DNA of 64,000 nt from a sulfur-oxidizing endosymbiont of Gigantopelta aegis (GTDB lineage Bacteria > Pseudomonadota > Gammaproteobacteria > GRL18). Under the pieces are notes generated by a model. That model was not told the origin of the DNA. It was given only the letters and a program-made list of their open reading frames with translations, and did not search any database. The translations under genes and the position numbers were made by a program. Location of the stretch: NCBI RefSeq assembly GCF_016097415.1, contig NZ_JAEHGE010000001.1, positions 3,922,610 through 3,986,609 on the forward strand, in the 5' to 3' direction. This document shows, one piece after another, positions 1-64,000 of this stretch. Every line of letters begins with the position of its first letter. The first letter of the stretch is position 1.

Positions 1-114
1 GAAAACTCGGATATTAATGAACTGTTTAAGGTGGCTGATAAAATTCTATATGAAGCAAAAGAATCAGGCAGAAACAAAGTGTGTTCGTTTGATTTAACGA
101 ATAGGGCAAACTAA
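1..114 (+). CDS. C-terminal end of a GGDEF-domain protein (partial)
   Basis: The first 37 codons of the window are open and end in TAA at 112-114. The translation contains [16 protein letters not shown], which matches the conserved last helix of GGDEF (diguanylate cyclase) domains, where an A-D-x-A-L-Y-x-A-K-x-x-G-R-N signature is usual. The GGDEF active site lies outside the window, so activity cannot be judged. The stop overlaps the stop of the convergent pyrF by about 3 bases. The rest of the architecture is unknown. Confidence 0.75.
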
Positions 115-818
115 AGCATATTACATTCCAAGAGAATATTTTTTAGTGCCTCTAAAGGTTTGTTGCTTTGCGTGATTGGACGACCAATAACAAGATAATC
201 CGAACCTGCCAATAAGGCCTGTGAAGGTGTCATAACACGTTGTTGATCGCCTATATTAGAACCTGCTGGTCTAACCCCAGGCGTTACTAGACAAAAGTCA
301 GAACCAATCTGCTGTTTTAATTCAGTTACTTCTAAGGGTGAACAAACTACACCATCCAGCCCAGACTCATTTGCCAGCTTTGCCAAACGCAAAACCTGTT
401 CTGCAGGCTCTATATCCAAGCCCACTTCTGCGATATCCTGACGATTAAGACTGGTCAAAATCGTGACCCCAATCAACAATGGCTGGTGCTCACTTTTTTC
501 AATGGCTTCACGGGCATATTGCATCATTTTACGACCACCGGAGGCGTGAATATTGACCATCCACACGCCCATATCAGCAGCAGCTTGGCAGGCAGCTGCA
601 ACGGTATTTGGGATATCATGAAATTTGAGATCTAAAAAAACATCAAAGCCTTTATCAATTAACTTTTTAACTAATGCAGGGCCACAACGCACAAATAATT
701 CTTTGCCCACTTTTAAACGACACAATTGGGGTTCAAGTTGATCCACTAAGGCCATTGTACTTGCTTCATCTTTAAAATCTAAAGCAATGATAATTTTTGG
801 ATCATGAATAGAAATCAT
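111..818 (-). CDS. pyrF: Orotidine 5'-phosphate decarboxylase
   Basis: Decarboxylates OMP to UMP, the last step of de novo pyrimidine synthesis, in the cytosol. The 235-residue product has the usual length. It shows the N-terminal IIIALDFKD strand, the catalytic D-x-K-x-x-D motif ([12 protein letters not shown], about residues 62-73), the VTPGVRP loop and the phosphate-binding [12 protein letters not shown] motif near the C-terminus. It is the last gene of the minus-strand series ihfB-lapA-lapB-pyrF, 34 bp after lapB, the standard gammaproteobacterial order. Confidence 0.97.
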
Positions 819-852
819 AGTTTTTCCTAAATAATATAATAGCCAAAAGAGT

Positions 853-2034
853 CTATTCGCCTTCTATACCCTGGATGGGTTTTATAGAACTCCAGGACTT
901 ACAACTGGGGCAATTCCAGTACATCGACTTGACATGAAAACCACATTGCGTGCATTGATAGACAGGTTTGTTTTCTTGTAGTTTATTGGTGATTTCCTGC
1001 AAAATTAACAAATTGTCATGCGCTGTTCCTTTGGTGAAATCAAGGCTCATATCAATCAATGAACTTAAACCACGCAAAGAGGGTTTTTTTCTTAAAGATT
1101 CAACAATGAATAATGCAGCGGTCTTATCATCAACACGACTTTGAATTTGCTCAGCATAAAGTAAAATTGAGGTAATACCACCGTATTTATTGAGCACATA
1201 TTCTAAATAGGTTTTAACCTCTTTATTATTACCCAATTCCTTATAACAGTGAATTAGAGGCTCTAATACTTCTGAAATCAGTAAAGGATCTTGTTGCTCA
1301 ACTCTACGATAGGCACGTGTGGCGGCCTTACAATTGCCCAGTTTATGGTGTATTTCACCTTCTAGTATACTGGCACGTACGGACTGTTTATCTGTACCCA
1401 GTGCTTTTTTCACCAGCTTTAGTGCTTCTTTACTATTACCCGATTGATAATTCGCTAGGGCAAGCTCACAATAAAAGTGAGCAACTTGTAATGAATAGGA
1501 TTTATTGATAGCAGATTCGAGTTTTTTGGCCGTAATAATAGCCTCACTCCAGTCATGTTCCTGTTCATAGATTGACAATAGATATTTTAACGCAGAAGGC
1601 ACATGGGATTGTTTTTGTAATAATGCCTGAAATAGATTTTCAGCTCTGTCTAATAAACCTGCGTGCATAAAATCACGGGCTAATTCATAGAGTGCATCAT
1701 TTCTTTTCGCTAAGCTTAAAGAAGGTTTGGCTATTACATTTTGGTGGATTTTTATCGCTTGTTCGACTTCACCTCTTTGCCGGTAAAGATTACCCAGAGA
1801 GATGTGTGTATCAACTGTTTCTTCACCCACTTCTAACATACCAACAAAAACATCGATGGCTTTATCGGTTTGTTCATTTAAAAGGTAGTTTAAGCCTTTA
1901 AAGTAATCAGAGCTGAGTAAGTAACTTGAAGCAGAGTCATTGCTGTCATTTTTTTTTCGTCCTAGGAAATAACCCAGCATGAAAGCAAGAATAACGAAGG
2001 GCAAAACAATAATTAAAGGTGTATTTTCCATCAT
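853..2034 (-). CDS. lapB: LPS assembly protein LapB (TPR + rubredoxin-like metal-binding domain)
   Basis: LapB (YciM) is an inner-membrane-anchored TPR protein; in E. coli it works with FtsH to control LpxC turnover and so the rate of lipopolysaccharide synthesis. The 393-residue product has one N-terminal membrane helix (about residues 7-24), tandem TPR-like helices through the middle, and a C-terminal rubredoxin-like knuckle with two CxxC pairs ([18 protein letters not shown]). It starts 25 bp after the lapA stop and precedes pyrF. The length is typical. Confidence 0.95.
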
Positions 2035-2059
2035 ATAACCTGAACAAGACTTAATCTTA

Positions 2060-2350
2060 TCAAATGTGTTTTTCAGGCGCTTGTAATACGGTTACGGATT
2101 TTTCATCAACTTTCTTCAATTGACGTTGTGCACGGCGAACCTGATGTCTTAAACTAAAAATAACCATACTATTAATAATTGTCGCTAACAAAGCCCCTAT
2201 CATAATAGCACCCACCAATAAGATTGATAGTGGTTGAGTCATACTGCCATAATAAAAATTAAATTGTACTGGTTCGGCGTTAACAATCGCAATTGCCACA
2301 CCAAAAGCCATAAAGATAAGTAAAACTAATATGCTAAACAATCGCTTCAT
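2060..2350 (-). CDS. lapA: LapA family membrane protein (DUF1049)
   Basis: A 96-residue protein with two predicted membrane helices (about residues 4-24 and 40-64) and a basic coiled C-terminal tail (SLRHQVRRAQRQLKK). This matches LapA (YciS), the small partner encoded beside LapB in gammaproteobacteria and thought to act with it in LPS assembly control. It lies between ihfB and lapB. The call rests on topology, size and synteny. Confidence 0.9.
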   Translation of the reverse strand: MKRLFSILVLLIFMAFGVAIAIVNAEPVQFNFYYGSMTQPLSILLVGAIMIGALLATIINSMVIFSLRHQVRRAQRQLKKVDEKSVTVLQAPEKHI

Positions 2351-2528
2351 GTATTATATCCAATTCATGTCAGAGATAAGAGTCAAAATTGTTCTGTTTA
2401 AATCTATAATTTAGTCAGTTGACGGGTTTTCACCGATGTTCAGAAGTATAGTAAAAATAGAGGAAATTATCTTCTTTTTTTACTCATTGATGAAAAATAA
2501 TAGACAAGGGAGAGTTTCTTAAGCACTG

Positions 2529-2580
2529 AGTTGGTATTAAATTGTCAATGAAGATATTGACTGATAATTTAATACCAACT
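2529..2580. repeat. Inverted repeat in the ihfB-lapA spacer
   Basis: The 324-bp spacer 2351-2674 has no convincing gene. It holds an inverted repeat whose outer arms begin AGTTGGTATTAAATT (2529-2543) and end with the exact complement (2566-2580). The arms continue with a second paired block GTCAAT/ATTGAC around a short loop. The outer 15 bp pair perfectly. It could be a MITE or REP-type element, or a weak terminator for ihfB. No T-run follows on the minus strand, which argues against a simple intrinsic terminator. Confidence 0.6.
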
Positions 2581-2674
2581 AAGCTAAGCTTGATTTTAAA
2601 TAGCATCGATATAGATGGTTAATCTGTTTTTAAGTATTTCGTTTTACAAATAGGTTGCTTTATAACAAATCACT

Positions 2675-2974
2675 CTATAACAAATCATTGTTTCGTGTTT
2701 TATTAACACGTTCACGTAATTCTTTACCTGGCTTAAAGTGTGGAACATATTTTGAAGCAAGAGTCACAGCATCGCCGGTTTTTGGATTACGCCCCGTTCT
2801 TGGTGGACGGTAGTGTAATGAAAAACTGCCAAAACCACGTATTTCTATTCGCTCACCTGTGGCAAGAGTTTGAGCCATGAGGTCTAGCATTGATTTCACC
2901 GCTAATTCAACATCTTTATAGGCTAATTGAGATTGTTTTTGAGCTAGCGCTTCAATCAACTCAGATTTTGTCAT
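2675..2974 (-). CDS. ihfB: Integration host factor subunit beta
   Basis: Beta subunit of the heterodimeric DNA-bending protein IHF, of the HU/IHF fold. The 99-residue product begins [12 protein letters not shown] and carries the [21 protein letters not shown] stretch, whose beta arm ends in the DNA-intercalating proline (RNPKTG). Length and sequence are typical. It lies upstream of lapA-lapB as usual. The gene that normally precedes it, rpsA, is missing here. Confidence 0.96.
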
Positions 2975-3092
2975 TGTTTATATTATCCTTAGGTCGATTG
3001 GTATAAGTGCGTCTATGATATTTGGGAAATCATAGTTACATCTTAATCCACAATATAATTTAATGCCCACCGTAAATTCCGCTTTTAACTTC

Positions 3093-3110
3093 CCCCTTCT
3101 TTAGAAGGGG
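3093..3110. other. Hairpin in the cmk-ihfB spacer
   Basis: The stem CCCCTTC / GAAGGGG closes around a TTTA loop in the 198-bp spacer between cmk and ihfB. No T-run follows on the minus strand, so terminator activity is uncertain. The spacer has no other recognisable content. Confidence 0.5.
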
Positions 3111-3172
3111 AAAGCTCGAACGGATGGACAAAAATTAATTATCTGTATAATTTTATATTGATGAAAATCTTA

Positions 3173-3868
3173 TTATCTATTTTTTGTTTGAGCCATTTTA
3201 AACAGGCTCATGACCTCCTGAAAAACCTCATCAATTGTTAATTCAGAAGTATCAATAATATGTGCATCTGCTGCTGCCACCAGAGGCGACGCACTACGGT
3301 TCATATCCCGCTCATCACGCTCTTGAATTTCCCTAATCAAGTCGGCGAGTTTAACATTATTTCCTTTCTCTATCAACTGCTTATAACGCCTTTTTGCTCG
3401 TTCATCTGCCGATGCCGTTAAAAAAACTTTGACCATTGCATCGGGAAAGATGCTCGTTCCCATGTCGCGACCATCGGCTATCAGACCAGGAGCTTGCAAA
3501 AATGCTTTTTGACGCTTAAACAATGCCTCTCTTACTTCAGGAATGGCAGCCACTTTAGAGGCATTATTGCCCGCCACTTCAGTTCTTATTTTTGCTTCGA
3601 CTTCTTGACCATCGAGTAAAATACCACCCTCAGGTAAAAATTTAACGGCTAAATTTTCAGCAAGCTGTGCAACAGCATTGGTCTGATCAAAAGTAATCTC
3701 ATTTAACAGACAAGCGAGTCCCGTTAAACGATAAAGCGCCCCACTGTCCAGATAATTCCAATTGAGTTCAGCTGCCACTAATGCTGAAATAGTTCCCTTT
3801 CCAACACCACCCGGGCCATCAATGGTAATTATAGGAATGTTATACTCTTTATTTTGCAGTTCAGTCAT
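3173..3868 (-). CDS. cmk: Cytidylate kinase
   Basis: Phosphorylates CMP and dCMP with ATP. The 231-residue product begins with the P-loop IITIDGPGGVGKGT (about residues 14-27). It carries the CMP-binding GRDMGTSIFPDA motif and the DERAKRRYKQL LID-region signature, all typical of bacterial Cmk. Its start codon shares one base with the aroA stop, indicating translational coupling. The next gene downstream is ihfB rather than rpsA, a departure from the usual order. Confidence 0.97.
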   Translation of the reverse strand: MTELQNKEYNIPIITIDGPGGVGKGTISALVAAELNWNYLDSGALYRLTGLACLLNEITFDQTNAVAQLAENLAVKFLPEGGILLDGQEVEAKIRTEVAGNNASKVAAIPEVREALFKRQKAFLQAPGLIADGRDMGTSIFPDAMVKVFLTASADERAKRRYKQLIEKGNNVKLADLIREIQERDERDMNRSASPLVAAADAHIIDTSELTIDEVFQEVMSLFKMAQTKNR

Positions 3869-5238
3869 TAAGAACTCGCCTTATCATCACTGCTGTCTGA
3901 AGATGAACTGACGTTTAAACCCGTTTTTTGTGCCAAAGCAATAAAATCAGGAAAAGAGGTATTCACATTGGCACAGTCCTTAATAGTAATTGTGCCTTGA
4001 GCCGCTAAGGCCGCCATAGCAAATGACATGGCAATACGATGATCACCTAAACTATCAACCGTGCCGGAAGACATTGTGCCACCATTGATAATCATGCCAT
4101 CATCCGTGCCTTGACAATCAATGCCTAAAATTTGCAAGCCATCAACCATCGCTTGAATGCGATCACTTTCTTTAACACGCAATTCTTCTGCCCCGGTCAA
4201 AATGGTTTGACCATCAGCACAGGCCGCCGCAATTGCAATGGCGGGAAATTCATCAATGGCAAGTGGCACTTGATCTTCGGGAATGTGAATGCCTTTAAGT
4301 CGGGCATAGCGAACACAAATATCAGCAACCGGTTCCCCACCCACTTCCTGCTCATTACTCAGTGTGATATCAGCACCCATTGCTTTGAGAATATTGATGA
4401 CACCAATGCGCGTCGGGTTTATGCCCACATGTTGCAAGGTAATATCCGAGCCTTTAGCGATACTTGCTCCGACTATAAAAAAGGCTGTAGAAGAGATATC
4501 TGAAGGCACGTCTATATCGCAAGCTATGAGTTTACCGCCCCCCTGCAAACATATTTTACGCCGTTGCTCATCAATATTTTGTACCTCAAGCGTATAACCA
4601 AAACCTTGTAACATACGTTCAGTATGATCACGAGTGGGGGCTGGTTCTGTCACACAGGTCTCACCCTGCGCATATAGTCCGGCTAATAACACACAGGACT
4701 TAACCTGTGCACTTGCCATAGGCAAGGTATAGTCAATACCGTTCAGTTGGGTGTTATTATCTGACTTGATTGTCAGTGGTGCAGTGCCATTGGTATTGGG
4801 TTCTATATTGGCGCCCATTTGAATAACGGGATCGGTTACACGTTTCATGGGTCGGGTTGATAGTGATTCATCACCAGCCAAGGTCAGGTCAAAGCCCTGA
4901 GCAGCTAACAAGCCTGTCAGCAAACGCATGGAAGTACCGGAGTTACCTAAGTCTAAAGGTGCTGCAGGTGCTTTAAGTCCATGCATTCCTACCCCTTCGA
5001 TGACCACATTACCGAATTTATCAGGCCCGGTAATATTCACCCCCATTGCACGAAAAGCTTTTAGGGTTGCCAGAGAATCTTCACCCTGTAAAAAACCAGA
5101 GATTTTCATGGTGCCTTCACTAAGCGAACCAAGCATTATAGAGCGATGTGAAATGGATTTATCGCCGGGAACACGAACCTGTCCGGTTAAACAACCGCCT
5201 GCTTGTGCGGTATAGGTAATACGTTGTTCTACTGACAT
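3868..5238 (-). CDS. aroA: 3-phosphoshikimate 1-carboxyvinyltransferase (EPSP synthase)
   Basis: Joins PEP to shikimate 3-phosphate, the sixth step of the shikimate pathway. The 456-residue product shows the N-terminal PGDKSISHRS motif, the LDLGNSGTSMRLL motif (about residues 95-107), EELRVKESDRI and the C-terminal GDHRIAMS signature. The N-terminal glycine motif reads GNSGTS. Length is slightly above the 427-440 typical of gammaproteobacteria because of a short serine/aspartate-rich tail. Coupled to cmk. Confidence 0.97.
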   Translation of the reverse strand: MSVEQRITYTAQAGGCLTGQVRVPGDKSISHRSIMLGSLSEGTMKISGFLQGEDSLATLKAFRAMGVNITGPDKFGNVVIEGVGMHGLKAPAAPLDLGNSGTSMRLLTGLLAAQGFDLTLAGDESLSTRPMKRVTDPVIQMGANIEPNTNGTAPLTIKSDNNTQLNGIDYTLPMASAQVKSCVLLAGLYAQGETCVTEPAPTRDHTERMLQGFGYTLEVQNIDEQRRKICLQGGGKLIACDIDVPSDISSTAFFIVGASIAKGSDITLQHVGINPTRIGVINILKAMGADITLSNEQEVGGEPVADICVRYARLKGIHIPEDQVPLAIDEFPAIAIAAACADGQTILTGAEELRVKESDRIQAMVDGLQILGIDCQGTDDGMIINGGTMSSGTVDSLGDHRIAMSFAMAALAAQGTITIKDCANVNTSFPDFIALAQKTGLNVSSSSDSSDDKASS

Positions 5239-5261
5239 AAGAATCCTAATGTATTTTTAAT

Positions 5262-5279
5262 CTTATGCCTTAGCATAAG
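5262..5279. other. Hairpin upstream of aroA
   Basis: Perfect 7-bp stem CTTATGC / GCATAAG around a 4-base loop, about 25 bp upstream of the aroA start in the spacer after the IMPase-family gene. It could be a weak terminator or a leader structure. No U-tract is visible on the minus strand. Confidence 0.4.
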
Positions 5280-5394
5280 CTGCTTAATAATTGAGCTATA
5301 GTTTACGAAAAAAATAACTTAGTGCAAGTTTATAAGCGTATTTAAACTGAGTTCTGGATAATAATTAACACTATTGTTTAGTATGCGCTATTGT

Positions 5395-5424
5395 GATGCG
5401 CTTCGTTCCTCAGCAGCATCCTAC
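5395..5424. repeat. REP-like half-site related to the 12.6-kb inverted repeat
   Basis: GATGCGCTTCGTTCCTCAGC followed by AGCATCCTAC closely resembles the right arm of the inverted repeat at 12603-12634 (GATGCGGTTCGTTCCTCACC followed by ACATCCTAC). The two lie at separate sites, both in spacers between minus-strand genes, which suggests a dispersed extragenic repeat family. No second arm is seen here. Confidence 0.5.
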
Positions 5425-5443
5425 TACCCTACAACAAACAACA

Positions 5444-6238
5444 TTAAGTTATGACTTTAAGCCATTGTTTTTGAAGTTTTTCATTGACGCTGGCAATCAC
5501 TTTTTTAGGTTTTAAGGATTCTTCAAAAATAGTATTTGATTGTTCCTCTTCACCAAAAGAGCAAGCAACACAATCAGCTTCTTCAGCAATTAATAAACCC
5601 GCCGCATAATCCCATAACATCTGTTTACCATGCACATAAATATGTCCTCTACCCATAGCCAACCAACACCAGTCTAGTGCAATAGAACCGAAACTGCGTT
5701 GTGAACGATAGGGAGGACGAGTGATAATTTGGCATGACAGTGTAGTGCATAGACGTTTAAAATCAACGAGTGCCAGACAATCTTTTAGCTGTTGTGGTTC
5801 ATTAGAACGACCAATTAATTTGCCGTTCATATAAGCCCCCTGCCCTTTAAGGGCAGTAAAACACTCATCTCTTACCGGGTCATAGATTAAACCTAATTGA
5901 GTTTCACCATTTATAATTAACGCCAAAGAAATGGAAAAAAAAGGCAAACCCGCAGCAAAATTACTGGTGCCATCAATGGGATCAAGACACCAATAGCCCG
6001 TTTGATTATGTAAGAAAAATGATTCTAAAGCTTCACTGGATAATTCCTCAGCAAAAAATCCATAGTCTGGATACAATTCAAGTAGTTTCTTTTCTATGGC
6101 ATCTTGCACACTGATGTCAGCTTCGGTGATTAAAGAGCCATCAGCCTTTGTTTGTGCCTTTACCTGCTGGTAAAACGGCATGAGAATCGTCTTAGAAACT
6201 TCTTTAACTATGTTTTCTATTGAATTGATTTCTGTCAT
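5444..6238 (-). CDS. Inositol monophosphatase-family phosphatase (possibly histidinol-phosphatase, HisN type)
   Basis: Mg-dependent phosphomonoesterase fold of the IMPase/FBPase superfamily. In the 264-residue product the first metal motif is seen as FFAEE (about residue 62), the second as CLDPIDGTSNF (about residues 84-94) and the C-terminal one as WDYAAG (about residues 210-215). These are the expected metal ligands. The substrate is not readable from sequence. Location in an aromatic/histidinol-type aminotransferase operon makes a HisN-like histidinol-phosphatase or another biosynthetic phosphatase plausible. The gene sits between an unknown gene and aroA. Confidence 0.85.
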   Translation of the reverse strand: MTEINSIENIVKEVSKTILMPFYQQVKAQTKADGSLITEADISVQDAIEKKLLELYPDYGFFAEELSSEALESFFLHNQTGYWCLDPIDGTSNFAAGLPFFSISLALIINGETQLGLIYDPVRDECFTALKGQGAYMNGKLIGRSNEPQQLKDCLALVDFKRLCTTLSCQIITRPPYRSQRSFGSIALDWCWLAMGRGHIYVHGKQMLWDYAAGLLIAEEADCVACSFGEEEQSNTIFEESLKPKKVIASVNEKLQKQWLKVIT

Positions 6239-6276
6239 TTATTCTTGTTTTATTTTTTGATTGGCATCGTTTTAAA

Positions 6277-6822
6277 TTACAAATCATGTTGATAAGTATG
6301 ATTAAAAAAATAAGCAATATCTGTCATCGATTGATAATGTTCAATGGCGATATTGGCTTTTTTAAAATCTAAAGCATCGGGATAACCACTGGCTTTTTCA
6401 GCTTTTATTTTTGCTTCATTGGCCCAGCGGATAACCCAGAGTGAAATTTCAGCAATCAGTGCTTTATCAATATTGCCAATAGCGGTTGATAATATCTGAT
6501 AAAAGCCATTTCTTGATAATGAGGTATAAATATCTGCCAGCATTTGCACTTGATGAGTACGTAAGGCTTGCTCCAATTGCAGTATTTTTTCATCCATTAA
6601 GGATTGACGAGTTATTTCTGAGTGGGATTTAAGTATATTTTGTATCGCTCGATAATTATCAGCACCTTGTGAGTCACTGGAAAAACTACTGACAAAGGCT
6701 TCTAAAACGACCAAAGCCTCATGTATATTCGCTGCATTACGAGAACGTTTAATGATTTTTTTGCAAAAGGCATCCAGCTCGACCGGTTCAACTTTGAAAG
6801 CCAGTGAGTTATTTTTTGTCAT
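6277..6822 (-). CDS. Uncharacterised helical protein between tyrA and an IMPase gene
   Basis: The 181-residue product is not recognised. It has no signal peptide or membrane segment and appears mainly alpha-helical, with charged amphipathic stretches (for example EKILQLEQALRTHQVQMLAD). The start overlaps the tyrA 3' end by 14 bp, so it is probably translated with the aromatic amino acid operon. It sits where other gammaproteobacteria run tyrA directly into aroA. Base composition matches its neighbours. Confidence 0.7.
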   Translation of the reverse strand: MTKNNSLAFKVEPVELDAFCKKIIKRSRNAANIHEALVVLEAFVSSFSSDSQGADNYRAIQNILKSHSEITRQSLMDEKILQLEQALRTHQVQMLADIYTSLSRNGFYQILSTAIGNIDKALIAEISLWVIRWANEAKIKAEKASGYPDALDFKKANIAIEHYQSMTDIAYFFNHTYQHDL

Positions 6823-7693
6823 TGTTCGAACCTGAGTTCATAAAGCTATCACGGCTCTGTTTAGCACGAGTAAACACCGCTTTTAACTTTTCACCATCAC
6901 CTTTTACCAAGGCAGACCGTAATTCCTGCAAATCATGGCTAAAGTGATCTAAGTGTTCTAACAAGGCATCTCTATTGGCTAAACAAATATCCTGCCACAT
7001 GACGGGATCACTGGATGCAATTCGAGTAAAATCTCGAAATCCCCCTGCGGCATTTTCAAAAATTTCTTGTTTTTCGTCTAAAGTTGTCAGTGTATTAACC
7101 AGTGAAAATGCTAATAAATGCGGCAGATGACTGGTGGCGGCTAAGACTAAATCATGGTGCTGCGCAGTCATTGTAACCACTTTTGCCCCGGCTGCCTCCC
7201 ATAATTCTTGCACACACTCAAGTGCCGAAGCATTACTGTTTTCAAGTGGCGTGAGAATGACTCGGTGATCCTGATATAATTCAGCAAAAGAAGCTTCTAC
7301 GCCACTGTTTTCGGTGCCGGCAATGGGATGACCGGGAATAAAATTTTCCGGCACTTCAGTAAAGACGGCTTTGGCTGCTGCTATAACACTGGACTTGGTG
7401 CTACCAGCATCGGTAATAATTGCATCAGCTTTCATTGCCTCTTTCACTTCAGTAAGAATTTGCTGAAAACTGCAAACAGGGGTGGCGATAAAGATCAAAT
7501 CGGCCTGTTTAACGGCACTTTGGATATCCAGATAAAAATCATCAATAACACCCAGTGCTAAAGCTTTTTCAAGATTTTGTGTATTTCGACCACAGCCAAT
7601 AATTTTTTCAATCATACCAGCACTGCGTATAGCACGAGCAAAAGAGCCTCCAATGAGCCCGACACCAATAATTGTTAGCTGCTTAATTTTCAT
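6809..7693 (-). CDS. tyrA: Prephenate/arogenate dehydrogenase
   Basis: NAD(P)-dependent oxidative decarboxylation of prephenate (or arogenate) toward tyrosine. The 294-residue product starts with a Rossmann motif, IIGVGLIGGSFARAIR. It contains the PGHPIAGTE motif (about residues 119-127), with the catalytic histidine region, and ATSHLPHLLAF later. There is no fused chorismate mutase domain, so it is the monofunctional TyrA type. Its ATG overlaps the hisC stop by 4 bp. Confidence 0.95.
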   Translation of the reverse strand: MKIKQLTIIGVGLIGGSFARAIRSAGMIEKIIGCGRNTQNLEKALALGVIDDFYLDIQSAVKQADLIFIATPVCSFQQILTEVKEAMKADAIITDAGSTKSSVIAAAKAVFTEVPENFIPGHPIAGTENSGVEASFAELYQDHRVILTPLENSNASALECVQELWEAAGAKVVTMTAQHHDLVLAATSHLPHLLAFSLVNTLTTLDEKQEIFENAAGGFRDFTRIASSDPVMWQDICLANRDALLEHLDHFSHDLQELRSALVKGDGEKLKAVFTRAKQSRDSFMNSGSNNDKK

Positions 7694-8889
7694 TTGTCTG
7701 TGCTTAGCTTACCCAGTACGTTTTGTAAGGCATTAATGACTCGTTTATTTTCATCCATACTGCCCAGTGAAATGCGTAAAAACTCCGGCATTTGATAATT
7801 TGCGACTGGACGTGTAATCACACCTTCATAGAGTAGTTTTTCATAAATCTGCGCGCATTCAGTACCAATGTTGACACAAATAAAATTCCCCGCAGAAGGA
7901 ATATAGTCTAAGCCAAGCTGGGTAAACGACTCAATCAGGTAATTCATTCCCTGCCAATTCAGTGCGGCAGACCGTTCAATATGATTTTGATCTGACAATG
8001 CAATAGCAGCCGCTTCCAAGGCAAAGGTATTATTATTAAAGGGTTGTCTCACTCGGTTTAACAGATCTGCAATTACGCTGGATGAAAAAGCATAGCCCAC
8101 TCTAAAACTGGCCAAGCCATAAGCCTTGGAAAAAGTTCGGCTGATCACCAGGTTCTCAAAATCATATAAGACATTGAGCATGGATTGATACTGTTCGACA
8201 TAAGGTGAGTCTACAGATGAAGCATATTCTTCATAAGCTTCATCGATGACAACAACAATATTAGCGGGTACTTGTTTAATGAAATTCAATAAATCCTTTG
8301 CCGATAAGCAAGTTCCCGTTGGATTGTTAGGGTTGGCAATAAAAATTAAGCGTGTTTTATCTGTAATCGCCTCTAGCATTGCATCAAGGTCATGTCCCCA
8401 ATTTTTTGCCGGGGTAATAACAGCAGTAGCGCCCACAGCCTGAGTGGCAATTGGGTAAACGGCAAAGGCATATTGAGAAAAAATCACTTCATCATTTTGA
8501 CCGGCAAAGGTGCGGGCTAATAAATCTAAAATATCATTAGAACCATTGCCGAGGGTTATTTGATTAACAGATAACTGCAATGGCTCTTTAGAACGAGAAG
8601 TTGAATTACGCGTTGAATTAAAAGCAGAATAAAATTCCAATAACTTGTTTTTTAGGACAAAACCATTGCCATCAGGGTATCGGGCAAGTTCCTGCGGATG
8701 CAGTAACATTTGTTGCAAGTAATCAACGACTTTAGGACTTGGTCCTAAAGGGTTTTCATTGGATGCAACTTTTACGACATTACTGACGCCATACTCTCGT
8801 TCTAGTTCTGCGATCGGTTTGCCTGGCACATAGGGCGTTAATTGTGCGACATAATCTACCGCTTTAGGCGAGGCCACTTCGCTGCTCAT
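7690..8889 (-). CDS. hisC: Histidinol-phosphate aminotransferase family
   Basis: PLP-dependent class I/II aminotransferase. The 399-residue product has SNENPLGPSPK near residue 42, the PNNPTG motif (about residue 188), the DEAYEEY aspartate motif and the PLP-lysine motif SRTFSKAYGLASFRVGY. In the pheA-hisC-tyrA context it may act on histidinol phosphate, on phenylpyruvate/4-hydroxyphenylpyruvate, or on both. Starts one base into the end of pheA and overlaps tyrA by 4 bp. Confidence 0.93.
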   Translation of the reverse strand: MSSEVASPKAVDYVAQLTPYVPGKPIAELEREYGVSNVVKVASNENPLGPSPKVVDYLQQMLLHPQELARYPDGNGFVLKNKLLEFYSAFNSTRNSTSRSKEPLQLSVNQITLGNGSNDILDLLARTFAGQNDEVIFSQYAFAVYPIATQAVGATAVITPAKNWGHDLDAMLEAITDKTRLIFIANPNNPTGTCLSAKDLLNFIKQVPANIVVVIDEAYEEYASSVDSPYVEQYQSMLNVLYDFENLVISRTFSKAYGLASFRVGYAFSSSVIADLLNRVRQPFNNNTFALEAAAIALSDQNHIERSAALNWQGMNYLIESFTQLGLDYIPSAGNFICVNIGTECAQIYEKLLYEGVITRPVANYQMPEFLRISLGSMDENKRVINALQNVLGKLSTDK

Positions 8890-10022
8890 TATAAAACAGC
8901 CTTGGGATAAGAGCCGAGAATTTTTAATAAGCTGGCACGTTCCTTTATTGCAAGTAAGGCATTGGCAACAGCAGGCTCTGAACTGTGACCATCGACATCA
9001 ATAAAGAATAAATATTGCCATAAGCCACTCTTTGATGGTCTGGACTCAATGCGAGTCATGGATAAACCATTCTCTGCGATTGGCTTTAACAAATTATATA
9101 AGGCGCCTGACTCATTAGCAGATGTCACCATAATTGAGGTTTTATCCGCTAACATTGTATCTTCTGTATTCGCACTTGACTCGACTACTTGTTTGCCTAA
9201 AATGATAAAGCGCGTGGTATTATCCAGTTCATCTTCTATTTTTTCAGCCAGGACATTGAGCTTATATATTTCTGCAGCCGTTTCACTGGCAATAGCCACT
9301 GCACCGACTTCATTAGAGGCTAAACGAGCTGCTTCAGCATTACTATTGACCGGGATACGTTCAATACCGGGTAAACGATTATCAAGCCAATCCCGGCATT
9401 GCGCTAAAGACTGTTGATGAGAATAAACTTTAGTGATAGTGCTTAGCATACTAGAATCATCTAAGGTGATAGCATCCTGTTGCCCCATTAAATAATGATG
9501 GATTCTTAATGAAACTTCACCACAGATATTTAAGGGCGAGTCAATGAGCATATCCAAAGTATGACTGATAACACCTTCAGTGGAATTTTCCACCGGTACT
9601 ACGCCATAATGACAAGAATCGGCTTCTACCTCACGAAATACCTCATCAATGCCGGAAAAAGGCATAGTGAGAACTGAATGACCAAAGTGTTTTAAGGCTG
9701 CGGCTTGGGTGAAAGTACCCTTAGGACCTAAAAAGGCAATTTTCATCGGTTGTTCAAGTGCTAGACAGGTAGACATGACTTCCCGAAATAAACGTGCCAT
9801 TTCTTCATCACTAATCGGTCCGGTATTACGATCCATTACTTTACGTAATACTTGAGCCTCACGCTCGGGTCGATAAAAAATGGCGTTTTCACCCTCTTTT
9901 AACTCAGCCATTTTGACATCGGCTACTTTTTTGGCACAACGGGCACGTTGATTCAGTAACAACTGGATTTGCTGATCCAGTTTATCTATTTCATCGCGAA
10001 TGGGTATAAGATCGTCACTCAA
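8889..10022 (-). CDS. pheA: Bifunctional chorismate mutase / prephenate dehydratase (P-protein)
   Basis: Converts chorismate to prephenate and then phenylpyruvate. In the 377-residue product, residues 1-90 form an AroQ-type chorismate mutase (IRDEIDKLDQQIQLLLNQRA). Residues about 93-275 are the prephenate dehydratase (FLGPKGTFTQAA; VPVENSTEGVI; DNTTRFIILG). The C-terminus is an ACT regulatory domain with ESRPSKSGLWQYLFFIDVDGH, the site for phenylalanine feedback. The length is typical. In a contiguous minus-strand unit with hisC and tyrA. Confidence 0.97.
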   Translation of the reverse strand: MSDDLIPIRDEIDKLDQQIQLLLNQRARCAKKVADVKMAELKEGENAIFYRPEREAQVLRKVMDRNTGPISDEEMARLFREVMSTCLALEQPMKIAFLGPKGTFTQAAALKHFGHSVLTMPFSGIDEVFREVEADSCHYGVVPVENSTEGVISHTLDMLIDSPLNICGEVSLRIHHYLMGQQDAITLDDSSMLSTITKVYSHQQSLAQCRDWLDNRLPGIERIPVNSNAEAARLASNEVGAVAIASETAAEIYKLNVLAEKIEDELDNTTRFIILGKQVVESSANTEDTMLADKTSIMVTSANESGALYNLLKPIAENGLSMTRIESRPSKSGLWQYLFFIDVDGHSSEPAVANALLAIKERASLLKILGSYPKAVL

Positions 10023-10103
10023 GACTCTATTTCCTTAATAAAAATCGTAGGATTGACATTTTATCATAAAATCGATCTGCAATTTATAACAAATGTAATC
10101 TGA

Positions 10104-11288
10104 TTAATTTAATGTCCGTACTGCCAACACCCCTTTAATATTTTTTAGGGTGTCAACCACGTCATTATCCACACAATTATTAACATCAACAATTGTATAG
10201 GCTAAATCACCCTTGGATTTATTGACCATATCAAGAATATTAAGACCAGCATCGGCTAACAGAGAGGATATTTGCCCGAGCATATTCGGTACATTCGTAT
10301 TTGCAATGGTGATGCGATAGCAACTTTCAGATTTGGGCATATTGATTTCAGGGAAGTTCACAGAGAGCTTAATATTGCCATTTTCAAGATAATCTCTCAT
10401 ATTTTCAGAGACGATAATGGCGCAATTATCTTCCGCATCCTGTGTGGATGCACCGAGATGAGGTAAGGTCACCACATTAGGCACATCTTTAAGGGTGTTA
10501 TTGGCAAAATCATTGATATAACCGTATATATCGCCTGATTTAAGCGCTTCAACCATGGCTTCGTCATCAATAATGCCATTTCGAGCAAAATTAAGTATCG
10601 TTACACCCTTTTTTAATCGTTTGATTCGTTCAGCATTAAGCATATTACGAGTGACATCAATCAAAGGCACATGAAAAGTGAGAAAATCGACTTCTGGCAA
10701 CATGGCATCAAAACTAGCAGTCTGCTTAACACTGGATGAAATCATCCAGGCACCTTCCACTGTCAAGCCGGGATCAAGGCCAATAACTTTCATACCCAGA
10801 TCTTCGGCCACCTTAGCAATCGCACGTCCTATGGCACCTAAACCAACCACGCCAAGAGTTTTACCTGGCAACTCAAAACCACCGAAGTTTTTCTTCCCTG
10901 CTTCAATGGCCTTAGAGATTTCTTCATCACTACCTTCCTGACTTTTAGCAAATTCCCAAGCTGGGCCGATATGACGTGCTGACATAAGCATTCCGGCCAA
11001 CACCAGCTCTTTGACAGCATTGGCATTAGCTCCAGGCGCATTAAAAACAGGAATACCCCTAGCACTCATTTTATCGATAGGAATATTATTAACCCCTGTG
11101 CCTGCACGACCAACGGCTTTTAAGCTTGTCGGAATTTCCATATCATGCATTTTGAATGAGCGTAGCAAAATACCATCAGGGTTTTGTATTTCAGAGGCAA
11201 CCTCATAGTTTTCTCGTGGTAATCGTTCAAGACCTGCCACAGAAATATTATTTAAAGTCAAAATTTTATTCATAATAAATGATCGCAT
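10104..11288 (-). CDS. serA: D-3-phosphoglycerate dehydrogenase with C-terminal ACT domain
   Basis: Oxidises 3-phosphoglycerate as the first step of serine synthesis. The 394-residue product shows VGRAGTGVNNI, the Rossmann motif LGVVGLGAIGRAIAKVA, the catalytic Arg region (NFARNGIIDDEAM) and His motif (LPHLGAST). A C-terminal ACT domain (ITIANTNVPNMLGQISSLLADAG) binds serine in relatives. A second in-frame ATG at codon 6 (11273) is an alternative start. AAAGG lies directly against the first ATG and 15 bp from the second, so spacing does not decide. It lies between serC and pheA, pairing the first two serine enzymes. Confidence 0.95.
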   Translation of the reverse strand: MRSFIMNKILTLNNISVAGLERLPRENYEVASEIQNPDGILLRSFKMHDMEIPTSLKAVGRAGTGVNNIPIDKMSARGIPVFNAPGANANAVKELVLAGMLMSARHIGPAWEFAKSQEGSDEEISKAIEAGKKNFGGFELPGKTLGVVGLGAIGRAIAKVAEDLGMKVIGLDPGLTVEGAWMISSSVKQTASFDAMLPEVDFLTFHVPLIDVTRNMLNAERIKRLKKGVTILNFARNGIIDDEAMVEALKSGDIYGYINDFANNTLKDVPNVVTLPHLGASTQDAEDNCAIIVSENMRDYLENGNIKLSVNFPEINMPKSESCYRITIANTNVPNMLGQISSLLADAGLNILDMVNKSKGDLAYTIVDVNNCVDNDVVDTLKNIKGVLAVRTLN

Positions 11289-11402
11289 CCTTTAAAAAAT
11301 CGTGACGTTTATTCATCTTTTTTTAAAGGTTTTGCTGTATCAAAAAAAGATGAACAAACTCTAGAGAAGTGGGGGAAGGTAATTAAATTTTCAATTGAAT
11401 TA

Positions 11403-12485
11403 TTAACTATTAGCCTGAGCAAATTCATTCATAAATTCAACAAGTGTATCAATACCTTCTTCTGGCATGGCATTATAAATACTGGCACGCATACCACCGA
11501 CAGAGCGATGACCTTTTAGTGTTGCCAGGCCTTTTTTTGCAGCCTGTTCAAGAAATTCAGCATCGAGTGAAGCATCTTTTAAGGTAAAGGGAATGTTCAT
11601 CCAAGAACGATAACGTATTTCAACTGGATTGGCATAAAAATCACCCTTATCAATCGCAGCATACAGTTTTTCTGCTTTGGACTTATTAATAGCACTAATG
11701 CCTTCTAAACCACCCTTTTCCAATAACCATTCAAATACTAGTCCTGCCAGATACCAGCTATAGGTTGGTGGTGTGTTATACATAGAATCAGTCTCAGCAT
11801 GTGTCTTATAATTCAACATGGTAGGTGTCATAGCAGATGCATTACCCAATAAGTCTTCACGAATAATAACCAATGTTAAACCGGCAGGGCCAACATTTTT
11901 TTGTGCACCAGCATAGATCATGGCAAACTTTGATACATCAATCGGACGCGATAAAATAGTGGATGACAGATCAGCAATAAGAGGTACATTGCCAGTATCA
12001 GGAATGTAATCAAATTCGACGCCGCCAATGGTTTCGTTTGGCGTATAGTGAACATAGGCCGCATCGGGATTCAGTGTCCAGCTGGAAAAATCTGGTATCG
12101 TTGTAAAGCCTGAATCTTCAGAGCTTGCAACCACATTCACAGTACAATATTTTTTTGCTTCAGCAATCGCTTTTTTAGACCACATACCTGTATTAACATA
12201 GTCTGCGCTGGTTTTATCACCTAAAAGATTTAACGGAATGGCAGAAAATTGCTGGCTTGCACCACCTTGAAGGAATAGCACTTTATAATTGTCCGGGATG
12301 GACATTAGGGTTCTTAGATTGGCTTCAGCTTTGCTGGCGATAGACATGAAGGCTTTACCACGATGGGATATTTCCATCACGGACATGCCTTCATTATTCC
12401 ATTCGAGCATTTCTTCACTGGCTTTTTTGATTACGGCTTCGGGGATCATGGCAGGTCCCGCACTAAAATTGAAAACTCTAGACAT
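11403..12485 (-). CDS. serC: Phosphoserine aminotransferase
   Basis: PLP-dependent conversion of 3-phosphohydroxypyruvate to phosphoserine; also used in pyridoxine synthesis. The 360-residue product starts RVFNFSAGPAMIPE, the family N-terminal signature. It has FLQGGASQQFS, DLSSTILSRPIDV and the PLP-lysine region YAGAQKNVGPAGLT, and ends with GHRSVGGMRASIYNAMP. The length is normal. Upstream of serA on the same strand with a 114-bp gap, downstream of gyrA. Confidence 0.97.
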   Translation of the reverse strand: MSRVFNFSAGPAMIPEAVIKKASEEMLEWNNEGMSVMEISHRGKAFMSIASKAEANLRTLMSIPDNYKVLFLQGGASQQFSAIPLNLLGDKTSADYVNTGMWSKKAIAEAKKYCTVNVVASSEDSGFTTIPDFSSWTLNPDAAYVHYTPNETIGGVEFDYIPDTGNVPLIADLSSTILSRPIDVSKFAMIYAGAQKNVGPAGLTLVIIREDLLGNASAMTPTMLNYKTHAETDSMYNTPPTYSWYLAGLVFEWLLEKGGLEGISAINKSKAEKLYAAIDKGDFYANPVEIRYRSWMNIPFTLKDASLDAEFLEQAAKKGLATLKGHRSVGGMRASIYNAMPEEGIDTLVEFMNEFAQANS

Positions 12486-12551
12486 CTTTTATCCTTTTAG
12501 GTTTAAAAATAAAAAAAATGAGGTAACAGATCAAATAAGCAATTTACATTT

Positions 12552-12634
12552 GTAGGATGTGGTGAGTATAACGAACCGCATCAAAGACGCATATTTAAAA
12601 CCATTGATGCGGTTCGTTCCTCACCACATCCTAC
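12552..12634. repeat. Large imperfect inverted repeat (REP/MITE-like) between gyrA and serC
   Basis: The left arm starts GTAGGATGTGGTGAG and continues to the ACGAACCGCATCAA block (12552-12584). The right arm, 12603-12634, is its reverse complement apart from a few bases. The loop is about 18 bp. A single arm related to it occurs at 5395-5424. Such a long hairpin in an intergenic spacer resembles dispersed palindromic elements. It could also attenuate gyrA-serC read-through. Confidence 0.8.
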
Positions 12635-12700
12635 GTCTGAGGTGTAAACTAAGGTTTGAACTGTGCCAAAATGAGTGCGAACAATATAATTATTAGGATC

Positions 12701-12731
12701 GTAGGTGGGCAAAAAAGCGTGCCCACCCTAC
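12701..12731. repeat. Short inverted repeat just after gyrA
   Basis: GTAGGTGGGCA (12701-12711) pairs with TGCCCACCCTAC (12720-12731), with one bulged base and an 8-base loop. It ends 4 bp from the gyrA stop. No T-run follows on the minus strand, so it is more like a REP-type unit or transcript-end protector than a classical terminator. Confidence 0.65.
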
Positions 12732-12735
12732 AAAT

Positions 12736-15402
12736 CTAGTCGTCTGAGTCTTCAGGCTTGGAAGACTCAGGAGTATCCGAATCAACTGCAGGTGAAGATT
12801 CAATCTCTTCACCTTCAACTACCTGACCTTCAAGAGGCTCACCATCAAGTGCTTCATCATCTTCATCAATCACGGTTTCACAAACACGTTCGATTTGTAC
12901 GAGTTTTTCACCCTTAGTTAAACGAATTAAGCGTACGCCTTGGGTATTTCGACCGACTACTGAGATTTCTGTTGAACGGGTACGAACAATGGTGCCTCCA
13001 TCAGTGATCAACATGATTTCGCTGCATTCATCTAATAAACAAGCACCAACCATAGCACCATTACGATCGGATGTTTTGATGGCTAATACGCCCATACCAC
13101 CACGACCTTTAACCGGATACTCGGAAATCTTGGTACGTTTTCCATAACCGTTTTCGGTAGCCGTTAGCACATAACGATCTTCACATTCCGGTGGCACAAC
13201 AATCAATGATACGATTTTCTGTTCGCCATTGAGCTTAATGCCTCTTACGCCCGTGGCAATACGCCCCATAGAACGAACCAGTGATTCATTAAAGCGTATG
13301 GCCTTGCCTTCAGTGCTAAACAACATAATATCTTGCTGACCATCGGTCAATTGCACATCAATTAATTTATCACCTTCGCGCAATTCAATCGCACGAATAC
13401 CATTAGCCCTAGGGCGAGAATAATCTAATAATGGCGTCTTTTTAACTGTGCCGTTAGCGGTTGACTGTAGTATGAACTGCCCTTCAACAAACTCTTTAAT
13501 CGGTAAAATAGCATTGACTTTTTCACCTTCTGATAAGGGCAGAAGGTTAATAATGGGGCGACCTCTGGAGCCGCGACTTGCCAAAGGCAATTCATAGACT
13601 TTCTTCCAATAGACCTGACCTGCATTGGTAAAGCATAAAATAGTATCATGACTGGAAGCCACAAAGAGCTTATCGATGAAGTCTTCATCTTTCATTGAAG
13701 TGGCTGATTTACCACGACCACCACGACGTTGGGCTGCATAATCAGCTAAAGGCTGAGTTTTTACATAACCTTCATGTGACAAGGTAACCACACGTTCTTC
13801 TTCTGTGATCATGTCTTCCATGTTGAGATCATCTTCTGATTCGCGGATCTCGGTACGACGTTCATCACCGTATTGTGCTAATACCGCTTCAAGTTCTTCG
13901 CGAATAACACCCATTAATACTTCATGACTGCCTAAAATAGTCAGATACCATTTGATTTGCTCAATGATTTCTTTGTATTCGCTAACTATTTTTTCGATTT
14001 CTAGACCGGTTAAACGATGTAAGCGTAAGTCTAAAATAGCTTGAGCTTGAACCGGTGATAGATGATAGCCATCATCTGAAAGACCGTATTGTTCCTCCAG
14101 ACCATCAGGACGTGATTGCTCACCACCACCTGATAATAATTCTTTCACCAGACCGGGTTCCCAAGGACTGGCAATGAGTTTCTCTTTTGCTTCTTGAGGA
14201 TTAGCTGACTCTTTAATGGCTTTAATTAGCGGGTCAATATTTGCTAAGGCGACGGCCTGGCCTTCAAGAATGTGCGCTCTTTCACGGGCTTTTCTCAGTT
14301 GATACACCGTACGACGGTTAACAACTTCACGACGATGGCGGATAAATTGTTCAATGAGTTCTTTGAGATTGAATAATTTAGGCTGACCATCAACTAGAGC
14401 AACCATGTTAATGCCGAAAACATTCTGCATAGCCGTGTGTTTATATAAGGTATTCACTAAAACATCAGTGGATTCACCGCGTTTTACTTCAATAACCATA
14501 CGCATGCCGTCTTTATCGGACTCATCACGCAGTTCTGAAATACCTTCAATTTTCTTTTCTTTAACCAGTTCGGCAATGCGTTCAATCAAACGTGCCTTAT
14601 TCACCTGATACGGCAGCTCTGTCACCACGATACGCTCGCGGCTATTTGGCATTTCTTCGATTTCTACTCGTGCTCTAACACGAATACGACCACGCCCGGT
14701 ATGATAGGCTTCGTGTATGCCACGTGAACCATTAATGATACCAGCAGTTGGAAAATCAGGGCCGGGAATGATTTTTATTAAATCAGGGATAGTAATATCT
14801 GCATCATCAATAAAGGCTAAACAGGCTGTCACCACTTCGGTCATATTATGCGGTGGAATATTTGTAGCCATGCCCACAGCGATACCAGAAGAACCATTAA
14901 TCAGCAGGTTGGGTATTTTTGTCGGTAAAACGACGGGTTCGTGTTCTGATTCGTCATAGTTGGCAGTAAAATTGACGGTTTCTTTGTCAATATCAGCGAG
15001 TAATTCGTGGGAGATTTTCGCCATCCGCACTTCGGTATAACGCATAGCAGCAGGTGAATCACCATCAACCGAACCAAAGTTACCCTGACCATCGACGAGC
15101 ATATAGCGCAGAGAAAAATCCTGCGCCATACGAACGATGGTGTCATACACAGCTGTATCACCATGAGGATGATATTTACCGAGGACTTCACCAACAATAC
15201 GTGCTGATTTTTTATAGGGTTTATTGAAATCCATGCCCGCTTCGTGCATGGCATATATGACTCGTCGGTGAACCGGCTTAAGGCCGTCGCGAACATCTGG
15301 GAGGGCTCGTCCTACAATTACGCTCATCGCATAATCCATATAGGACTGCTTCATCTCATCCACAATATTGATATGGAGGAGTTCTTTTGCAAAATCTGAC
15401 AT
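12736..15402 (-). CDS. gyrA: DNA gyrase subunit A
   Basis: Breakage-reunion subunit of the supercoiling type II topoisomerase. The 888-residue product has the winged-helix core with [17 protein letters not shown] (quinolone-resistance region; Thr at the E. coli Ser83 position, Asp87 kept). The catalytic tyrosine is in AAMRYTEVR (about residue 122), and the GyrA-box QRRGGRGKS lies in the C-terminal beta-pinwheel. The tail is strongly acidic ([10 protein letters not shown] onward). The length is slightly above E. coli (875). It heads the minus-strand series and is followed by serC. Confidence 0.98.
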
Positions 15403-15593
15403 TGAGTGCTTATCTATCCGTTTTTTATGATTTTTCTCAGCAGACTAGAGTCACGATTTAAACTGTATGATGGATTAAAATTTAACTCAAAATAACAACT
15501 AAAACAGGTACTCTAAAAACTGCATTATATTAGCACAAATCAACCGCCTATGGTGCTTAAATTACTAATTAATGATGATATTTTTGACATTTA

Positions 15594-16688
15594 TTAGGCA
15601 TTTGTCATTAATCGCTGCATTTTATCAAGATTAGGCTTTAATACGACTCCTTTTTCAGTCACTATCGCATCCACTAATTCTGCTGGCGTCACATCAAATG
15701 CAGGGTTTCTGGCCTGCGCTCCCCTTGCTGCGACAGTTTTACCACTACAAGTCAAAACTTCCTCTGTCGAGCGCTCTTCAATCGGTATTTCATCACCACA
15801 AGTAATATTCATATCAATCGTAGTGGTTGGAGCCACCACCATAAATTTAATGCCATGATAGCGAGCTAAAATTGCCAAGGCATAAGTACCAATTTTGTTT
15901 GCTACATCACCATTTGCGGCAATTCTATCTGAACCGACAATAATCCATCGTATGGCTTGTTCAGTTTTATCTTGCTCGGCCTTGTCTTGCTTAAGCTGTG
16001 AGGTCTTAATTAAATGTGCGGCAGCACCTTCCACCAATACTGACACAGGGATATCATCATGAACCATTTCCCAGGCGCTAAGACGTGCACCTTGTAACCA
16101 AGGACGTGTCTCATCAGCATAAACATGACTAATTTTCTTATGCTTAAAGGCACTTCTAATCACCCCTAAGGCAGTACCATAACCTCCCGTTGCCAAAGCA
16201 CCTGCATTACAATGCGTCAGCACAGCACAGGGCTCTTCAATTAAACTGGCACCTAGTTCACCCATTTTAACATTGGCATCAATATCATCCTGGTGAATTT
16301 TTTTGGCCAGGCTTAATAGGGTAGCGATGGGGTCAGCAACATCGATACTTTTAATGACCTCACGTAGCAAATCAATCGCCCAAAACAAATTAACTGCAGT
16401 GGGACGCGATTGTGCCAGAATTTGTAAGTCGGCTTCAATATTTTCCTTCCAGTTGATGGGGTCATCGTTAAATCGTTGTCGAGCGGCGACCACAATGCCA
16501 TAGGCTGCGGTAATTCCAATGGCGGGTGCACCACGCACAACCATATCAGTAATAGCCTGTGCAATGGCCTGAACATCGTTGAGTCGAATATAGGTAAACT
16601 CATCCGGCAATAAGCGTTGGTCGAGTAATTGCAGGCAGTCATCCTGCCATAAAAAAGGTTTTATTGCGTCATAAGCTTGAGTGCTCAT
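15594..16688 (-). CDS. mtnA: Methylthioribose-1-phosphate isomerase
   Basis: Isomerises 5-methylthioribose 1-phosphate to the ribulose form in methionine salvage. The 364-residue product contains RGAPAIGITAAYG (about residues 52-64), the catalytic cysteine motif THCNAGALATGGYGTALGV and the catalytic aspartate motif IVGSDRIAANGD. A lysine/glutamate-rich, repeat-like insertion (KQDKAEQDKTEQ) precedes the last motif. It is divergent from mtaD with a 192-bp shared upstream region, so the two salvage genes may share control. Confidence 0.96.
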   Translation of the reverse strand: MSTQAYDAIKPFLWQDDCLQLLDQRLLPDEFTYIRLNDVQAIAQAITDMVVRGAPAIGITAAYGIVVAARQRFNDDPINWKENIEADLQILAQSRPTAVNLFWAIDLLREVIKSIDVADPIATLLSLAKKIHQDDIDANVKMGELGASLIEEPCAVLTHCNAGALATGGYGTALGVIRSAFKHKKISHVYADETRPWLQGARLSAWEMVHDDIPVSVLVEGAAAHLIKTSQLKQDKAEQDKTEQAIRWIIVGSDRIAANGDVANKIGTYALAILARYHGIKFMVVAPTTTIDMNITCGDEIPIEERSTEEVLTCSGKTVAARGAQARNPAFDVTPAELVDAIVTEKGVVLKPNLDKMQRLMTNA

Positions 16689-16880
16689 AAATATCCCTTA
16701 TATTTATCGTGTTCTTAGAATAATCCTAAAATAATCAGTGCATAAGGCGCTCGCAGTAGGTTCAACTGATTTTTTTAGGACAATGGAGGCTTTATTTAAT
16801 TGCTGGTCTATCTTATGATCATTTTCAGATAAGATGTAAGCTACTGGGTATAAAAGTCAATTATAACAAAAAAGAATACT

Positions 16881-18218
16881 ATGAAATCACAATTGGTCGA
16901 TTCTATAATACATGCTCGTTGGATAATCCCCGTTGAACCTGATGAAACAGTCTATGAGAATCATTCCCTAGTTACGCATCAGGGAAAAATTCTTGATATT
17001 TTAACCACCAAGCAATGCAAAAAAAAATATCATAGCCTGACCGAGCATCATCTTAACACCCATGCCCTTATCCCCGGCTTTATCAACACCCATACCCATG
17101 CATCAATGAGTCTCATGCGCGGGATGGCTGACGATTTGCCACTGATGGAATGGCTAACCGATCACATTTGGCCTACTGAGGCTCAATGGGTCAATTATCA
17201 ATTTGTTAAAGAGGGTACTGATTTAGCCATTGCTGAAATGCTTCGTGGCGGTACGACAACCTTTAATGATATGTATTTCTTTCCTGACGCAGTGGCAAAG
17301 TCAGCCGATGAAGCAGGTATTCGAGTTTCACTCGGCTTAATTATGATTGATTTCCCCTCTGCTTGGGCAAAGGACAGTGATGATTATCTCCACAAGGGGC
17401 TGGAATTACATGAGCAATATCGGCATCACCCTTTAATATCCACCGCCTTTGCACCACATGCGCCCTATACGGTTTCAGATGAACCTTTGCAACAAATTAA
17501 AACCTATGCAGAAAAGTTGGATATCCCTATTCATATCCACCTGCATGAAACCCGCGATGAGGTCGAACAAGCGATTACTAATACTGGCATTCGCCCCATC
17601 GCAAGACTGGAAAAATTAGGCTTATTATCACCGCTTCTTGTTGCGGTTCATATGACCCAACTTAAAGATGATGAAATTGAATTATTACAGCGCTATGGGG
17701 TTAACATTGTGCATTGCCCTGAGTCTAACTTAAAATTGGCCAGTGGATTTTGCCCTATTGGGCGATTATTCCGTGCCAAGATCAATGTGGCTCTAGGGAC
17801 TGATGGTGCTGCCAGCAATAATGATTTAGATATGCTCAGTGAAATGCGTACCGCTGCCCTACTGGCCAAAGCTGTTGCTGAGGATGCCTCAATTATTCCT
17901 GCGCACACGGCATTAAAAATGGCGACTTTAAATGGTGCAAAAGCATTGGGCTTGGATAGTGTTACCGGTTCTTTAAGTAGAGGTAAATCTGCTGATATGT
18001 GTGCCATTAATTTGCACACTATTGAAACACTTCCGGTGTTTAGTCCTATTTCTCAGATTGTCTATTCATCCAACAGAGAACAGGTCAGCGGTGTCTGGGT
18101 TCAGGGCAAGCATTTATTGAATAATCGACGTTTAACGACGCTTGACGAAGAACAGATTAAGGACCAGGCCATTATTTGGGCAGAAGCAATGCAGGCCAAA
18201 AAACCACAGAATAAATAA
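16881..18218 (+). CDS. mtaD: 5-methylthioadenosine/S-adenosylhomocysteine deaminase (TRZ/ATZ family)
   Basis: Amidohydrolase-fold zinc deaminase. The 445-residue product has the HTHASMSLMRGMADD metal motif (about residues 71-85), HLHETRDE with a third metal histidine, HCPESNLKLASG, and the metal aspartate in LGTDGAASNNDLDM. This pattern matches MtaD enzymes, which deaminate methylthioadenosine and SAH. Location beside mtnA and ubiG agrees with the Pseudomonas-type order gyrA/mtnA/mtaD/ubiG/mupP. Exact substrate preference is inferred. Confidence 0.92.
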   Translation: MKSQLVDSIIHARWIIPVEPDETVYENHSLVTHQGKILDILTTKQCKKKYHSLTEHHLNTHALIPGFINTHTHASMSLMRGMADDLPLMEWLTDHIWPTEAQWVNYQFVKEGTDLAIAEMLRGGTTTFNDMYFFPDAVAKSADEAGIRVSLGLIMIDFPSAWAKDSDDYLHKGLELHEQYRHHPLISTAFAPHAPYTVSDEPLQQIKTYAEKLDIPIHIHLHETRDEVEQAITNTGIRPIARLEKLGLLSPLLVAVHMTQLKDDEIELLQRYGVNIVHCPESNLKLASGFCPIGRLFRAKINVALGTDGAASNNDLDMLSEMRTAALLAKAVAEDASIIPAHTALKMATLNGAKALGLDSVTGSLSRGKSADMCAINLHTIETLPVFSPISQIVYSSNREQVSGVWVQGKHLLNNRRLTTLDEEQIKDQAIIWAEAMQAKKPQNK

Positions 18219-18288
18219 TAGATGTTTCGACTTTTATAGAAAAATTTACGATAATAGTTAACATGTTCTTTTTATATACCGAGAAATC

Positions 18289-19044
18289 ATGACTGCAACG
18301 CAAGCACAAAATAGCACAGAATCTGATGCCAAGTCTCATTATAATAATGTCGATCCGCAGGAAGTGGCCAAATTTGAAGCCATGTCTACACGCTGGTGGG
18401 ATAGAGAGGGTGAATTCAAACCCCTGCACGATCTTAATCCTGCCCGTTTGGATTATATAATTCAACGCGCCAATGGTATCGAAGGTAAATTAGTATTAGA
18501 TGTCGGCTGCGGTGGCGGTATTTTATCTGAAAGCATGGCGCATGAAGGGGCTAATGTCACAGGCATCGATATGGGTGATGCCAATCTGACCATTGCCAAA
18601 ATGCATCTTTATGAATCCGGTGAAAAAGTCACCTATAAAAAAATAACAGTAGAACAACTTGCCGAACAACAGGCTGGAAAATATGATGTAGTCACCTGCC
18701 TTGAGATGCTTGAACATGTCCCAGATCCGGCGTCAATTATTGCCGCCTGTAATAAACTCGTCAAAACTGAGGGCGATGTCTTTTTCTCCACCGTGAACCG
18801 TAATGCCAAATCTTATGCAATGGCCATTATTGGTGCTGAATACATTATGAAGTTATTGCCCAAGGGCACTCACGACTTTAAAAAGTTTATCCGCCCATCA
18901 GAGATGGATCGTTGGATACGCGATGCGGGATTAAAGACCCAGCATATTTCCGGCATGGACTATAATCCCATCACTGGTGTTTGCAATCTTAGCTCAAATG
19001 TCGATATCAACTATCTTGTTCATGCGCGTAAAGATATTTCTTAG
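18289..19044 (+). CDS. ubiG: Ubiquinone biosynthesis O-methyltransferase
   Basis: SAM-dependent methyltransferase acting on both O-methylation steps of ubiquinone synthesis. The 251-residue product has the UbiG N-terminal pattern [20 protein letters not shown] and the SAM-binding motif [15 protein letters not shown] (about residues 68-82). Further motifs are [15 protein letters not shown] and [11 protein letters not shown]. The length is typical. Co-directional with mtaD upstream and mupP 31 bp downstream. Confidence 0.97.
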
Positions 19045-19075
19045 CACCTTTGATTCCTAATTTTAAGAAAAAACC

Positions 19076-19729
19076 ATGATAAAAGCAGTCCTATTTGACT
19101 TAGATGGCACCTTTGCCGACACCGCACCTGACTTGGCTGCCGCCTTGAATCAAGTTTTAATCGAAGAAGGCAAGCCACCTTTGAATTATGAAATCATCCG
19201 CCCTGTTGTCTCACACGGTGGTATCGCACTTATCAAACTTGGCTTTAACTTTGACGAGCAACATATTGATTTTGAAAGGCTAAAACAACGATTTTTAGCT
19301 ATTTACGAAGCCAATATCGCTGAGTTAACACGGGTTTTTGATGGCATTACAGCATTATTAGAAATACTCAAAGAAAAAAATATACCGTGGGGAATTGTTA
19401 CTAATAAGCCTGGCTGGCTCACTGATCCCTTAATGCAACAAATGGGCTATGCACAATCCGCTGCAACCATCGTCAGTGGCGACACGACTGCACAAAGAAA
19501 ACCCCATCCGGAACCGCTATTTTACGCTTGTAAAGAAATGGCTTGTGAGCCTGATGAGTGTATTTATATAGGGGATGCAGAACGCGATATTATCGCTGGC
19601 AATGCTGCAGGAATGCTCACTTTAACAGCCTTATTTGGCTATATTGAGGCAACAGACAAACCGGAAAATTGGGGCGCAGATGCAATGATTTCACACCCTA
19701 AAGAAGTTGAAGCGTTTCTTAATCGCTAA
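19076..19729 (+). CDS. mupP: N-acetylmuramic acid 6-phosphate phosphatase-like HAD hydrolase
   Basis: HAD-superfamily phosphatase of the phosphoglycolate-phosphatase type. The 217-residue product shows motif I DLDGTFADT (nucleophile Asp8), motif II in GIVTNKP, the lysine motif QRKPHPEP and motif IV YIGDAERDI. The position between ubiG and yciK is that of MupP, which in Pseudomonas dephosphorylates MurNAc-6-phosphate in the anhydromuropeptide recycling branch. A phosphoglycolate phosphatase (gph) call is the alternative. Confidence 0.85.
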   Translation: MIKAVLFDLDGTFADTAPDLAAALNQVLIEEGKPPLNYEIIRPVVSHGGIALIKLGFNFDEQHIDFERLKQRFLAIYEANIAELTRVFDGITALLEILKEKNIPWGIVTNKPGWLTDPLMQQMGYAQSAATIVSGDTTAQRKPHPEPLFYACKEMACEPDECIYIGDAERDIIAGNAAGMLTLTALFGYIEATDKPENWGADAMISHPKEVEAFLNR

Positions 19730-19944
19730 AAAGCGTCTTCTACTGCTTTCTTTGAATCATTATACATTTCCTGACTTTTTTTCGACACATCCTTTTGCAG
19801 TTCGTTAAACTTTTCACTAAATTCTTTCATACTGCTTTTATCTGCAAATGGGTTGGTCATCAATGGTTGATCCTTGCCTAAATTCACACCAAGCCATAGG
19901 CCGATTATGCCACCAATCAATAAACCTAATAATAAATCTTTCAT
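19726..19944 (-). CDS. Small membrane-anchored YtxH-like protein
   Basis: A small protein with one glycine-rich N-terminal membrane helix (LLLGLLIGGIIGLWLGVNLG) and a charged helical tail, the layout of YtxH-type proteins. The start at 19944 is chosen because GAGG lies 11 bp upstream and the product then begins MKDLLLG. An upstream in-frame ATG at 19965 would add seven residues. The 3' end overlaps mupP on the opposite strand by 4 bp. Function is unknown. Confidence 0.6.
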   Translation of the reverse strand: MKDLLLGLLIGGIIGLWLGVNLGKDQPLMTNPFADKSSMKEFSEKFNELQKDVSKKSQEMYNDSKKAVEDAF

Positions 19945-20138
19945 AACACTAAATACCTCAAACATCTTCGCTTATTTAAAAGCCTCAGATTAAACTTTAG
20001 TTGAGTTAAAATTGAACAAATTGTTCAAAATAAAAAATTACTTTGCGCTTTATAATTATTCTTTGTAGACTGAGTATATTACACAATAGTTAAAGATGTG
20101 AACCTAATTCTTTCTTTTTTATATAAAATAGTCGATCA

Positions 20139-21053
20139 ATGCCAAGTTCTGAGCAAAATATTCTACAGGCCTATCAATATTGTTTATCACTGGCTCACAG
20201 TCACTATGAAAACTTTCCTGTGGCTTCAAAGCTACTCAATAAAAAAATACGCCTGCCTGTTTCTGCCGTCTATGCCTTTGCCCGTACGGCTGATGATTTT
20301 GCCGATGAAGGCAATCAAAGTCCCAAGGAACGCTTACAGGCATTAAATGAGTATCAGAAGGAACTGGAACAAATCAAGCTAGCAATAGAAAACCATAATA
20401 ATAAGCCTCAACAATCCTCTAAGTTGTTTTTCTATCCCAGCAACAATCCCATTTTCACAGCCTTAGCCGATACTATTTATAAATTTACTATCCCCGTACA
20501 GCTGTTTGCTGATTTAATTCAAGCATTCAAACAAGATGTCACGACAACACGTTATGCAGATTTTAATGAAATTCTCGACTATTGTCGCCTAAGTGCCAAT
20601 CCAGTGGGGGGTATTTTATTACATTTAAATACTAGCGCCACGGCTGAAAATCTAAAAAATTCTGATGCTATTTGCACGGGACTGCAACTCATTAATTTTT
20701 ATCAAGATATCGCCCAAGATATAATAGAAAATGATCGCTTATACTTACCAACCAAAGAGTTAGAAGATCATCAGATCAGTATTGATGAGCTGCGTCAACA
20801 AATTAACAATGAACATACTCATCAATTACTCACACTACAAATTCAACGTGCCAAAACACTCTATCATTCAGGCGCTCCACTTTGCACCGCACTCAAAGGG
20901 CGTTTTGCCATTGAAATCCGTATGATTTTTTTTGCCGGGAAACTGATTCTGCATAAGCTTGAACAAAATACCAATAACATTTACCTTCGTCCACGACTCA
21001 CTCGACGAGATAAATTAAAGATTTTATGGCAGGCTTTATTTTCAAATCCTTAA
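20139..21053 (+). CDS. hpnC: Squalene synthase-like HpnC
   Basis: Trans-isoprenyl diphosphate synthase fold. In the bacterial HpnCDE route HpnC converts presqualene diphosphate to hydroxysqualene. The 304-residue product has the first aspartate motif in YAFARTADDFADEG (about residues 46-59), the CRLSANPVGGILL stretch, and the second motif LINFYQDIAQDI (about residues 185-196). Hopanoid-pathway genes hpnD and hpnE follow about 2.3 kb downstream on the same strand, interrupted by a sensor-like gene and a small reverse-strand gene. Confidence 0.92.
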   Translation: MPSSEQNILQAYQYCLSLAHSHYENFPVASKLLNKKIRLPVSAVYAFARTADDFADEGNQSPKERLQALNEYQKELEQIKLAIENHNNKPQQSSKLFFYPSNNPIFTALADTIYKFTIPVQLFADLIQAFKQDVTTTRYADFNEILDYCRLSANPVGGILLHLNTSATAENLKNSDAICTGLQLINFYQDIAQDIIENDRLYLPTKELEDHQISIDELRQQINNEHTHQLLTLQIQRAKTLYHSGAPLCTALKGRFAIEIRMIFFAGKLILHKLEQNTNNIYLRPRLTRRDKLKILWQALFSNP

Positions 21054-21186
21054 ACGAGTACATCCTTAAAGCATTAACACCCTTAAAGCATTCACAGCCT
21101 TAAAACATTCAGTATCATTATTTTACTTGCGTTTATCTCAGTAAATACAGACAATAATCAACATTTAAATAATAAATGATTATTCC

Positions 21187-22827
21187 ATGCCCTCTATCGA
21201 TCAAGCCAATACAATATCCTCTACCTCATCAGTCCGTAAACGCTTAACGCGAGATATTACTCTACTGGTATTGTTATTAATCTCATTTTTTATTGCCCTC
21301 TCCTATTTTTATTCAAAACAAGTTCAGGAAAATATTACTCAGGCAATTATGACTTCAGCCAAAAAGCTGGTGGTTGATAAGAGTCATCAATTATTTTTAC
21401 CCATAAATAATAATTTAGTTTTATCTCGAAAATGGGCTGAATTTGAAACATTAACCCCAGAAATGCATGAAGTTTTTAATAAACGCTTTATCCCTGTCAT
21501 GGAAACCCTACCGCAAATTGCCTCAGTGATTTTGGCAAGCTCCGAAGGCGATGAGTATTATTTCACTCGCAAAGACGATAATTGGTTATCAAGACACACC
21601 AGTCCAAGCAAATACGGTGATGATAAAGTTTTATGGCAACTTTGGAATAGTAATAACAAACTCATCAAGCAATGGCATGAAAAATCTAACTATAAACCCC
21701 AGCAACGTCCCTGGTTTAAATTGGCACTGACAACGAATAAAAAAAATCACATCAAATGGACGCCGCCCTATACTTTTTATACCCAGGAAACACCGGGAGT
21801 CACTGGTGTCACACATTGGAAAAGTGAAACCAAAAATGGCAAAAGTATCGACTACATTCTAGCCTTTGATGTCACCTTCGCTGATATTGCTCAGGCAATT
21901 TCCAGTGTCCATGTTGATGACAATGATATCTCCTATCTCATCAGCCCCAAGGGTGAAGTCATATTACCCCCAGGGAATCATCTAAACATTAAAGGCACTC
22001 CTTCAAAAGGCAGTATGTATATCCCCGGTAGCGAAAGCAACTATGTCATATTTGATTCAGTCAACAACTGGCTAAAACAGCAACGAAAATTAGATAAATC
22101 ACATAGTTTTAGCCGTAATGGTAAACGCTGGTGGTATAAAATCTTTGTGCTGGATATTTATAGTAATGCCATCTACGCAGGTGTCATTGTGCCAGAAAAA
22201 GACTTAGTTGCCGTGCTCAATGACAATCTACGCTTTATTATCACCGGTATCCTGTTTTTACTGATCATTGCCGTGATTATGGCCAATATATTAGTCAAAA
22301 AGTATGCTCATCAACTCAAGGATGTGCCCAAAACACGTATATCAACACAAGATTTCACCAATGAAATCTATCATTTGCTCAGATTAGGTGAAAGTGAAAC
22401 CCTAGAATTCAAATCCACTATGCGCAGAAACCTCAAAACCAATAAAAATGGCAAAGAAATTGAAATCGCCTGGTTAAAAGGTATCGTCGGTTTTATGAAT
22501 ACTCATGGAGGCATTTTATTAATTGGTGTCGATGATGACTCGAATATACTGGGGATAGAAGTGGACAACTTTGATAATGAAGATAAAATACTTTTGCACT
22601 TTAAAAATCTACTCAGCCAACATATTGGCCTAGAGTTTTCAAATTTTATCAACCTTATTATCAATCAGATTGAAGGCAAGACCATCTTGGTCATTGAGTG
22701 TGAACGTGCTGATCGCCCGGCATTCTTATACAATAAAAACAGTGAGGATTTTTACATCCGTAGCGGCCCTGCAAGTGTGCAACTTAGCGTGAGCAAAGTG
22801 CTTAAATACGTTAGAAATCGTTATTGA
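21187..22827 (+). CDS. Membrane dCache sensor fused to a cytosolic AlbA_2 (Schlafen-type) domain
   Basis: The 546-residue product has one membrane helix near residues 26-43 and an extracytoplasmic region of about 300 residues. This region resembles a double-Cache ligand-binding domain (QQRPWFKLAL and WTPPYTFYT are typical of dCache_1). A second membrane helix lies at about residues 350-371. The cytosolic part starts with LLRLGESETLEFKSTMRR and continues with IVGFMNTHGGILLIGVDDD and FYIRSGPAS, the signatures of the AlbA_2/divergent AAA_4 (Schlafen-like) nucleic-acid-binding domain. No kinase, GGDEF or MCP output domain is present. Function is unknown; it sits inside the hopanoid gene group. 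Confidence 0.82.
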   Translation: MPSIDQANTISSTSSVRKRLTRDITLLVLLLISFFIALSYFYSKQVQENITQAIMTSAKKLVVDKSHQLFLPINNNLVLSRKWAEFETLTPEMHEVFNKRFIPVMETLPQIASVILASSEGDEYYFTRKDDNWLSRHTSPSKYGDDKVLWQLWNSNNKLIKQWHEKSNYKPQQRPWFKLALTTNKKNHIKWTPPYTFYTQETPGVTGVTHWKSETKNGKSIDYILAFDVTFADIAQAISSVHVDDNDISYLISPKGEVILPPGNHLNIKGTPSKGSMYIPGSESNYVIFDSVNNWLKQQRKLDKSHSFSRNGKRWWYKIFVLDIYSNAIYAGVIVPEKDLVAVLNDNLRFIITGILFLLIIAVIMANILVKKYAHQLKDVPKTRISTQDFTNEIYHLLRLGESETLEFKSTMRRNLKTNKNGKEIEIAWLKGIVGFMNTHGGILLIGVDDDSNILGIEVDNFDNEDKILLHFKNLLSQHIGLEFSNFINLIINQIEGKTILVIECERADRPAFLYNKNSEDFYIRSGPASVQLSVSKVLKYVRNRY

Positions 22828-23090
22828 GTCGCTTCAAAATCCATTTGAATACCGACAGCCATGCCTGCTCTGGAAAATTTTCCATGATAACGACGTGCTT
22901 TCTCTAAATCATTGGTTTTTTTGATTACTACACGACTTGGAACATCACCAAAGAATTTCTTTTCGACTTCATCGTTGCTAAGGCGGGTAATACTTTCAAG
23001 ATTTTTTATAACTTGATCTTTTTCAAAGCCCGTGACAATTTCTCCCATAAAAACTACAGAATAATTCACTTCTTTATCAATAGCAGACAT
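22821..23090 (-). CDS. Small uncharacterised protein
   Basis: The product of about 89 residues is not recognised. It reads as one compact alpha/beta domain (YSVVFMGEIVTGFEKDQVIK; VVIKKTNDLEKARRYHGKFS) with no signal or membrane segment. The ATG at 23090 is preferred because AAGGAG lies 9 bp upstream; a TTG one codon earlier is an alternative. It converges on the dCache gene with a 7-bp overlap and is divergent from hpnD. Confidence 0.65.
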   Translation of the reverse strand: MSAIDKEVNYSVVFMGEIVTGFEKDQVIKNLESITRLSNDEVEKKFFGDVPSRVVIKKTNDLEKARRYHGKFSRAGMAVGIQMDFEATQ

Positions 23091-23323
23091 CAACTTTGGC
23101 TCCTTTATAACTATTTACCACACAGGAAACATATAACTGACGGCATTTCTTGTATTATTTCATTAAAAATGATGAAAAAACATCTGTTTCCTATTAAACA
23201 GCGCTTTCACATCTTATAATAGTTCAAATTACGTTAAAGTAATGTGAAACATGATAGAAATTCTACATTTTTTTATCGTAAACTGTGAATCTATCCTAAT
23301 TTTAAAGAATAATTCAAACTCAA

Positions 23324-24184
23324 ATGACCCCAGACGAATATTGCCAAGACAAAGCTCAACAAAGTGGTTCCAGTTTCTATTATAGTTTTTTATTTCTAAA
23401 TGAAACTCAACGCCAGGCGATGATAGCCTTATACGCATTTTGTCGAGTCGTCGATGACATTGTTGATGAATGCACTGAACCGATGATTGCCGCCAATAAA
23501 CTGCAATGGTGGCGTGAAGAAGTTCATCATCTTTTTCATGATCAGCCCAGCCACCCTGTGTCTCTGGCACTAAAGACCAGTCTAAAACACTTTCCCCTGC
23601 AAGAAGAATATTTTCAGGAACTCATTAGTGGCATGGAAATGGACTTAAATGATACCCAATATGCCAATTTTGAAGATTTATCGGTGTATTGTTATCGTGC
23701 TGCGGGTGTCGTTGGCTTGCTCACCATTGAAATCCTTGGCTATAAAGGTCAATCCACACCTGAATACGCTCGAAATCTTGGCATTGCTTTGCAACTGATT
23801 AATATATTGAGAGATGTTAAAGAAGATGCTCTCAGAGGACGTGTTTACCTGCCTAAGGATGAAATGACTGAATTTGCTGTTACGCCCGAAATGCTCCTAA
23901 ATACTGAGAATACACCCCAAACACTAGCACTATTTGCCCATCAGGCACAACGCGCCCAGCATTATTATCAAAAAGCATTTTCCCAACTAAATGAAAAGGA
24001 TCGGTTCTCCCAAAGAACAGGCATTATTATGGCGGAAATTTATTATGCACTGCTGAAAAAGATTCAAACTAAGCATTTTCCGGTGTTAAAGAAACGCGTC
24101 AGTATTAATAAATTAAAAAAGCTTTGGATAGCTTGGACAACCGCTCGTCGTGAGTACAAACATGCACAATCACTTAAATCCTGA
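23324..24184 (+). CDS. hpnD: Presqualene diphosphate synthase HpnD
   Basis: Condenses two farnesyl diphosphates to presqualene diphosphate, the first committed step of HpnCDE squalene synthesis. The 286-residue product has FYYSFLFLNETQRQAMIALYAFCRVVDDIVDE, containing the first aspartate-rich motif (VVDDIVDE). The second motif is LINILRDVKEDALRGRVYLP. The length is typical. The hpnE start lies 6 bp beyond its stop, indicating co-translation. Confidence 0.94.
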   Translation: MTPDEYCQDKAQQSGSSFYYSFLFLNETQRQAMIALYAFCRVVDDIVDECTEPMIAANKLQWWREEVHHLFHDQPSHPVSLALKTSLKHFPLQEEYFQELISGMEMDLNDTQYANFEDLSVYCYRAAGVVGLLTIEILGYKGQSTPEYARNLGIALQLINILRDVKEDALRGRVYLPKDEMTEFAVTPEMLLNTENTPQTLALFAHQAQRAQHYYQKAFSQLNEKDRFSQRTGIIMAEIYYALLKKIQTKHFPVLKKRVSINKLKKLWIAWTTARREYKHAQSLKS

Positions 24185-24190
24185 TTTAGT

Positions 24191-25570
24191 ATGAAAAATA
24201 CCCACGATATCATTATCGTCGGCGCGGGTTGGAGTGGGCTTGCCTGTGCAATCACTTTAGCAGAACAGGGATATCACGTTTGTATTCTTGAATCGGCACA
24301 ACAAGCTGGCGGTCGAGCAAGAGGCGTACAATTTAAACACTTTTTACCCAGGCAAACACTTGATAATGGTCAGCATATAATGCTGGGGGCATATCATTCA
24401 ACGTTAGCACTGTTCAAACTCATTGGTGTTAATACCGATATACAGTTACAGCATGAAGCATTGCAATTAGCCATGTATACTTCAAAAAAGCAACCGTCTA
24501 AACACCCGTATATTCATTTAAAAGCCGCTTCCCTACCCTCCCCTTTGCATTTATTGTCAGGTTTAATGTTCATGCAGGGCGTTAGCTTTTCTGAACGACT
24601 ATCCTTAATAAAAATGGCATTGATGCTTGCCATAAAACGCTATAAACTCAAATACGACATCAGTGTGCTGCAACTGCTAAAACAGTATGCTCAATCAGAA
24701 AAAGTCATTGCGGCATTATGGGAGCCACTATGCCTCGCCTCTTTAAATACGCCTATTCAATATGCTTCAGCCCAGGTTTTTCTGAATGTTTTGAAAGATA
24801 GTTTTAGCCATAAGCAAAGTGATTCCAGTCTCATTTTTCTTAAAAATAATCTTAGTACTCTTTTTACTTCACCAGCAATTGATTTTATTAAGAAACATAA
24901 TGGGGAAATTAAATACACGGAAAAAGTCTTACAATTTTCCCCCACAAAGTATCAATCCTTGATAGTCACTACGTCAAAGCAGCAATATTCTTGTCATACT
25001 TTAATTTTAGCCACGCCAGCACATATCACTAATACGCTAATAAATGCACAATCGCCCATTAGTCAACAAAACATTCTAATACCTGGTCATGCCTCTCTAA
25101 AATTTAATTATGAGCCTATTTGCACAGTCTATCTACAATACCCTCCCGATACAGAATTGCCTAGCACAATGGTTGGCTTCTTTAATACCACAATACAATG
25201 GGCTATTGATCGACGTTTATGCAATCAAGCGGGTTTATTTGCCATCGTGATCAGTGCCTCAGGTAAACATGAAAGTCTTGCAAATGAAGCTCTCATTGCT
25301 CTAGTTCATCAAGAATTGAAGCTCTGTCTAGCTAATTTGCCTGAACTCATTAGCTCACAAGTTATTATTGAAAAAAAAGCCACCTTTAGCTGTGTCGTTG
25401 GCATTGAAAATCAGCGACCTGACAATGAAACTCACATTGCAGGTTTATATCTTGCGGGTGATTATACCAATACACATTATCCCGCAACTTTAGAGAGTGC
25501 CATTCGAAGTGGTCAGTCAGCAGCAAATAAAATCATGTTGTCGCTTTACCCTAGTGCTAAATATCGCTAA
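24191..25570 (+). CDS. hpnE: Hydroxysqualene dehydroxylase HpnE
   Basis: FAD-dependent amine-oxidase-fold enzyme that reduces hydroxysqualene to squalene. The 459-residue product opens with the dinucleotide-binding motif IIVGAGWSGLACAITLAEQG, followed by LESAQQAGGRARGV and DNGQHIMLGAYHSTLALF, typical of HpnE/phytoene-desaturase relatives. The C-terminal FAD motif is seen as LYLAGDYTNTHYPATLESAIRSG. It directly follows hpnD. No squalene-hopene cyclase is in the window, so hopanoid formation is inferred. Confidence 0.93.
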   Translation: MKNTHDIIIVGAGWSGLACAITLAEQGYHVCILESAQQAGGRARGVQFKHFLPRQTLDNGQHIMLGAYHSTLALFKLIGVNTDIQLQHEALQLAMYTSKKQPSKHPYIHLKAASLPSPLHLLSGLMFMQGVSFSERLSLIKMALMLAIKRYKLKYDISVLQLLKQYAQSEKVIAALWEPLCLASLNTPIQYASAQVFLNVLKDSFSHKQSDSSLIFLKNNLSTLFTSPAIDFIKKHNGEIKYTEKVLQFSPTKYQSLIVTTSKQQYSCHTLILATPAHITNTLINAQSPISQQNILIPGHASLKFNYEPICTVYLQYPPDTELPSTMVGFFNTTIQWAIDRRLCNQAGLFAIVISASGKHESLANEALIALVHQELKLCLANLPELISSQVIIEKKATFSCVVGIENQRPDNETHIAGLYLAGDYTNTHYPATLESAIRSGQSAANKIMLSLYPSAKYR

Positions 25571-25643
25571 AATATTAAATGTATAGTCCTATCAACTCAC
25601 CTTATTTATACGAATTTTAATTTTATCCACTGAGGATTTTTCA

Positions 25644-26387
25644 ATGCATAACTACTCTGCTCCTGCACATTTATTAAAAGATCGTATTATTCTGGTGACC
25701 GGTGCGGGTGATGGGATAGGTAAAGTTGCCGCAAAAACGTTTGCAAGCTTTGGCGCTACCGTTATCTTATTGGGTAAAACCATAGACAAACTTGAAGTCG
25801 TTTACGATGAAATTGAGCAGGAAAATGGACCTCAGCCTGCTATCTACCCCATGAACCTTGAAGGTGCGACGGGTAAAGACTATGAAGATATGCAAGTCAC
25901 ATTGGATAAAGAATTTGGGCGTTTAGATGGTATTTTACATAATGCTGCCTTATTAGGTTCATTAATGCCGATTGCTCAATATGATATGGAACATTGGGGC
26001 AAAGTAATGCAAGTGAATTTGAATGCCCCCTATATGCTAACGCGTATGAGCTTGCCATTGCTGGAAAAATCAGCTAATGCCTCAGTTGTTTTTACCACTG
26101 ATGATGTGGGTATAAAAGGTAAGGCCTATTGGGGGGCTTATGGCATCAGTAAGGCTGCTGGCGATAATCTCATGCAAATTCTTGCCGATGAAATGGAAGT
26201 AAACACCAATATTCGCTTCAATAGTATTAATCCGGGCAAAGTGACATCAACCATGCGTTCAAAAGCATTTCCGGGTGAAGACCCCAATACCATTGCCAAG
26301 CCTGATGATATTATGAATAGTTATCTGTATCTGATGGGTGATGATAGCAAAGCCGTGAATGGGCAAATTATTTGCGCACAGCCATAA
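25644..26387 (+). CDS. yciK: YciK family short-chain dehydrogenase/reductase
   Basis: Classical SDR. The 247-residue product has the cofactor motif VTGAGDGIGKVAA, the HNAALLGS (NAG-type) motif, and the catalytic YGISKAA with Tyr and Lys. It matches YciK, found after mupP in many gammaproteobacteria; its substrate is not established. It follows hpnE by 73 bp and is closed by a strong intrinsic terminator at 26418-26443. Confidence 0.92.
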   Translation: MHNYSAPAHLLKDRIILVTGAGDGIGKVAAKTFASFGATVILLGKTIDKLEVVYDEIEQENGPQPAIYPMNLEGATGKDYEDMQVTLDKEFGRLDGILHNAALLGSLMPIAQYDMEHWGKVMQVNLNAPYMLTRMSLPLLEKSANASVVFTTDDVGIKGKAYWGAYGISKAAGDNLMQILADEMEVNTNIRFNSINPGKVTSTMRSKAFPGEDPNTIAKPDDIMNSYLYLMGDDSKAVNGQIICAQP

Positions 26388-26415
26388 AGGCGCTTATATC
26401 AATAAAAAGCTATTA

Positions 26416-28869
26416 TTATGGCCTTGTTTCAAGGCCATTTTTTATCGCCATAAACTCAGAAATTAATATGGGTTTTTCAACGCCATAACCCTGCGCATAA
26501 TCCACACCAATTTCTTCTAATACCGTTACAATTTCTTCATTTTCTACATACTCTGCAACGGTTTTCATCCCTAAGAAATGACCAATTTCATTAATGGATT
26601 TTACCATGGCTCTATCAGCTGAATTATTGACGATATCCTTAATAAAAACCCCATCAATTTTCAGATAATCAACAGGAAGATTCTTTAAGTAAGCATAAGA
26701 TGAGAGCCCTGTACCAAAGTCATCCAAAGCAAACTTACAGCCCATTTCTTTTATTGAATGAATAATATTGGTCGCATAACTGACATTATGAATAGCCATG
26801 GTTTCTGTGATTTCAAAACAAATTAAGTCATGAGGGATATCAGAAAATTCTGCAAAGATATCAACAATAAAAGGATAAAAATTAACATCATTAAGACTTT
26901 GACCGGATAAGTTGATAGCAATTCCACCCATCATGGCTAATTGTTCTGGATTTTTACTGAACCAGTCAAGCACATAGCGAATTACCCAGCGATCTACGTC
27001 AACCATTTTATTGTAAAGCTCTGCTGCTTCAATAAATTCAGCAGGCGGAATAAATTTATCATTGTCATCCTTAACTAATAAGAGCATTTCATAGTGCTGT
27101 ACTAATTTAATTTCACGCGATTCATTATTCAATGGTTGTAATAGTTGACAGCGAATATCCAGCATATTGTCATTAACCATCTGCTCTATTTTTGTAGCCC
27201 AGATTTGTAGTTCTTGACGATGATTTAATTCAATCGCATCATATTCAATATAGTGAACTCGATTGCGCCCCATTTCTTTAGCGATGGTGGTTGCTGTCAC
27301 GACTGCCTTCAAATAAACATCAACTTCATTTTCTTCAGTAATTGAAACTAGGCCAATACTGGCCGTTAAAGCAAATTCTTTTTCATCCCATTTAAAATGA
27401 TGTTCACTAATTGCCAAACGTTTTTCTTCAGCAATTTGCAGTGCTTTGGTTTGAGAGTATTCTGGCAACAAAAGAATAAATTCATCGATACCATAGCGGG
27501 CAATAATCACATTTTCAGCAAAATTTTGTTTAATAATTTGTGATATTTGTGAAATATAATAATCACCGGCTTCATAACCGCAAGTATCATTGATTAAACT
27601 AAATTGATCAATATCAATATGACAAATAACACAGGCAGAATTATTAGCACCTACTTCTAATTGACTCCGCTGATCAAACATTTCATGCATTTTGCTAATA
27701 AATTCTTTTTGATTGATTAGGCCTGATACATCATCAAGCGTACTTTCTTTTGCCATATCATCATGTACATCACCCAAAATATTGTATAAGCTTCGCTCTA
27801 AAATAGGTAAGTCATAATCACGTGTTTGTGATAATTGACCATTACTTAACATACTGACTACTTCATTTAGATTGAACACAGCATGCTGCTTGCCTGCTTT
27901 ATCTGTAAACACAAAAACATTACGGGCATCACTCATCCAAGTCAATTGTATGCGAATTGATTTTAATATTGACTGATTTGACTGTTTAAACAAAACAAAA
28001 TCATTGATATTCATTCGCATTGCTATGGCACGATTAGCAACAAACAAAGGATCAGCGTTTTCTTTATTTAAGCCAATAATTGCTTGCTTGTCAGCCAATG
28101 AATAGCCATTAATTAATAGCTTGATAATATCCTCATAATCATAAGCAACTTCATCATCAAAAAGTCCATGATCTAAAAAGGAGGCTATACCATGTAATGT
28201 TTTATTCCTATTCTCTCTACTGATAGTCGTGCTTTCTTTTAATGCCTGTTTAACAATAAATAAAACAGCCTCTTTATCAATGAGCTCATCATTGACTTCC
28301 TTAGTCATCGTCATAATTAAAATATCTAGCGCTTGCCAATTCTGACGCCACCGATGGCTCTCTTTACCGTATTTCAAATACGTAGAAACTAAAATAGAAA
28401 ACCATTGTTCACTGATAAAATCTGCTATTACCAAAGGCATCATTTGCCCTGATAAACGATTGGCCATTTCTGTAGTAACAACTTGTTGAGCATGCCATTG
28501 TTTTATAACTTTCTTAATGTTTTTCTTAAATTTATCTGACTGAATTTGCAATAGTTCACTTAACACTTTTTCTACTTTAGCAAAGACACTCAAATCATCA
28601 TTATAGTTTTTTAGAATAAAAATAATGAATGAGTGGGTTTTTCGGTAAAAATTATTAGTATCATTTTCCAGATGTACCATAGCTAATTTATTAATAAGAA
28701 TACGTGCTGGATTTGACCATGACTCAAAAAAATCCTTATGTCGTAATGAAACTTTTAAAAAAGGAATTTGTAATAAGGATAATAATTTTTTTGCAGGATC
28801 ACTCAGCCAATAGTCATTTTCAATCGAAGCAAATAAACGTTTAATCACATCAAGGGTATATTCAAATTC
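26416..28869 (-). pseudogene. Fragment 5 (C-terminal): end of DUF1631, degenerate GGDEF and EAL
   Basis: About 817 codons remain open. The N-terminal part (LLSLLQIPFLKVSLRHKDFF; PARILINKLAM) is the C-terminal part of DUF1631. A GGDEF domain follows, but its signature reads RYGIDEFILLLPE, so the second glycine is lost. The EAL domain opens with HYEMLLLV instead of an EAL triplet, although the DDFGTGLSSYAYLKNLPVDYLKID loop region is well kept. Both catalytic sites are therefore doubtful. The GTG at 28848 is an internal codon of the ancestral gene; a shortened protein could start there, but no promoter is evident apart from the adjacent IS. Confidence 0.9.
26418..26443 (+). terminator. Intrinsic terminator of the hpn-yciK transcript
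   Basis: Perfect 9-bp stem ATGGCCTTG / CAAGGCCAT with a 3-base loop, followed by six T residues, about 30 bp after the yciK stop. It overlaps the last codons of the convergent DUF1631-GGDEF-EAL fragment. On the minus strand the hairpin lacks a T-run, so it should act mainly on the plus strand. Confidence 0.9.
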
Positions 28870-29160
28870 TGATGTGTCAACACTTTTCCGGACAGTTTTC
28901 TAAATATTTTTTTGGCTGTTTCAAGTGATTTTTGTCATTTTGTATTTCCTATCATTTTAGTTTCTCATGTTAACTTTAAACAGATGAAGAGAAAGGGCTT
29001 TGCCCTCTGGAACGATAGAGCCGTTCCATTCACCCAAGGTATTTTCACAACGGTAATGATCCTGTTACAATATCTTCACGGCACAGGCTGAGGAGCCGAT
29101 GGCCGTCAACGGTAATGGGCGGCATTTATGTCGCCTTTTACCCCTCTTCAATCAATCGAT

Positions 29161-29970
29161 TTAAGCTATTTCCTGCTGTATTTCATAATCGACTGGTGAC
29201 AAATAATCATTAGCCGAATGAAGTCGCTCCCGATTATAAAACACCTCAATATATTCAAATATTGCCTGCTTTGCTTCTACTCTGGTTTTGAATCGACAAT
29301 GGTGCGTCAATTCAGTTTTCAAACTATGAAAGAAGCTCTCTGATACAGCATTGTCCCAGCAATTTCCTTTGCGGCTCATAGACTGAATTATGTTATGATC
29401 CGACAATATTTTTCTATGACTATCAGAGGCATATTGGCTACCTCGGTCAGTATGCCAAAGCAATCCATCCATTGGTTTACGCTTCCATATGGCCATCAGT
29501 AAAGCATCATTGACTAGCTTGGCTTTCATTCGCTCATCCATCGACCAGCCAACAATTTGCCTAGAGAATAAGTCAATGACAACCGCTAAATATAACCAGC
29601 CTTCCTTGGTGGCAATATAGGTAATATCACCCACATAGTAGCGATCAGGTTGAGAGACAGTAAACTCTCTTTCCAGTAAATTTGGAGATATACGCTTATT
29701 ATGCTTGGAATTAGTCGTCGCTTTAAAGCGTCTCTTCGTTTTACAAAACAAACCGGCTTTTTTCATTAATCGACCAATTCTCCGGCGGCTTATATGAACG
29801 CCTTTTTCAGCCAGTTTTCTTTTTAAGACGACGGGTTCCATAAGTCTTGCGACTGTCTTCAAACAGTTTTTTAGCTGCTCAGTAAGCGCTTCATTTTCTT
29901 TCTCTCTATCCGTTTTAGGAGAGCTAACCCAATCATAATAGCAACTACGGAAACATCCATAAAACGGCAC
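29161..29970 (-). pseudogene. IS3-family orfB transposase, 5'-frameshifted
   Basis: 269 open codons. The DDE catalytic residues are visible: DITYI (first Asp), HTDRGSQY (second Asp) and NAVSESFF (Glu). The first residues (MPFYGCF) come from the wrong frame because of a one-base deletion just upstream, so the normal GTG start is out of frame. Probably not translated as a working transposase. Confidence 0.85.
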
Positions 29971-30000
29971 AGAATCGTTACCGGGTAATCTTTAGCCTGA

Positions 30001-30321
30001 TCAGTTATCCATGCGTACTTCACAAAGTTTCCCTTGCAAAGTACGCTGTGGCCTTTTTAATAAATCACGCTCCTGAATCACTTTTGCCAATTCTTTTTTC
30101 AGACGTTTTACTTCATCATAAATGTGTTCATCACTTCTATTGGCTACCGTCTTCACCGGTTTGGAATATTTACTGATCCAGGTATGTAGAGTATTTACAT
30201 TAACACCTAGCTCCCTGGCAGTCTGAGAAACAGGTTGATCCGTCTCATTAGCTAATTTGACAGCTGATTCTTTAAATTCTGATGTATAGCTTTTATTCGG
30301 TTTTTTTGTTTGATCATTCAT
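30001..30321 (-). CDS. IS3-family orfA (helix-turn-helix)
   Basis: The 106-residue product has [20 protein letters not shown] and a helix-turn-helix ([25 protein letters not shown]), followed by a leucine-zipper-like helix ([17 protein letters not shown]). The C-terminus departs from the usual IS3 OrfA ending; see the finding on A-tract indels. Confidence 0.9.
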   Translation of the reverse strand: MNDQTKKPNKSYTSEFKESAVKLANETDQPVSQTARELGVNVNTLHTWISKYSKPVKTVANRSDEHIYDEVKRLKKELAKVIQERDLLKRPQRTLQGKLCEVRMDN

Positions 30322-30387
30322 TTTAGGTCACACTTTTTATCTTTTAGTTATTTTAAGTTGTGTGTCCGGTTAAGTATAGCCACATTA

Positions 30388-30690
30388 TTCTTTAATTAGT
30401 CCGTCTGAAAAAACAGCAATATTAATATGGTTATTAATTAGTGCATCAATATCAAAGGCTACTATGCCGTTTTCATTGATATCTCTAGCCTGTTGTTGTT
30501 GTATCTTGGTTAAATCAGCAATCAATAAATTTAATTGATTTTTATAATCGCTCGATTCATAAAAACCTTCTGCAACATTACCCCCCATTTTTATCCTGTT
30601 CATGCTCTATCAACAGGAGTTCTTTTAAGGTCTGATAAACGGGTTGTAAATTAATGTTATTTTGAATTGTGTTTATTTCAGCTAGGTGTG
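30388..30690 (-). pseudogene. Fragment 4 of the DUF1631 gene
   Basis: Encodes AEINTIQNNINLQPVYQTLK then, after a frame change in a G6 run near 30587, NVAEGFYESSDYKNQLNLL and DINENGIVAFDIDALIN, ending in GLIKE beside the IS. With five G residues the two frames join. It continues directly into fragment 5 (LIKE-FEYTLDVIKRLF) once the IS at 28870-30387 is removed. It corresponds to the middle of DUF1631. Confidence 0.8.
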
Positions 30691-31210
30691 AGCGATCAGG
30701 TTGAGACGGGTTCCATAAGTCTTGCGACTGTCTTCAAACAGTTTTTTTAGCTGCTCAGTAAGCGCTTCATTTTCTTTCTCTCTATCCGTTTTAGGAGAGC
30801 TAACCCAATCATAATAGCAACTACGGAAACATCCATAAAACGGCACAGAATCGTTACCGGGTAATCTTTAGCCTGATCAGTTATCCATGCGTACTTCACA
30901 AAGTTTCCCTTGCAAAGTACGCTGTGGCCTTTTTAATAAATCACGCTCCTGAATCACTTTTGCCAATTCTTTTTCAGACGTTTTACTTCATCATAAATGT
31001 GTTCATCACTTCTATTGGCTACCGTCTTCACCGGTTTGGAATATTTACTGATCCAGGTATGTAGAGTATTTACATTAACACCTAGCTCCCTGGCAGTCTG
31101 AGAAACGGGTTGATCCGTCTCATTAGCTAATTTGACAGCTGATTCTTTAAATTCTGATGTATAGCTTTTATTCGGTTTTTTGTTTGATCATTCATTTTAG
31201 AGCCACATTA
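30691..31210 (-). mobile_element. Internally deleted IS3-family remnant
   Basis: About 520 bp. The outer left terminus (CACATTA at 31204-31210 on the plus strand) is kept, but roughly 55 bp between it and the orfA start is gone. Most of orfB is missing, with the deletion joining AGCGATCAGGTTGAGA to CGGGTTCC near 30706. The right inverted repeat is lost. It alone keeps a seven-base A-run in orfB (T7 at 30742-30748), which preserves the usual reading frame at that site. Confidence 0.88.
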
Positions 31211-31425
31211 TATTGCTATAGTTATTTAAATAATTTTCACTTCGCGGTGTTATTGTTTGTGAACTTTCATTGAAGCCAATGGAGGCAATAGGATTATTAT
31301 TTTCTAATAAGCTGGGCTTGCTCGCATTAGTTTGAAGTATAGAGCCTGCTTGAGACTTAGCCTCTTTTCTTACTTTAAATTTATTTTCTTTAATGAGCGG
31401 TAAAATATTATTATCAATGAATATT
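31211..31425 (-). pseudogene. Fragment 3 of the DUF1631 gene
   Basis: About 71 codons, open throughout in one frame (starting IFIDNNILPLIKENKFKVRK, later NNPIASIGFNESSQ). It continues fragment 2 in frame (YKEINQ-IFIDNNILPLI) when the IS at 31426-32785 and one ATT are removed. The I-LP-L pattern matches the DUF1631 segment after the YKEIN helix. No start codon of its own. Confidence 0.8.
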
Positions 31426-32785
31426 TAATGTGGCTATACTTAACCGGACACACAACTTAAAATAACTAAAAGATAAAAAGTGTGACCTAAAATGAATGAT
31501 CAAACAAAAAACCGAATAAAAGCTATACATCAGAATTTAAAGAATCAGCTGTCAAATTAGCTAATGAGACGGATCAACCTGTTTCTCAGACTGCCAGGGA
31601 GCTAGGTGTTAATGTAAATACTCTACATACCTGGATCAGTAAATCAAACCGGTGAAGACGGTAGCCAATAGAAGTGATGAACACATTTATGATGAAGTAA
31701 AACGTCTGAAAAAAGAATTGGCAAAAGTGATTCAGGAGCGTGATTTATTAAAAAGGCCACAGCGTACTTTGCAAGGGAAACTTTGTGAAGTACGCATGGA
31801 TAACTGATCAGGCTAAAGATTACCCGGTAACGATTCTGTGCCGTTTTATGGATGTTTCCCGTAGTTGCTATTATGATTGGGTTAGCTCTCCTAAAACGGA
31901 TAGAGAAAGAAAAATGAAGCGCTTACTGAGCAGCTAAAAAACTGTTTGAAGACAGTCGCAAGACTTATGGAACCCGTCGTCTTAAAAAGAAAACTGGCTG
32001 AAAAAGGCGTTCATATAAGCCGCCGGAGAATTGGTCGATTAATGAAAAAAGCCGGTTTGTTTTGTAAAACGAAGAGACGCTTTAAAGCGACGACTAATTC
32101 CAAGCATAATAAGCGTATATCTCCAAATTTACTGGAAAGAGAGTTTACTGTCTCTCAACCTGATCGCTACTATGTGGGTGATATTACCTATATTGCCACC
32201 AAGGAAGGCTGGTTATATTTAGCGGTTGTCATTGACTTATTCTCTAGGCAAATTGTTGGCTGGTCGATGGATGAGCGAATGAAAGCCAAGCTAGTCAATG
32301 ATGCTTTACTGATGGCCATATGGAAGCGTAAACCAATGGATGGATTGCTTTGGCATACTGACCGAGGTAGCCAATATGCCTCTGATAGTCATAGAAAAAT
32401 ATTGTCGGATCATAACATAATTCAGTCTATGAGCCGCAAAGGAAATTGCTGGGACAATGCTGTATCAGAGAGCTTCTTTCATAGTTTGAAAACTGAATTG
32501 ACGCACCATTGTCGATTCAAAACCAGAGTAGAAGCAAAGCAGGCAATATTTGAATATATTGAGGTATTTTATAATCGGGAGCGACTTCATTCGGCTAATG
32601 ATTATTTGTCACCAGTCGATTATGAAATACAGCAGGAAATAGCTTAAGAGGGCAAAAGCCCTTTCTCTTCATCTGTTTAAAGTTAACATGAGAAACTAAA
32701 ATGATAGGAAATACAAAATGACAAAAATCACTTGAAACAGCCAAAAAATATTTAGAAAACTGTCCGGAAAAGTGTTGACACATCA
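31426..32785 (+). mobile_element. IS3-family element with damaged orfA/orfB and shortened tail
   Basis: 1,360 bp, opposite in orientation to the interrupted gene, flanked by ATT on both sides (31423-31425, 32786-32788). orfA has lost one A near 31510 and the ATTC block near 31647. orfB has compensating small indels around 31905-31915 and the open part begins at 31946. About 155 bp of the 3' tail between the orfB stop and the GAGGGCAAA block is deleted. Both termini are kept. Confidence 0.92.
31946..32647 (+). pseudogene. IS3-family orfB transposase, 5'-damaged
   Basis: 233 open codons with intact DDE residues in [13 protein letters not shown] and SESFFHS. The N-terminal quarter is out of frame through small indels near 31910. 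No SD or normal start precedes the ATG. Confidence 0.82.
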
Positions 32786-33247
32786 ATTTGATTAATTTCT
32801 TTATAAACATCAAACAAGCAATTATCTACCACTTTTTCAAATTGATGATAAAGAATTAACAACACATCATTATTTATAAAATGATCATGAATCGCTTCAC
32901 TAAAACTATTAAAAATAATTTCTGGAGAGAAAGGATTAATCATCGTAGATGAGGTGATAGAATCATTCGTTGACTGTTGATCAATCAATATTTTTTTTAC
33001 GCGTGTTTCAATCTCTAACAATTCTTTTTCATAATTGGGTGAGACATTAACTATCAATTGATTGACCGCCAACCAACTTTCAAATTCATTCTGGTCAATA
33101 AGTTCTAGTTCATTAAGATTTTCATTGATATCCTGATTACGTTGATTAAAAGAATTAATATTCTTTTCTAATAGTCTCAAAAATGATTTTTAAGGGTATT
33201 TTTTCTTTATTCAGGGTATTAATTGCATCAAAGAAAAGAGATTGTTT
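32786..33247 (-). pseudogene. Fragment 2 of the DUF1631 gene
   Basis: Encodes QSLFFDAINTLNKEKIPLKI then, after a one-base shift in a T5 run near 33185, LRLLEKNINSFNQRNQDIN, NPFSPEIIFNSFSEAI and YHQFEKVVDNCLFDVYKEIN. This is the N-terminal half of DUF1631. It joins fragment 1 exactly (SSNTE-QSLFFDAI) when the IS array and one GTT are removed. Its first ATG-like start (33180) is internal. Confidence 0.85.
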
Positions 33248-33312
33248 AATGTGGCTATACTTAACCGGACACACAACTTAAAATAACTAAAAGATAAAAA
33301 GTGTGACCTAAA

Positions 33313-33633
33313 ATGAATGATCAAACAAAAAAACCGAATAAAAGCTATACATCAGAATTTAAAGAATCAGCTGTCAAATTAGCTAATGAGACGGATCAAC
33401 CCGTTTCTCAGACTGCCAGGGAGCTAGGTGTTAATGTAAATACTCTACATACCTGGATCAGTAAATATTCCAAACCGGTGAAGACGGTAGCCAATAGAAG
33501 TGATGAACACATTTATGATGAAGTAAAACGTCTGAAAAAAGAATTGGCAAAAGTGATTCAGGAGCGTGATTTATTAAAAAGGCCACAGCGTACTTTGCAA
33601 GGGAAACTTTGTGAAGTACGCATGGATAACTGA
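33313..33633 (+). CDS. IS3-family orfA (helix-turn-helix)
   Basis: 106 residues. HTH in [20 protein letters not shown], then a heptad helix. The current frame ends [21 protein letters not shown] -1 shift at the A5 run near 33575 would read [14 protein letters not shown] and stop at a TGA overlapping the orfB GTG, which is the normal IS3 layout. Overlaps orfB by 23 bp. Confidence 0.88.
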
Positions 33634-34474
33634 TCAGGCTAAAGATTACCCGGTAACGATTCTGTGCCGTTTTATGGATGTTTCCCGTAGTTGCTATTAT
33701 GATTGGGTTAGCTCTCCTAAAACGGATAGAGAGAAAGAAAATGAAGCGCTTACTGAGCAGCTAAAAAACTGTTTGAAGACAGTCGCAAGACTTATGGAAC
33801 CCGTCGTCTTAAAAAGAAAACTGGCTGAAAAAGGCGTTCATATAAGCCGCCGGAGAATTGGTCGATTAATGAAAAAAGCCGGTTTGTTTTGTAAAACGAA
33901 GAGACGCTTTAAAGCGACGACTAATTCCAAGCATAATAAGCGTATATCTCCAAATTTACTGGAAAGAGAGTTTACTGTCTCTCAACCTGATCGCTACTAT
34001 GTGGGTGATATTACCTATATTGCCACCAAGGAAGGCTGGTTATATTTAGCGGTTGTCATTGACTTATTCTCTAGGCAAATTGTTGGCTGGTCGATGGATG
34101 AGCGAATGAAAGCCAAGCTAGTCAATGATGCTTTACTGATGGCCATATGGAAGCGTAAACCAATGGATGGATTGCTTTGGCATACTGACCGAGGTAGCCA
34201 ATATGCCTCTGATAGTCATAGAAAAATATTGTCGGATCATAACATAATTCAGTCTATGAGCCGCAAAGGAAATTGCTGGGACAATGCTGTATCAGAGAGC
34301 TTCTTTCATAGTTTGAAAACTGAATTGACGCACCATTGTCGATTCAAAACCAGAGTAGAAGCAAAGCAGGCAATATTTGAATATATTGAGGTATTTTATA
34401 ATCGGGAGCGACTTCATTCGGCTAATGATTATTTGTCACCAGTCGATTATGAAATACAGCAGGAAATAGCTTAA
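33611..34474 (+). CDS. IS3-family orfB transposase (DDE)
   Basis: 287 residues from a GTG start. Integrase core: [20 protein letters not shown] (first Asp), [13 protein letters not shown] (second Asp), [18 protein letters not shown] (Glu), then [17 protein letters not shown]. Between about residues 56 and 71 the frame reads [16 protein letters not shown]. The adjacent frame encodes [16 protein letters not shown], the conserved IS3 segment. The ORF therefore looks like a double-frameshift product and may be impaired. Confidence 0.88.
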
Positions 34475-34806
34475 ATCGATTGATTGAAGAGGGGTAAAAG
34501 GCGACATAAATGCCGCCCATTACCGTTGACGGCCATCGGCTCCTCAGCCTGTGCCGTGAAGATATTGTAACAGGATCATTACCGTTGTGAAAATACCTTG
34601 GGTGAATGGAACGGCTCTATCGTTCCAGAGGGCAAAGCCCTTTCTCTTCATCTGTTTAAAGTTAACATGAGAAACTAAAATGATAGGAAATACAAAATGA
34701 CAAAAATCACTTGAAACAGCCAAAAAATATTTAGAAAACTGTCCGGAAAAGTGTTGACACATCATACGTATGAATATGAAGCAACAAGGTACAAATAAAA
34801 CCTATA

Positions 34807-35305
34807 TAATGTGGCTATACTTAACCGGACACACAACTTAAAATAACTAAAAAATAAAAAGTGTGACCTAAAATGAATGATCAAACAAAAAAAACCGAAT
34901 AAAAGCTATACATCAGAATTTAAAGAATCAGCTGTCAAATTAGCTAATGAGACGGATCAACCCGTTTCTCAGACTGCCAGGGAGCTAGGTGTTAATGTAA
35001 ATACTCTACATACCTGGATCAGTAAATATTCCAAACCGGTGAAGACGGTAGCCAATAGAAGTGATGAACACATTTATGATGAAGTAAAACGTCTGAAAAA
35101 AGAATTGGCAAAAGTGATTCAGGAGCGTGATTTATTAAAAAGGCCACAGCGTACTTTGCAAGGGAAACTTTGTGAAGTACGCATGGATAACTGATCAGGC
35201 TAAAGATTACCCGGTAACGATTCTGTGCCGTTTTATGGATGTTTCCCGTAGTTGCTATTATGATTGGGTTAGCTCTCCTAAAACGGATAGAGAGAAAGAA
35301 AATGA
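34807..35305 (+). mobile_element. Truncated IS3-family copy (left end only)
   Basis: Keeps the left terminus, orfA and the start of orfB, then stops at AAAGAAAATGA, where the next IS copy begins (TAATGTGG at 35306). The missing right part is not found beyond that copy. orfA is read from a second ATG (34877-35194) because of an extra A in the A-run after the first start. Confidence 0.9.
34877..35194 (+). CDS. IS3-family orfA in truncated copy
   Basis: 105 residues, identical to other OrfA copies after the first few residues. The start is moved to the second ATG ([12 protein letters not shown]) because the A-run near 34890 is one base longer than in the intact copy. Confidence 0.75.
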   Translation: MIKQKKPNKSYTSEFKESAVKLANETDQPVSQTARELGVNVNTLHTWISKYSKPVKTVANRSDEHIYDEVKRLKKELAKVIQERDLLKRPQRTLQGKLCEVRMDN

Positions 35306-35371
35306 TAATGTGGCTATACTTAACCGGACACACAACTTAAAATAACTAAAAGATAAAAAGTGTGACCTAAA

Positions 35372-35692
35372 ATGAATGATCAAACAAAAAAACCGAATAA
35401 AAGCTATACATCAGAATTTAAAGAATCAGCTGTCAAATTAGCTAATGAGACGGATCAACCTGTTTCTCAGACTGCCAGGGAGCTAGGTGTTAATGTAAAT
35501 ACTCTACATACCTGGATCAGTAAATATTCCAAACCGGTGAAGACGGTAGCCAATAGAAGTGATGAACACATTTATGATGAAGTAAAACGTCTGAAAAAAG
35601 AATTGGCAAAAGTGATTCAGGAGCGTGATTTATTAAAAAGGCCACAGCGTACTTTGCAAGGGAAACTTTGTGAAGTACGCATGGATAACTGA
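35372..35692 (+). CDS. IS3-family orfA
   Basis: 106 residues, identical in protein sequence to the orfA at 33313-33633. Part of the full-length IS in duplication unit 1. Confidence 0.85.
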   Translation: MNDQTKKPNKSYTSEFKESAVKLANETDQPVSQTARELGVNVNTLHTWISKYSKPVKTVANRSDEHIYDEVKRLKKELAKVIQERDLLKRPQRTLQGKLCEVRMDN

Positions 35693-36532
35693 TCAGGCTA
35701 AAGATTACCCGGTAACGATTCTGTGCCGTTTTATGGATGTTTCCCGTAGTTGCTATTATGATTGGGTTAGCTCTCCTAAAACGGATAGAGAGAAAGAAAA
35801 TGAAGCGCTTACTGAGCAGCTAAAAAACTGTTTGAAGACAGTCGCAAGACTTATGGAACCCGTCGTCTTAAAAGAAAACTGGCTGAAAAAGGCGTTCATA
35901 TAAGCCGCCGGAGAATTGGTCGATTAATGAAAAAAGCCGGTTTGTTTTGTAAAACGAAGAGACGCTTTAAAGCGACGACTAATTCCAAGCATAATAAGCG
36001 TATATCTCCAAATTTACTGGAAAGAGAGTTTACTGTCTCTCAACCTGATCGCTACTATGTGGGTGATATTACCTATATTGCCACCAAGGAAGGCTGGTTA
36101 TATTTAGCGGTTGTCATTGACTTATTCTCTAGGCAAATTGTTGGCTGGTCGATGGATGAGCGAATGAAAGCCAAGCTAGTCAATGATGCTTTACTGATGG
36201 CCATATGGAAGCGTAAACCAATGGATGGATTGCTTTGGCATACTGACCGAGGTAGCCAATATGCCTCTGATAGTCATAGAAAAATATTGTCGGATCATAA
36301 CATAATTCAGTCTATGAGCCGCAAAGGAAATTGCTGGGACAATGCTGTATCAGAGAGCTTCTTTCATAGTTTGAAAACTGAATTGACGCACCATTGTCGA
36401 TTCAAAACCAGAGTAGAAGCAAAGCAGGCAATATTTGAATATATTGAGGTATTTTATAATCGGGAGCGACTTCATTCGGCTAATGATTATTTGTCACCAG
36501 TCGATTATGAAATACAGCAGGAAATAGCTTAA
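35670..36532 (+). pseudogene. IS3-family orfB, split by a one-base A-tract difference
   Basis: Two open parts: 35670-35903 and 35927-36532. The A4 run matches the adjacent-frame reading [18 protein letters not shown], but the upstream A6 run puts the GTG start in the other frame, so the product terminates after ENWLKKAFI. All DDE residues lie in the second part. Confidence 0.85.
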
Positions 36533-36864
36533 ATCGATTGATTGAAGAGGGGTAAAAGGCGACATAAATGCCGCCCATTACCGTTGACGGCCATCGGCTC
36601 CTCAGCCTGTGCCGTGAAGATATTGTAACAGGATCATTACCGTTGTGAAAATACCTTGGGTGAATGGAACGGCTCTATCGTTCCAGAGGGCAAAGCCCTT
36701 TCTCTTCATCTGTTTAAAGTTAACATGAGAAACTAAAATGATAGGAAATACAAAATGACAAAAATCACTTGAAACAGCCAAAAAATATTTAGAAAACTGT
36801 CCGGAAAAGTGTTGACACATCATACGTATGAATATGAAGCAACAAGGTACAAATAAAACCTATA

Positions 36865-37362
36865 TAATGTGGCTATACTTAACCGGACACACAACTTAAA
36901 ATAACTAAAAAATAAAAAGTGTGACCTAAAATGAATGATCAAACAAAAAAACCGAATAAAAGCTATACATCAGAATTTAAAGAATCAGCTGTCAAATTAG
37001 CTAATGAGACGGATCAACCCGTTTCTCAGACTGCCAGGGAGCTAGGTGTTAATGTAAATACTCTACATACCTGGATCAGTAAATATTCCAAACCGGTGAA
37101 GACGGTAGCCAATAGAAGTGATGAACACATTTATGATGAAGTAAAACGTCTGAAAAAAGAATTGGCAAAAGTGATTCAGGAGCGTGATTTATTAAAAAGG
37201 CCACAGCGTACTTTGCAAGGGAAACTTTGTGAAGTACGCATGGATAACTGATCAGGCTAAAGATTACCCGGTAACGATTCTGTGCCGTTTTATGGATGTT
37301 TCCCGTAGTTGCTATTATGATTGGGTTAGCTCTCCTAAAACGGATAGAGAGAAAGAAAATGA
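36865..37362 (+). mobile_element. Truncated IS3-family copy (duplicate of 34807-35305)
   Basis: 498 bp, one A shorter than its partner in unit 1, which restores the normal orfA start (36931-37251). It ends at the same AAAGAAAATGA junction followed by TAATGTGG. Confidence 0.9.
36931..37251 (+). CDS. IS3-family orfA in truncated copy
   Basis: 106 residues, identical in protein sequence to the other OrfA copies. No orfB body follows it within the same element. Confidence 0.8.
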   Translation: MNDQTKKPNKSYTSEFKESAVKLANETDQPVSQTARELGVNVNTLHTWISKYSKPVKTVANRSDEHIYDEVKRLKKELAKVIQERDLLKRPQRTLQGKLCEVRMDN

Positions 37363-37428
37363 TAATGTGGCTATACTTAACCGGACACACAACTTAAAAT
37401 AACTAAAAGATAAAAAGTGTGACCTAAA

Positions 37429-37726
37429 ATGAATGATCAAACAAAAAAACCGAATAAAAGCTATACATCAGAATTTAAAGAATCAGCTGTCAAATTAGCT
37501 AATGAGACGGATCAACCCGTTTCTCAGACTGCCAGGGAGCTAGGTGTTAATGTAAATACTCTACATACCTGGATCAGTAAATATTCCAAACCGGTGAAGA
37601 CGGTAGCCAATAGAAGTGATGAACACATTTATGATGAAGTAAAACGTCTGAAAAAAGAATTGGCAAAAGTGATTCAGGAGCGTGATTTATTAAAAAGGCC
37701 ACAGCGTACTTTGCAAGGGAAACTTT

Positions 37727-37749
<23 letters not shown>
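37429..37749 (+). CDS. IS3-family orfA
   Basis: 106 residues, identical in protein sequence to the orfA at 33313-33633; belongs to the last element of the array. Confidence 0.85.
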
Positions 37750-38537
<788 letters not shown>

Positions 38538-38796
38538 ATGCCGCCCATTACCGTTGACGGCCATCGGCTCCTCAGCCTGTGCCGTGAAGATATTGTAACA
38601 GGATCATTACCGTTGTGAAAATACCTTGGGTGAATGGAACGGCTCTATCGTTCCAGAGGGCAAAGCCCTTTCTCTTCATCTATTTAAAGTTAACATGAGA
38701 AACTAAAATGATAGGAAATACAAAATGACAAAAATCACTTGAAACAGCCAAAAAAATATTTAGAAAACTGTCCGGAAAAGTGTTGACACATCAGTT

Positions 38797-39322
38797 CGGT
38801 ATTACTTGATGATTGGTCTGCTTGAACAAATAATGCATCATGAGCGACAGGCAAAAATTTATCTAACATCGTAGACATCTTCATGGTAAAACAAGTTTTT
38901 ACAGAGTCAAAGATATTAAGGTTGCTTTGAGTCAGATGCTGATGAGGACTTGAGGTCTCCTCTGATTGCTGCTTTATACTTATTTCCGTAAGCGCATCAA
39001 GAGCCTGATTAAAAATAAGCACATCAAGGCCGTCTTCATTGACTTGAGCTACTTTAACTTCAAGGGAAAACTGAGAATTTGCTTGAGCGTTTGTTTCTAA
39101 GTGATTAGCGAGTGAAGTGTCTGAGAGTAAATCTGTAGTAAATGTGATTGTTAGCCTATCATTGACAGCAAGACTCTCTGGCATTGCATGCTGACTCAAC
39201 CAACTTAAATGCAAACCATCATAAGCAAAATCTTTTATCACAAAATCCCACTTCTGTCCCATAGCGTTTGAAACAGTGGCATTAAGTCTTATGGGTGATC
39301 GAAGAAATTTATGCTGTGACAA
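38797..39322 (-). pseudogene. Fragment 1 (N-terminal): PilZ domain and start of DUF1631
   Basis: About 175 codons. A TTG start at 39322 (MSQHKFLRSPIRL) has GAGG 10 bp upstream. Residues 1-115 look like a PilZ c-di-GMP-binding domain: FLRSPIRLNATV carries the R/xxxR-type N-terminal motif in degenerate form, and DFAYDGLHLSW resembles the D/NxSxxG motif. It ends SSNTE at the IS array. Read-through would append IS-derived residues up to 38735. It follows purF by 154 bp on the same strand. Confidence 0.8.
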
Positions 39323-39476
39323 TGATAAACGACCTCAAAATATACAATAATACGGTATCGGACAGCCTGATTTATCATTTTTTTAAGCACAGGCTTATAA
39401 CTCAAGTATAAATAGGCACACAGACCTTCTATTTATCTTATTTGTTAAGTATAGCCGGTTTTTTTTAAATAACAGC

Positions 39477-40988
39477 CTATTTAGTATTATGAATATCGAG
39501 AATTTCATTTTCTCTTTCTAAATTATTTTGCATGGCATTGTCATTACGACGTTGATTGATATCATTAAGATAATTCTGGTCAATATCACCTGTCACATAT
39601 TGCCCATTAAAGACCGAACAATCAAAGTGAGTAATATTTTTATTACCACGATGGCATGATTGAATTAAATCTTCCAAGTCTTGATAAATTAACCAATCAG
39701 CACCGATTTCCTGAGCAATTTCTTCAAGACTCCGTTCATGAGCAACAAATTCTTGCGGCGATGGCATATCAATCCCATAAACATTTGGGTATTTAACGGC
39801 CGGTGATGCCGAAGCAAAATAGACCTTCTTGGCTCCTGCTTCACGTGCCATTTTTACAATCTGGCTTGATGTTGTACCACGTACAATAGAATCATCAACC
39901 AATAAAACATTTCTGCCTTTAAATTCAAGCTCCATGGCATTGAGCTTTTGTTTTACCGAACTTTTTCTTTGTTTTTGCCCGGGCATAATAAAGGTACGGC
40001 CAATATAACGGTTTTTAATGAAGCCTTCTCTATAACGAACACCCAATGAATTGGCAAGCTCAAGTGCCGAAGAACGACTGGTGTCAGGAATTGGCATCAC
40101 CACATCAATGTCATGTTCAGGATATGTTTTTAATATTTTTTTAGCTAGCTTTTCACCCATTCTTAAGCGTGCTTTATAGACAGAAATATTGTCCATAATT
40201 GAATCCGGACGGGCAAAATAAACATGTTCAAAAATACAAGGTGAATATTGTGGATTATCGGCACATTGACGAGTATAAACCTGACCTTCGGCAGTAATAA
40301 TCACCGCTTCTCCCGGCCTAATATCATTAATCAATTCAAAGCCCTGAACATCTAAGGACACACTTTCTGAGGCAATGCAGTATTCGGTTCCCGCCGCAGT
40401 TTCTCTTTTACCATAAACAACCGGTCTGATACCATTGGGATCACGAAAACCGACAATACCATAACCCGTAATCATTACGACACTGGCATACGCACCACGA
40501 CAGCGTTTATGTACGGCTGAAATAGCCTTGAACACATCTTCTTCATTGACGCGGAGCTTATGTGAGGTTTGAATTTCATGGGCAAATACATTGAGTAATA
40601 CTTCAGAATCAGAATCGGTATTCAAATGTCTGAGATCCTGATTATAGATTTCTTCTTTTAATTCGTTGGCATTGGTTAAGTTACCATTATGTGCCAAAGC
40701 AATGCCATAGGGTGAGTTGACATACAAAGGCTGTGCTTCTGCGGAGGAAGAACTGCCTGCGGTAGGATAACGTACATGCCCTATGCCCATATTACCCTGT
40801 AGGCGTAACATATCATTAGTAGAAAACACGTCTTTAACGAGGCCATTGCCCTTGCGTAAATGCAAGCGCTTATCATCGTAGGTTACGATTCCTGCAGCAT
40901 CTTGCCCTCTATGTTGAAGAACCGTTAAACCATCATAGAGATCCTGGTTGACATTGCTTTTTGCAACTATACCAATAATGCCACACAT
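39477..40988 (-). CDS. purF: Amidophosphoribosyltransferase
   Basis: First committed enzyme of purine synthesis, forming phosphoribosylamine from PRPP and glutamine. The 503-residue product has the N-terminal nucleophile MCGIIGIVA (Cys2, exposed after Met removal), glutaminase loop [19 protein letters not shown], and the PRPP-binding motif [14 protein letters not shown] (about residues 364-377). The length is typical. Follows cvpA by 15 bp. Confidence 0.97.
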
Positions 40989-41003
40989 AAGTTATATACC
41001 TAA

Positions 41004-41501
41004 CTAATAATGAAGTTTTGCAGCGATATGGGGAGGAAGAAATTCCTTCATCATCAGCGCAAGTTGTTGAAAATGGGAGATTAGAACAGACTCTTTCCAC
41101 CAAGGATCTTGTGGAACTAATGTAAAACCAGCCAATAAAATTAAAATACCAACGATTAGAATACCACGGGCAATCCCGAACAACATTCCAATTGCTCTGT
41201 CCGTACCTGACAAACCGGTTTTATCGACCAGTGATGCTATAAGGTTACTTACCAAAGCGGCAATAATCAAGGTGACAATGAATAATAGTGCAAAAGAAAC
41301 CAGTGATAGAATTGAAGGGGGCAAATTTAAGTAGGGTGCAATAAAAACAGCCATAGAGGCCATATAAAACAGGCTCACCCATACCGCTAATATCCAGCCA
41401 GCCAATGCCAGTGACTCGCGCACAAAACCACGCAGCAAACTAATCACAGTCGATACAGCAATGATCGCTATAATAATATAATCAGGCCAGATAAGTGACA
41501 C
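41004..41501 (-). CDS. cvpA: CvpA family membrane protein
   Basis: 165 residues with four hydrophobic segments and the CvpA pattern ISLLRGFVRESLALAGWILA near the N-terminus, then DRAIGMLFGIARGILIVGILIL. CvpA proteins are inner-membrane proteins originally linked to colicin V production. Their biochemical role is still unclear. The position upstream of purF is conserved across gammaproteobacteria. Confidence 0.94.
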   Translation of the reverse strand: MSLIWPDYIIIAIIAVSTVISLLRGFVRESLALAGWILAVWVSLFYMASMAVFIAPYLNLPPSILSLVSFALLFIVTLIIAALVSNLIASLVDKTGLSGTDRAIGMLFGIARGILIVGILILLAGFTLVPQDPWWKESVLISHFQQLALMMKEFLPPHIAAKLHY

Positions 41502-41596
41502 TTATTATTCTAATCTCATGTTTGATAAATTTATGAAAGACGCCACAAATAAGTACGGTATTTTATCACGTCAGATGATGATTTTACTAGGTTATA

Positions 41597-42268
41597 TCAA
41601 TATTTAACAATAACCGACTCTTTTAGTTTAAATTGCTTTTCAATTTGTTTTTTTATCGAGGCAATTTCTTTAAAGCGTAAATAAGGGCCCACTCTTAAGC
41701 GATAAATTTTACCATTGGCCATCTTTATCACCTCAATATAGGATTTAAAGCCTTTTTTTCTTAATTTCTTTTTTAATGCATCGGCATTATTTTTTACACC
41801 AAAGCTTGCAATCTGTAGCGTAAATGCACTTTCAATGGTTTTGCTGCTGGGCTTTTCAACTTTTTTATACTTTGGCGTTGATGTAGGTTTCGTTGTGACT
41901 TTAGATATAGATATGACTTTAGGTTTCGCTATAGCTTTTACAGTAGGTTTCTCTTTCTTAGTATTTTCAAGCTCTACAATATCCTCTTTCACCGCACGTT
42001 CAGGATAGGCACTTATTCTTTTTGCCGCAGGCATCAGCATAGGTTCGGGGACTTTTGGCAAAACCTTATTCAGTGCTTTAGGCATTTCAGGAATATTATC
42101 ATCAGTTATCATCTGTTTAAAGTCGTTCTTTGTGGCTATATTACCCGTCAGCTCCTGATTTAACAGTCCTCCATTTAATAGCATAGGAATTAAAATAACA
42201 CCAATAGAAACCAATACTAAAGCCCCAATTATACGTTGTTTAATATTGACCACTGGTTCATCACTCAT
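41597..42268 (-). CDS. dedD: SPOR-domain membrane protein (DedD type)
   Basis: 223 residues: a short cytosolic N-terminus, one membrane helix (IGALVLVSIGVILIPMLLNG), a long lysine/proline-rich linker, and a C-terminal SPOR domain (FTLQIASFGVKNNADALKKK, YRLRVGPYLRFKEIASIKKQ) that binds denuded peptidoglycan at the division septum. It overlaps folC by 4 bp. The place between folC and cvpA matches dedD. Confidence 0.9.
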   Translation of the reverse strand: MSDEPVVNIKQRIIGALVLVSIGVILIPMLLNGGLLNQELTGNIATKNDFKQMITDDNIPEMPKALNKVLPKVPEPMLMPAAKRISAYPERAVKEDIVELENTKKEKPTVKAIAKPKVISISKVTTKPTSTPKYKKVEKPSSKTIESAFTLQIASFGVKNNADALKKKLRKKGFKSYIEVIKMANGKIYRLRVGPYLRFKEIASIKKQIEKQFKLKESVIVKY

Positions 42269-43662
42269 AGATTTTCGGTATTCCCTTGTTTTATAATACC
42301 ATTAAGGTCTAATACCTTTAAGGCATCTGTTACAGTAAAAAAAGAACCAAAGATGAGTAATTTATCGATTGAATTAAACATCAGCTTATTAGTCATAAAA
42401 TCCTGATACGCTGTGGTGAAATTGGAAAAACAGTCTATTTTTACTCTGTCTTGCTCATCTGAGTCACTCTTGCTCTTCGCCAATATATCATTGCAGAGTA
42501 AATCATGCATCTCTTTTGCTGGCATTGCTCTAGGGCTATCCAGGTCGATCAGACGCCAACTTGCAACCAAGGGAGCAAGCACAGCAAGCACATCTGATAC
42601 TTCTTTATCTTTTAACATGCCGACAATCACATGTAGCTTTCCAGATTTTTGTGTTAATTGCTCAAGTGATTTCTTAAGCGCCTGAGTTGCCTGGACATTA
42701 TGTGCCACATCAAGAATAATCGTAGGCTCAGTTGAATAAATTTGAAAGCGTCCTGCCAACTGCACACTTTGTAAACCGCGTTTAATTTCAGCCTGGCTCA
42801 CCGGAAAGTTAGACTTTACAAGCTCTAATGCTATCAACACATTAGTGGCATTTTTTAATTGAATATTGCCCATTAAATTGGGCAAAGGTAAATTGTAGCG
42901 AGTCTGAAAAACGCCATCCTTATCATTGCTTAACCAATTCCATTGATTGTTTTTTTCTTCATAATAATAATCTTCGCCGTATTGATAAAAATTCAATTGC
43001 TGTGTGGCAACAATCGTCTTAATGCTATCTGGGCAATCACTATCACCATAAATTGCCGGCTTATCGTGACGATAAATACCTGCTTTTTCAATACCAATGC
43101 TATCACGATCCGAACCAAGCCAATCCTGATGATCAATATCGACTGTTGTTACTAGGGCCACATCAGCATCAACAATATTCACTGCATCTAAGCGCCCGCC
43201 CAGACCGACTTCTAAAATAACAATATCACATGATTGCTGATAAAAAATATCAATGGCAGCCAAAGTGCCAAATTCAAAGTAGGTTAATGATAATGACTCT
43301 CTGGCTTGATCAATACGCTCAAAGGATTGACAAAGTTGGCTATCATTGACAGGATTTTGCTTGATTTTGATGCGTTCGTTATAACGCAATAAATGCGGAG
43401 AAGTATAACTGCCAACCTTATAGCCGGACTCGGTTAAAATGGCTTCCAACATGGCAACAGTTGAACCTTTACCATTGGTGCCTGCCACGGTGATAATAGT
43501 ATAAGGTAACTTAAATGAAATCGATGCAACTGAAGCGGGTGACAAAGAGCACTCTGGCAATAATCGCTGCAAGACCTGAGCAACACGTTGCAAACCCAGA
43601 TCGATTTCTGAGGGATGTAAGGTTTCCTGCCAGTCAAGCCAGTCTTGAAGGGATTTAGACAT
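42265..43662 (-). CDS. folC: Dihydrofolate synthase / folylpolyglutamate synthase
   Basis: ATP-dependent Mur-ligase-fold enzyme adding glutamate to dihydropteroate and folates. The 465-residue product contains the P-loop VAGTNGKGSTVAMLEAIL (about residues 58-75), YTSPHLLRYNERI, the LEVGLGGRLDAVN motif, and ILDVAHNVQAT in the C-terminal domain. Longer than E. coli FolC (422), mostly through the middle and C-terminal parts. Co-directional between accD and dedD. Confidence 0.96.
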   Translation of the reverse strand: MSKSLQDWLDWQETLHPSEIDLGLQRVAQVLQRLLPECSLSPASVASISFKLPYTIITVAGTNGKGSTVAMLEAILTESGYKVGSYTSPHLLRYNERIKIKQNPVNDSQLCQSFERIDQARESLSLTYFEFGTLAAIDIFYQQSCDIVILEVGLGGRLDAVNIVDADVALVTTVDIDHQDWLGSDRDSIGIEKAGIYRHDKPAIYGDSDCPDSIKTIVATQQLNFYQYGEDYYYEEKNNQWNWLSNDKDGVFQTRYNLPLPNLMGNIQLKNATNVLIALELVKSNFPVSQAEIKRGLQSVQLAGRFQIYSTEPTIILDVAHNVQATQALKKSLEQLTQKSGKLHVIVGMLKDKEVSDVLAVLAPLVASWRLIDLDSPRAMPAKEMHDLLCNDILAKSKSDSDEQDRVKIDCFSNFTTAYQDFMTNKLMFNSIDKLLIFGSFFTVTDALKVLDLNGIIKQGNTENL

Positions 43663-43682
43663 AGACTAATTTGTCAGACCAA

Positions 43683-44537
43683 TCAGGCGCGTTTATTCAT
43701 CAACATGGATAAAAGATTGACCAGCTTATCCCCCATTTCCAGGCGGGGCACGATCATGTCAATGGCACCGTGTTCCAACAAAAACTCACTGCGTTGAAAA
43801 CCTTCCGGCAATTTCTCACGTACTGTCTGCTCGATCACACGTGGTCCAGCAAAACCAATCAAGGCATTTGGCTCTGCCATATTGATATCACCCAAGGTGG
43901 CAAAGCTGGCAGACACCCCACCCATCGTCGGATCGGTCATCACAGAGATAAATGGTAGACCACGCTTACGCATTTTACCTAAGGCAGCACTGGTTTTGGC
44001 CATTTGCATTAAGGAAAACAAGGCTTCTTGCATTCTTGCGCCACCACTGGCAGAAAAACACACAAAGGGTAACTCTTTTTCGATACAAACATTCACCGCA
44101 CGGACAAATTTTTCACCGACAACAGCACCCATTGAACCACCCATAAAACGAAATTCAAAGGCAGCAACCACTAAAGGAAAATCATTGATTTTACCTTCCA
44201 TCGTGATGAGCGCATCTTTCTCACCCGTGGCTTTTTGAGCGGTAATGATTCGATCTTTGTATTTTTTAGAATCTTTAAATTTAAGTTCGTCCACGGGTTC
44301 AAGATTATTTGATAACTCCACAATAGAACCATCATCAAATAAGTTTTCCAGGCGTTTTCTGGCTCTGATGCGCATATGATGTTCACATTTAGGGCAAACT
44401 TCCTGATTGCGTTCCAGCTCTACTCGATACAAAACAGCACTACAAGCAGGACACTTGTCCCATAAGCCTTCAGGTACGCCTTTTTTAGATGCACCATCGG
44501 TACTAATGGATGGCAATAAACGGGTAAACCAATTCAT
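43683..44537 (-). CDS. accD: Acetyl-CoA carboxylase carboxyltransferase subunit beta
   Basis: Beta subunit of the carboxyltransferase making malonyl-CoA. The 284-residue product starts with a four-cysteine zinc ribbon ([19 protein letters not shown]). It then carries the crotonase-type core, including [34 protein letters not shown] and [11 protein letters not shown]. The length is typical. It lies between trpA and folC, the Pseudomonas-like order. Confidence 0.97.
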
Positions 44538-44595
44538 ATTTATTTCTCGTATTGTTATTGTTCTACATTCAAAGTATAGCTAAAGAGACAAGACT

Positions 44596-45420
44596 CTACA
44601 CGTCCAATGCTGTACGCATAGATTTTAATACTTGACTGATGTCTTCGATGATTTTTTTATTCGCTTCATTATTGCTTAAATTATGGGCGTGTTGTTCAAC
44701 CAGATTGACCAAAGCACTACCGACGACAACCGCTTCTGCCACTTCGCCAACAGCCGCAGCAGTTTCTGCATTCTTAATACCAAAACCCACAGCAACAGGT
44801 AAATCTGTCACGGTATTAATGATCGCTAGTCGTTTTGCCACTTCAGCCGTATCGAGTGCTGAAGTACCGGTCACGCCTTTGACCGCAACATAATAAATAA
44901 AGCCACTGGCATATTGACAAATATACTGCATCCGCTCTTTTGTGGTGGTCGGTGACAATAAAAAGATCGGATCAAGGGCATATTTTTTTAGTATTGGAAT
45001 ATAATCTTCAGCTTCTTCCGGTGGAATGTCAACCGTAAGTATACCATCAACACCGGCATCACTAGCAGCCTGTGCAAAAGTTTCATAGCCCATCACCTCA
45101 ATCGGATTAAGATAGCCCATTAATACTACAGGGGTGTCATTATTCGTTTCACGGAAACGTTTAATCATGACTAAAACATCGCTTAATGAAGTGCCATAAA
45201 CTAAGGCTCGCTCACTGGCTTTTTGAATCACCGGGCCATCCGCCATTGGATCAGAAAATGGCACACCCAATTCAATAATACTCGCACCTGCAGCAACCAT
45301 CGCATGCATGAGATCAAGGGTAATTTCAGGGTTGGGATCACCGGCTGCCACATAAGGCAACAAGGCTTTTTTATTCTGTTCTTTAAGCTGCGCAAAACAA
45401 GCTTTAATACGAGTCATCAA
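44596..45420 (-). CDS. trpA: Tryptophan synthase alpha subunit
   Basis: Cleaves indole-3-glycerol phosphate to indole, passed to TrpB. In the 274-residue product the catalytic glutamate lies in IIELGVPFSDPMADGP (about residue 51) and the aspartate in GVDGILTVDIPPEE. Substrate phosphate loops are seen as VAVGFGIKNAE and VVGSALVN. It follows trpB after a 68-bp gap occupied by a long palindrome; trpB-trpA genes are more often nearly contiguous. Confidence 0.97.
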   Translation of the reverse strand: MMTRIKACFAQLKEQNKKALLPYVAAGDPNPEITLDLMHAMVAAGASIIELGVPFSDPMADGPVIQKASERALVYGTSLSDVLVMIKRFRETNNDTPVVLMGYLNPIEVMGYETFAQAASDAGVDGILTVDIPPEEAEDYIPILKKYALDPIFLLSPTTTKERMQYICQYASGFIYYVAVKGVTGTSALDTAEVAKRLAIINTVTDLPVAVGFGIKNAETAAAVGEVAEAVVVGSALVNLVEQHAHNLSNNEANKKIIEDISQVLKSMRTALDV

Positions 45421-45437
45421 CTACTTTCTCTTCAACT

Positions 45438-45483
45438 TATACCCATGATACTTGGAAGTGCACTTCCAAGTGTCGCGGGTATA
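45438..45483. promoter_or_regulatory. 46-bp near-perfect palindrome between trpB and trpA
   Basis: Centre at 45460/45461. The inner 22 bp (arms ACTTGGAAGTG and CACTTCCAAGT) are perfectly self-complementary. The outer TATACCC and GGGTATA blocks also pair, giving 20 of 23 positions matched. With no loop it would form a cruciform in DNA or a very strong RNA hairpin in the trpBA message. It could be an extragenic palindromic repeat, an RNA stabiliser or a dimer-protein operator. Confidence 0.85.
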
Positions 45484-45488
45484 TACGA

Positions 45489-46712
45489 TTAAAATTCAAT
45501 ACCATCTAAGGTCGCTACTGTGTGAATGTCTTTATCACCACGACCCGATAAATTCATAATGATAATTTGCTCTTTATCCATGGTTGGTGCAAGTTTGGTC
45601 ACATAGGCAATGGCATGGCTGGATTCTAATGCCGGCATAATGCCTTCGGTTAAGGTCAAATCATGAAAGCCCTTTAGCGCTTCTTCATCTGTCACTGCAA
45701 CATAACTTGCCCGACCAATATCCTTAAGCCATGAATGTTCAGGGCCAACGCCCGGATAATCAAGCCCGGCAGAAACCGAATGAGTCGGTATTATCTGACC
45801 ATGTCTATCTTCCATTAAATAAGTACGATTACCATGTAAGACGCCAGGTTTACCCGCACATAAGGGGGCTGCATGCTCACCTGTTTCCAGACCATGGCCT
45901 GCCGCTTCAACGCCAATCATAGCAACGTCTGTATCATCCACAAAGGGATAAAATAGACCAATAGCATTGGAACCACCACCGATGCAAGCAACCAGAGTAT
46001 CCGGCAAACGACCTTCATGTGTCATAATTTGTTCTTTAGCTTCACGGCCAATAATGGCCTGAAAATCACGCACCATCGCAGGATACGGATGAGGGCCAGC
46101 AGCGGTACCGATAATATAAAAGGTATTATCAATATTGGTCACCCAATCACGCATAGCTTCGTTCAAAGCATCTTTAAGTGTTCTTGAACCTGACTCAACA
46201 GATACGACTTTAGCACCGAGCAATTTCATCCGATAAACATTCAAGGCCTGACGTTGAATATCTTCAGCCCCCATGTAAACAACACACTCAAGCCCCAAAC
46301 GTGCTGCGACAGTGGCGGTTGCGACACCATGTTGACCTGCACCTGTCTCAGCAATAATACGCTTTTTACCCATACGCTTGGCCAATAACATCTGTCCCAC
46401 AGTATTATTAACTTTGTGTGCTCCAGTGTGGTTAAGATCTTCACGTTTTAAATAGATCTTTGCGCCACCGAGTTCACGAGACCAACGTTCAGCAAAATAT
46501 AAGGGGGAAGGACGCCCGACAAAATTAGCTAGATCATTATCTAATTCAGTTAAAAATTCTTCATCCTGAAAATAATGAATATAAGCCTGATTTAACTCAT
46601 TCAGAGGCTCCATTAAGGTTTCTGGCACAAATATGCCACCATATTGTCCAAAATGTCCCTGCTCATCAGGCATGTCAGACAGTTTAGTTTCTGTCTGTGT
46701 ATTCGTTGTCAT
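45489..46712 (-). CDS. trpB: Tryptophan synthase beta subunit
   Basis: PLP enzyme condensing indole with serine. The 407-residue product shows the PLP-lysine motif [15 protein letters not shown] (about residues 91-105), [16 protein letters not shown], the phosphate loop [10 protein letters not shown], and [12 protein letters not shown]. The length is typical. Upstream is trpF (63-bp gap), downstream trpA. Confidence 0.98.
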
Positions 46713-46775
46713 TATTGTTACTACCGTTTATCTCAAAATTTATAAATATTTGCTAAAGTAATTTGGCTTCTTTTT

Positions 46776-47390
46776 CTAAGCCTGTAACGCATTGGCTACA
46801 AATTGCTTCACTTTTCCAGGATCTTTAATCCCTTTTGTGGCTTCTACCCCACCACTGACATCAACCGCATAAGGTTTAGCCTGATGGATAGCTTCCATGA
46901 TATTGTCTGCGTCTAAGCCACCTGCAAGTATAATAGGCAATTGTGGATCATGGGGTACTCTATGCCAATTGAATGTCTCGCCTGTTCCACCCGGTATGCC
47001 TTTTTTGTACGTATCAAGCAAAATGCCACGAGCACTGGAAAATTCATTTTGTACTGCAAGGAGATCTAAATCCTCTTTCATGCGTATGGCTTTTATATAG
47101 GGTCGCTGGAATGAGGCGCAAAACTCAGCACTTTCATTGCCATGAAATTGTAATAAATCCAGTGCAACCTGAGCCAAGATGTTTTCAACCTCTGCTTTGG
47201 AAGCATCAACAAATAAGCCAACACTAGTCACAAAAGGCGCTAATGAGTCCACTACTTCATGTGCTTGTTGAGCTGTCACAAAACGAGGGCTGGGTGGGTA
47301 AAACACCAGGCCAATGGCATCAGCACCTGCTTCATAGGCAATTTTTGCATCATTACAATTGGTAATGCCACAAATTTTAATACGGATCAT
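46776..47390 (-). CDS. trpF: Phosphoribosylanthranilate isomerase
   Basis: TIM-barrel enzyme of tryptophan synthesis. The 204-residue product starts IRIKICGITNCNDA, with the catalytic cysteine in KICGIT. It also has LVFYPPSPRFV, LLQFHGNES, LDTYKKGIPGGTGETFNW and AVDVSGGVE with the catalytic aspartate. First gene of the trpFBA-accD-folC series. Confidence 0.97.
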   Translation of the reverse strand: MIRIKICGITNCNDAKIAYEAGADAIGLVFYPPSPRFVTAQQAHEVVDSLAPFVTSVGLFVDASKAEVENILAQVALDLLQFHGNESAEFCASFQRPYIKAIRMKEDLDLLAVQNEFSSARGILLDTYKKGIPGGTGETFNWHRVPHDPQLPIILAGGLDADNIMEAIHQAKPYAVDVSGGVEATKGIKDPGKVKQFVANALQA

Positions 47391-47602
47391 AATACGCGTG
47401 AACCAGACTACTATAAAGGGGAAATTATCCCATATTTTTAAGTTTTTTCCTACAAATTACATTACTTTATAGAAAATTTAGTTTTAGATTTTAATAGGCT
47501 ATTGAAGCACATATTGATGCACTTCGTAGCTCAATCGCACCTTAGGACAGAGTAAGATGTAAGGTATTTTTTTGAATGACTATTTTGAACGGCTAAAATG
47601 AA

Positions 47603-48127
47603 TTATGTACGGCAATTAATTGTATAACTGGCCTTATTTGACTTGACAGCATCAGCCCAATTCGTTTCACCTGCGGGCAAAACATAAAACTGGTACCAAC
47701 CTGTTTGTGGTGACTTGTAAGCATCGAACACTTTCATCAGATTACTCATACCGGAATTGTTTTCTTTGTGCATAAGTTGGGCAGTTTCTGGATCATTGCC
47801 CACATAAACAATTTTCTTTTGCACATCATATCCCACCCCATAAGCATCTGGATAGACTTCAAAGCGACCATTATTTTCAATTATTTCACCATTTACGACC
47901 CAGCGATAACTGAATTTTTTTAAGCCAGCGATATTCAAATCATTGTAGATCTTAACATTGAGTTCTATTGGATAGGGACAGAGATGAGATTGCTTAAAGG
48001 ATATACTCCCTGCTTCAACCTTATTAATACCCATATCAAACTTCTTAGGCTCAGAATAGACGTTTTGACTAAGAAAATGGGTCAGTAAAATAAAGGCAGG
48101 GATCAATACAGGATTTATTTTTATCAT
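47603..48127 (-). CDS. Secreted protein of unknown function
   Basis: The 174-residue product has an N-terminal signal peptide (hydrophobic PVLIPAFILLTHFLSQ, likely cleaved after VYS). The mature part is rich in aromatic residues and has two cysteines (HLCPYP, TINCRT) that could form a disulfide, which fits a periplasmic beta-rich fold. No family recognised. It follows an unknown minus-strand gene by 42 bp; the two may be co-transcribed. Confidence 0.7.
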   Translation of the reverse strand: MIKINPVLIPAFILLTHFLSQNVYSEPKKFDMGINKVEAGSISFKQSHLCPYPIELNVKIYNDLNIAGLKKFSYRWVVNGEIIENNGRFEVYPDAYGVGYDVQKKIVYVGNDPETAQLMHKENNSGMSNLMKVFDAYKSPQTGWYQFYVLPAGETNWADAVKSNKASYTINCRT

Positions 48128-48169
48128 ATTATTTCCTTATAATACATTGTGAATTGAAATTTATTAACT

Positions 48170-48724
48170 TTATATTTTTACCGAAAAATTATATCGGTCA
48201 TAATAACGCACAACAGAAGAAAGACGATCACAGGTATCGGTAGAAAGACTGGATCTGCCATCAATAATATCCTGCAAAAATTCAATAATGGTTAAAGAGT
48301 AATGATTCAAATGGCTTGCCTGCACCATCTCAGACAATAACTTTATGAGATGTATTGATATCTTAAACTGAACTAAAGAACCCAAATTATCTGATTTTTT
48401 ATCGATAACCGGCTTTTGTATCGCTAAATTTGCGATTAATTGTTCAAATTCTTCAATAAAAACATCCACTTTTTGACAAGCTTTAATTTTTGAAAGCTCT
48501 AGTTCAAAGCTATTGTCCGAAAAAAGCTTGTTCTCTAAACTACTATTATTCAAATAATCATCTAACGATAAATCATTAACATCCGTTAACTGACGAAACG
48601 CATCCGCTCTTAATGCCAAAGACTCATCATGCATTTGGATAATATCTTCTGCAGAATGAAAAACATCCAAATCATAAGATTGAGGGGCGAAAACGGGGCT
48701 TTCTAATTCTGGCATTGGGATCAC
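48170..48724 (-). CDS. Uncharacterised cytosolic protein
   Basis: 184 residues, acidic and probably mostly helical, no signal or membrane segment. The N-terminal region has an acidic, proline-containing tail (MPELESPVFAPQSYDLD). The C-terminal half has amphipathic helices (IHLIKLLSEMVQASHLNH; LTIIEFLQDIIDGRSSL). I do not recognise the family. Composition matches neighbours. Confidence 0.65.
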   Translation of the reverse strand: MIPMPELESPVFAPQSYDLDVFHSAEDIIQMHDESLALRADAFRQLTDVNDLSLDDYLNNSSLENKLFSDNSFELELSKIKACQKVDVFIEEFEQLIANLAIQKPVIDKKSDNLGSLVQFKISIHLIKLLSEMVQASHLNHYSLTIIEFLQDIIDGRSSLSTDTCDRLSSVVRYYDRYNFSVKI

Positions 48725-48842
48725 AAAATAATAGATTGTTATATCTGTCTATTTTAGCAAATTACAATATTAGTAAATATAAAGGTTTACCTTAAAGACA
48801 CTGTTTATTATTAGGGTTAACGGAAGGGATAAGTCTTAAACT

Positions 48843-49982
48843 TTATCTCTTCGTGTATTTCCATGAAATGGCAAAGGCAATGAAGGAGAGTATTCCAGAA
48901 ACGGTGAAGGTCATACTGGGGCCGGCACTTTCCCATAGATAGCCGCCATATAAACTACCAATGGCACCGCCTAGACCAAAGCTAATGCTGCTATAGAGTG
49001 CTTGTCCCTTGCCTTGATTTTTACCCTTAAAATAACGATGAATATAAGCAATAGCGACTGCATGATAAATACCGAAAGTCGAGGCGTGAAACATCTGGGC
49101 AAACAATGTCAGGTAAAGATTATCAATATAAAAGCCAATTAATAACCATCTTAAGGAACCTGAGAACAAGCTGGCCAATAGCAGTGTTCTCAGGCCAAAG
49201 CGTTTACTGAGCCAGGGCATCAAGGCAAAAGCGAGGACTTCAGATAATACACCGATAGCCCACAACAAACCTATCCATGAATGTGTGTAACCATTGGCTT
49301 CTGCATAGAGGGAATAAAAAGTATAATAAGGACCATGGCTGGCTTGCACCAATAAACACGCCAATAACAAGGCTATGACTTGCTTGTTTTTTAAACAATT
49401 GAGAATTGAGCCATGACCGCTATCATGTTTGATACCTGAATGGTCGGTGACTAGAAAGCTGGACACAAAAATACCGGCTAAAAGCATAATAATTATGATG
49501 GGTAAATCAGCAATATCAATCAGTTTAAGCAGCATACCAACAGATACAACAGCGACTACAAAACCTAGTGAACCCCACATTCTTATCCAGCTATACTGAT
49601 GTTCATTATGCTCAAGATGATTAAATGTCAGCGCTTCAAATTGCGGTAAAATAGCATTCCAGAAAAAGCTAAAGGCCAATAAAACAATGAATAACTGCCA
49701 GTAGCCCTCAGCCAGAAAGATGCCTGAATACCCCAACACTGATAGTAGTGCGCCAAGGCGGATCAGTGAGAGTCGATTACCTCGATGATCAGCAATCCAG
49801 CCCCATAAATACGGCGCAACAATTTTGGTTCCCATCATAACGGCCATTAGCTGACCAATTTCTACTGCGCTAAAGCCTTTATCGGATAAATAAAGACTTA
49901 GGTAGGGAATAAGCGCACCCAAAGTGGCAAAATAAAACCAGTAGAAACTGGAAAGTCGCCAATAAGGAATGTGCTTTATCAA
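48843..49982 (-). CDS. MFS transporter, HcaT/LacY-like (MFS_1_like)
   Basis: 379 residues, about 12 membrane helices. It starts WRLSSFYWFYFATLGALIPYLSLYL and has the GFSAVEIGQLMAVMMGTKIVAPYLWGWIADHRGNRL loop, the signature of the 3-phenylpropionate-transporter-like MFS group (HcaT). WNAILPQFEAL and a RMWGSLGFV segment also fit. The substrate cannot be read from sequence; no aromatic catabolism genes are nearby. Starts 2 bp from the aroC stop, so likely co-transcribed. Confidence 0.88.
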   Translation of the reverse strand: MIKHIPYWRLSSFYWFYFATLGALIPYLSLYLSDKGFSAVEIGQLMAVMMGTKIVAPYLWGWIADHRGNRLSLIRLGALLSVLGYSGIFLAEGYWQLFIVLLAFSFFWNAILPQFEALTFNHLEHNEHQYSWIRMWGSLGFVVAVVSVGMLLKLIDIADLPIIIIMLLAGIFVSSFLVTDHSGIKHDSGHGSILNCLKNKQVIALLLACLLVQASHGPYYTFYSLYAEANGYTHSWIGLLWAIGVLSEVLAFALMPWLSKRFGLRTLLLASLFSGSLRWLLIGFYIDNLYLTLFAQMFHASTFGIYHAVAIAYIHRYFKGKNQGKGQALYSSISFGLGGAIGSLYGGYLWESAGPSMTFTVSGILSFIAFAISWKYTKR

Positions 49983-49984
49983 GA

Positions 49985-51115
49985 TTACTTAAATCTATCA
50001 GGAATAGGACTAGCAGGGATAATAGGTGTCTGGGATTGAACTGCAGAATTTTGTGCTGTATGACGCATAAGATGATCCATCAAGGTAATGGCCAACATCG
50101 CTTCCGCTATAGGTGTCGCTCTAATACCAACACAGGGATCATGACGCCCTTTGGTGATCACTTCGATTGGCTGGCCATCCATATCGACACTTCGTCCTGG
50201 TAAATGCAGACTAGAGGTAGGTTTCAGAGCAATATGAACACTGATATCCTGACCAGAAGAAATGCCACCTAAGATACCGCCTGCATGGTTGGATAAAAAG
50301 CCTTCCGGGGTAATTTCATCCCTATGTTCGGTACCCATTTGTTCAATGCAATCAAATCCTGCACCAATTTCAACCCCCTTAACGGCATTAATACTCATCA
50401 TGGCATGGGCGATATCAGCATCCAGACGATCAAAAATGGGCTCACCTAAGCCTGGCGGCATACCAGTTGCCACAACAGAAACTTTAGCACCGATAGAATT
50501 ACCTTTTTTACGTAAGGCATCCATATAGTTTTCCATTTCTTCAACCAGTTCTTTGTTGGGAGAGAAAAAAGGATTGCTATTAACATTATCCCAATTAAAA
50601 TTATCATCACCGGGTTGAGCTGTTTTTATTGACCCTAATTGAGATAAGTAACCACGAATTTCTATACCATGCACATCTTTAAGGTATTTTTTAGCAATAC
50701 CACCTGCCGCTACACGCGAGGCAGTTTCCCGAGCCGATGAACGACCGCCACCACGGTAATCACGAAAGCCGTATTTTTGTTGATAAGTATAATCCGCATG
50801 TCCCGGTCGAAATGTATTTTTAATATTGCCATAGTCTTTGGAACGCTGATCTTTATTGAGAATCAATAAAGAAATAGGTGTTCCAGTGGTCTTACCTTCA
50901 AAAATCCCCGATAAAATCTGTACTTCATCATCTTCACGGCGCTGAGTAGTATGTCTTGACGTACCCGGTTTGCGACGATCCAAATCAAACTGCAAATCGG
51001 CTTCACTCAGTTCTAGTCCCGGTGGACAGCCATCAACAATACAGCCAATCGCCTTACCATGGCTTTCACCAAAAGAAGTAACGACAAATAATTTTCCAAA
51101 TGAGTTTCCAGACAT
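49985..51115 (-). CDS. aroC: Chorismate synthase
   Basis: FMN-dependent conversion of EPSP to chorismate. The 376-residue product shows all three family signatures: [18 protein letters not shown] (residues 15-32), the [29 protein letters not shown] stretch, and [19 protein letters not shown] near the C-terminus. The length is slightly above E. coli (361). Follows no gene closely upstream; divergent from the phoP-like regulator. Confidence 0.97.
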
Positions 51116-51230
51116 AGCTTTCTTACGTATCTATTAATTAAAAGGTTAATAATGAATTTATATTGTAGCAATAATTATTACCTAATGGGGTTATAATATT
51201 CAAAAAAATGAAATACTCGCCGGGGGAAAT

Positions 51231-51902
51231 ATGCGTGTACTGATTATTGAAGATGAAATCCAGCTTCAACAACAAATTACCAGTCAATTAGAAGCAGAAA
51301 ACTTTGTCGTTGATGTGACCGGCAATGGTAAGGAAGGTCTATTTTTTGCCACCGAATATCCTGTCGATATTGCCATCATTGATATTGGCCTACCCGAACT
51401 TTCCGGCATCGATATTATTAAACAGTTACGCAAAAATGCCAGCACCCTGCCCATTCTCATTTTAACGGCTCGCAGTCGTTGGCAAGACAAGGTTGAAGGC
51501 TTAGAAGCTGGAGCCGATGATTATCTCGTCAAGCCCTTTCACATGGAAGAATTGCTCGCACGCATCAACGCCCTGCTTCGCCGCGCCTCCAATAGCATCA
51601 GTGAACAAATTTGTTATGGGTCAATCTGTGTGACACCGGATAGTCAACAAGCAATGCTTAATAATAAGCACTTGGAACTAACAGAATTTGAATATAAAAT
51701 TCTTGAGTATTTAATGCGCCGCCATGGCAAAGTTATTGCTAAATCTGAACTAGCCGATTATCTGTATCCACATGATGAAGATCGTGATAGCAATGTTATC
51801 GAAGTCATTACCGGACGGTTAAGAAAAAAGCTAGACCCGGACAATTCACTAAAACCAATCGAAACTATTCGTGGCAGAGGCTATTGTTTCAAGCTAAGCT
51901 GA
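51231..51902 (+). CDS. phoP: OmpR/PhoP-family response regulator
   Basis: The 223-residue product has a receiver domain with acidic pocket EDE (residues 7-9), phosphoacceptor Asp51 in IIDIGLPELSG, Thr in LTARSRW and Lys in DDYLVKPFHMEELLARI. A C-terminal winged-helix DNA-binding domain follows (LTEFEYKILEYLMRRHGKVI ... VEVITGRLRKK-type; IRGRGYCFKLS). It precedes a PhoQ-like kinase by 3 bp. The PhoP name is by similarity; the stimulus here is unknown. Confidence 0.88.
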   Translation: MRVLIIEDEIQLQQQITSQLEAENFVVDVTGNGKEGLFFATEYPVDIAIIDIGLPELSGIDIIKQLRKNASTLPILILTARSRWQDKVEGLEAGADDYLVKPFHMEELLARINALLRRASNSISEQICYGSICVTPDSQQAMLNNKHLELTEFEYKILEYLMRRHGKVIAKSELADYLYPHDEDRDSNVIEVITGRLRKKLDPDNSLKPIETIRGRGYCFKLS

Positions 51903-51905
51903 AAC

Positions 51906-53341
51906 ATGAAAGACAATATGAAAAATGATATTAAAATAAAAGGCCTAAACCTGTTCAAGTTAAGTTCTATTAATAACCGTATTATTTTTACCAGCATTAT
52001 TGTTGTCAGCGCCTTCATTGTTATCACCGGAGTCACTTTAGATAAGACTTTTTATCGCAGTGCCTATTCAGCCCTGGAAGAACGATTGACCGGACAAATC
52101 TATCTTATTATGGCTGATAGAGAAGTAATTGCCAGCAGCATTGACAATCAATATGCGCAAATTCGTCTGCCTCATAATGGTGTATCATCACACTTGTCTG
52201 CTTTTATTACTCTATCTGATGGCAAAGTTTTATGGCAATCAAGAGATGCTTCTGAAGCTGCAATTCCCCCATTAAATATCTTTAATAGCGGTACAATTGA
52301 ACATGGCAAAAAAACCTTTCAACAATTCAAAAAAAATAATACACGCTATATTGCTCTGAGTATCGCTATTTATTGGGATCAGAATAAATCAGAACAACCA
52401 TTAATTTATCATATCAGCGATGACCTGACCGATTTAAACAATACCATCTCAGATTACCAATATAAATTATGGTCAAATTTAATTATTATGTCATTAATGC
52501 TTTTTATTGCATTATTTATTACCCTGCGTTGGGGACTCAAACCACTAAGAGATGTAGAGCAAGAAATTAAGGCTGTCGAACAAGGCAAACAGGAGCAGTT
52601 AGTTCAAACTTACCCCGATGAAATTACTCCACTTACGCGTAATATCAACCAATTAATTCAATTTGAACGTCAACAACAACTACGCTATAAAAATGCCCTG
52701 GCCGATCTCTCTCATAGTTTAAAAACACCCTTGGCCATTATTCAAGGACAGGAAGCTCAAGGACAAAAATTGAATGATAACTTCAGCGCTGAGAATAGAG
52801 AAGCTTATCAAAGCACAATCAACAATGCGGTTGAACGAATGAACTCCATCATTGAATATCAATTACAAAGAGCATCATCTGCCAGCCCAACATCCCATAT
52901 AAAAAACTTACTATTAGCGCCTGTTATGAACAGCCTCATCGATAGTATGAAAAAAATATACCATGAAAAAAATATCACCTTTAATATAAGCCTTGATAAT
53001 GACATTTATCTGAAAATGGATGAAGGTGATTTTATGGAAGTGATGGGTAATTTATTAGATAACGCCTGCAAATGGTGTCACAAAAGCATTGATATTAGTT
53101 TTAATAGCCAGAAAAAACATTGGCTATCGAAGTCTCCGATGATGGCCCCGGCATAGCGCAATCACTACTGAGTGAAATAGGCAAACGAGGTGTACGTGCC
53201 GACCAATTAACACCGGGACATGGTGTTGGCCTGGCAATCGTTCAAGACATCGTACAGACTTATAATGGTCAAATTAATTTTAGCAGTGACAAAGAATCAG
53301 TGCGTGGCCTAGTCATCCATATACAATTTAAGCTGCACTGA
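51906..53341 (+). pseudogene. phoQ: PhoQ-like sensor histidine kinase split by a one-base deletion
   Basis: Frame 1 (51906-53156) holds two membrane helices (about residues 26-44 and 192-211), a periplasmic sensor part, a HAMP-like segment, the phosphoacceptor helix ALADLSHSLKTPLAI and the N box NLLDNACKWC. The G1 box (AIEVSDDGPGI) and G2 box (GHGVGLAIV) lie in a second frame, 53120-53341. One more A in the A6 run at 53112-53117 would join them as SQKK-TLAIEVSDDGPG. As written the kinase lacks most of its ATP-binding lid. Confidence 0.88.
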
Positions 53342-54278
53342 AATAGTTATCCAACTGCTCTTTTATCAGTAAAAAGACACCCTCACCACCCATTTCAAAT
53401 TCTAACCAATAAAAGGGCAAATCAGGAAAGTGCTCTTGCAAGGCATACTCACTATTACCGACTTCAACGATTAATATACCACCAGGGTATAAATGCTCTG
53501 AAGCCTGCTCAAGCATTGGAATCACTAAATCGAGCCCATCTTCACCTGCGGCAAGGCCAATTTCAGGTTCAGAGTGGTACTCGGCTGGTAAATTCGACAT
53601 GTCTTCAGCATCAACATAAGGTGGATTTGACACAATAATGTCATATTGCTTGCCTTGTAAGTTATTGAACAAATCAGATTGGATTATGTTAACCCGATCA
53701 GTCAAACCATGCTTTTCAATATTCTGTAATGCCACATCCAAGGCATCTTCAGATATATCTACCGCATCAACTTCAGCATTGGGAAAATAATAGGCATTAG
53801 CAATTGCTATGCAACCACTACCCGTACATAAATCCAGAATTTGCTCTACTCTATCTTCTCCCGAGTCTGAATCAACATTCAACCAGGGTTCATAATGATT
53901 TTGAATTAATTCAGCAATGGGTGAACGTGGCACCAAAACCCGCTCATCAACATAAAAAGATAAGCCCGCAAACCAGGATTCATGAGTTAAATAAGCTGCG
54001 GGAATATGCTCTTTGGCACGTCGAAATAGAATATCGATAACCACTTTTTTTTCATTATTAGTCAATTTAGAGCTAAAATAAACTGAGTGTGTATCCGGCT
54101 CAAGATTTAAAGTATGCAAAACTAGGTAGGCAGCCTCATCAATAGCCGTTGAATTACCATGCCCATAAAACAAGTTCTCCTGTTTAAAAAGACTGGCTCC
54201 CCAACGAATATAGTCGGTAATCGTGTCGAGTGTATCCTGTATTTCTGCTATTGTGTAATTAATACTAGCCATTGTCAT
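53328..54278 (-). CDS. prmB: 50S ribosomal protein L3 glutamine methyltransferase
   Basis: SAM-dependent N5-glutamine methyltransferase of the HemK/PrmC group. The 316-residue product has the PrmB-type N-terminus, SAM motif [20 protein letters not shown] and the catalytic NPPY motif in [14 protein letters not shown], then [16 protein letters not shown]. The N-terminal region ([19 protein letters not shown]) favours PrmB over PrmC. It converges with the kinase gene, with a 14-bp overlap. Confidence 0.93.
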
Positions 54279-54453
54279 CCCTTAAAAACTAAAAATATAA
54301 GCATAGAAAAAAATATAAGCTATTGTACTATATGAATCCAATTATTTTTATTACTAACAACAACTATTCAGAAATAAACCTAAACTCTGTTAGAATTACA
54401 CTTGAATCATAATTCTATAATTTGGTCAGATACTTAGGATCGGAAACAAACTA

Positions 54454-55481
54454 ATGAAATCTCAACTTAAATCGTTACTCATTTTACAATTGCTATTAGC
54501 CATCTTAATACCGTCAATAAGTTATGCCATTGAATCTGCACAGAACTTTATTCAAAAAGCCCATCAATCCGAAAAATCGGGAGAGTTTAAAACAGCCTTA
54601 ATACATCTTAAGAATGCTGCTTTAAAACACCCGAAAAACAAACAAGTAAAACTGGCTCTAGCAGAGCTTTATATACAGATAGGCTTTGGTCCACAAGCTG
54701 CAATTGAGTTGGATAAGGCTACATACCTGGGAGCAAAGAAAAATGAAACTCAATTATTGAAAATCAAGTCCAAGTTAATTCAAGGAAAATTTGTTGATGT
54801 CACTTCACAAATCAGCGATATTCTTAACGTAAATACACAAGATATTGGACGAATTAGAGCATTGCAAGGGCAAGCATATCTTAATCAGGGCAATGTTGAA
54901 AAAGCCAGAAGCTTTTTTCTACGTGGTTCTCGTCTAGCACCTGATTCATTAGAAGTAAAAATTGGTCTTGCGCGATTATATACCATTGATAAGAAAAACG
55001 ACGAAGCAAAGGCAATTATTCAGTCTTTATATAAAAGCTATCCCTATAATAGCAATATCCTATTATTAGCGGGAAATATGTATCGTGAGGAACAAAAATA
55101 TAAATTATCCCGTGAAGTTTATCAACAGGCTATAGAAATACAACCCGGCAATACGGCTGCACGATTAGGAATAATTACAGCCTATTTAGGTGAACGTGAA
55201 TTTGAAAAAGCTGATATTGCTGTTGGTAAGTTACTTGATGTCGATGCTGAGCATGAAACGGGCAATCACCTGCAAGCCGTCATTGCATACGAATTAAAAA
55301 ATTATACTAAGGCCTTACAAGCAATAAAAGTCATTGAAAAAAACAATAGAAACAATAAGGGGATACTTCTTGTCTCTGGTTCTGTCTACTATCAACTAGG
55401 AAAATACGATATCGCCGAAGCACACCTCAGAGAGTTTTTAAAAGTCAGGTCTAATGATTTAGGGGCACGAAAAATGCTAGC
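54454..55481 (+). pseudogene. PrsT-like TPR protein truncated by an IS
   Basis: A signal peptide (LLILQLLLAILIPSISYA) precedes repeated TPR units (GEFKTALIHLKNAALKHPKN; GQAYLNQGNVEKARSFFL; GNHLQAVIAYELKNYTKAL). The order resembles the TPR protein PrsT of PEP-CTERM/exopolysaccharide systems, usually about 900 residues. Only about 343 codons remain. At ARKMLA the IS at 55482 begins and the frame ends in IS sequence at 55521. The remaining gene is not found on the far side of the IS. Confidence 0.75.
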
Positions 55482-55551
55482 TAATGTGGCTATACTTAAC
55501 CGGACACACAACTTAAAATAACTAAAAGATAAAAAGTGTGACCTAAAATGA

Positions 55552-55860
55552 ATGATCAAACAAAATAAAAGCTATACATCAGAATTTAAAGAATCAGCTG
55601 TCAAATTAGCTAATGAGACGGATCAACCTGTTTCTCAGACTGCCAGGGAGCTAGGTGTTAATGTAAATACTCTACATACCTGGATCAGTAAATATTCCAA
55701 ACCGGTGAAGACGGTAGCCAATAGAAGTGATGAACACATTTATGATGAAGTAAAACGTCTGAAAAAAGAATTGGCAAAAGTGATTCAGGAGCGTGATTTA
55801 TTAAAAAGGCCACAGCGTACTTTGCAAGGGAAACTTTGTGAAGTACGCATGGATAACTGA
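55552..55860 (+). CDS. IS3-family orfA with altered start
   Basis: 102 residues, beginning [12 protein letters not shown]. The original ATG (55549) meets a TAA after six codons because of an 11-base-scale deletion in the A-rich stretch; the second ATG restores the frame. The rest is identical to other OrfA copies. Confidence 0.8.
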
Positions 55861-56701
55861 TCAGGCTAAAGATTACCCGGTAACGATTCTGTGCCGTTTT
55901 ATGGATGTTTCCCGTAGTTGCTATTATGATTGGGTTAGCTCTCCTAAAACGGATAGAGAGAAAGAAAATGAAGCGCTTACTGAGCAGCTAAAAAACTGTT
56001 TGAAGACAGTCGCAAGACTTATGGAACCCGTCGTCTTAAAAAGAAAACTGGCTGAAAAAGGCGTTCATATAAGCCGCCGGAGAATTGGTCGATTAATGAA
56101 AAAAGCCGGTTTGTTTTGTAAAACGAAGAGACGCTTTAAAGCGACGACTAATTCCAAGCATAATAAGCGTATATCTCCAAATTTACTGGAAAGAGAGTTT
56201 ACTGTCTCTCAACCTGATCGCTACTATGTGGGTGATATTACCTATATTGCCACCAAGGAAGGCTGGTTATATTTAGCGGTTGTCATTGACTTATTCTCTA
56301 GGCAAATTGTTGGCTGGTCGATGGATGAGCGAATGAAAGCCAAGCTAGTCAATGATGCTTTACTGATGGCCATATGGAAGCGTAAACCAATGGATGGATT
56401 GCTTTGGCATACTGACCGAGGTAGCCAATATGCCTCTGATAGTCATAGAAAAATATTGTCGGATCATAACATAATTCAGTCTATGAGCCGCAAAGGAAAT
56501 TGCTGGGACAATGCTGTATCAGAGAGCTTCTTTCATAGTTTGAAAACTGAATTGACGCACCATTGTCGATTCAAAACCAGAGTAGAAGCAAAGCAGGCAA
56601 TATTTGAATATATTGAGGTATTTTATAATCGGGAGCGACTTCATTCGGCTAATGATTATTTGTCACCAGTCGATTATGAAATACAGCAGGAAATAGCTTA
56701 A
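55838..56701 (+). CDS. IS3-family orfB transposase (DDE)
   Basis: 287 residues from GTG, identical in protein sequence to the copy at 33611-34474, including the DDE residues and the out-of-frame-looking [16 protein letters not shown] segment. Overlaps orfA by 23 bp. Confidence 0.87.
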
Positions 56702-56994
56702 ATCGATTGATTGAAGAGGGGTAAAAGGCGACATAAATGCCGCCCATTACCGTTGACGGCCATCGGCTCCTCAGCCTGTGCCGTGAAGATATTGTAACAG
56801 GATCATTACCGTTGTGAAAATACCTTGGGTGAATGGAACGGCTCTATCGTTCCAGAGGGCAAAGCCCTTTCTCTTCATCTATTTAAAGTTAACATGAGAA
56901 ACTAAAATGATAGGAAATACAAAATGACAAAAATCACTTGAAACAGCCAAAAAAATATTTAGAAAACTGTCCGGAAAAGTGTTGACACATCAGA

Positions 56995-57141
56995 ATACCC
57001 ATTCATGAAGATCCAGAATTAGCCGTTTTACTATCGCAATTGGAGTTGTATGAAGAAATACCAGAGTCTCTCTATCAGGTCGTTGCTGAAGCATTAGCCT
57101 TTGCCTATATTGTCTCTGGCAAAAAGCCCAAAGATTTTTAG
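56995..57141 (+). pseudogene. Remnant of an FlhB C-terminal-domain (FhlB-like) gene
   Basis: 48 codons and a TAG directly after the IS. The reading IPIHEDPELAVLLSQLELYE then IPESLYQVVAEALAFAYIV matches the cytosolic C-terminal domain of FlhB and of the short FhlB-like proteins often encoded near fliK-like genes. The start and first half are missing. It converges on tatD with a 4-bp overlap. Confidence 0.8.
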
Positions 57142-57947
57142 AGTGTTTTCTCTAAGGAAAACAAACGAAAATAATTATCCCGTGTTATTTTAGCGATATG
57201 TTCAACACTCGTCCCGCGTAAATCTGCGAGATATTCTGCTACATAGGCAACATAGGCCGGTTGATTCTTTTTGCCACGCATTGGCACAGGCGCTAGATAA
57301 GGCGAATCGGTCTCAATTAAAATACGCTCATCCGGTACTACTTTCGCCACTTCCTGAATAGATTTGGCATTTTTAAAGGTGACTATTCCGGAAAAAGAAA
57401 TATAAAAGCCCATCGCAAGCGCCTTTTCAGCAGTGGCAATATCTTCCACAAAACAATGCATGATGCCGCCAATTTTATGGGCATTTTCTTCTTCTAGTAT
57501 CTTTAAAGTATCTTCACGCGCATCACGGGTATGAATAATTAAAGGTTTGCCGGTTTTTATTGCTGTTTGTATATGCACCCGAAAGCGTTCCCGCTGCCAG
57601 GCAAAGTCTTCACCAAGAGGATCCGAGCCATCATTCATATAGTAATCCAGCCCCGTCTCGCCTATGGCAATCACTTTTACATCGTCTGCTAATGCCGTTA
57701 ATTGTGTGACACTGACTTGACTCTCAGGTACATGACAGGGATGTAAACCCACCGAGGCAGAGACATTGGGGAATTTTTTAGCCGTCTCTAAAATTCGTGG
57801 GAAACTTTCAAGATCGACGGCAATGCTCAGGAAGTCACTGACTTGATTATCATTGGCTTGTGCGATGACATTGGCCATATCATTATCAAATTCAGCCAAA
57901 TCAAGCATATCAAGATGGCAATGGGAATCAACTAAATTAAGAGGCAT
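57138..57947 (-). CDS. tatD: TatD family metal-dependent DNase
   Basis: 269 residues, TIM-barrel metal hydrolase. Metal-binding DSHCHLDML at the N-terminus, SVGLHPCH, IGETGLDYYM (metal glutamate), IIHTRDA, IMHCFVED and LIETDSPYLAP (catalytic Asp). Typical of the TatD/YcfH nuclease group. Last gene of the pabB-pabC-mltG-tmk-holB-pilZ-tatD series. Confidence 0.95.
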   Translation of the reverse strand: MPLNLVDSHCHLDMLDLAEFDNDMANVIAQANDNQVSDFLSIAVDLESFPRILETAKKFPNVSASVGLHPCHVPESQVSVTQLTALADDVKVIAIGETGLDYYMNDGSDPLGEDFAWQRERFRVHIQTAIKTGKPLIIHTRDAREDTLKILEEENAHKIGGIMHCFVEDIATAEKALAMGFYISFSGIVTFKNAKSIQEVAKVVPDERILIETDSPYLAPVPMRGKKNQPAYVAYVAEYLADLRGTSVEHIAKITRDNYFRLFSLEKTL

Positions 57948-58014
57948 ATTTTAAGCAATTTGATGAGGATTTATGAGGTTAATATTTGTGAAGGTTTTAA
58001 TTATATTAATTAAG

Positions 58015-58368
58015 TTACATAGTATGGGTAGGTCGATCTGACTTTAACGCACCAGCCAGATAGGTTTCAATTTTCTTTTGTGCCTGACCATTATCCTGAT
58101 CACTGAATTGCACACCCACACCAGCAGCACGATTACCCTGAGAACCAATCGGTGTAATCCAGACAATTTTGCCAGCAACGGGAAGCTTGTCTTTTTCTTC
58201 TAACAAGGTCAGAAGCATGAATACCTCATCTCCTAACTTGTATTGTTTGTTGGTAGGAATAAATAAACCACCATTAGAGACAAAAGGCATATAAGCAGCA
58301 TAGAGTGCATTTTTGTCTTTAATCGACAAGGATAAAATACTTTGTCTTGCCTGACCGGGTCGCATCAT
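58015..58368 (-). CDS. pilZ: PilZ-domain protein (type IV pilus type)
   Basis: 117 residues. MMRPGQARQSILSLSIKDKN and GGLFIPTNKQYKLGDEVFMLLTLLEE are typical of the PilZ proteins encoded after holB in gammaproteobacteria; these act in type IV pilus assembly and often lack c-di-GMP binding. The RxxxR motif is not evident, consistent with that group. 80-bp gap to holB. Confidence 0.92.
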   Translation of the reverse strand: MMRPGQARQSILSLSIKDKNALYAAYMPFVSNGGLFIPTNKQYKLGDEVFMLLTLLEEKDKLPVAGKIVWITPIGSQGNRAAGVGVQFSDQDNGQAQKKIETYLAGALKSDRPTHTM

Positions 58369-58448
58369 AGTATGGAAAACTCTCTCATATTATTTGAAAC
58401 TTATTATAATGAAAAAAATTTATTTATGTATACTAACATAAAAATAGC

Positions 58449-59597
58449 TCAAATTTTGCAATTTTTCCAGTCGATTAATAACTTTTCAAATAATAAATTA
58501 ATATTAATTTGCCCCTGAATTTCATAATAGGCCTTATTAATTGCATCAGAGAGTTTTAATAGCTTCTTAATAGACAATTGTGTGGAAATAAGCGTCATTT
58601 TATCCTCTAAATCGGTATTGGTGATAAGTGATAATTCACAGCCATGAGCAAGCCGTGCGATGTCAGATACTATGGCATCCAACCAGTAAATAACATCATA
58701 AGCCATAATGGGAAGCTGTTTGTTTTTACTCGGCTTTAGCTTACTAGAATTGAGCTTACTGGCTTTTACTTTAGGCATTTTTGTTGCTTTAAGTTTTGTG
58801 AGTTTGAACAACGACTCGGCAATGGCCACAGGATCGGTCGATGCTATGATAATTGATAATAAGTCATTCACTATTTGTTGACGACTATCCAATTGCGTAC
58901 TCTGCGCCAAATGCAATGCCAGTAAGGGTGCGCCAGCAGCCAATGATAATAGTAAATTGGCATCCCTAGGGGTGCTATTTTCTATGGTATCGGGTAAATT
59001 GCCTTGTAACCACTGAACGGCTTGCTGAGTTTCAGGTAATGGTAAGTCAATGGTCTGACAACGGCTGCGTATTGTTGGCAATAAGGCCTGTTTTTTGTTG
59101 CTTAACAAGATAATAATGGTATTAGCAACGGGTTCTTCAAGGGTTTTAAGCAGGCTATTGGCAGCATTGACATTCATGCTTTCCGCAGGCTCAATAATGA
59201 TCACCTTTCGGCCTTCCATCTGGCTGCTCATCACACTCCATTGAATCAAGTCACGAATTGCATCCACAGGAATGACCTTCTTATCCTCTGGCGTTGTAAT
59301 GTAATTGAAATCAGGGTGGTTCCCCGCAGTAAACAACTGACAGGCGCGACAGCAGTGGTTATTAGCATGTACTTCAGCGGAAGAATTAATTTGGCAAGGC
59401 TCTAATAAACCTGATTGAGGATTCACTTGTGGTGACCTACAGAGCAGACCTCTGGCCAGAGTATTGGCCAATACTTTTTTACCAATGCCTGAAACACCTG
59501 CGAGTAATAAGGCATGGGGAAAGTGCTCTGATTCTAGTGGCTTGACATATATTTTCTGCCATATTGTCTTCTGCCAGGGATAGTAGCTAGTATTCAT
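58449..59597 (-). CDS. holB: DNA polymerase III subunit delta'
   Basis: Clamp-loader subunit. The 382-residue product has HALLLAGVSGIGKKVLANTLARGLLC (a modified P-loop, as in delta'), a cysteine cluster (NHCCRACQLF preceded by CRS and CQI) for zinc, and LLKTLEEPVANTIIILLSN with SRCQTIDLP. Two additions are visible: extra residues within the zinc region, and a lysine/serine-rich linker (KLKATKMPKVKASKLNSSKL) near residue 275. Its start shares one base with the tmk stop. Confidence 0.93.
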   Translation of the reverse strand: MNTSYYPWQKTIWQKIYVKPLESEHFPHALLLAGVSGIGKKVLANTLARGLLCRSPQVNPQSGLLEPCQINSSAEVHANNHCCRACQLFTAGNHPDFNYITTPEDKKVIPVDAIRDLIQWSVMSSQMEGRKVIIIEPAESMNVNAANSLLKTLEEPVANTIIILLSNKKQALLPTIRSRCQTIDLPLPETQQAVQWLQGNLPDTIENSTPRDANLLLSLAAGAPLLALHLAQSTQLDSRQQIVNDLLSIIIASTDPVAIAESLFKLTKLKATKMPKVKASKLNSSKLKPSKNKQLPIMAYDVIYWLDAIVSDIARLAHGCELSLITNTDLEDKMTLISTQLSIKKLLKLSDAINKAYYEIQGQININLLFEKLLIDWKNCKI

Positions 59598-60223
59598 TAT
59601 TGAGTCGTTAAATTATTCATTACAAGTGTCAATTGCTCTTGCACTTCAGTTATTGAATGGCGAGTATCAATAATATGAAAGCGCTCAGGATTCTCTTTAG
59701 CTAATTTTAAATAGGCATCACGAATACGATTAAAAAAGCTCAATTGCTCCTGCTCAAAGCGATCCGTTTCACCCCGCGCACGTACTCGTTCCATGCCTAA
59801 ATCAACGGGAATATCTAATAATATCGTCGCATCAGGACGTAAATCGCCCTGTACCCATTGCTCTAATTGGGCAATTTTTTCCCATGACAAGCCGCGACCA
59901 CCACCCTGATAAGCATAGCTGGCATCGGTAAAACGATCACTGATCACCCATTTTCCTGCTTCCAGAGCTGGAATGATTAATTCGTTCAAATGTTGGGCAC
60001 GTGCGGCAAACATTAATAATAACTCGGCATCGTCACATAGGGCCGTATTGTCCTTATCCAACAATAAATCTCTCATTTTCTCAGCAATCGGTGTGCCTCC
60101 CGGCTCACGAGTACTAATAAATTCAATGTTTTTAGCGGTTAAATACGCCTGAACAAAGAGCAGATTAGTAGACTTCCCTGCCCCTTCAGAACCTTCGATA
60201 GTTATAAATTTTCCCTTAACCAT
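59597..60223 (-). CDS. tmk: Thymidylate kinase
   Basis: Phosphorylates dTMP to dTDP. The 208-residue product has the P-loop ITIEGSEGAGKSTNLL (residues 7-22), the DR motif in ISDRFTDASYAYQGGGRGL, and the LID region RARGETDRFEQEQ. The length is typical. Coupled to holB and 15 bp after mltG. Confidence 0.97.
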   Translation of the reverse strand: MVKGKFITIEGSEGAGKSTNLLFVQAYLTAKNIEFISTREPGGTPIAEKMRDLLLDKDNTALCDDAELLLMFAARAQHLNELIIPALEAGKWVISDRFTDASYAYQGGGRGLSWEKIAQLEQWVQGDLRPDATILLDIPVDLGMERVRARGETDRFEQEQLSFFNRIRDAYLKLAKENPERFHIIDTRHSITEVQEQLTLVMNNLTTQ

Positions 60224-60238
60224 ATATTTTTATCACTT

Positions 60239-61273
60239 TTATTTTTTCTTTAAAATATACTTTCGTACTGCTCTATTGTGCTCTTTTAGCGTCTTGCTAA
60301 ACTTATGTCCGCCGCTGCCATCTGCAACAAAATATAAATACTTGCCCTTGTCAGGATGCAATACAGCATGAATCGCTTCACGTCCGGGGATTGCAATCGG
60401 TGTTGGGGGTAAACGTTTAATTTGATAGGTATTATAAGCTGTTTTCTTATTTATATCTCGACGTCGAATATTGCCCTTATAGCTGTCACCCATGCCATAA
60501 ATAATGGTCGGATCAGACTGTAGGCGCATTTTTTTATTCATTCGGCGAATAAACACCCCGGCAATTTTACCACGCTCACTACTCACTCCGGATTCTTTTT
60601 CCACAATAGAGGCAAGGATCAAGGCTTCATAAGCTGATTTTAAAGGTGTTTTTTTCTCACGTTTTACCCATTCATCGGCCAGAACCGCCTGCATATTATC
60701 GTAGGCACGCTTGAGAAACTGAAAATCTGTCGTACCCTTGGGGAATTTATAAGTATCAGGGTAGATCAATCCTTCTAAACGCATCGATTCGCTGCCTAGC
60801 TTATTAGCTAAAGCGGCTTCAGTTTTACTATTCAGGGCTTGAGCAAACTCAGCAGTTTTGACTAAATTCGAATCTTGACGAATACGTGCTATGGTTTCTT
60901 TAAATGTCCAACCTTCAACGATGGTTAAGGCATATTGATTCACCTTGCCTAAAACAAATAAATCAATCACATCCACCACTGTCATTCCGGATTTAAGGAC
61001 ATATTCACCAGCTTTAATTTTTTCTGCCTTATGCGACAAACGAGCATAAATGCGAAAATATTCAGGCTGCTGGATGATATCTTTTTGTCTTAAGTTTTCG
61101 GCAATATTTTTAACGCGATCACCTTTATTGACAGTAAACAAAGACTCCGATTGATGCTTTGAAATAGCAATCGGCTTACTTAAAGACAAGCTATAATCAT
61201 TCCAAAACCAGGCCGCAACAGCTGTGCCAATCACAGCAAGAAAAAGCAATAATATCAGTAATTTTTTTATCAT
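60239..61273 (-). CDS. mltG: Endolytic murein transglycosylase
   Basis: Inner-membrane peptidoglycan-cleaving enzyme that sets glycan strand length. The 344-residue product has one N-terminal membrane helix (LLILLLFLAVIGTAVAAWFW), a LysM-like part, and the YceG core LILASIVEKESGVSSERGKIAGVF with the catalytic glutamate, then LQSDPTIIYG, YNTYQIKRLPPTPIAIPG and LYFVADGSGGHKFSKTLKEH. The length is typical. Confidence 0.96.
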   Translation of the reverse strand: MIKKLLILLLFLAVIGTAVAAWFWNDYSLSLSKPIAISKHQSESLFTVNKGDRVKNIAENLRQKDIIQQPEYFRIYARLSHKAEKIKAGEYVLKSGMTVVDVIDLFVLGKVNQYALTIVEGWTFKETIARIRQDSNLVKTAEFAQALNSKTEAALANKLGSESMRLEGLIYPDTYKFPKGTTDFQFLKRAYDNMQAVLADEWVKREKKTPLKSAYEALILASIVEKESGVSSERGKIAGVFIRRMNKKMRLQSDPTIIYGMGDSYKGNIRRRDINKKTAYNTYQIKRLPPTPIAIPGREAIHAVLHPDKGKYLYFVADGSGGHKFSKTLKEHNRAVRKYILKKK

Positions 61274-61284
61274 AATTTATCAAT

Positions 61285-62187
61285 CTAGCAGGCACTTATT
61301 TCCGGTCGGTTTAATTCTTTGTTAATGTGTTTTGATAATTGAGCCACCACTATTCGCTGATTTTTATTAAACGTCCAGCGTGTTTGTTCATCAACCCTGA
61401 GCGATGCCATAGGAATGATACCCGAAAGACTATTACAAAAAAACACCTCACTGGCCTGTTTTAATATTTCTAAAGGATAATCAGCTTCTTCTATAGTGAT
61501 GGATGATTTTGCGGCTAAAAGAAGAATTGCTTGTCTCATTGTACCTTGCACACCGCTATTAGCAATTTTAGGTGTCATTAATTGACCTTCGATCACAAAA
61601 AATAGGTTGCTAGCAATTCCCTCAATCATAAAACGTGTGAGAAGTGAATCATGATCCGAACATTCTAGCATTAAACCTTCTTGAAATTTATCATCAGAAA
61701 ATTCATTGCGAGCCAGTACTTGCTCCAGACGATTTAGATGCTTTATACCTGCGAGTGCCGGCTGTTTTGCCAGACAGGTTCGAGCGACAAGTGCATCGAT
61801 ACCGGCTTGATAGTGTTGCAAAGGCCGTTCAGGCCAAGGAAGTATCTGGATGATCAGACTGGGCTTATTACACTCAGGAAATTGATAGCCCCGACCACCT
61901 ATACCACGGGTAAGAATTATTTTAACAACTCTCTCAGGCGAGCCACTATCCAATTTATCCTGAGTCATTTTTAAATTAATTTGCGCTAATAAAAATGCTT
62001 CATCTGGTGGTTTTATTGCCAGACGTTCGCAACCCAAGACCAGACGCTGCCAATGTAATGCCCAATGATGTAATTGTTCATTGACAAAGGCAATGGTCTC
62101 AAATAAGCCGTCACCATAGGCTAGTCCCCGATCATTGACGGCGACATTAGCTAAAGTCTTATCCAAATTATGCTCAAGTTGTGTCAT
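61285..62187 (-). CDS. pabC: Aminodeoxychorismate lyase
   Basis: PLP-dependent class IV enzyme releasing 4-aminobenzoate and pyruvate from ADC for folate. In the 300-residue product, NDRGLAYGDGLFETIA lies at about residues 18-33; the PLP lysine is in AGIKHLNRLEQVLARNEF. SNLFFVIEGQLMTPKIANSGVQGTMR and EVFFCNSLSGIIPM follow. Overlaps the pabB stop by 4 bp. Confidence 0.95.
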   Translation of the reverse strand: MTQLEHNLDKTLANVAVNDRGLAYGDGLFETIAFVNEQLHHWALHWQRLVLGCERLAIKPPDEAFLLAQINLKMTQDKLDSGSPERVVKIILTRGIGGRGYQFPECNKPSLIIQILPWPERPLQHYQAGIDALVARTCLAKQPALAGIKHLNRLEQVLARNEFSDDKFQEGLMLECSDHDSLLTRFMIEGIASNLFFVIEGQLMTPKIANSGVQGTMRQAILLLAAKSSITIEEADYPLEILKQASEVFFCNSLSGIIPMASLRVDEQTRWTFNKNQRIVVAQLSKHINKELNRPEISAC

Positions 62188-63689
62188 TTTAACTCAGCCT
62201 TCAACGCCTGGAGTAAGCCTTTTGCTTTAGCACGTGTTTCATGCAATTCTTTCTCTGCAATCGAGTCAAAAACAAGTCCTGCACCTGCCCGAAAACTTAA
62301 TCGCTGGGCTGATTCTTCCAATAGATTATCTAATAGGCTTTCTATAACAAATGTCCGTATAAGAATATTAAAATCCATACTGCCATCAAGATTAATATAA
62401 CCCATAGAGCCGGTGTAAGCACCACGAGAACATTGCTCTAATTCGGCAATAATTTCCATACAACGTACTTTAGGACAGCCCGTAATTGTTCCACCAGGAA
62501 ACATGGCCTTAAGGATTTCACCGGGCGTTTTACCTGTTTGTAATTCCCCACTGACATTAGACACGATATGATGCACATGCGCATAGGTTTCATTGACCAT
62601 CAACTCATCGACAACGACACTACCGGGCTTACATACCCGTCCTAAATCGTTACGGATCAAGTCGATTAACATAATATGCTCTGCTTGTTCCTTGGGGTGA
62701 TCATGTAGCTCTTTAAGTAATCGTAAATCTTCTTCAAGTGATGTACTTCGTGGTCTTGTACCGGCAATAGGACGAGACTCCAAACGCTTATTTTTGACTC
62801 TAAGCAGGCGTTCCGGTGAGGAGGAAACAATACTGACTTCCCCCTCTTTAGAGTTACATAGTTCAGAATTAAAACTAGCGACACCTGAAAAAGGTGCTGG
62901 ATTTTCCTGAGCTAATAATTGACTCAAAACAGCCACTTGTTCTGTGTGCTTCTGATTATTATTTTTCTTGGATAGTGTTGACTGCCACAAGCGGGATAAA
63001 TTAACCTGAAAGACATCACCCTCTTTGATATAGGATTTGACCGTATCGACTGCTATAAGAAAACTATCAGCTGTTTCTTCAACAATTGGGAAATTAAAAA
63101 CGTCTGTCTCAGTTGATTTACTGCTCTGTTGACAAATAAACTGCATATCAGCAAGTAAGGATTGATAGTGGCGCTGATGATCCATGTCGGATTCTGTCAT
63201 AAAAAATAGACATTCTTTTTTATGATCATAGATCAGTGCTTTTTTTACCCTTGCCGCATAGGCAATCGGTAATAATTGCTTTTCAAAGGTCAGTTTTAAA
63301 CAAGGTTCAACTTGCTGAGCTAATTCATAGGCCAAAAACATAAACCAGCCTCCCGTAAAAGGAAGTTCACTTTCTATTGCTTGCTCAGTCGATTCTTCTT
63401 CAGCGAAGAAAAGCCTGTCAAAATTATCGAGAAATGAACCATCTTCGGCAAAATTGATATTTGGGGATGAACTTAATTGTTTTTGATGATCAAGTTTCAA
63501 CCATTGTTCAGGCTCGATAAATAAAATATCAAATTGAGAGGATTCTTGATCGGCTGATGATGAAGCGCTTTGACTGGACGAAGTGAATAAATAAGGGTAT
63601 TTATGAGGAAAGTGACTATAAAATTGAATTAAGTCAGGACATTGATGCTTAGGGATTTCAGTTAGCTTACAGGCATAAGTCATATTCAA
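62184..63689 (-). CDS. pabB: Aminodeoxychorismate synthase component I
   Basis: Chorismate-binding enzyme making ADC, forming 4-aminobenzoate with PabC. In the 501-residue product the core signatures are AGTRPRSTSLEEDLRL, LIDLIRNDLGRVCKPGSV, HHIVSNVSGEL, PGGTITGCPKVRCMEIIAE and FRAGAGLVFDS. The N-terminus carries PFTGGWFMFLAYELAQQ. PabB is favoured over TrpE by the pabC-mltG-tmk context and the AGTRPRS pattern. Confidence 0.94.
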   Translation of the reverse strand: MNMTYACKLTEIPKHQCPDLIQFYSHFPHKYPYLFTSSSQSASSSADQESSQFDILFIEPEQWLKLDHQKQLSSSPNINFAEDGSFLDNFDRLFFAEEESTEQAIESELPFTGGWFMFLAYELAQQVEPCLKLTFEKQLLPIAYAARVKKALIYDHKKECLFFMTESDMDHQRHYQSLLADMQFICQQSSKSTETDVFNFPIVEETADSFLIAVDTVKSYIKEGDVFQVNLSRLWQSTLSKKNNNQKHTEQVAVLSQLLAQENPAPFSGVASFNSELCNSKEGEVSIVSSSPERLLRVKNKRLESRPIAGTRPRSTSLEEDLRLLKELHDHPKEQAEHIMLIDLIRNDLGRVCKPGSVVVDELMVNETYAHVHHIVSNVSGELQTGKTPGEILKAMFPGGTITGCPKVRCMEIIAELEQCSRGAYTGSMGYINLDGSMDFNILIRTFVIESLLDNLLEESAQRLSFRAGAGLVFDSIAEKELHETRAKAKGLLQALKAELK

Positions 63690-63810
63690 TCAATTTTTTG
63701 AGAACTAATGATTTTTATAAATTTAAGCCTAAAGGTGAGCAGAACCCACCTTAATAGAGCATCATTAAATCTGAAAACTATCCTTTGCAAAAATCATACT
63801 TTACTAAAAA

Positions 63811-64000
63811 TCATACTTTACCAAAGATTAAGGTACCATTCGTACCACCAAAGCCAAATGAATTTGATACCGCATAATCAATTTTCATTTCTTTAGGGAC
63901 TAAAGGCGCATAATCTAAGTCACAATCATCACTCGGATTTTCTAAATTGATTGTCGGTGGAGCAACTTGGTCACGAATAGCCAAGGCAGTAAAGATAGCT
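63811..64000 (-). CDS. fabF: Beta-ketoacyl-ACP synthase II, C-terminal part
   Basis: The minus strand encodes the end of a KAS II: NLENPSDDCDLDYAPLVPKE and SNSFGFGGTNGTLIFGKV then TGA at 63811. SNSFGFGGTN is the conserved C-terminal motif of FabF with its active-site loop. The rest is outside the window. A 17-base near-duplicate (AAAATCATACTTTAC at 63790 and 63806) covers the stop region. fabF-pabB/pabC-mltG-tmk is a common gammaproteobacterial order. Confidence 0.93.
   Translation of the reverse strand, partial: AIFTALAIRDQVAPPTINLENPSDDCDLDYAPLVPKEMKIDYAVSNSFGFGGTNGTLIFGKV

Follow-up and report, generated by a model that had tools for sequence, protein, structure and literature searches.

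The window analyzed here is a stretch of 64,000 nucleotides from a sulfur-oxidizing endosymbiont of Gigantopelta aegis, and its hopanoid genes enclose an ORF that seems to join an extracytoplasmic sensor to a Schlafen-type domain. This locus raises the question of whether such a fusion is genuine and, if so, what an external signal could do to a Schlafen domain in the cytosol. Our answer, to which we give a probability of about one half, is that the protein works as a one-component transmembrane receptor whose cytosolic Schlafen RNase is controlled by an amino-acid-like ligand from outside, with both the ligand and the cleavage being predictions.

A search of the window's own genome with the receptor protein returned one match, the window ORF itself (Table 1). 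Its short basic N-terminus, with a net charge of +2, precedes the first of two membrane helices, which enclose a dCache-like domain as the preliminary description had proposed. The two motifs that it had noted in the cytosolic domain, ETLEFKST and GFMNTHGGILLIGVDDD, were located at residues 404-411 and 435-451 of the translation. The Pfam scan of the window protein found no HAMP match between helix 2 and the SLFN domain, and the NCBIfam scan assigned no family to the protein. In the full-length AlphaFold model, which was built from six rows, block means for the sensor were mostly 69-87 and went down to 38 in loops, and those of the C-terminal SLFN part were poor (32-57). The SLFN domain was therefore folded alone, from 13 rows, which gave a model with a pLDDT of 94 and a pTM of 0.88.

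Table 1 Features of the receptor gene and its neighbors in the window.
Feature	Coordinates	Strand	Basis
hpnC (squalene synthase HpnC), nearest upstream neighbor	20139..21053	+	TIGR03464 289.6 bits, cut-off 250.45
dCache-SLFN receptor gene	21187..22827	+	ATG start; 546 aa ORF
Membrane helix 1 (residues 24-42)	21256..21312	+	hydropathy 2.41; helix in AlphaFold model
Extracytoplasmic dCache sensor (about residues 44-346)	21316..22224	+	fold matches Z 15.6-18.3; weak Pfam dCache_1
Amino-acid-binding motif Y169, R174, W176, Y195, D228, distal Cache module	21691..21870	+	sequence alignment
Membrane helix 2 (residues 351-369)	22237..22293	+	hydropathy 2.87
Linker of ~31 residues, YAHQLKDVPKT core, without HAMP	22297..22389	+	Pfam scan; linker comparison
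Cytosolic SLFN_AlbA_2 output domain (residues 386-546)	22342..22824	+	PF04326 E 4e-22; pLDDT 94; fold matches
E402, aligns with catalytic E205 of SLFN13	22390..22392	+	5yd0 alignment; 30/30 fusion rows
E407, aligns with catalytic E210 of SLFN13	22405..22407	+	5yd0 alignment; 30/30 fusion rows
D450, aligns with catalytic D248 of SLFN13	22534..22536	+	5yd0 alignment; 30/30 fusion rows
Small conserved convergent gene (~90 aa), between receptor gene and hpnD	22821..23093 (about)	-	no Pfam match
hpnD	23324..24184	+	TIGR03465 340.9 bits, cut-off 278.6
hpnE	24191..25570	+	TIGR03467 398.8 bits, cut-off 283.05

The Pfam dCache_1 profile (PF02743) scored 23.5 bits on the window protein, under the cut-off of 45, and the sensor is thus assigned by its fold rather than by curated Pfam membership. 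Two Cache modules are arranged on a long N-terminal helix between the two membrane helices, and among the best 50 matches listed the fold neighbors are nearly all dCache ligand-binding domains, with Z scores of 15.6-18.3. Fold comparison and Foldseek showed that these neighbors come from chemoreceptors, kinases, and a cyclase; 6mni aligned with the full-length model at Z 17.5, with 3.0 Å over 243 residues.

We aligned the window sensor with Mlp37, Mlp24, and a proline-bound cyclase, and these alignments, although weak (E 0.0012 to 0.08), placed all residues of the dCache_1AA motif (Y-R-W-Y-D) in the distal module. The first position of this motif is Trp in Mlp37, Tyr in Mlp24, and Phe in the proline-bound cyclase. 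As far as the available text of PMC11237719 and PMC10104139 describes it, the first three residues of the motif contact the carboxyl group of the ligand and the last two its amino group. Of 28 fusion sensors, 23 had all five residues, and the number rose to 26 when Phe was allowed at the first position. R174 and D228 were lost in one Desulfocapsa-group copy (L007), and the first aromatic residue was absent from L007 and L038, so the ligand cannot be identical in all fusion sensors. An amino acid or a close derivative is the most likely ligand predicted from the motif, although a dCache_1AA motif can persist by inheritance while the ligand changes.

SLFN_AlbA_2 (PF04326) matched residues 402-533 with 79.3 bits (cut-off 25.3, E 4e-22), and the AlbA_2/Schlafen output of the preliminary description was thereby confirmed. 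Twenty fold matches to the SLFN model exceeded Z 5, all of them Schlafens or SAMD9 except for 3lmm and 2kyy, two bacterial structures that we take to be labeled AlbA_2; the next matches fell below 5. The Schlafen/SAMD9 core matches spanned Z 7-13, with 13.1 and 12.7 for SAMD9 (the latter for its tRNase domain, 9o0d), 10.2 for SLFN14, and 9.3 for SLFN13; the bacterial 3lmm scored 13.1. Profile matches to SLFN14 (E 1.9e-10) and SLFN13 (5yd0, E 2.1e-10) pointed in the same direction. Structure prediction and domain profiles thus bore out both domain assignments.

In the alignment with 5yd0, E402, E407, and D450 pair with residues 218, 223, and 261 of the 5yd0 chain. These chain residues are 5 and 38 positions apart, as are E205, E210, and D248, the residues that form the active site of SLFN13 for tRNA cleavage according to the accessible portion of PMC5862951. 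This Glu-Glu-Asp triad of the vertebrate type was complete in all 30 aligned fusion rows. Among 33 other bacterial SLFN_AlbA_2 domains, a simple motif match located the same triad in 27, and the triad therefore indicates competence and is no proof of activity. The window protein has a single SLFN match and a single folded lobe, not a two-lobed pseudo-dimeric core, so it is classed not as a vertebrate-type Schlafen RNase but only as working alike. The output domain is slightly acidic (net charge -3), which is not as expected of a nucleic-acid binder. It is more conserved than the sensor, with mean identities of 84.8% versus 62.6% in 15 family rows and 54.7% versus 24.9% in 10 rows across lineages.

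An output domain of this kind could also bind without cutting. Of three rival explanations, we rank first a membrane-tethered nucleic-acid binder, followed by a phage-defence effector and then by a lipid-specific regulator. In the first, modeled on the membrane-tethered regulators ToxR and CadC, the AlbA_2 domain would hold DNA or RNA without cleavage and alter the transcription of nearby genes such as hpnCDE. The fold neighbors of the output domain include a SAMD9 structure solved with bound DNA (7ksp) as well as 3lmm, a bacterial protein for which we know of no activity, and the receptor adjoins hpnC in the window's family, with hpnC, the receptor gene, and hpnD tightly packed in one genome (G007). 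However, the Pfam scan of the window protein found neither a winged helix nor any other sequence-specific DNA-binding domain, and the SLFN domain stands at the C-terminus without a winged helix, which is not the arrangement of AlbA_2-winged-helix regulators, where an N-terminal SLFN_AlbA_2 domain is followed by the winged helix. Moreover, a full carboxylate triad is strictly kept, which pure binding does not obviously need. We consider the tethered binder unlikely, and the transcriptional module envisaged earlier is less supported in view of the missing DNA-binding domain, the Schlafen and SAMD9 neighbors, and the invariant triad. Rows labeled by eye as wHTH-type formed their own branch in the SLFN tree (100/99).

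We searched 57 genomes overall, 24 of them from the window's family, and the full-length fusion was present in 15 of these 24. Pieces were found in three more (G002, G009, and G023), and the fusion was absent from six (G003, G006, G015, G016, G017, and G018). The pieces in G009 and G023 end at contig ends, and that in G002 (G002:C122) has two in-frame stop codons. An HpnC-like match in G015 (G015:C38:4249-5121) also has two in-frame stops, and decay or assembly error is possible in both cases. A draw of 369 genomes from the class contained five full-length copies, two in the window's family and three (G091, G221, and G363) in two other families of the class, and a draw of 398 genomes from the phylum contained a full-length copy only in the window's own genome; in both draws, no more than three candidates per genome were scored. 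Among 297 genomes in the surroundings of a Desulfocapsa MAG, a group that we take to be Desulfobacterota, ten had both halves in one intact ORF (G767, G849, G844, G1005, G983, G935, G1034, G1037, G1057, and G855), and in three (G768, G908, and G972) the fusion was split or cut by contig ends. A tblastn search of plasmids returned nine records, each with the SLFN part only and none with the fusion. Since the single ORF recurs across lineages, the fusion of dCache and Schlafen domains is not a product of chance. Neither of the two outcomes that the preliminary description had named in advance as counting against it, a different family for the C-terminal part or homologs lacking the fusion, occurred.

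The SLFN tree comprised 56 domains and included 23 of the 30 fusion rows, with seven near-duplicates omitted (L003, L006, L010, L011, L017, L039, and L170). The pieces in G002, G009, G023, and G768 stand outside the 30 rows. A further candidate (L172, from G1046) was rejected as a dCache-cyclase by eye and was excluded from the triad, motif, and tree counts. The 23 rows formed one group with support of 82/91, recovered in 87% of bootstrap trees, which lends moderate support to a single origin of the fusion and suggests that it was probably kept as a unit. Linkers measured about 21, 26, 31, and 41-42 residues by lineage, and a value of 35 in some family rows is an artefact of a polar residue inside the helix. 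This variation between lineages argues against one rigid coupling geometry, and a conserved linker phase was dropped as an idea since the lengths were too variable.

Near relatives of the output domain are often C-terminal modules in other architectures too. A GmrSD-type part lies ahead of the SLFN domain in L031, where it scores over the Pfam cut-off, and in L044 and L046, where it scores below and the N-termini are cut. A Methylase_S-type part takes this place in L047 (L047:262-1977, by Pfam match) and, by resemblance, in L048. L049 and L052 have two hydrophobic segments (by eye) before the SLFN domain and no other Pfam match. Together with L026, L051, L053, L159, and L161, they are small two-segment proteins (by eye) with a C-terminal SLFN domain that form one branch (100/99), and this separate group is a second kind of bacterial Schlafen that is probably membrane-bound. 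L104 and L105, on viral contigs, have a GmrSD-type N-terminal part by resemblance and a C-terminal SLFN domain. In these two and in L031, L044, and L046, one protein combines the GmrSD-type part and the SLFN domain with a possible HNH-like motif (by eye), and GmrSD-SLFN proteins are likely restriction or defence enzymes with a Schlafen tail. PDB 9ylu (CbCash), a solved structure, is a further match to the SLFN profile (E 0.0012), with 28 chains over three entries, and no paper using the name CbCash was found in the open-licence literature.

Such relatives bear on the second rival, in which the protein would be an anti-phage effector that senses envelope damage or a phage-related signal outside, whereupon the Schlafen core would cut tRNA and growth would stop. 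Near SLFN relatives stand behind GmrSD-type (L031, L044, and L046) or Methylase_S-type (L047) parts, the non-SLFN parts of L031, L044, and L047 match PADLOC models, and viral contigs carry three related SLFN domains (L103-L105). According to the available text of PMC12839542, which itself cites a preprint, phage defence by Schlafen-linked systems can involve the cleavage of tRNA. The window protein, however, has no match in PADLOC-DB 2023, a library that predates recent Schlafen systems, and its sensor bears an amino-acid-type motif. In addition, defence genes usually move, whereas this gene keeps a fixed position in 17 of 18 family genomes. An anti-phage role is thus improbable in our judgment.

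The position of the ORF between hpnC and hpnD was reported correctly in the preliminary description, and both neighbors pass their NCBIfam cut-offs; a small opposite-strand gene also lies before hpnD, so the receptor ORF and hpnD are not simply co-transcribed. Between hpnC and hpnD, the promoter scan found 10 sites compared with 10.2 in shuffles, which is no excess, and the terminator scan found none. Of the 14 family loci with both the receptor gene and hpnD, 13 have the small convergent gene, which is missing at that place in G007. In G015, this small gene lies beside hpnD at a place that lacks both hpnC and the receptor gene. The receptor gene or a piece of it adjoins hpnC and/or hpnD in the family genomes that carry it, with G001 as the exception. 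hpnC is directly upstream in all of the 16 family loci in which that side is present and the gene lies within the hpn group, and it is a steadier neighbor than hpnD; in G012, for instance, the genes downstream of the receptor are a CDP-alcohol phosphatidyltransferase and leuA (by eye), not hpnD. A large protein of the GGDEF-EAL type (by eye) is encoded at 26416-28848 on the minus strand of the window, and it remains close to the hpn group in L002, L004, and L006, as it does in G001.

This setting favors the third rival, in which the protein would sense an envelope signal and serve specifically to regulate the synthesis of hopanoids or membrane lipids, given that 17 of 18 family genomes have the receptor beside hpnC and/or hpnD. 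For two Desulfocapsa-group copies (L007 and L171), the run of genes that contains the receptor also includes MlaE/MlaD-type lipid transport genes, separated from it by one or two others. Yet an HpnC search gave no match in any of the 13 Desulfocapsa-group genomes with a receptor gene, whose completeness is unstated, and G001, G091, G221, and G363 carry the receptor gene apart from hpn genes. In G091 and G221, HpnC matches are under the cut-off only, and in G363 HpnC is present with the receptor gene on another contig. Conversely, the receptor gene is missing from G016 and G018, both of which have HpnD and a second HpnC-like match. The receptor is also absent from G003, G015, and G017, where the loci are broken at contig ends or rearranged, so its absence there says little. 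The remaining neighborhoods, among those listed, are mostly not composed of lipid genes (by eye). We therefore regard a dedicated lipid regulator as very unlikely.

Across lineages, the receptor did not generally co-occur with hpnC. The placement beside hpn genes, from which the preliminary description had raised a possible link with membrane lipid control, held only within the window's family, and as a general rule the link was not supported; other lineages carry the receptor by other genes. A hopanoid link was accordingly rejected as a general mechanism on the HpnC search and the neighborhoods listed; the placement looks like a lineage-specific setting that is not part of the mechanism. Within the Desulfocapsa group, an NhaA Na+/H+ antiporter gene is directly upstream of the receptor in L007 and L168. 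The neighbors in L166 are a dCache_2 histidine kinase and its response regulator. In L171 (L171:1188-8518), genes for Ysc84, MlaE, MlaD, an auxiliary lipoprotein, DUF3124, and a solute-binding protein precede the dCache-SLFN gene.

We return to the reading of the protein as a ligand-controlled Schlafen RNase. Here the computation supports both folds and the topology, as well as the catalytic triad, the ligand motif, and the conserved fusion. The architecture is solid and surprising; the RNase activity is a prediction from sequence and modeled structure. In the mechanism we propose, the periplasmic dCache domain would bind a small molecule in its distal Cache module, the likeliest being an amino acid or a close derivative. 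Binding would shift the membrane-spanning helix, as in other dCache receptors, and the short HAMP-less linker would relay this shift to the single-lobe Schlafen core. We infer that the receptor is dimeric, such that two Schlafen lobes may join into a cleft like that of two-lobed vertebrate Schlafen. The ligand state would then bring the lobes into or out of their working arrangement, in either direction, and this arrangement would control RNA cleavage, with tRNA as the likeliest substrate. This reading is easy to test, because predictions exist for the likely class of ligand as well as for the catalytic residues. In its fullest form, a membrane-bound Schlafen tRNase would be switched directly by extracellular amino acids, and the nutrients outside would set translation inside the cell without an intervening kinase, second messenger, or transcription factor. 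We put this version forward only tentatively; if true, the receptor would be a bacterial counterpart of IRE1 made of unrelated parts.

A survey of Cache domains (PMC4822843, in the portion available) describes them as the largest extracellular sensor superfamily of prokaryotes and gives known signaling outputs for them. The word Schlafen does not occur in the available main text of this survey, whose training set was chosen by known outputs, so other outputs could be missed. No description of a Cache-Schlafen protein was found in the open-licence literature, which was represented largely by titles and abstract openings. With a Schlafen output, direct control of RNA would join the list of Cache outputs, and a bacterial Schlafen domain would gain a natural function outside defence.

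Both parts of the protein have known counterparts. The dCache_1AA receptors (PctA, Mlp24, Mlp37, and the proline-bound diguanylate cyclase 7k5n) share its topology, its dCache fold, and the motif residues for carboxyl and amino contacts, but their outputs are methyl-accepting, kinase, or cyclase domains, whereas the window protein has a Schlafen output and no HAMP. The vertebrate Schlafen RNases SLFN11, SLFN13, and SLFN14 have the C-lobe fold and the E/E/D triad in common with it, but they are two-lobed with further C-terminal parts, and the window protein is one-lobed and tethered to a membrane sensor. The tRNase (AlbA) domain of SAMD9 has a similar Schlafen-type fold (Z 12.7-13.1); unlike the window protein, SAMD9 is large and contains other domains, as the accessible part of PMC5445408 presents it. 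PUCH, the piRNA nuclease of C. elegans, contains several SLFN-like domains and is held at the membrane by a transmembrane helix, according to the available text of PMC10567574. It resembles the window protein as a membrane-bound Schlafen-type nuclease, a role that is predicted for the latter, but it is composed of different subunits and its helix is an anchor, not a sensor. The bacterial 2-TM SLFN, GmrSD-SLFN, and Methylase_S-SLFN proteins carry a related C-terminal SLFN module, and their inputs differ, being a short membrane hairpin (by eye) or restriction-type or specificity-type parts. IRE1 has a sensor outside the cytosol connected by one pass to an RNase inside, with a kinase and a KEN RNase. 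Its likeness to the window protein is one of working principle, and the domains are unrelated. Sensor and output are thus each familiar, and it is their coupling that is new.
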